Shown one piece after another: positions 1-20,099 of a stretch of DNA of 20,099 nucleotides. The position numbers were made by a program, and so were the translations under genes. Within the stretch, counting starts at the first letter, position 1. Each line of letters starts with the position of its first letter. The DNA comes from a virus. The notes below the pieces were generated by a model that saw only the letters and a list, made by a program, of their open reading frames with translations, did no database searches and was not told the origin of the DNA. The stretch is from positions 1 through 20,099 of the IMG/VR virus record IMGVR_UViG_3300042314_000066, one strand, 5' to 3'.

Positions 1-102
1 ACGTGAAGGCATAGCGTCTGCCCCGATACCAACATGAGAAATCTTGCAACCGAAGCATCCCTCAACATCTAAACCTGGATGCGTTTCTTGATGTTTAACC
101 AC
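1..102 (-). CDS. Small CxxC phage protein, partial (C-terminus outside window)
   Basis: This is the N-terminal 34 codons of a gene that continues past the left edge. The frame starts at a GTG at 100-102, and a GGGGAG ribosome binding site sits about 7 nt upstream. The start overlaps the end of the preceding 99-aa gene by 8 nt, the tight packing seen across this block. The visible peptide has a His-Pro-Gly-Leu-Asp-Val stretch, then Cys-Phe-Gly-Cys and a Gly/Ala-rich tail, and reads like genuine protein rather than noise. I recall similar short proteins with an HPGLDV...GCxxCK pattern in actinobacteriophages, but I know no function. The CxxC pair could be half of a zinc site if the missing part has another. 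Calling it coding rests on the start signals and protein character, as only 102 nt are visible. Confidence 0.6.
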   Translation of the reverse strand, partial: MVKHQETHPGLDVEGCFGCKISHVGIGADAMPSR

Positions 103-394
103 TTATGTACTCCCCGTATCCTGCTGCGGTAAGCGATGCTACCTCAGTAGCGTCAACCTCAATGTCATGCCCACCGTAATATACTTTCGCAACGGTATCC
201 ATGTCTGATGGTTCGTTCTCTGTGTAGTTGCCGTTTGTTAACAGAAATACGTTTCTGCCTCTAGCACCTGGAGCATAGTGGGCTGCTAAACGGTTGGCGA
301 GGCGTTGCTCTTTGGATAGCACTAAACCTTTAGTGAAGTTTTCTGCGAGAGTGGGGCGCACAAAGTTGTCGGTGGGTGGACGAAAAATAGCCAT
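95..394 (-). CDS. 99-aa virion-associated protein, paralogue of the C-terminal domain of its neighbour
   Basis: The ATG overlaps the stop of the upstream 251-aa gene as ATGA, so the two are probably translationally coupled. The C-terminal ~70 residues align by eye with the C-terminus of the 251-aa protein. Both share the order ANRL, then a Tyr and a Gly-Arg-Arg-Asn segment, LTNG-x-YT, VAK-xx-YGG-x-D, EVA-x-LTAAG and a terminal Gly-x-x-Ile. The N-terminal ~30 residues are unlike that protein and lack its Gly-rich repeats. Function is unknown. Its place at the end of the fibre cluster suggests an exposed or fibre-associated virion protein made after domain duplication, which is inference. No signal peptide or membrane segment is visible. 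Confidence 0.85.
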   Translation of the reverse strand: MAIFRPPTDNFVRPTLAENFTKGLVLSKEQRLANRLAAHYAPGARGRNVFLLTNGNYTENEPSDMDTVAKVYYGGHDIEVDATEVASLTAAGYGEYISG

Positions 395-1149
395 CAGGTA
401 ATACTGTCTCCGAATCCTGCTGCGGTTAACTCTGCCACTTCTGCATCGTTCAGGAAGTAGTCCCTACCACCGTACCAAAGTTTTGCTACCTGACCAAGAT
501 CACGTTGATCCACAATCGTATATTCACCGTTCGTTAACTCGTACAGGTTTCTTGCTCGAACACCTGAACGGTTGTAACGGCCTAAACGGTTCGCTGCATC
601 GCCACCACCGAAGTATCCACCAGGATAGTTGTAGGTGTATGGCACACGGAAGATACGGGATTTCACCCAATCAGCTGTTTGTGTTCCTACGCCTGACCCT
701 GTAGCGGTATCGGTGATGAGGAGGCCACTTAACGTGGCTGATGTTCCTGCACCTGATCCTGTGGCGGTACGGATGTTGATAACAAGATCAACTGCTGTTC
801 CCACGCCGACACCTGAGCCTGTGGCGGTACGGATGGGGGTGCGGATGAATGTGACGCTTGAAGCCCCTGATCCGCTTCCCTGAGCCGTTCTAACGGGCGT
901 AATCTGCCCTGATGCTGTTTGGGTGCCTGTGCCTGAGCCTGTGGCGGCACGAACCCGTACACGAACACCTGTTGCGGTCTGTGTGCCCGTTCCTGAACCT
1001 GTTGCGGTACGGACTTTGATGTGGACACCTGTTGCGGTTTGGGTGCCTACACCTGAACCTGTTGCGGTTCTGGATATTGTTGCGGAAACTTGGTTGTATG
1101 TCGTCGTCGCGGACGAGTACAGGATGTCAGATTGGTTGTAGGTAGCCAT
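394..1149 (-). CDS. 251-aa repeat-rich putative fibre or decoration protein
   Basis: Residues 1-26 form a short N-terminal segment. Residues 27-166 are seven copies of a 20-residue unit with consensus RTATGSG-x-GTQTATG followed by alternating hydrophobic and basic residues. Residues ~175-251 are the domain shared with the next gene (LTNG-x-YT, YGG, LTAAG). The exact 20-residue period with a Gly-rich turn and alternating residues suggests a stacked beta structure, as in fibrous virion proteins; this is inference. The ATG lies 11 nt after the stop of the 66-aa gene, and an AGGGG element precedes it. The stop overlaps the next start as ATGA. The position downstream of the collagen-like gene supports a surface fibre or decoration role, but the receptor or partner cannot be told from the sequence. 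Confidence 0.85.
   Translation of the reverse strand: MATYNQSDILYSSATTTYNQVSATISRTATGSGVGTQTATGVHIKVRTATGSGTGTQTATGVRVRVRAATGSGTGTQTASGQITPVRTAQGSGSGASSVTFIRTPIRTATGSGVGVGTAVDLVINIRTATGSGAGTSATLSGLLITDTATGSGVGTQTADWVKSRIFRVPYTYNYPGGYFGGGDAANRLGRYNRSGVRARNLYELTNGEYTIVDQRDLGQVAKLWYGGRDYFLNDAEVAELTAAGFGDSIT
652..1071 (-). repeat. Seven in-frame 60-nt repeats encoding 20-residue units
   Basis: These are the seven tandem 60-nt units of the 251-aa gene (residues 27-166). Each begins with codons for Arg/Asp-Thr/Ala-Ala-Thr/Gln-Gly-Ser-Gly. The first three copies are the most alike, and the last four diverge in their second half. The strict 60-nt period means gain or loss of a unit would keep the frame. 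Confidence 0.9.
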
Positions 1150-1160
1150 CGGCTACGCCC

Positions 1161-1361
1161 CTAGATTTCTGTTTCTTCGACTAGTGGTTCGCTGTCGTAG
1201 ATTTCAAAAATGTTGGCTGGGTCTATGGATGCAGGGATAGGGAATTTTGTGTAATACAAAGCCATGTGGTTTTGTTCGTCAACCTCAACCCAATTGACCG
1301 AGTTTGTTTCTGGCGGTATTGCTTCATCAGCCAAAGGTGTTACAAGCAAAACGCGAATCAT
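1161..1361 (-). CDS. 66-aa hypothetical protein
   Basis: I do not recognise this protein. The ATG overlaps the stop of the collagen-like gene as ATGA, and the next gene begins 11 nt after its stop, so it is a coupled member of the fibre cluster. It opens with a hydrophobic MIRVLLVTPLADEA segment too short for a convincing membrane anchor, has a Trp-Val-Glu-Val centre, and ends with an acidic tail (EPLVEETEI). The mixed beta-prone and acidic make-up fits a small virion protein or fibre chaperone, but the sequence does not decide between them. Confidence 0.75.
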   Translation of the reverse strand: MIRVLLVTPLADEAIPPETNSVNWVEVDEQNHMALYYTKFPIPASIDPANIFEIYDSEPLVEETEI

Positions 1362-2281
1362 CAGGATACCTTCTCAATAAAATAGCCTTCAATGGTTGTT
1401 GTTAGCGATGCTGATGCTGAACCCATTTCTACCGAAATAACAACATTTTTTGCAGTAGCAAAATCTTCTGTAGATGCCGAATAACCGACATAGGTGGTGT
1501 TCGCAGTAATTCTTCCCATAGATTGCGAGACTGCTTGACTTCCCAAAAAGAACGCTGAGTTCTCTTGCGATGTGGTGCTCGCAAAAAATATGTCCCATGA
1601 GTAACGCCACTTGTAAGAGTTGGCATTTGTGCCATAACTAATTTGTGTTGCAGGCATACTAAAAACAGTTGTCGCACCAATCTTGCCCCTGAAATGAATA
1701 TTCTGTGAGGAACCCACATTATTCAACAAAGTTCCAAACGCTGTAACGCGATACAACTGGTTTGCCGCCACACCGCTCAAAGAATAACTAAACAGGTCCG
1801 ACTCGGCTGTGGTGTTGCTGATAGTTACTGGAGTAAAATCTGAGGTCTGTCTAGTCGTTCCCGAAGCACCCGTAGCACCCGTTGCGCCTGTGGCACCAGT
1901 TGCACCTGTAGCACCCGTTGCGCCAGTTGCTCCCTGTGGGCCTGTCGCACCCGCAGCCCACTTCACACCCAAAGTCTCAGCCGAATCAACCGTCAACACA
2001 TGACCATTCGTGCCACCAACAGGCAAACGCCCAACCGTGTCAGCAGCCGAAGCAACAATCAAATCACCCTTAGCATCAACCAAAGTCTTATCAATCTTCT
2101 GTGCAACCTTGTAATCAAGGCTCGTAACCACAGCAGAAGAATCAACACCAACCTTCGCCTGCAACGCCTCAATCGCATCATTAGAATCCGCGTGCTGACC
2201 AGCATGATCCGGTGAAGCAAGAGTGTCCGAACCAGTCGGATTAGTCAACGCATCAAGCGAAGAAGGAAAGTTCGTTGCCAC
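1361..2281 (-). CDS. Collagen-like phage fibre protein
   Basis: The 306-aa protein has three parts. Residues 1-~108 are an N-terminal module with FPSSLDALTNPTGSDTL, a SPDHAGQHADSNDAIEALQAK helix and an AKGDLIVASA...LPVGGTNGHVLTVDS segment, which I recognise as the common attachment part of actinophage fibre or appendage proteins. Residues 111-137 are nine Gly-x-y triplets, mostly Gly-Ala-Thr, forming a collagen-like stalk. Residues ~140-306 are a Ser/Thr-rich, beta-prone C-terminal domain likely to be the trimeric head. The start is GTG, with AGGAAGG 9 nt upstream, enclosed in a small hairpin shared with the stop of the preceding gene. It probably trimerises and may bind the host or decorate the particle; the specific receptor is unknown. 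Confidence 0.85.
   Translation of the reverse strand: MATNFPSSLDALTNPTGSDTLASPDHAGQHADSNDAIEALQAKVGVDSSAVVTSLDYKVAQKIDKTLVDAKGDLIVASAADTVGRLPVGGTNGHVLTVDSAETLGVKWAAGATGPQGATGATGATGATGATGATGATGASGTTRQTSDFTPVTISNTTAESDLFSYSLSGVAANQLYRVTAFGTLLNNVGSSQNIHFRGKIGATTVFSMPATQISYGTNANSYKWRYSWDIFFASTTSQENSAFFLGSQAVSQSMGRITANTTYVGYSASTEDFATAKNVVISVEMGSASASLTTTIEGYFIEKVS
1871..1951 (-). repeat. Collagen-like Gly-Ala-Thr codon repeat
   Basis: Nine consecutive Gly-x-y triplets (residues 111-137 of the fibre) are encoded by near-identical 9-nt units. Six adjacent units encode Gly-Ala-Thr and differ mainly at third positions. Length change by slippage would stay in frame and alter stalk length. Confidence 0.85.
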
Positions 2282-2299
2282 TAGGGGCTACCTTCCTAG
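2281..2299 (-). promoter_or_regulatory. Hairpin over the stop, ribosome binding site and GTG start at the fibre junction
   Basis: The arms CTAGG and CCTAG (2281-2285 and 2295-2299) form a perfect 5-bp stem around a 9-nt loop. On the minus strand the stem contains the TAG stop of the 122-aa gene, the loop side carries the AGGAAGG ribosome binding site, and the last base is the first G of the fibre GTG. A ribosome finishing the upstream gene would open it, which suggests translational coupling. The function is inferred. Confidence 0.4.
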
Positions 2300-2664
2300 T
2301 CGAGCGACAAAGTGAGAGAAGTGATTTGGAACGTGTCACCAGCAGTCACCGCAGCCGATGAAGAAAGCGCACCAGTCCACAAACAGTTACCCGCAGTAGA
2401 CGCATCCCACAACGACCAATGGCTATAAGTCTCGGTAGTAGAAACGTTCGTCCACTCCAAAGTCGCAGAAGTCGCAATAGCACCAGACGAAGCAGTAGCC
2501 CAAGCAGCCACCTTACGAGTAGCCTCAGTCGCCGCATTGGATGTGCCATCCTCACCAGCATCACCAGTATGCAACTTCACATAAACGTTTGAAGGAATCG
2601 TCCACGCAGTCTTACCTGTGGTGTGTTCCAAAATCTTTAGTTCGGCATAATTAGAAATTGACAT
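2296..2664 (-). CDS. Minor virion protein (122 aa)
   Basis: The start is ATG with a GAAAGG ribosome binding site 5 nt upstream. The sequence carries SNYAELKILEH at the N-terminus, KLHTGDAGEDGT near residues 30-40, and ETYSHWSLWDASTAGNCLWTGAL followed by a Thr/Ser-rich beta C-terminus. I recognise this arrangement from a widespread family of ~120-aa phage proteins often labelled minor tail or fibre protein; the biochemical role is not established. The gene is the first after the capsid terminator and has its own extended -10 promoter. It is followed 14 nt later by the collagen-like fibre gene, so it may help attach the fibre. Confidence 0.85.
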   Translation of the reverse strand: MSISNYAELKILEHTTGKTAWTIPSNVYVKLHTGDAGEDGTSNAATEATRKVAAWATASSGAIATSATLEWTNVSTTETYSHWSLWDASTAGNCLWTGALSSSAAVTAGDTFQITSLTLSLD

Positions 2665-2684
2665 ACAAACCTTTCGTCAAAAAG

Positions 2685-2693
2685 ACTATACCA
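2685..2693 (-). promoter_or_regulatory. Extended -10 promoter for the fibre gene cluster
   Basis: On the minus strand the sequence TGG-TATAGT matches an extended -10 element (TGN plus five of six bases of TATAAT). It lies just past the capsid terminator and ~20 nt before the 122-aa start. No good -35 is visible, which extended -10 promoters can tolerate. Confidence 0.5.
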
Positions 2694-2698
2694 AATAC

Positions 2699-2738
2699 AA
2701 AAGTGGGGTGGTCAGGCGAGGGGACCCAACCACCCCAC
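2699..2738 (-). terminator. Intrinsic terminator after the major capsid gene
   Basis: On the minus strand a perfect 10-bp GC-rich stem (arms GTGGGGTGGT and ACCACCCCAC at 2729-2738 and 2703-2712) encloses a 16-nt loop and is followed by TTTTG. It starts 24 nt after the capsid stop codon. This is a classic factor-independent terminator and closes the scaffold-capsid transcript. Confidence 0.85.
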
Positions 2739-2762
2739 AAATGTGAGGTACTAACCGCTTAG

Positions 2763-3728
2763 TTAAGCGTTTGTACCAATGCTGGATGACGACTCAACAC
2801 GACGCAACGATGCTTCGCGGAAGCGGCCATAGCCACCGAGCCAGTACCAACCAATTGGATTGAAACGCATGAGCGAGTCAACAACAGGTCCACGAACAAC
2901 CTTCGGAACCATGCCGTTACCGTCAACCTGGCTGTAAGCCTTAGCCAACGCCTGACGACCCATGATGTGTGTGCAATACACGTCAATCGTTCCAGTCGAG
3001 GCGGTTCCGTTTGATGCGTCAGCGAACACCTTGGCGCGAGGGGTTTCAATGAATCGTACTGATTCAAAGGTTCCGATCTCACCGTTGTAGATGTTCATGG
3101 TGTCCACGTTCACATGAGGTGCGTTCCATGATGCGTTGCCGGTTTCACGACGAAGGTCGTATGACACGTCAGGATGGATGTAACCCATGTAGTAACCATT
3201 GAAGGTTGCAACGTTTGCAGCACGCAAAGCAGCAGTCTGCTTACGGATGTCGTTGGCTTCAATGATGTCCTCAGCAGCAACCGAAGTACGGCCTGTTGGG
3301 TCAGTTGATCCACCGCCACCGTAGGCAACGTTGGTTCCGCCAGCAAGAACGTCGCGAACAACCTTGTCGATTGAGTCACCAGCGTTGTAACCGATAAGGT
3401 TCGCTGCTGCTGCATCAACGTCCAAGAACGAAGTTCCACGGAGTTTTGCGGTGGTGTTGATTGTGTTGCCATACTCAGCAAGCGTTACAGTCACTTGGCT
3501 GTCCGACATAGCCACAGGGGTGATGTCAGTTGTTTCAGCAAGTGTGCTGGTTGCTTCTGCAAGGTCTGCGAAGATCGTGAAGATCACCGAAGAACCAGGC
3601 ATTGACTGGTTGGTTGGTTGTACGTCTGCTGCCTGATCGAACAAGAGTTCTGAACGCAAAGCAAAATATGCTAAACGGTCGTATGCTGCCTGATCGGTTG
3701 ACAACGATGATGCCTGTGTTAAGGCCAT
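2763..3728 (-). CDS. Major capsid protein, N4-gp56 family
   Basis: The 321-aa protein forms the icosahedral shell. It shows family hallmarks: an early LAYFALRSELLFDQAAD helix, the SSVIFTIFADL strand, DSQVTVTLAEYGNT (residues ~75-90), a GYNAGDSIDKVVRDVLAGGTNVAY segment, GYYMGYIHPDVSYDLRRE, and IYNGEIGTFESVRFIETPRA. These are typical of the N4-gp56 group of HK97-fold capsid proteins. I chose the ATG at 3728 because AAAGGA lies 9 nt upstream; a TTG nine codons earlier lacks such a site and lies inside a hairpin. The gene follows the scaffold by 52 nt and is followed by a strong terminator, as expected for the most highly expressed virion gene. Confidence 0.95.
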   Translation of the reverse strand: MALTQASSLSTDQAAYDRLAYFALRSELLFDQAADVQPTNQSMPGSSVIFTIFADLAEATSTLAETTDITPVAMSDSQVTVTLAEYGNTINTTAKLRGTSFLDVDAAAANLIGYNAGDSIDKVVRDVLAGGTNVAYGGGGSTDPTGRTSVAAEDIIEANDIRKQTAALRAANVATFNGYYMGYIHPDVSYDLRRETGNASWNAPHVNVDTMNIYNGEIGTFESVRFIETPRAKVFADASNGTASTGTIDVYCTHIMGRQALAKAYSQVDGNGMVPKVVRGPVVDSLMRFNPIGWYWLGGYGRFREASLRRVESSSSIGTNA

Positions 3729-3737
3729 GATGTTTTC

Positions 3738-3757
3738 CTTTAGGGGTAGCCCCAAAG
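3738..3757 (-). promoter_or_regulatory. Hairpin overlapping the capsid ribosome binding site
   Basis: On the minus strand CTTTGGGG pairs with CCCC and AAAG around a CTA loop, giving an 8-bp stem with one bulged T. The closing AAAG is the first half of the AAAGGA ribosome binding site of the capsid gene. It may limit initiation or protect a processed 5' end; both are inference. Confidence 0.45.
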
Positions 3758-3780
3758 AATGTGAATCCTATGGGGAGTGA

Positions 3781-4236
3781 TTAGTATTTTTCTGCTTCGG
3801 CTCGCGCCTGGGCCAGCAACTGCATCACTTCGTCCGTGGATTTTGCATTAGCAATACGTTCAGCGTAATCGACAGGAGGTTCGCTTGTCTGCCCAGCTCG
3901 CGCTGCCTGTGCCACCCGATTCCATGACTGCTGTTCAGCAACCACTTCCTTGTTCTGACTAGGTATGAGACTTGCTTCTTCTGCCGCTTGTCGAATCGCC
4001 TCCAGTGTTAAATCACCGTCGTAGCCTTTAACGAAATACTTGTACTTCGGATCGTTCGGGTCGACGCCCGCTTTCACGAAGTTAAGTTCTCGTCGGGCCG
4101 ACTCTGCTTCCGCTGCCTGCTCACGTAAAGCCTTATTTTCGGCTTCAAGTTTCCGCAAGTGCGCTCGCACGGGGTCCTTCGATTGCTGCTGGTCTTGAAC
4201 TGCATCATCCTCAAACTCGTAGTTTGCATCTGACAT
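3781..4236 (-). CDS. Capsid assembly scaffold protein
   Basis: The 151-aa protein is recognised from its place directly before the major capsid gene and its make-up. It has an acidic N-terminus (YEFEDDAVQDQQQ), a charged coiled coil around residues 20-50 (LRKLEAENKALREQAAEAES), a conserved-looking GVDPNDPKYKYFVKGYDGDLTLEAIRQAA segment, and a helical C-terminus. Scaffolds bind capsid subunits during procapsid assembly and are then lost. I chose the ATG at 4236 because AAGGAG lies 6-7 nt upstream; a TTG 30 codons earlier would add a Cys/Arg-rich stretch without a ribosome binding site. It is the first gene behind the 4351-4383 promoter. Confidence 0.9.
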   Translation of the reverse strand: MSDANYEFEDDAVQDQQQSKDPVRAHLRKLEAENKALREQAAEAESARRELNFVKAGVDPNDPKYKYFVKGYDGDLTLEAIRQAAEEASLIPSQNKEVVAEQQSWNRVAQAARAGQTSEPPVDYAERIANAKSTDEVMQLLAQARAEAEKY

Positions 4237-4350
4237 GACCCACTCCTTCTGCCCACATTCGGCTGGAGGTTCCCGAATGGCTGCAAGTCTCACCCCTTTT
4301 GCACATTGAAATCGGGGGCTTTCCAATGGTGTCCGTTACCGAACAGTCCT

Positions 4351-4383
4351 AGTATACACACACTTCACTTGACAGTGTCAAGT
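4351..4383 (-). promoter_or_regulatory. Capsid-operon promoter overlapping a palindromic operator
   Basis: On the minus strand a perfect TTGACA (4376-4381) and TATACT (4351-4356) are 19 nt apart, slightly long for the housekeeping sigma factor. The -35 lies in a perfect inverted repeat, ACTTGACA and TGTCAAGT around one base (4367-4383), a shape suited to a dimeric regulator. The predicted transcript has a ~105-nt leader, then scaffold, capsid and the terminator at 2699-2738. The lone ~150-nt gap within the dense virion block supports a promoter here. Confidence 0.65.
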
Positions 4384-4386
4384 ATG

Positions 4387-6105
4387 CTATTGCGCTTTAC
4401 CTACCGAAGTGGAAATGGAGCCTGATGTTTCACCTGTTGTCCGAGCAAATGACCCACCACCAGCGAACTCGGCTGTACGCATACGACGTTTACGCTCCAA
4501 CTCTTGTTGCGCGGCGACATCAATCCCGAACGCAGCACCAGCCAACTGTTCATCCGATAGTGCTGTTTCACCCGCGAAAGTCTGTTTTAGTTCGCCTAAC
4601 CCGCCGACTTCAGCGAAGCCTGCGCGAGCCTGCTGTTCAGTAATACCACGTCGAGCCAGGTCCTCAGCGAACTGACCAGTCAACTGCATCCCACCCTGCT
4701 CTAAGCCACGGGCAGCGATATTGGCAGCTTGCGCCTGTCGGGTGAGTAGTGGGGCTGTGCGTTGTGGGTCAAGGAAGTATGCCGCTAACTGCCCTTCGGA
4801 AACCCCGTACAGGTTCCTCATCTGTTCCTTAACGGCTGGATCAGCGTCAGCGACAGCACGATAACCCTGCTGGACACGTTCGTTCAGTTCAGAGTTTGAA
4901 ACGTCCCCCTCAATGAACGATTTGAAATCATCTGGCTGGTCATAGAAGTTTGCTGGCAAACCGTTGGACTGCAAAGTTTGACGGAACTGGTTTTCTAAAC
5001 CGATGTATTCGGCAGGACTCAGTTCGGACAAACCAGCCCTCAGTCGAGCAGCGTTGCCAGCAAAACGCCTTTGATATGCAGGCTGTTCACGAATAGCAAA
5101 AATGATTGCGTCAGGGTTGTTGATGTTAACGGTTTCTCTAGCAATAAGATCGTAAACATATTCAGTTAACTCACCCAAACCATAGGTGTTCAGAACCGCA
5201 GCCATTGTGCTACGAGCGTCCCTACCTCTACGGACACGATCAGCTTCCTCGCGAGCAGCTTCACGTTCGTTGGCTAAACGTGTTTGCCTTTCCTCTGGTG
5301 TTTCCCCACCGTCATCCTGACCGTCAGCACCAGTCGCACCAGTCGCACCTCCGGTGGTTGGACCACCACCAGCAGGACCACCACCAGCAGGACCACCACC
5401 AGCAGGACCACCACCAGCCCCGATAGGGCTAATGTTTTCTGCCTCACCAACATAACCAGGAAATAAACCTCTTGCAAGTTCTTCAGGTCGAACATTGGGT
5501 GGTGTTGTAGATGCGCCCTGTTGTGCTGGTGGTTGCTCAACGGAAACAGGCGCAGGTGCTTCTTGCGGCGTTACGGGTTGAGGGGTTGGACCAACAGAAG
5601 TGAAACCAGGAGTAGAGGTTTCTTCGGTGAATAAACCTCTTGCGAGTTCTTCAGGTCGAACATTCTGCGGAGTTGTAATAGTTCGTGCGGCTGTGGTAGG
5701 TGCGGCGGGTGCGCCGAGTCCAGCAGGAAGAAGTGCAGCAGGAACTTCGGCTGGTCCAATCGCCTGCAAAACTGCTGGTTCAGCACGTTGCACAACAGTG
5801 GTGATTTGTGCTCGACCTTCTGTTGTTTTAGCAAGTTCATCAAACTTTTTTTCTAAAGCAACAGTATTGACTGGTTTACCAGCAGCCGTTAGTTCTGCTG
5901 CACGTTGCTCAACGAATACTTCTTTGCGTTCAGCCTTTGTTAGCGGTGCAACAGAAGCAGCAACAGCAGGTGCAGATGCGGGGGCAGGAGTAATGACAGC
6001 AGCAGAGGCAGTAGCAGCCTCAGCAGCAATAACCTGTGCATCAGCCAAAGAAACACCCTGACTAACTAAAGCCTGTGCTAAACGTTCTTCGTTAATTTGT
6101 GGCAT
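4387..6105 (-). CDS. 572-aa virion protein with Pro/Gly-rich linker (putative internal or ejection protein)
   Basis: An Ala-rich helical N-terminus (~1-130, with a KAERKEVFVEQRAAELTAAGK segment) is followed by a Pro-rich region holding two copies of NVRPEELARGLF (residues 148-159 and 204-215). Next come a Gly-Gly-Gly-Pro-Ala repeat and a short Gly-Ala-Thr run (~230-262), then a charged coiled coil (TPEERQTRLANEREAAREEADRVRRG) and a long helical C-terminal domain (~305-572). The C-terminus, with SPAEYIGLENQFRQ, FYDQPDDFKSFI, YFLDPQRTAPLL and ERKRRMRTAEFAGGG, resembles an actinophage protein family I know only as hypothetical. The ATG at 6105 is preferred: GAAAGG lies 9 nt upstream and it begins 1 nt after the previous stop. 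A TTG six codons earlier is the alternative. Lying between portal and scaffold, it is likely a virion component. Confidence 0.85.
   Translation of the reverse strand: MPQINEERLAQALVSQGVSLADAQVIAAEAATASAAVITPAPASAPAVAASVAPLTKAERKEVFVEQRAAELTAAGKPVNTVALEKKFDELAKTTEGRAQITTVVQRAEPAVLQAIGPAEVPAALLPAGLGAPAAPTTAARTITTPQNVRPEELARGLFTEETSTPGFTSVGPTPQPVTPQEAPAPVSVEQPPAQQGASTTPPNVRPEELARGLFPGYVGEAENISPIGAGGGPAGGGPAGGGPAGGGPTTGGATGATGADGQDDGGETPEERQTRLANEREAAREEADRVRRGRDARSTMAAVLNTYGLGELTEYVYDLIARETVNINNPDAIIFAIREQPAYQRRFAGNAARLRAGLSELSPAEYIGLENQFRQTLQSNGLPANFYDQPDDFKSFIEGDVSNSELNERVQQGYRAVADADPAVKEQMRNLYGVSEGQLAAYFLDPQRTAPLLTRQAQAANIAARGLEQGGMQLTGQFAEDLARRGITEQQARAGFAEVGGLGELKQTFAGETALSDEQLAGAAFGIDVAAQQELERKRRMRTAEFAGGGSFARTTGETSGSISTSVGKAQ
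5360..5419. repeat. Four-copy 15-nt tandem repeat
   Basis: The unit GGACCACCACCAGCA (plus strand) occurs three times perfectly and a fourth time with its last base changed. On the minus strand it encodes the Ala-Gly-Gly-Gly-Pro repeat of the 572-aa protein. The perfect identity at DNA level suggests recent expansion by slippage, in frame. Confidence 0.9.
5462..5496 (-). repeat. 35-nt repeat, downstream copy (motif NVRPEELARGLF)
   Basis: This 35-nt segment differs at one base from 5630-5664, 168 nt (56 codons) away and in the same frame. It encodes the second NVRPEELARGLF motif of the 572-aa protein. Confidence 0.9.
5630..5664 (-). repeat. 35-nt repeat, upstream copy (motif NVRPEELARGLF)
   Basis: This is the partner of 5462-5496 with one mismatch. 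It encodes the first NVRPEELARGLF motif. The residues between the two copies are a variable Pro/Thr/Gln-rich linker. Confidence 0.9.
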
Positions 6106-6106
6106 A

Positions 6107-8173
6107 TCAGCCAACCTTTCCAAATGCTCTAGCCAAAGTCAAAGCAATATCCGTAGCCTGCTGATTAGCCTGCTTCGTAAACTGCCAACCAAAACGGTCA
6201 TCAGTCTTAACCTTCTCAATCCACTGAGACAGCGACAACTGACCACCCTCACCATTATCAAACGCCTGCAAATAAGGTCCCTCAAACATATTGATCTGAT
6301 CCTCAGGCTTTTCCAACAGCTGTGCAGCATAAGACCTGTACGAAGAACCAATCTGATCCAAGTTCAAACCAGCATCAAACTGATCGCGCAAATGGGGCAT
6401 AGCACCCTTCCACTTCGCTTGCAACTGTTCACGCAACCCGTCCTCGGTCAACACAAGTCCAGTAGCAGGATCAGCCTTACCAGTCAAGATTGATTGGATT
6501 TGACCATCAGTAATCTTTGTGTTCCAGCCACGACCGATACTGCGAATACGATCAGCGTCAGCACCCTGCAACACTCTACCAGCCAAAGCAGTCTGTGAGC
6601 CACCAGCACCAGGCTTCAGCGCACCAGCATAAACAGCCTGTTGCAAACCAAGTCCAGTCAAACCTAAACGTGCCGCATTAGTAGCGAGCTGTGTGAGAGT
6701 TGCATCGTCAAACGACACATCACCATACGAGTTAGCGATCTCTAGTTTCTTGTTGTTGATGATCCGGTCACGGTCAGGACCGATTGCTTGGTCAAAGTTC
6801 TTTGCCGAACTTTCAGTGGTCTGCCAGTAAACGGTTTGTTTGATTGCTTTCTGAAACGCAGCAACCGAAGCGTTGGTGGTTAAACCCATGAACCTACCGT
6901 TTGGCTTCGCAGCCTCGACCATCAGGTTAATCATGTCCTGCCCAAAATGTTGAGCAGAGTTTGCTGCCAACCAATCTTTTGAGTAGCCAGGGAACTGATC
7001 CTGCAATACTGCTTGCCAGTCACCAACTTTGAATTTGGCTGTGTCGGCTGTACCACCACCGATAGTTCCACCAGCACCAACACGACCTACACCTGTTGCG
7101 CCAGTAGCACCACCAACGCCTGCTGGTCCTGTAGCACCAGTAGGACCCGTTGCACCCGTAGCCGGTGGTGGCGTTTGTCCAGCCATAGCCGAATAACGTT
7201 GAGCCTGAGCGTCAATAGCCCGCTTAGAAGCACCGGTAGGTGTGATAGTTGCAGAAGCAGGCTGGCCACCAGTAGCAGCAGTTGGTTGTTGCGTGTAGGT
7301 GATCGGCTGTGCGGCGGCTTGCGAAGGTGTTTGAGTACGCAAGGTGTTCGCACGATCCAAGAACTCTGACAACTGGCGTGTTTGTTCTTCGTTACGAATA
7401 GTTGTTAATTCTGCTGGTTGACCATACAGGGTTGCTGTCGGTTTCCGAGTGCCGTAAACACGTTCAGCAATACGGACACCCTCATTTACAGCACGATTGA
7501 TCTGTGAATCAATTTGATTAACCAAAGCAAAACTTGTTGAATCAACCGTTCGCCCATACCTATCAACCCGAATAGGGATGTTCTCCGAACGAAGTTCCTG
7601 CACCCGTGGCGTAATAAAGGTTTGCACTTCCTTCAATTTTGCTGCAATCAACAACTGCTGATCCATTGGCGAAAGTTTTGACTCTTTGGTTCCTGGGGTA
7701 TTGATCTTGTTACGCAGATCATTTACTGCTTTTACCGCAGAGTCATACGCTTTAAGTTCAGGGTCTTTAGAATTTGTTGCTTCCTTGTATTTTTGCTGAT
7801 ATTGGTACACCTCGTCAGCTGAAAGAATTGTGCGTTCGTTAACACCAGTGCCAAAAAGTCCTGCAACCTTGACACGATATTTGCTTTCCCACGCTTTCCG
7901 CTTCTTCAACTCGGCAGGCAAAGTTTCGTTAAGCATCGTGTAAGCCTGCGCTTTAGCAGACTCAAATGCGGTAAGCGTAGGGAACGAAACCAATGTCGTT
8001 TTGCCAAAACCTTTTTCAAGGTCCTTGAACAACTCTTTGACTTCTTTGATGTCTGCTTCAATTTCAGACGCGGTTTGTTCAGTTGGTGGTGCAGGAATTT
8101 GGTTGCCAGAAAAAACTAGATCAACACTAGATTCACCGCCACCAATATTTAAGTCAGAAGGACGTGTTGACAT
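6107..8173 (-). CDS. 688-aa virion protein, helical with collagen-like hinge
   Basis: The N-terminal ~280 residues are mostly helical and charged (for example ASEIEADIKEVKELFKDLEK, residues ~35-54). Residues ~285-335 are a Gln/Ala/Thr/Pro linker, and residues ~339-363 are Gly-Ala-Thr/Gly-Pro-Thr triplets like collagen. Residues ~380-688 form a second domain with DWQAVLQDQFPGYSKDWLA, AAFQKAIKQTVYWQTTE, and a C-terminal FGWQFTKQANQQATDIALTL. I recognise the C-terminal pattern as a recurrent actinophage virion family without an assigned role. The ATG overlaps the previous stop as TAATG, with AAGGA ~10 nt upstream. Its place among the large proteins between portal and scaffold suggests an internal, ejected or neck-associated protein, which is inference. 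No enzymatic motif is visible. Confidence 0.85.
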   Translation of the reverse strand: MSTRPSDLNIGGGESSVDLVFSGNQIPAPPTEQTASEIEADIKEVKELFKDLEKGFGKTTLVSFPTLTAFESAKAQAYTMLNETLPAELKKRKAWESKYRVKVAGLFGTGVNERTILSADEVYQYQQKYKEATNSKDPELKAYDSAVKAVNDLRNKINTPGTKESKLSPMDQQLLIAAKLKEVQTFITPRVQELRSENIPIRVDRYGRTVDSTSFALVNQIDSQINRAVNEGVRIAERVYGTRKPTATLYGQPAELTTIRNEEQTRQLSEFLDRANTLRTQTPSQAAAQPITYTQQPTAATGGQPASATITPTGASKRAIDAQAQRYSAMAGQTPPPATGATGPTGATGPAGVGGATGATGVGRVGAGGTIGGGTADTAKFKVGDWQAVLQDQFPGYSKDWLAANSAQHFGQDMINLMVEAAKPNGRFMGLTTNASVAAFQKAIKQTVYWQTTESSAKNFDQAIGPDRDRIINNKKLEIANSYGDVSFDDATLTQLATNAARLGLTGLGLQQAVYAGALKPGAGGSQTALAGRVLQGADADRIRSIGRGWNTKITDGQIQSILTGKADPATGLVLTEDGLREQLQAKWKGAMPHLRDQFDAGLNLDQIGSSYRSYAAQLLEKPEDQINMFEGPYLQAFDNGEGGQLSLSQWIEKVKTDDRFGWQFTKQANQQATDIALTLARAFGKVG

Positions 8174-8919
8174 TATCCACCATTCCTTAGCATCTGAGAA
8201 ACGATATCTGCGGCGCGAGTAAACCCGTAAGCCTGAGCCTGGGTAGGGTCAGCTTGCTGTGGGGCCATCTGAACAAGAGTACTCGTAGAAGTATCTGTAG
8301 AAACTTCTTTAGATTGCACAGAACTGATTGCTTGTTGTAGTTCTTCTTTGCTGAGCTTGCGCCCCAACATAGAGAAAGCCTCATCCTGTAATGCTCGACC
8401 CAAATCAACCGATGATGTTGCCTTGCGACGCGAACCACCGCCACCACCCCTAACAGGGAACTCTTGACGCACAAAGTTCAAAGAGGTTTGCCAGTCGTAT
8501 CCGTATGTGTTGGCTGTCAGAAGGAACTCTTGCATCGCTTTAGTGTCAAGAGGAGAATCTCCGTTATCTGATGGTTTGCCTTTTCCGTCATAGAAACCAC
8601 GCTGATACAACTCGGTCAATAACCCCAACCGTTCAGTTGAATTAAGTTTTGCTAGTTCAGTAACAGGATCAGATGACGGGTTATATGCCGCACGATAAAC
8701 CTGTCCCTGTGCGTTAGCGAGATACGTTCCCGAATATAGGTATTTTCCTGTGGTGGTTCTCTGTGTTAACGGAACCTGTGATTTTACAGCAGGAGCAACA
8801 CCTGTCACTTCACGTGGAATCGGTTGCTTGCTACTACCACCAGCAACGACAACTGGAGCAGGACCCACGCCAAGTGGATCAGGGTTAACTGGTTGTGTTG
8901 GAGTTGGTGTCATGCTCAT
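8173..8919 (-). CDS. 248-aa hypothetical virion protein
   Basis: The N-terminus is Pro-rich (MSMTPTPTQPVNPDPLG) and is followed by a Val-Val-Val-Ala-Gly-Gly stretch. The centre (~70-155) looks folded, with AYNPSSDPVTELAKL, ERLGLLTELYQRGFYDGKGK and QEFLLTANTYGYDWQTSLNFV. A GGGGGSRRK linker (~153-161) leads to a helical C-terminus containing MLGRKLSKEELQQAISSVQ and ending with ADIVSQMLRNGG. The start ATG overlaps the 1530-aa stop as ATGA and has GAGG 7 nt upstream; a second ATG two codons on is possible. The Tyr-Asp-Trp-Gln element is loosely like one in the 688-aa neighbour. I do not know its function; position suggests a partner of the large virion proteins. Confidence 0.8.
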   Translation of the reverse strand: MSMTPTPTQPVNPDPLGVGPAPVVVAGGSSKQPIPREVTGVAPAVKSQVPLTQRTTTGKYLYSGTYLANAQGQVYRAAYNPSSDPVTELAKLNSTERLGLLTELYQRGFYDGKGKPSDNGDSPLDTKAMQEFLLTANTYGYDWQTSLNFVRQEFPVRGGGGGSRRKATSSVDLGRALQDEAFSMLGRKLSKEELQQAISSVQSKEVSTDTSTSTLVQMAPQQADPTQAQAYGFTRAADIVSQMLRNGG

Positions 8920-11900
8920 TGGTCTACCTCAGATAGTAATTCACGTTCCCAAACACGCCCGAAATCTGGAACTTGTACGGCAAGCGCATCACCAATGCTA
9001 GTCAAGTACCCTCGCAACGGTTCAGCACTCTTAGATGTAGCCAAACCCTGAGCCGATCCACCAGCAGCAATCCATTGTGAAAGAACCTGATCCCGATAAC
9101 TGAAATAAGTATTAACCGCTTTAGCCACATCGTTATCCTTCAAACGTGGATCAGCAATAGCGTCTTTCATCTGGACAACTTTCTTTTCAAACTCACCTAC
9201 CGTGAACACAGGGACAACAGGAAAACCTGGGTACTTCTTGTTCAACTCAACACGGATACCTTTAAGCCATGCGCGTTGCTCCTCGTTAGGGTAAGCCCCA
9301 ACTTGTGCGCGATAAGCCTTATATTGCGATGAAGCCAAACGGTATTGGGCTTGCTCAATAACCTGCTTGTCAGTCAACCGGACACGCTTCCCACCCTTGA
9401 TCTGGCGTTGCCACACTTGAAAATCAAAGTCTGATCCACCAGGGGCAAAGAACGCTGCCACATCAGGATATGCCTTAATAACCTCACCATTGGTTCGCTC
9501 CCAATCACCGAACTCTTTGGTTGCTTCCAAACCTTCAACAGTTGCCTTTGACTTAGACGACAGATACAGCAACGCATCCTCACCATAGATACGCAAGAAC
9601 TCACCAACAGCGGTGTCATAGTTATCTGCCTGCAACTTGTAGAACTCTTGGATGAGTTGCGATGCCATGATGTCACCATCTTTGACAGGTATTTCAAACT
9701 CTGTGCCAGGTGCGGTAGGTCCGATGAACTGCCCGATGGCTCGCATCGCAGTCAAAATACGTGCCTTGCCCTTAGCGTCAGACATCAGTTCTTGTTGACC
9801 TTCGGGTGTGTCCAGGTTGTAGTCACCTGAAGCAGCCAACGCCCGCATAGTGTCAATGTAGGTGTTGCCGTAAATGCCTTCCAGTTTTGATGGGTCAGCT
9901 TCAATAGCAGACTGAAGTTTTTTCGCCCATGAAGGAAGCAACGATGCTGTCGTCCCACGACCATAAGGGAGGAGGATGCTGACAATTCCATCAAACTTTG
10001 GTGTGTCAGGAATAATCTGGTCGGCAGCAATCTGCCCTACAGGGCCTAATGCTGGATGCCAGTCCAAACCAACAGATACACGTTTCACAGTTCCCTGCAA
10101 CGGTGCGTTAATGCCAGTAGCAAGTTTCGCTAGTTCACCGGATAGAGGGAAGTTAAATGAATACTGTTTTGTGGTTGGGTCTTTATAGAAAAATCCTCGA
10201 CCGTTCCCATCTGGATCAAAGTCTGTTGCACCCTTAAACAAGAGTTGTGCGCGACGAATACGGGTAGGGTCCTCAACCAAGAATTTGGCGTATGTGCCAA
10301 CAACTTCACGCCATGCAGCACCGAATGGGATGACGATACGCATAATATCTTCAAGGTTGTTGCGTTCGGTTGCGTTAAACAACGCTTCCTTAGTTGAGTT
10401 AAGTGCGCTTAAACCTGCATAATCGTCAAGGTCTTTGATCGTTCCAGTACCGTTCGCCTGTTTAGCTAGTTCTTGTATCTGCTTCCAGTTCGCTTTACTG
10501 CCAACATAATTCGCTGGTTTCATTTCAATCGCAGCAGCATTATCAATTACGTCTTGAACCAACTTTTTTGCTTCAGCAGGAGTAAGACTGTCAACGTTCT
10601 TTGCTACCTGCTCATAGTAGAACTGACGGTATACAGGTGATCGTTCAAGTTTGTTGACGACTTTGCTTTCATAAATTTGGTGAAAGAACCAGTCTGTACC
10701 TCGACGCAACATCTTATCTAAAGGATTCTTTGCCTCATCAACAACGTTACGTTCAGCATATTTGACTTTTGCTGGAAGATTATTTGGAACACTTCTCTTA
10801 TCCTGGATCATTTTGGTCAGCTCTGTTCGACCACGCGCCAACTCATCTGCCTCAACACCAACACCAGTAAACTGATTTGTTGAAACACTTTGTAACTGCC
10901 ATCTTCCACCCGATTCATTGGTGACAACAGCAAGTATTTGTTTCTTGGTAGTGGGGTCAACACCCATGTCAATCAACGAACCTCTGCCTGGTATCTGTGG
11001 TCCATCAAGAACATTCCGCACTACGCCGTCGAGTTCCACGGTCTTAGGGGTAAGTATTTTGAAACTGTTGTCAAATGTATCTGCTAAAGGGACACGCTTG
11101 TAGGCAATAGCCATCATCAGTTCTTCATCGCCACCAGTCTTAACCAGTACACGACCCCTAGCCAACTTGTCAATCCATTCCTTCAGAACATCATCAGTAA
11201 CGTTCGTGATCTTGACTTTTTGCGAATATCCGGTCTCCTTGGCAAGATTGATTCCACCACGCAGATAGTCCTCAATCTGTTTCAATGCTTCACGGCCTTT
11301 TGGTTGTGTACGCAAATACTCAATCAAGTCGTCTGTTGATATGCCTTTGGCTACAGCGTTCTCTAAAGTGTCCTTAGAGATTTGGATGATTTCATCACGT
11401 AGACCCGTAACCCACAATTCTGGTTCTGACATTTGGCTAACAATCTTGTATGAACCGTTCTTAACCAAACGAACCTGTGACGGAACCACATCATCAAGGC
11501 TTTTACCTAAAGAAATTTTCATCGCTTCCGCGTAATAGTCCGTGGCATCATCAAATCCACTAACAGTTGACGTAATGAAATCATCAAAATCACGACCAAT
11601 GATCCGTTCAGCACCCTTTTCACCCATAGCCCACTGGATATATCGCAGAGGATGATTAAAGAAACCATCTTTCCCAATAGTTGCCATACGCACCTGGGCA
11701 TCAAACATATTTCGCATGATGTAACCACCGGTAGCAAGGGTGATTGGCTTCCAAATCTTGTTCTGCAAATAGTCAGCAATCTCTACAGCAGCACGTTGGT
11801 CGCCATCCTTTTCTCGCAACACCGCTCGCTTAACGACAGGGTTTGCGGTCATTCGACGGATAGCACGAATATCAGGAAGAACGTGGGCAGAGTTCAACAG

Positions 11901-13508
11901 TTCAACTACCGAGCCAGGACCAACCAACCTAAACTGTGCTATCTGTTGAGGGGTTAGATTCCCAAACTGTGCAGCGTCAATAACTCCACTAGCAATCAAC
12001 TGTTGAACGAATCCAGCATCGGTAGCGTCACCAGCTTCGTTGACGAAATAGGCTTTAGTTTCGTCGATACTTGAAAGAACTTTGTCAAACACGCTTTTAA
12101 TCAGAATAGGGTCAGCACCTTCTGCTTCCATGAGCGTTTTTACTGTTGCGTCAAAAGCGTCACGCGCCGCGTCAACACCAGACTTAGAAGTGTCAGCGTA
12201 AGCATCAAACACTTGTTTCATCAACTTTTCACCTTCAGGGGTGTCGGTAAAACCACCCTTAATAGTGTTCAGATAGTTCCCGTAATCCTTTACTGCTTTA
12301 ACACGATCCGCACTAGACCCGTGAATAACCAAACTGTCAGGAACTTCAGTCAACAAACGCGACTGCTCTATCGTCCTTCTAAAGTTGTTATACATCGGTA
12401 TACGCTCACGAACAACATTCCCCCACTTTGCTCCACGAATATCTCGAATGTCGGTAGGCATAATACCTTTTGAAACATTGTCCAAGATCGCTGACTGCTC
12501 GCCAAGTAAAGCATAAATCTGATCTTTCGATCCAGCGTTAGCAAGAGCTTTTGCTGTGTCCATGTCAATCTTGAAATCAAACACATCACGCATAATCTTG
12601 TAAGGATCATCGTTCTTAGGATCAGCAAGAGTTTCAACAAGACGGACAGCTCTGCGGTCAGTTTGAAAGAACTTCATAAACTTTGATGAGTCAAACGCTA
12701 TTTCTTCCGCAGCAGACAAACCAGCCAAAGCACGTGTTCCAGCATTAGCGATCTTTGTTGCAGCAGCAATTTCTTCTGCTGTCTGTAAACCTTTGATCGT
12801 GGCTTTTGAGGCTTTGACTGGAGCCAAAAGTTTTCCACCAATAACGGTTGGGTCAGCAACGACGTTTATTGCAGCATCCAAGAAACCCGACAACACGTTG
12901 TACTGAACTGATCCAGGCTTAAACACTCCTGCTGCTGCACCACGCCCAATAGTCCAAGCACTACCGTTCACCGTTCCACGGAACTGTCGAGCGCGTTCTG
13001 CCTGCTTTTCTTCTGCTGTTCCACCAACAAACCAACCTGTTCCAGCCTCATCAGAGTCGGCAACCATTGTTCCTAAATTGGTTGACTTAAACCAGCCGTC
13101 CCATCCAGCAGGATCGTTTTCAGAAAAGATTTGTGATGCCACGTTCTGTGCCATTTCAGGTGCAAATTGCAAAGAAGCGAAACCCCATCGAGCAGTTTCC
13201 TTAACCTTGCCGTACACGTTGCGTTCAAACCAAGATTGTTTCTTAGGTTTCTGAGGGTCAAGAAGTTTAGGTACAAGGTTTGATTGTGTTTGTGAAGCAA
13301 GTGTTACGGCTTGTGGTGAAGCATTACCTTTAGCCAAAGCCAACACTTGACCTGGGGTAAGCCACGGACTGTTGCGATAAATGGTTGCGGCGGCTTGCGC
13401 TACCTGTGGTGTCGCATTAGTGCGGTAAAGGGTGTGCTGTTGATCCCTGTTCGTGATGTAATCGTTTATGCGCTGTTCAGAAACAGCATCAATAAATGAT
13501 GATGGCAT
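8916..13508 (-). CDS. 1530-aa giant virion protein (putative internal/ejection protein)
   Basis: This is by far the largest gene here and runs uninterrupted. The N-terminus is polar and helical. Around residues 185-230 there is an Ala/Gly/Val-rich segment with GSVQYNVLSGFLDAAINVVADPTV, possibly membrane-interacting. A long helical central part follows. Residues ~1048-1150 hold ERNNLEDIMRIVIPFGAAWREVV, KFLVEDPTRIRRAQLLF and a DPDGNGRGF loop, and the rest is helical to the end. I recognise the ADPT and IPFGAAWRE patterns from very long uncharacterised phage virion proteins, but see no lysozyme, protease or polymerase motif. Size and position after the portal recall the internal proteins that podoviruses eject to build a DNA channel; that is inference. 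Start is ATG overlapping the previous stop (TAATG), with only a weak ribosome binding site, so coupling is likely. Confidence 0.85.
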   Translation of the reverse strand: MPSSFIDAVSEQRINDYITNRDQQHTLYRTNATPQVAQAAATIYRNSPWLTPGQVLALAKGNASPQAVTLASQTQSNLVPKLLDPQKPKKQSWFERNVYGKVKETARWGFASLQFAPEMAQNVASQIFSENDPAGWDGWFKSTNLGTMVADSDEAGTGWFVGGTAEEKQAERARQFRGTVNGSAWTIGRGAAAGVFKPGSVQYNVLSGFLDAAINVVADPTVIGGKLLAPVKASKATIKGLQTAEEIAAATKIANAGTRALAGLSAAEEIAFDSSKFMKFFQTDRRAVRLVETLADPKNDDPYKIMRDVFDFKIDMDTAKALANAGSKDQIYALLGEQSAILDNVSKGIMPTDIRDIRGAKWGNVVRERIPMYNNFRRTIEQSRLLTEVPDSLVIHGSSADRVKAVKDYGNYLNTIKGGFTDTPEGEKLMKQVFDAYADTSKSGVDAARDAFDATVKTLMEAEGADPILIKSVFDKVLSSIDETKAYFVNEAGDATDAGFVQQLIASGVIDAAQFGNLTPQQIAQFRLVGPGSVVELLNSAHVLPDIRAIRRMTANPVVKRAVLREKDGDQRAAVEIADYLQNKIWKPITLATGGYIMRNMFDAQVRMATIGKDGFFNHPLRYIQWAMGEKGAERIIGRDFDDFITSTVSGFDDATDYYAEAMKISLGKSLDDVVPSQVRLVKNGSYKIVSQMSEPELWVTGLRDEIIQISKDTLENAVAKGISTDDLIEYLRTQPKGREALKQIEDYLRGGINLAKETGYSQKVKITNVTDDVLKEWIDKLARGRVLVKTGGDEELMMAIAYKRVPLADTFDNSFKILTPKTVELDGVVRNVLDGPQIPGRGSLIDMGVDPTTKKQILAVVTNESGGRWQLQSVSTNQFTGVGVEADELARGRTELTKMIQDKRSVPNNLPAKVKYAERNVVDEAKNPLDKMLRRGTDWFFHQIYESKVVNKLERSPVYRQFYYEQVAKNVDSLTPAEAKKLVQDVIDNAAAIEMKPANYVGSKANWKQIQELAKQANGTGTIKDLDDYAGLSALNSTKEALFNATERNNLEDIMRIVIPFGAAWREVVGTYAKFLVEDPTRIRRAQLLFKGATDFDPDGNGRGFFYKDPTTKQYSFNFPLSGELAKLATGINAPLQGTVKRVSVGLDWHPALGPVGQIAADQIIPDTPKFDGIVSILLPYGRGTTASLLPSWAKKLQSAIEADPSKLEGIYGNTYIDTMRALAASGDYNLDTPEGQQELMSDAKGKARILTAMRAIGQFIGPTAPGTEFEIPVKDGDIMASQLIQEFYKLQADNYDTAVGEFLRIYGEDALLYLSSKSKATVEGLEATKEFGDWERTNGEVIKAYPDVAAFFAPGGSDFDFQVWQRQIKGGKRVRLTDKQVIEQAQYRLASSQYKAYRAQVGAYPNEEQRAWLKGIRVELNKKYPGFPVVPVFTVGEFEKKVVQMKDAIADPRLKDNDVAKAVNTYFSYRDQVLSQWIAAGGSAQGLATSKSAEPLRGYLTSIGDALAVQVPDFGRVWERELLSEVDQ

Positions 13509-13873
13509 TACAAACCATCACGGGTGTATGAGTCAATCAAATCTGCTAGGTCATCGTTAGGGAACATTTGGTAAATCATTCGCAGTTCCTCTAAAGCGTT
13601 ATCACCCGTAGGTTGTGGGATACCTGCACCAACTGGACCTGGACCTGCACCAAATGGTGCGCCAGCAGTAATCGGTTCCATTGGTCGTTCCGTTGGTCGA
13701 GTCAACGAACCCAATGTTCCAGGCACAGGGCGTTGAATCTGTGGTGCTTCTGTTGGTGGTGTTCCCATAGGTACAGCGCGTTGAGCGTTGCGTTGCTCTG
13801 TTGCTTTACCGTAGGTTTGACCCGTTGCAGCTTGAATTGCTACACGGTTTGTTCCTGCTTGAATGTCGCTCAC
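13508..13873 (-). CDS. 121-aa Pro/Gly-rich protein after portal
   Basis: The start is GTG, immediately after and in frame with the portal TAA, with AGGAGG just upstream inside the end of the portal gene. Residues ~1-35 are polar (QAATGQTYGKATEQRNAQRA). Residues ~35-90 are a Pro/Gly/Thr-rich linker likely to be disordered. The last ~30 residues (ALEELRMIYQMFPNDDLADL and onward) form an acidic helical tail that could be a docking peptide. I do not recognise the family. A linker that ties the portal to the giant protein is a reasonable guess from architecture and neighbours only. Confidence 0.8.
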   Translation of the reverse strand: MSDIQAGTNRVAIQAATGQTYGKATEQRNAQRAVPMGTPPTEAPQIQRPVPGTLGSLTRPTERPMEPITAGAPFGAGPGPVGAGIPQPTGDNALEELRMIYQMFPNDDLADLIDSYTRDGL

Positions 13874-15637
13874 TTACCCTCCTAGTTGTGCGAGTAGTTG
13901 GTCAATCGGCGGTGGACCTGCTTGTGGTGGTGGGCCACCCATCATCTGTCCACCCATACCTGGCATCGCCAGTCCTGGCATTGTTTCAGGTGCGCCCTGT
14001 GGTGCTGTCGCTGCTTGACGATCTTTAGCGCGTTGATCGGTACGACGCACAGCATCAAACAACGGCACATCTTGCTCGACAACAAGCTTGGTTAGATATG
14101 CCAAATCTTCTGGCTGATACGGACCATTAGGGTCCGAAGCCTGTTGTTGAATACTCGTAAGTAAAGCACTTTCAACTCCTTCAGCAATAATGCGGTCATG
14201 TTCTAGGTCAGGGTCGCTGATAAGCGGGTCAGCTTCGCGAGCGGATTCTTTGGACATAAGTCCTGTTCCGAGTCGTTGACCGAGGCCGACTATCAGCGAG
14301 TTAACATCGGAGCCTGCTGCCGAGTATGCAACATAGTGGAAGTCTGTTTGCCAAAGTTTGTTTGGCGTATAGGTTTCTTCACCGGCAGATGATTTGCGTC
14401 CGAAGAAGAAAGATTTTTCTTGGTTGCCCCAATACGCTTTCTCGATAGCGATAGCAACTTTATCTTCTTCAAGGATGGATTGTTCAAAAGTGGTTTGTGC
14501 TTCTTGAACACGGAAATCAACGGTTGCTGACAACACGGATTCTCCACGGCGACCAGTACGAATGTTGCTGGCTGACTCTCCACCGAACTCGGCAGGGATC
14601 GCACCTTCCAAACGTTCCTGTCGTTCCAAACGATCAAGTGCGGTATCAGTCTTATAACCTGGGTTGAGTTGCAACTGTTGAATGTCGCCACCCTTTACAA
14701 CACCAAGTTGTCCGGCTTTACCGTCAGCGATCTGCAAAATTTCAGGGTTTTCACCAGGTCGTGCGATCAGATATTCTTCAGGGAAGATACCGCGCTCAAT
14801 AGCGATCTCGGTCAAGGCTTGTAGTCGTGCGCGGGTGTAATACATTCCCATCACACCATCAAACTGTCCACGCGGTTTGTCCAAAGTGATACGGTTAGCA
14901 ACGATTGCTAGTGGCATACCTGTACGGTTCGGGATGTATTCAAGCATCAATGCTTCTATGCCTGCACGTTCACCTGTGGTGAGGTGAGGCGAGTCCTCTG
15001 CACCAAGCACGATCAGTTGAATTGAATCTGAGCAAACATATTCAAGCATCGTGTACTTGGTGTCGGCAGCAATTTTTCCTAAACGCAATTTCCCTAATAC
15101 AAGTTCGCCATAGTTTTCTAGCAGGTAGCTTGCGCTGGCACGATACGTGAAAATGCAGTCATCTGGGATCGGGTTATCAGGATCATCTACAGGTGCAGCA
15201 AAAGTATCCAACGGGTTACGCACAGACCACACAGGCATCAAAGTTTTGAAGTCAGGTTTGATAACAACAGCTGACTGTGAGTAGCCGAGTAGGTGTCGTG
15301 CGCGACGACGCATCTTCATCTGCATACGGTTGTGATCCCAAATGGACAACATCGCACGTTTACGCATACGGGCAGACGACTTAGAGCGTTCTGAGCCTTC
15401 TTTGATTGGCGGGAAATATGGTGACGGCATCGTTGATGTCACACGCATAGACATCTGATCCAAGCCCTGTACCAACAGGTTTGCTACTGAAGATTTAGCG
15501 TTCTTGTCAAGTTCGTTTAACGGTACGATCACATCACCGTTGGCTAGATCGCGTACACGACGCATCTGCTCTTGAACAGGACCCTGGTTCCTACGGCGTT
15601 GTTCGTAGAGTTTTACGATTTCTTCAGTGGTCAGCAT
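13874..15637 (-). CDS. Portal protein
   Basis: The 587-aa protein is called portal from its size, its position after the large terminase and its content. It has an N-terminal helical segment (EEIVKLYEQRRRNQGPVQEQMRRVRDL), a MSMRVTSTMPSPYFPPIKEGSE element, a basic stretch (RMQMKMRRRARHLLG), and a beta-rich wing with PVWSVRNPLDTFAAPVDDP. A stem and crown region with EIAIERGIFPEEYLIARPGENPEI and GGDIQQLQLNPGYKTDTALD follows, and the tail is Met/Gly/Pro-rich. Portals form the dodecameric ring through which the terminase packs DNA. The ATG follows the TAG of the 88-aa gene directly and in frame, and the stop abuts the next GTG in frame. Its own ribosome binding site is weak (A-rich). Confidence 0.9.
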   Translation of the reverse strand: MLTTEEIVKLYEQRRRNQGPVQEQMRRVRDLANGDVIVPLNELDKNAKSSVANLLVQGLDQMSMRVTSTMPSPYFPPIKEGSERSKSSARMRKRAMLSIWDHNRMQMKMRRRARHLLGYSQSAVVIKPDFKTLMPVWSVRNPLDTFAAPVDDPDNPIPDDCIFTYRASASYLLENYGELVLGKLRLGKIAADTKYTMLEYVCSDSIQLIVLGAEDSPHLTTGERAGIEALMLEYIPNRTGMPLAIVANRITLDKPRGQFDGVMGMYYTRARLQALTEIAIERGIFPEEYLIARPGENPEILQIADGKAGQLGVVKGGDIQQLQLNPGYKTDTALDRLERQERLEGAIPAEFGGESASNIRTGRRGESVLSATVDFRVQEAQTTFEQSILEEDKVAIAIEKAYWGNQEKSFFFGRKSSAGEETYTPNKLWQTDFHYVAYSAAGSDVNSLIVGLGQRLGTGLMSKESAREADPLISDPDLEHDRIIAEGVESALLTSIQQQASDPNGPYQPEDLAYLTKLVVEQDVPLFDAVRRTDQRAKDRQAATAPQGAPETMPGLAMPGMGGQMMGGPPPQAGPPPIDQLLAQLGG

Positions 15638-15904
15638 CTATTTTTTCTTTTTAACAGCTTTCTTAACCTTGACTGACGCTGGGTTGGTGGCTGCCAAACG
15701 GTTTTCATAAACAAACTTCTTGGCTTGTGCAAGACGCCTCTTGACTGCTGGAGAAAAATCCATATCTGGACCCATACCCCCACGTTGCCTTTCCGCTTCC
15801 ACCAAATCTTCCATCGCATACTTCAAACCCTGCTTGGTGCTACGGGCTGCCTGTGCCTGAACAGCACGATTACTTGCACCTTTTTTCTTTTTTGCTGCTG
15901 CCAT
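15638..15904 (-). CDS. 88-aa Lys-rich protein between terminase and portal
   Basis: Both ends are poly-basic (MAAAKKKKG at the start, KVKKAVKKKK at the end), and the middle is helical with ARSTKQGLKYAMEDLVEAER and a PAVKRRLAQAKKFVYENRL segment. Such charge suggests binding to DNA or to an acidic virion surface; I do not recognise the family. GAGG lies 4-5 nt before the ATG. The Lys codons create A-rich runs at both ends. The TAG stop is followed at once and in the same frame by the portal ATG, so readthrough would give a Lys-rich-portal fusion. Confidence 0.8.
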   Translation of the reverse strand: MAAAKKKKGASNRAVQAQAARSTKQGLKYAMEDLVEAERQRGGMGPDMDFSPAVKRRLAQAKKFVYENRLAATNPASVKVKKAVKKKK

Positions 15905-15937
15905 AAAACCTCGGTTCGCGTAAGTCCTATAAAGGTA

Positions 15938-17917
15938 TCACACCAGCCAAGAAGGTCGCCATTTCTTTTGTGGCCGACTTATCGGTGACAAGTTAGGCAA
16001 ATGAAGCATCGCCATCCAACACGCCATCACAAGGTCAGTACCGTTCTTCTTATCCCTAGTCCACGACGAGTGTTCCTCGATGAAGGCAAGTGTTTTCCAG
16101 TTTTCCCGCATAGATGGGGTACGGATCGCACCGGAACGAAACAACTGTGGAAGCAACGCTTCCACACCAAGATTTTCGTCAATCTTATTACGGCTGGTGG
16201 TGTGTGCGATCACGTTTACGTTGTGTCGGGACTGCCATTTGCGAACAAAGTCGTGTGCCAGAAGGAATCGTTGAGCTGCGTTGACCTCAACTACCCAATG
16301 TGAGATGGGGTAGCCCATGTCCATAGCCCTGTTCTGCCAATCTTCCATAATCCCCGAATAGTCACGGGTCGTGGTGTCAAAGCCAAGTAGCTGTTCGGCT
16401 GTAAGTTTGACTCGTTCCACGTCAATCAGGAACCGCAGGTTTGTTTCAGGCTGATATATCCACCATTGGATAGCCCAAAACATTGTTGGGGATGGGTCAA
16501 CGCTGGCAATCGAGATAAGTGGGGGTTGAAGGTTGTGGGGTACGTGACCTGGGCGACGCTCGTTGTCTACACAGCCTGGGTACAGCACCCCGTCAGGGCC
16601 GATCCCGCCGGTAGCCCACACCCGTTCAATCAGATAGTTACCTTCAGCTTGATCTTCCTGCTGGTATACCACCGCAAACTTGGATGGGTTGGAATGTTTA
16701 ATGTATGACAGGTCTTTCCAAGACAGACGATGAGGGTCTAGGAGTGGTCCGTTAGGCCATGCAGGGGACGAGTTCCGTTTAGACGCAAGCCCTGTATCCA
16801 AATCCTCATAATATGCTTTGTAGATCAGGTGATGATATTTTTGTTTCTTTAACGGTTCCGTGTCCTGTGAAATGTCCGTTGTATCTGATCCGTCATAATC
16901 ATCCTCGAAATCTTCGTAGGTGACTTTGCTGAGACAATGAGCGTAGAGGTCCAACGGTCCAAGTCGTTGTCCGACGACGGCGAGCAAACCGCCTGGATCG
17001 ACTCGCGCTTCAGCCATTGAATCCCATCTCTCAATGAGTTTGTCTCTTGCCGCAGATTCTTTAGCGTTCTCCGGTGATGCAACGTCATCAAACAAACACA
17101 GATCGGCACGATGACCAATGAATTCAGACTCAATACCGTAAGCAGAAACAGTTGGTTCCTTGTTATCCAACCCACCCATGTCCTCCTGTTCAACAATGAA
17201 TTCTTCAGCTCGCCACAACGACCCTGAAGTTGAAGGCTTAAACCTACCGTAGTCAATAGCCAAACACGCTTCCGCCTTTATTGCTAAACCTTTGTCAATC
17301 AGCACAGGGTCAGGGTCCAACGGGAACTGTCTTTCAAGGGTTTCACGGATACGACGCGAATACATCTTCGCCAATGACTGCGAAACGGAGCCGATCATCA
17401 CACGAATCTTGCGGTTCTTTACTATCTGCCACACAGCAATATCGTGAAACAGGGTGGACTTACCTGCACCTGGGGGGCAGTTCAACACCACAAACTGTTT
17501 ATCGTTAGACAACAAATAATCTTCGATCTTGTATGCGGCATCCACCTGCCACGGGGACGGGATACGGCCCAAATATCTGCGCCTGAAATAGTCGAAGTCC
17601 ACAAGCCCACGTTGTGCTTCCTCACTCAAACGGTCATAAGGGATAACAGGGGGAAGATCAGAAACATCCATCACCTTCGCCCAAGCATCAGCCTGAACAC
17701 CACCCACCTTAGAACGATTCTTCCCACCATCAAGTTTTGCTATTTCAAGTTCGGCTTTAGCCTCACGTTTCTTAGCGTCCCACCCTTGTGCGGTGTTGTA
17801 GTGGACACCCGCAATTTTGGCTGAGTCCTTGATAGACATACCGGAAGCTCTTGCTTGCCAGTATCGGGCGATGTCTTGTGGTGGTACTTGACGACGACCA
17901 GATCGTCCAGCGGTCAT
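15938..17917 (-). CDS. Terminase large subunit with N-terminal helix-turn-helix
   Basis: This is the DNA-packaging motor (ATPase plus headful or cos nuclease). Residues ~14-50 (IARYWQARASGMSIKDSAKI and onward to NTAQGW) form a helix-turn-helix like those of small terminase subunits. The ATPase has Walker A NCPPGAGKST (146-155), Walker B LCLFDD (273-278), and a coupling motif GQRLGPLDLY (317-325). The nuclease is RNase H-like: Asp474 in SVDPSPTMFW, Glu544 in WVVEVNAAQRF and Asp628 in NGTDLVMA are the likely metal ligands. At 659 aa it is long for the family because of the N-terminal addition. The ATG overlaps the HNH gene stop as ATGA. No separate small subunit gene is seen in the window. Confidence 0.95.
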   Translation of the reverse strand: MTAGRSGRRQVPPQDIARYWQARASGMSIKDSAKIAGVHYNTAQGWDAKKREAKAELEIAKLDGGKNRSKVGGVQADAWAKVMDVSDLPPVIPYDRLSEEAQRGLVDFDYFRRRYLGRIPSPWQVDAAYKIEDYLLSNDKQFVVLNCPPGAGKSTLFHDIAVWQIVKNRKIRVMIGSVSQSLAKMYSRRIRETLERQFPLDPDPVLIDKGLAIKAEACLAIDYGRFKPSTSGSLWRAEEFIVEQEDMGGLDNKEPTVSAYGIESEFIGHRADLCLFDDVASPENAKESAARDKLIERWDSMAEARVDPGGLLAVVGQRLGPLDLYAHCLSKVTYEDFEDDYDGSDTTDISQDTEPLKKQKYHHLIYKAYYEDLDTGLASKRNSSPAWPNGPLLDPHRLSWKDLSYIKHSNPSKFAVVYQQEDQAEGNYLIERVWATGGIGPDGVLYPGCVDNERRPGHVPHNLQPPLISIASVDPSPTMFWAIQWWIYQPETNLRFLIDVERVKLTAEQLLGFDTTTRDYSGIMEDWQNRAMDMGYPISHWVVEVNAAQRFLLAHDFVRKWQSRHNVNVIAHTTSRNKIDENLGVEALLPQLFRSGAIRTPSMRENWKTLAFIEEHSSWTRDKKNGTDLVMACWMAMLHLPNLSPISRPQKKWRPSWLV

Positions 17918-18330
17918 TGATTAGCCTGGTCTTGTAAGTACTTGTATAACAACATGGCTCTAGACGGTTGTTCCTTTATTCGACCTACCGCCACATTACA
18001 ATCATCGCACAAAAGTGCGCGTACCCGACCAGTTGCATGATCGTGGTCAACACATAAAGCCCTGAGTTTTCCTGTTCTTTTGTCGGTTCGCCATTCGGGA
18101 AGGTTGCAACAAGCACATACGCCGTTTTGTGTTAGAAGCATTTGCTGAAACTGGCTGATCGTTATTCCATACTTGTTTTGAAAAAACCATCGTTGACCGT
18201 ATTCAGGGTTTTCTTTTTGCCATTTGTTTGTGCAAGTTTTACATCTGGCTTGAAGGCCATTCTTTTTACGTTTGTCTGGGCTGAAATTCGCAGGCTCTTT
18301 AGATACACCGCATCCTCGACAAGTAATCAC
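17914..18330 (-). CDS. HNH endonuclease, endonuclease VII-like, with zinc ribbon
   Basis: With the GTG start the protein is 138 aa. Cys4, Cys7, Cys30 and Cys33 make an N-terminal zinc ribbon. Cys72-xx-Cys75 and Cys108-xx-Cys111 frame the DHDH motif (95-98) and the ATGRVRALLC...CN segment, the signature of the recombination endonuclease VII family. Such enzymes cut branched DNA or act as free-standing homing nucleases, and HNH proteins beside terminases can assist cos cleavage and packaging. A GTG at 18330 is chosen because it lies 7 nt after an extended -10, as in leaderless actinobacterial mRNAs. A TTG at 18354 would add eight residues but would lie upstream of that promoter and has no ribosome binding site. 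Confidence 0.88.
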   Translation of the reverse strand: MITCRGCGVSKEPANFSPDKRKKNGLQARCKTCTNKWQKENPEYGQRWFFQNKYGITISQFQQMLLTQNGVCACCNLPEWRTDKRTGKLRALCVDHDHATGRVRALLCDDCNVAVGRIKEQPSRAMLLYKYLQDQANQ

Positions 18331-18337
18331 AATTACA

Positions 18338-18346
18338 TTTATAGCA
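18338..18346 (-). promoter_or_regulatory. Extended -10 promoter for HNH-terminase block (leaderless)
   Basis: The minus strand reads TGC-TATAAA, an extended -10, followed by 7 nt and then the GTG of the HNH gene. With the usual 6-8 nt spacing, transcription would begin at or next to the G of GTG. No clear -35 is seen. This is the only promoter-like site I can find ahead of the packaging genes. Confidence 0.5.
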
Positions 18347-18409
18347 CACCGCAATAATGAAACGAGTTACCGCTACGCCCCGCTGTCATTGTTCTGATAA
18401 TCTACCACC

Positions 18410-18482
18410 GTTGGTGGGTGTGCCGTAGAGCAACAGCACTTTAATGAACTGGATGGCTCCGGTCCTCCTCACACCCACCAAC
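18410..18482. repeat. 13-bp perfect inverted repeat around 47 nt
   Basis: GTTGGTGGGTGTG (18410-18422) and its exact complement CACACCCACCAAC (18470-18482) can form a long stem. On the minus strand an inner GTGCTG/CGGCAC hairpin with an 8-nt loop can form if the outer stem gives up three pairs. The segment lies between the terminator at 18493-18518 and the HNH promoter. It is not a standard tRNA, since no D-arm or T-arm fits. It could be a structured RNA, a protein-binding site or part of a packaging site. Confidence 0.6.
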
Positions 18483-18492
18483 ACTTACAAAC

Positions 18493-18518
18493 AAAAAACC
18501 CCCACCTTTCGGCAGGGG
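18493..18518 (-). terminator. Intrinsic terminator after the 59-aa unit
   Basis: On the minus strand CCCCTGCC and GGTGGGGG pair as an 8-bp stem (two G-T pairs) closed by a GAAA tetraloop and followed by six T. The G-T pairs and the T run work only in this orientation; on the plus strand they become A-C mismatches. It ends transcription coming from the 18591-18770 gene. Confidence 0.75.
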
Positions 18519-18590
18519 CCTTGTTTACCACCGAGGTAATAGGGGTATTAACGTTGTCTGTACTTAACGGTTCCAGCAGATTCTGTTTTT

Positions 18591-18770
18591 CTATTTAAAT
18601 TTTCTATTTGGAACTTTAGGTGCTGGTTGAGTTGGTTTCCTATTTTTAATTGGTTGTGTTGAGACTTCGGGTTTTGGTTGAGTTGGTATTTTAATAATGG
18701 GTCCACTTTTAATTGGATTACGTTTAATTGGTTGTATTGAGACTTCGGGTTTTGGTTTTTTATTTTGCAT
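18591..18770 (-). CDS. 59-aa Pro/Lys-rich repeat peptide
   Basis: The predicted peptide is almost all Lys, Pro, Gln, Ile, Thr and Val, with two copies of KPEVS-x-QPIK 26 residues apart and a basic end (PNRKFK). It has no visible membrane span or enzyme motif and is probably unstructured. The ATG at 18770 lacks a ribosome binding site but lies 7 nt after TGT-TATGAT, a leaderless arrangement; an ATG four codons earlier (18782) would overlap the promoter. A terminator lies ~75 nt beyond the stop, so promoter, gene and terminator form a compact unit. The DNA is AT-rich compared with its surroundings. I do not recognise the peptide. Coding is likely but not certain. Confidence 0.5.
   Translation of the reverse strand: MQNKKPKPEVSIQPIKRNPIKSGPIIKIPTQPKPEVSTQPIKNRKPTQPAPKVPNRKFK
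18645..18679 (-). repeat. 35-nt direct repeat, copy 1
   Basis: This 35-nt segment matches 18723-18757 with a single mismatch and a 78-nt offset (26 codons). It encodes the second KPEVS-x-QPIK element of the 59-aa peptide. Confidence 0.9.
18723..18757 (-). repeat. 35-nt direct repeat, copy 2
   Basis: This is the partner of 18645-18679. It encodes the first KPEVS-x-QPIK element, near the N-terminus of the 59-aa peptide. Confidence 0.9.
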
Positions 18771-18777
18771 GTTGGAA

Positions 18778-18786
18778 ATCATAACA
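18778..18786 (-). promoter_or_regulatory. Extended -10 promoter, leaderless, for the 59-aa gene
   Basis: The minus strand reads TGT-TATGAT, then 7 nt, then ATG. The layout matches the HNH promoter at 18338-18346 in both the TGN extension and the distance to the start codon. No good -35 is visible. Confidence 0.5.
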
Positions 18787-19368
18787 TTGTTGTGGTACTC
18801 TCTGTTGCAACTTCACAAGTCGTCACTGTCGGGATGATAGCGATGCACGCATGGCTGTACCACGTTTGCAGGTGGCGGGGCATAAACAGGGGAACCTGGG
18901 TCGATGAACTATTTACTGGTTCAAGCAGCGCGGTGAACGTCATCTCACCAAACAAGGTGTCGGCTAAAAGAAACTAGCTACGGCGACCTGCTCACAAAGA
19001 GCGAACCGTGGGGGGAGCAACAAACATTCTTTAGTCACTGGTAGAGACATACACACACGTATGTGAATATCCCCAACCACCCCAAAGGTCAAACCCTCCT
19101 CCCAAGGTGGAGCAGCATCAACCACCCACCGCGGTCAAAAAAACACAGGTGAGATTTTCCCCGAACCACCTCCAGAGCCACACAGCCCACCACCCAGAGT
19201 GGTCACAAAACCACACACAGAGACACACCCTAATATGTATCTGTATGGGGGAGTGCTAAGGCATATCCCCCCTTGCCTGTGTGCTGTGCGTGATGGTCCG
19301 GCCACTGTCCGTGGTGGATCCGTGACCCGTTCAAGACTGATCCAGGCCGCAAGACCCCCCCCACCCCC

Positions 19369-19381
19369 GACTACTTAGCGT
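19369..19381 (+). repeat. 13-nt direct repeat GACTACTTAGCGT, copy 1
   Basis: The word GACTACTTAGCGT occurs here and again at 19490-19502, 121 nt apart, upstream of the rightward promoter. A degenerate version, CTACCCTACGTGAA, follows at 19392-19405, exactly 21 nt after the matching part of this copy (about two helical turns). It may be a protein-binding word. Confidence 0.6.
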
Positions 19382-19489
19382 GAACAAGTGGCTACCCTAC
19401 GTGAATAGTAAAGATAGATCAGTGCCGCCTATCGTTGGGCCTGGTGTCTGGTCCTGGTGTTGATCGGTGGCCGCGCTTGGTGATCTGGT

Positions 19490-19502
19490 GACTACTTAGC
19501 GT
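19490..19502 (+). repeat. 13-nt direct repeat GACTACTTAGCGT, copy 2
   Basis: This is an exact second copy of 19369-19381. It ends 46 nt before the -35 of the rightward promoter, a position suited to an activator or repressor. Confidence 0.6.
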
Positions 19503-19548
19503 CACTGATATATTCTGGCGATATTTTTTAAATAGTTGGGTTTGTGGC

Positions 19549-19577
19549 TTGACATTCTCGCAAGCTTGCCTTAGTGT
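19549..19577 (+). promoter_or_regulatory. Rightward promoter of the plus-strand operon
   Basis: A perfect TTGACA (19549-19554) and TAGTGT (19572-19577, fits TAnnnT) are separated by the ideal 17 nt. The spacer contains the 10-bp palindrome GCAAGCTTGC (19560-19569). The predicted start is near 19584, about 70 nt before the first plus-strand gene. Confidence 0.75.
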
Positions 19578-19584
19578 CTGATCT

Positions 19585-19605
19585 ATCACCTAATGACTAG
19601 GTGAT
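19585..19605. promoter_or_regulatory. Symmetric operator-like site at the start of the rightward transcript
   Basis: The arms ATCACCTA and TAGGTGAT are exact complements around a 5-nt centre. The site covers roughly +2 to +22 of the predicted transcript, where a bound dimeric repressor would block the promoter at 19549-19577. It could also form an 8-bp hairpin in the mRNA leader. Confidence 0.6.
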
Positions 19606-19654
19606 CCCGTAGCGGTAGAGGTATCGCGGCGGGGGATATATAAAGGGGTAAATA

Positions 19655-19951
19655 GTGGAACCATTACAAGTTAGTGAAAGCTATCGGGTTACGTTGCGGG
19701 CTAAGTATCTGCCCGTGACTAATCATAGGGGCAGCCGTATAAAGGTAAGCCGCTATGAGAATTCGATGCACGGGCGTGACCCGCAAACGGTCACGGTGTC
19801 ATGGGATTATTCATTAGACACTGGCGCGAACTATGCGGCAGCTATCGCGGAATATGTACGCCGCGCGGGTTGGGGCGGGCATTGGGTGTCGAGCATGATT
19901 GACGGCGGCGCGGTTGGTGTATGTGTGGACGCGGTAAAGGTTGGCGCATAA
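19655..19951 (+). CDS. 98-aa small phage protein
   Basis: The gene starts at GTG with AAAGGGG 6 nt upstream. The protein has YRVTLRAKYLPVTNHRGSRI at residues ~10-30, TVTVSWDYSLDTGANYAAAI around 45-65, and a C-terminus with RRAGWGGHWVSSMIDGGAVGV. I recognise this TN-x-RGSR...WDY...GW layout from a small conserved family in actinobacteriophage early or non-structural regions; the role is unknown. It is the first gene behind the rightward promoter and its stop overlaps the next ATG as TAATG. Codons here are richer in CpG and GC than in the virion block. Confidence 0.85.
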   Translation: MEPLQVSESYRVTLRAKYLPVTNHRGSRIKVSRYENSMHGRDPQTVTVSWDYSLDTGANYAAAIAEYVRRAGWGGHWVSSMIDGGAVGVCVDAVKVGA

Positions 19952-20099
19952 TGGATAACGTCACTTGTACGGCTTGCGGGGTTGAGGTTGCCCCGCTTGA
20001 CTTATTCCCTGGCGATATTTGCCTACCTTGTCACGCGGCTAAACATGAGACTGATACGCCTGCCGATATGTTGCGGGATATTCTCGACGCGTTCGGGGG
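19951..20099 (+). CDS. Zinc-ribbon-like small protein, partial (runs off right edge)
   Basis: The ATG overlaps the preceding stop (TAATG), with AAAGG 10 nt upstream. The visible 49 residues begin MDNVTCTACGVEV and carry a second pair, ICLPCHAAKH, so Cys6-xx-Cys9 and Cys25-xx-Cys28 can bind one zinc. An acidic helix follows (ADMLRDILDAFG). Small proteins with two CxxC pairs are common in actinophage non-structural operons and may bind nucleic acid or protein. The C-terminus is missing, so no further domain can be judged. Confidence 0.75.
   Translation, partial: MDNVTCTACGVEVAPLDLFPGDICLPCHAAKHETDTPADMLRDILDAFG

Follow-up and report, generated by a model that had tools for sequence, protein, structure and literature searches.

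The window that we analyzed is a whole 20.1-kb viral record (20,099 nucleotides). Its minus strand encodes the major capsid protein, the portal, and the terminase large subunit, and an ORF on its plus strand starts at 19655. Between these two groups of genes lies a short unit on the minus strand. A first-pass annotation, made from the sequence alone, had this unit sitting alone between the packaging genes and an early promoter. The location between the two gene groups holds, but the unit is not alone: it lies between a structured RNA on the plus strand and an endonuclease VII-like gene that is inserted at the start of the terminase. We found no DNA match between the window and isolate phages. 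The terminase matches those of isolate phages at low identity only (about 26% for the best among the matches listed), and no relatives of it were found in GTDB genomes. Isolates exist of phages of 'Ca. Nanopelagicales' (PMC10202952), and this order is no more than a guess at the host of the present group. The features in and around the unit are:

18808-19025, plus strand: structured RNA that forms the slot's upstream wall (modelled over 18850-19025, with an inferred start based on its promoter)
18793-18801, plus strand: TGG-TACTCT, putative promoter for the RNA, divergent from that of the unit; relatives have TGC-TACACT or TGC-TATAGT
18778-18786, minus strand: putative extended -10 promoter, TGT-TATGAT, with no -35 recognised; the same element lies ahead of 23 slot genes of relatives
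18591-18770, minus strand: leaderless 59-aa Pro/Lys ORF (MQNKKPKPEVSIQPIK...), stop included
18723-18757, minus strand: direct repeat, copy 1 (KPEVSIQPIK)
18645-18679, minus strand: direct repeat, copy 2 (KPEVSTQPIK), 97% identical
18594-18628, minus strand: degenerate third copy of the repeat, 63%
18548-18550, minus strand: TAA at the stop place of relatives' slot genes; the frame that it closes in the window is +1 rather than that of the 59-aa ORF
18495-18522, minus strand: stem of the putative GAAA-loop intrinsic terminator, followed by six T; nine relatives have it almost letter for letter, and there is a version with a TTCG loop in other clades
18410-18482, no strand assigned: 13-bp inverted repeat, the downstream wall of the slot; its arms change together in relatives

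Anatomy of the unit

The first-pass annotation described a promoter, a leaderless ORF, and a terminator within AT-rich DNA, and we recovered all of these. The extended -10 element (18786-18778) is separated by a spacer of 7 nt (TTCCAAC) from the ATG at 18770, which opens a frame of 59 codons that ends at 18591. An alternative in-frame ATG at 18782 overlaps the -10 element and would give 63 aa. The two KPEVS-x-QPIK repeats are encoded by a near-identical 35-nt direct repeat, whose copies match at 34 of 35 positions, in frame and 26 codons apart. The terminator is orientation-specific, as claimed: a 12-bp stem (18522-18495) with a GAAA loop is followed by TTTTTT on the minus strand only. Across the region, terminator-like matches are near expectation (4 found vs. 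3.2 expected). The G+C content of the unit is 0.367, against a mean of 0.488; among windows of 294 nt, just 0.35% have so little G+C.

The ORF alone proves little, because in dinucleotide shuffles the ATG frame was open for 59 codons 2.7% of the time, some open frame of that length was present in 13%, the +1 frame of the unit is also open (73 codons, through to the TAA), and codon usage is uninformative between the frames. We therefore did not accept an open frame and codon usage as decisive proof of coding; these statistics put the 59-aa ORF weakly above chance. The unit is above chance because its position, promoter, and terminator are conserved in relatives. The unit is also present in three other contigs, and none of the four copies has a broken 59-aa frame. 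The copies are identical over the length of the unit, so dN/dS is not applicable.

A slot with changing contents

We gathered relatives by searching with the terminase, which yielded 79 loci. In many of these loci, the equivalents of 19130-18850 and 18550-18370 are conserved and the middle is variable. Some slots are empty: the flanks are joined by a short link, with about 180 nt between fixed anchors (L007, L008, L009, L017, L026, L030, and others). The unit in the window is thus an insertion between features that are adjacent in relatives (as in L007, L009, L017, L026, and others). Other loci have a small Lys-rich ORF in the slot (L010, L013, L020, L029, L032, L058, L061, L066, L076, L079, and others), and in some there are other genes further towards the terminase, such as methyltransferase-like ORFs (named by eye).

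An element like TGt-TA(T/C)nGT lies upstream of 23 slot genes in relatives. Most of these genes have a leader of roughly 45-60 nt after the promoter, often with a Shine-Dalgarno (SD)-like stretch. In nine relatives, the ATG is right behind the promoter, as in the window; in eight of these (L024, L031, L047, L050, L051, L055, L071, and L078), it comes directly behind the -10 element and at most 2 nt after a CAAC, and L054 is similar. Behind the slot genes of nine relatives lies a terminator in the same place, with nearly the same letters, and in other clades the slot genes are followed by a terminator with a TTCG loop. The unit is not always complete: in L010 and L061, the slot gene lacks the GAAA-loop terminator. 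The 59-aa frame ends 43 nt short of the stop place of relatives' slot genes. Since the slot in relatives holds further small Lys-rich proteins with a similar charge, the 59-aa ORF, which occurs there with both promoter and terminator, is on this comparison one occupant of a family-wide slot.

The content of the slot turns over. We assigned slot states (empty, Lys-rich gene, or other) by hand to the 54 tips of a quickly built maximum-likelihood terminase tree; there are at least 20 changes of state, including at least 14 between empty and gene, but many forks in the tree have weak support, and counts of this kind are raised by recombination between terminase and slot. Some empty slots belong to relatives whose terminase DNA is about 96% identical to that of occupied loci. 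Within the clade of L026, the empty link is gatgTTTTTAATGTTGG, the occupied slots of L029 and L032 have ggggTTTTTTAATGTTGG, and the link resembles the tail of the terminator. Compared with L029 and L032, this T-tail scar is seen in the empty slots of L026, L030, L033-L035, L045, and L064. Because the empty links of this clade keep the T-tail of the clade's terminator, the sequences suggest that whole units were lost by deletion. Insertion of units into a T-run is possible instead.

The 59-aa protein

The predicted protein has a mass of 6.7 kDa, a pI of 11.3, a net charge of +13, and one aromatic residue, and 22% of its residues are proline. We expect it to be disordered. Most likely it would bind nucleic acid or an acidic partner, and we have low confidence in this. 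Membranes and SH3-like domains, which the first-pass annotation also named among possible host targets, are conceivable alternatives.

The first-pass annotation did not recognise the class of the product. In searches for homologues, that judgement stands: the 59-aa protein had no profile matches in Pfam or PHROG, and a protein search returned identical copies and no other homologue. (A PHROG match at E = 0.24 to a frame-joined version of the peptide was taken as chance.) Nor did tblastn find any relative of the peptide among the loci found via the terminase. By site and charge, however, it has company in the small Lys-rich slot proteins of relatives, which begin with MAMKK (L010, L013, L046) or MASKK (L024, L031) and share its site, promoter type, size class, net charge, and M-x-x-K-K start. 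Six other slot proteins have net charges of +9 to +22. Past the first residues there is no alignable homology: MQNKKP at the start of the peptide is in register with MAMKKP of L046, in sequence that is A-rich. The peptide also differs in its proline content, which is 3-12% in the slot proteins of relatives that we examined. Separately, a motif like GSLADYKKS is found near the N-terminus of otherwise differing slot proteins from distant lineages (L024, L047, L050, L071, L126, L161, and L202).

A structured RNA at the upstream wall

The conserved block at 18850-19025 on the plus strand is strongly supported as a structured RNA by covariation. Across 36 sequences, 93.5% of the cells paired, vs. 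72.5% in column shuffles and 31-40% when the structure was slid; there were 254 two-sided changes, vs. 80.5 in shuffles. The structure was drawn by hand from the same sequences, which favours the score, but both controls were far below it. At the pair 18985/19006, for instance, G-C, U-A, and C-G all occur. Another helix, H5 (GGU/ACC), would probably form a pseudoknot, but its pairs are invariant.

We also considered an RNA on the minus strand at this block. This is disfavoured by the alifold energy (-91 on the plus strand vs. -75 on the minus strand), by the hairpin loops, which are GNRA on the plus strand, and by U-tracts after the plus-strand 3' end in L051, L054, and L055.

The core of the RNA consists of GGTGTCGGCTA and CGTGGGG. 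A pattern taken from this core matched viral contigs, and the loci collected (L001-L207) gave at least 137 distinct RNA sequences. The exact pattern, which diverged copies would escape, had no match in 84,980 GTDB genomes. Wherever a terminase was detected, it was divergent from the RNA and some 160-1,900 nt away, in a set that was partly collected via the terminase. The two 5' forms of the RNA are covered by a single covariance model (E ≤ 4e-10). Of 25 viral records, 21 have one copy by this model and the other 4 have a pair. The second copies are in the records of L071, L055, L103, and L157 (G012, G015, G021, and G022), with about 11 to 28 kb between the two, and in three of the four records the second copy is shorter. 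A second, weak match of the model within the window (9956-10068, 12.3 bits, E = 0.0037) was taken as chance.

Rfam covariance models had no match to the window at E ≤ 1 or to nine of the loci at E ≤ 3, no match to the RNA was found in isolate phages, and we found nothing on it in the open-access literature. The conserved block contains no detectable tRNA or tmRNA. In L028 and L068, the 5' half of the RNA includes GGGGTTCGATCCCC, which resembles the T-arm of a tRNA; ARAGORN reports no tRNA there.

GOLLD and ROOL RNAs are linked to phages. Like those RNAs (PMC12286853), this one is conserved, elaborate, and non-coding, with no assigned function, but it is much shorter (about 180-250 nt) and lacks an Rfam match. 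It is possibly a new phage RNA family, and it is more surprising than the peptide unit. A bolder proposal from the sequences is of an undescribed RNA family that is confined to this group of phages, has its own promoter divergent from the cargo's, and forms one module with the cargo beside the packaging genes; we offer this only tentatively, at well under even chances.

Other elements near the terminase

Just before the terminase, the hairpin at 18410-18482 has equivalents in L026, L036, and L046. Its 13-nt arms co-vary between clades (GTTGGTGGGTGTG vs. GTTGGCGGATA), and its inner part is conserved (CCGGAGC...GCTCAACGG). This hairpin is a second candidate RNA or a candidate protein-binding site.

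The endonuclease VII-like gene (17914-18389, minus strand) is inserted at the start of the terminase, as it also is in L057. The sequence at 18389-18370 (ATGACAGCGGGGCGTAGCGG) is the terminase start as in relatives; the nuclease follows it, and a recoded start (ATGACCGCTGGACGATCTGG) comes next, at 17917. From this arrangement, the insert resembles a homing endonuclease that puts its target back in frame.

Interpretation

Very probably, the stretch is a genuine gene, tiny and complete in itself, that encodes a small basic protein. We think it is likely to be a moron-like, separately transcribed cassette in a hypervariable slot beside the packaging genes of a group of uncultivated phages, and its product is likely to be an accessory protein, small and very basic and probably disordered. 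The first-pass annotation had likened the unit to a moron, and this reading is well supported, because promoter, ORF, and terminator come and go together at one site, the G+C content deviates, and close relatives differ in content. As judged against published descriptions of phage morons (PMC5567305 and PMC7380047), the unit shares with them, by its sequence alone, its own promoter, its own intrinsic terminator, a G+C content unlike its neighbours', and presence or absence between the same flanks. Morons also benefit the host and are expressed in a lysogen, apart from the phage programme; the likeness of the unit is one of sequence features. Unlike morons, the slot has been refilled repeatedly with proteins of one general type.

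If the cassette works as we propose, host RNA polymerase would read the extended -10 promoter and initiate on the A of the ATG or right beside it, giving a leaderless mRNA of about 280 nt. Because this transcript would end at the GAAA-loop terminator, the gene would neither depend on the terminase operon nor read into it. During infection, the 59-aa protein would act through its charge, most likely on nucleic acid or an acidic partner to which it binds. Since the flanking RNA and the inverted repeat are common to relatives, recombination at these could exchange or remove cassettes. We infer that the product is dispensable, as well as transcribed, translated, disordered, and able to bind such partners.

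A serious rival, if an unlikely one, is that the slot gene is decaying: a longer Lys-rich protein was truncated by a frameshift in its A-rich 3' part, and the 59-aa product is a remnant, perhaps useless. The +1 frame runs to the TAA at which relatives' slot genes end, and a protein that used it would have a basic C-terminus (...TVKYRQR); also, the leader with an SD-like stretch that most close relatives have is missing in the window. But leaderless starts are common at the slot in other clades, the 59-aa frame is intact in every contig that holds it, and promoter, ATG, and terminator are all intact as well. The register of promoter, start, and terminator, which agrees with that in the slot genes of relatives, makes it very unlikely that there is no gene here, just an AT-rich repeat array (a binding site or spacer) that is open in two frames by accident. 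The near identity of the 35-nt DNA repeats, the weak ORF statistics, and the uninformative codon usage would fit such an array, but we noticed no repeats of this kind in the other slots that we read.

The slot proteins might instead be virion or packaging proteins, which aid the packaging of DNA or are packed with it. The slot is directly before the terminase, terminase and portal have a second small Lys-rich ORF between them (15638-15904), and the slot proteins of L047 and L071 resemble that ORF by eye (in a YENRL stretch). We find this doubtful, as the slot is empty in many relatives, including some of the near-identical ones described above, and the unit's own terminator sets it apart from the operon.

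Overall, a moron-like cassette is nothing out of the ordinary, but the exchange slot that holds it is unusually clear, and the RNA beside it looks new. Because related phages swap small basic proteins at this one site, they provide a natural series, and a comparison of the occupants could reveal the role of such mini-proteins. The RNA may matter more than the slot, as it is compact and strongly covarying, with many distinct viral sequences and no Rfam family. If it is transcribed, it would be a new class of RNA, and roles in packaging, control of the polymerase, or early regulation are all possible.
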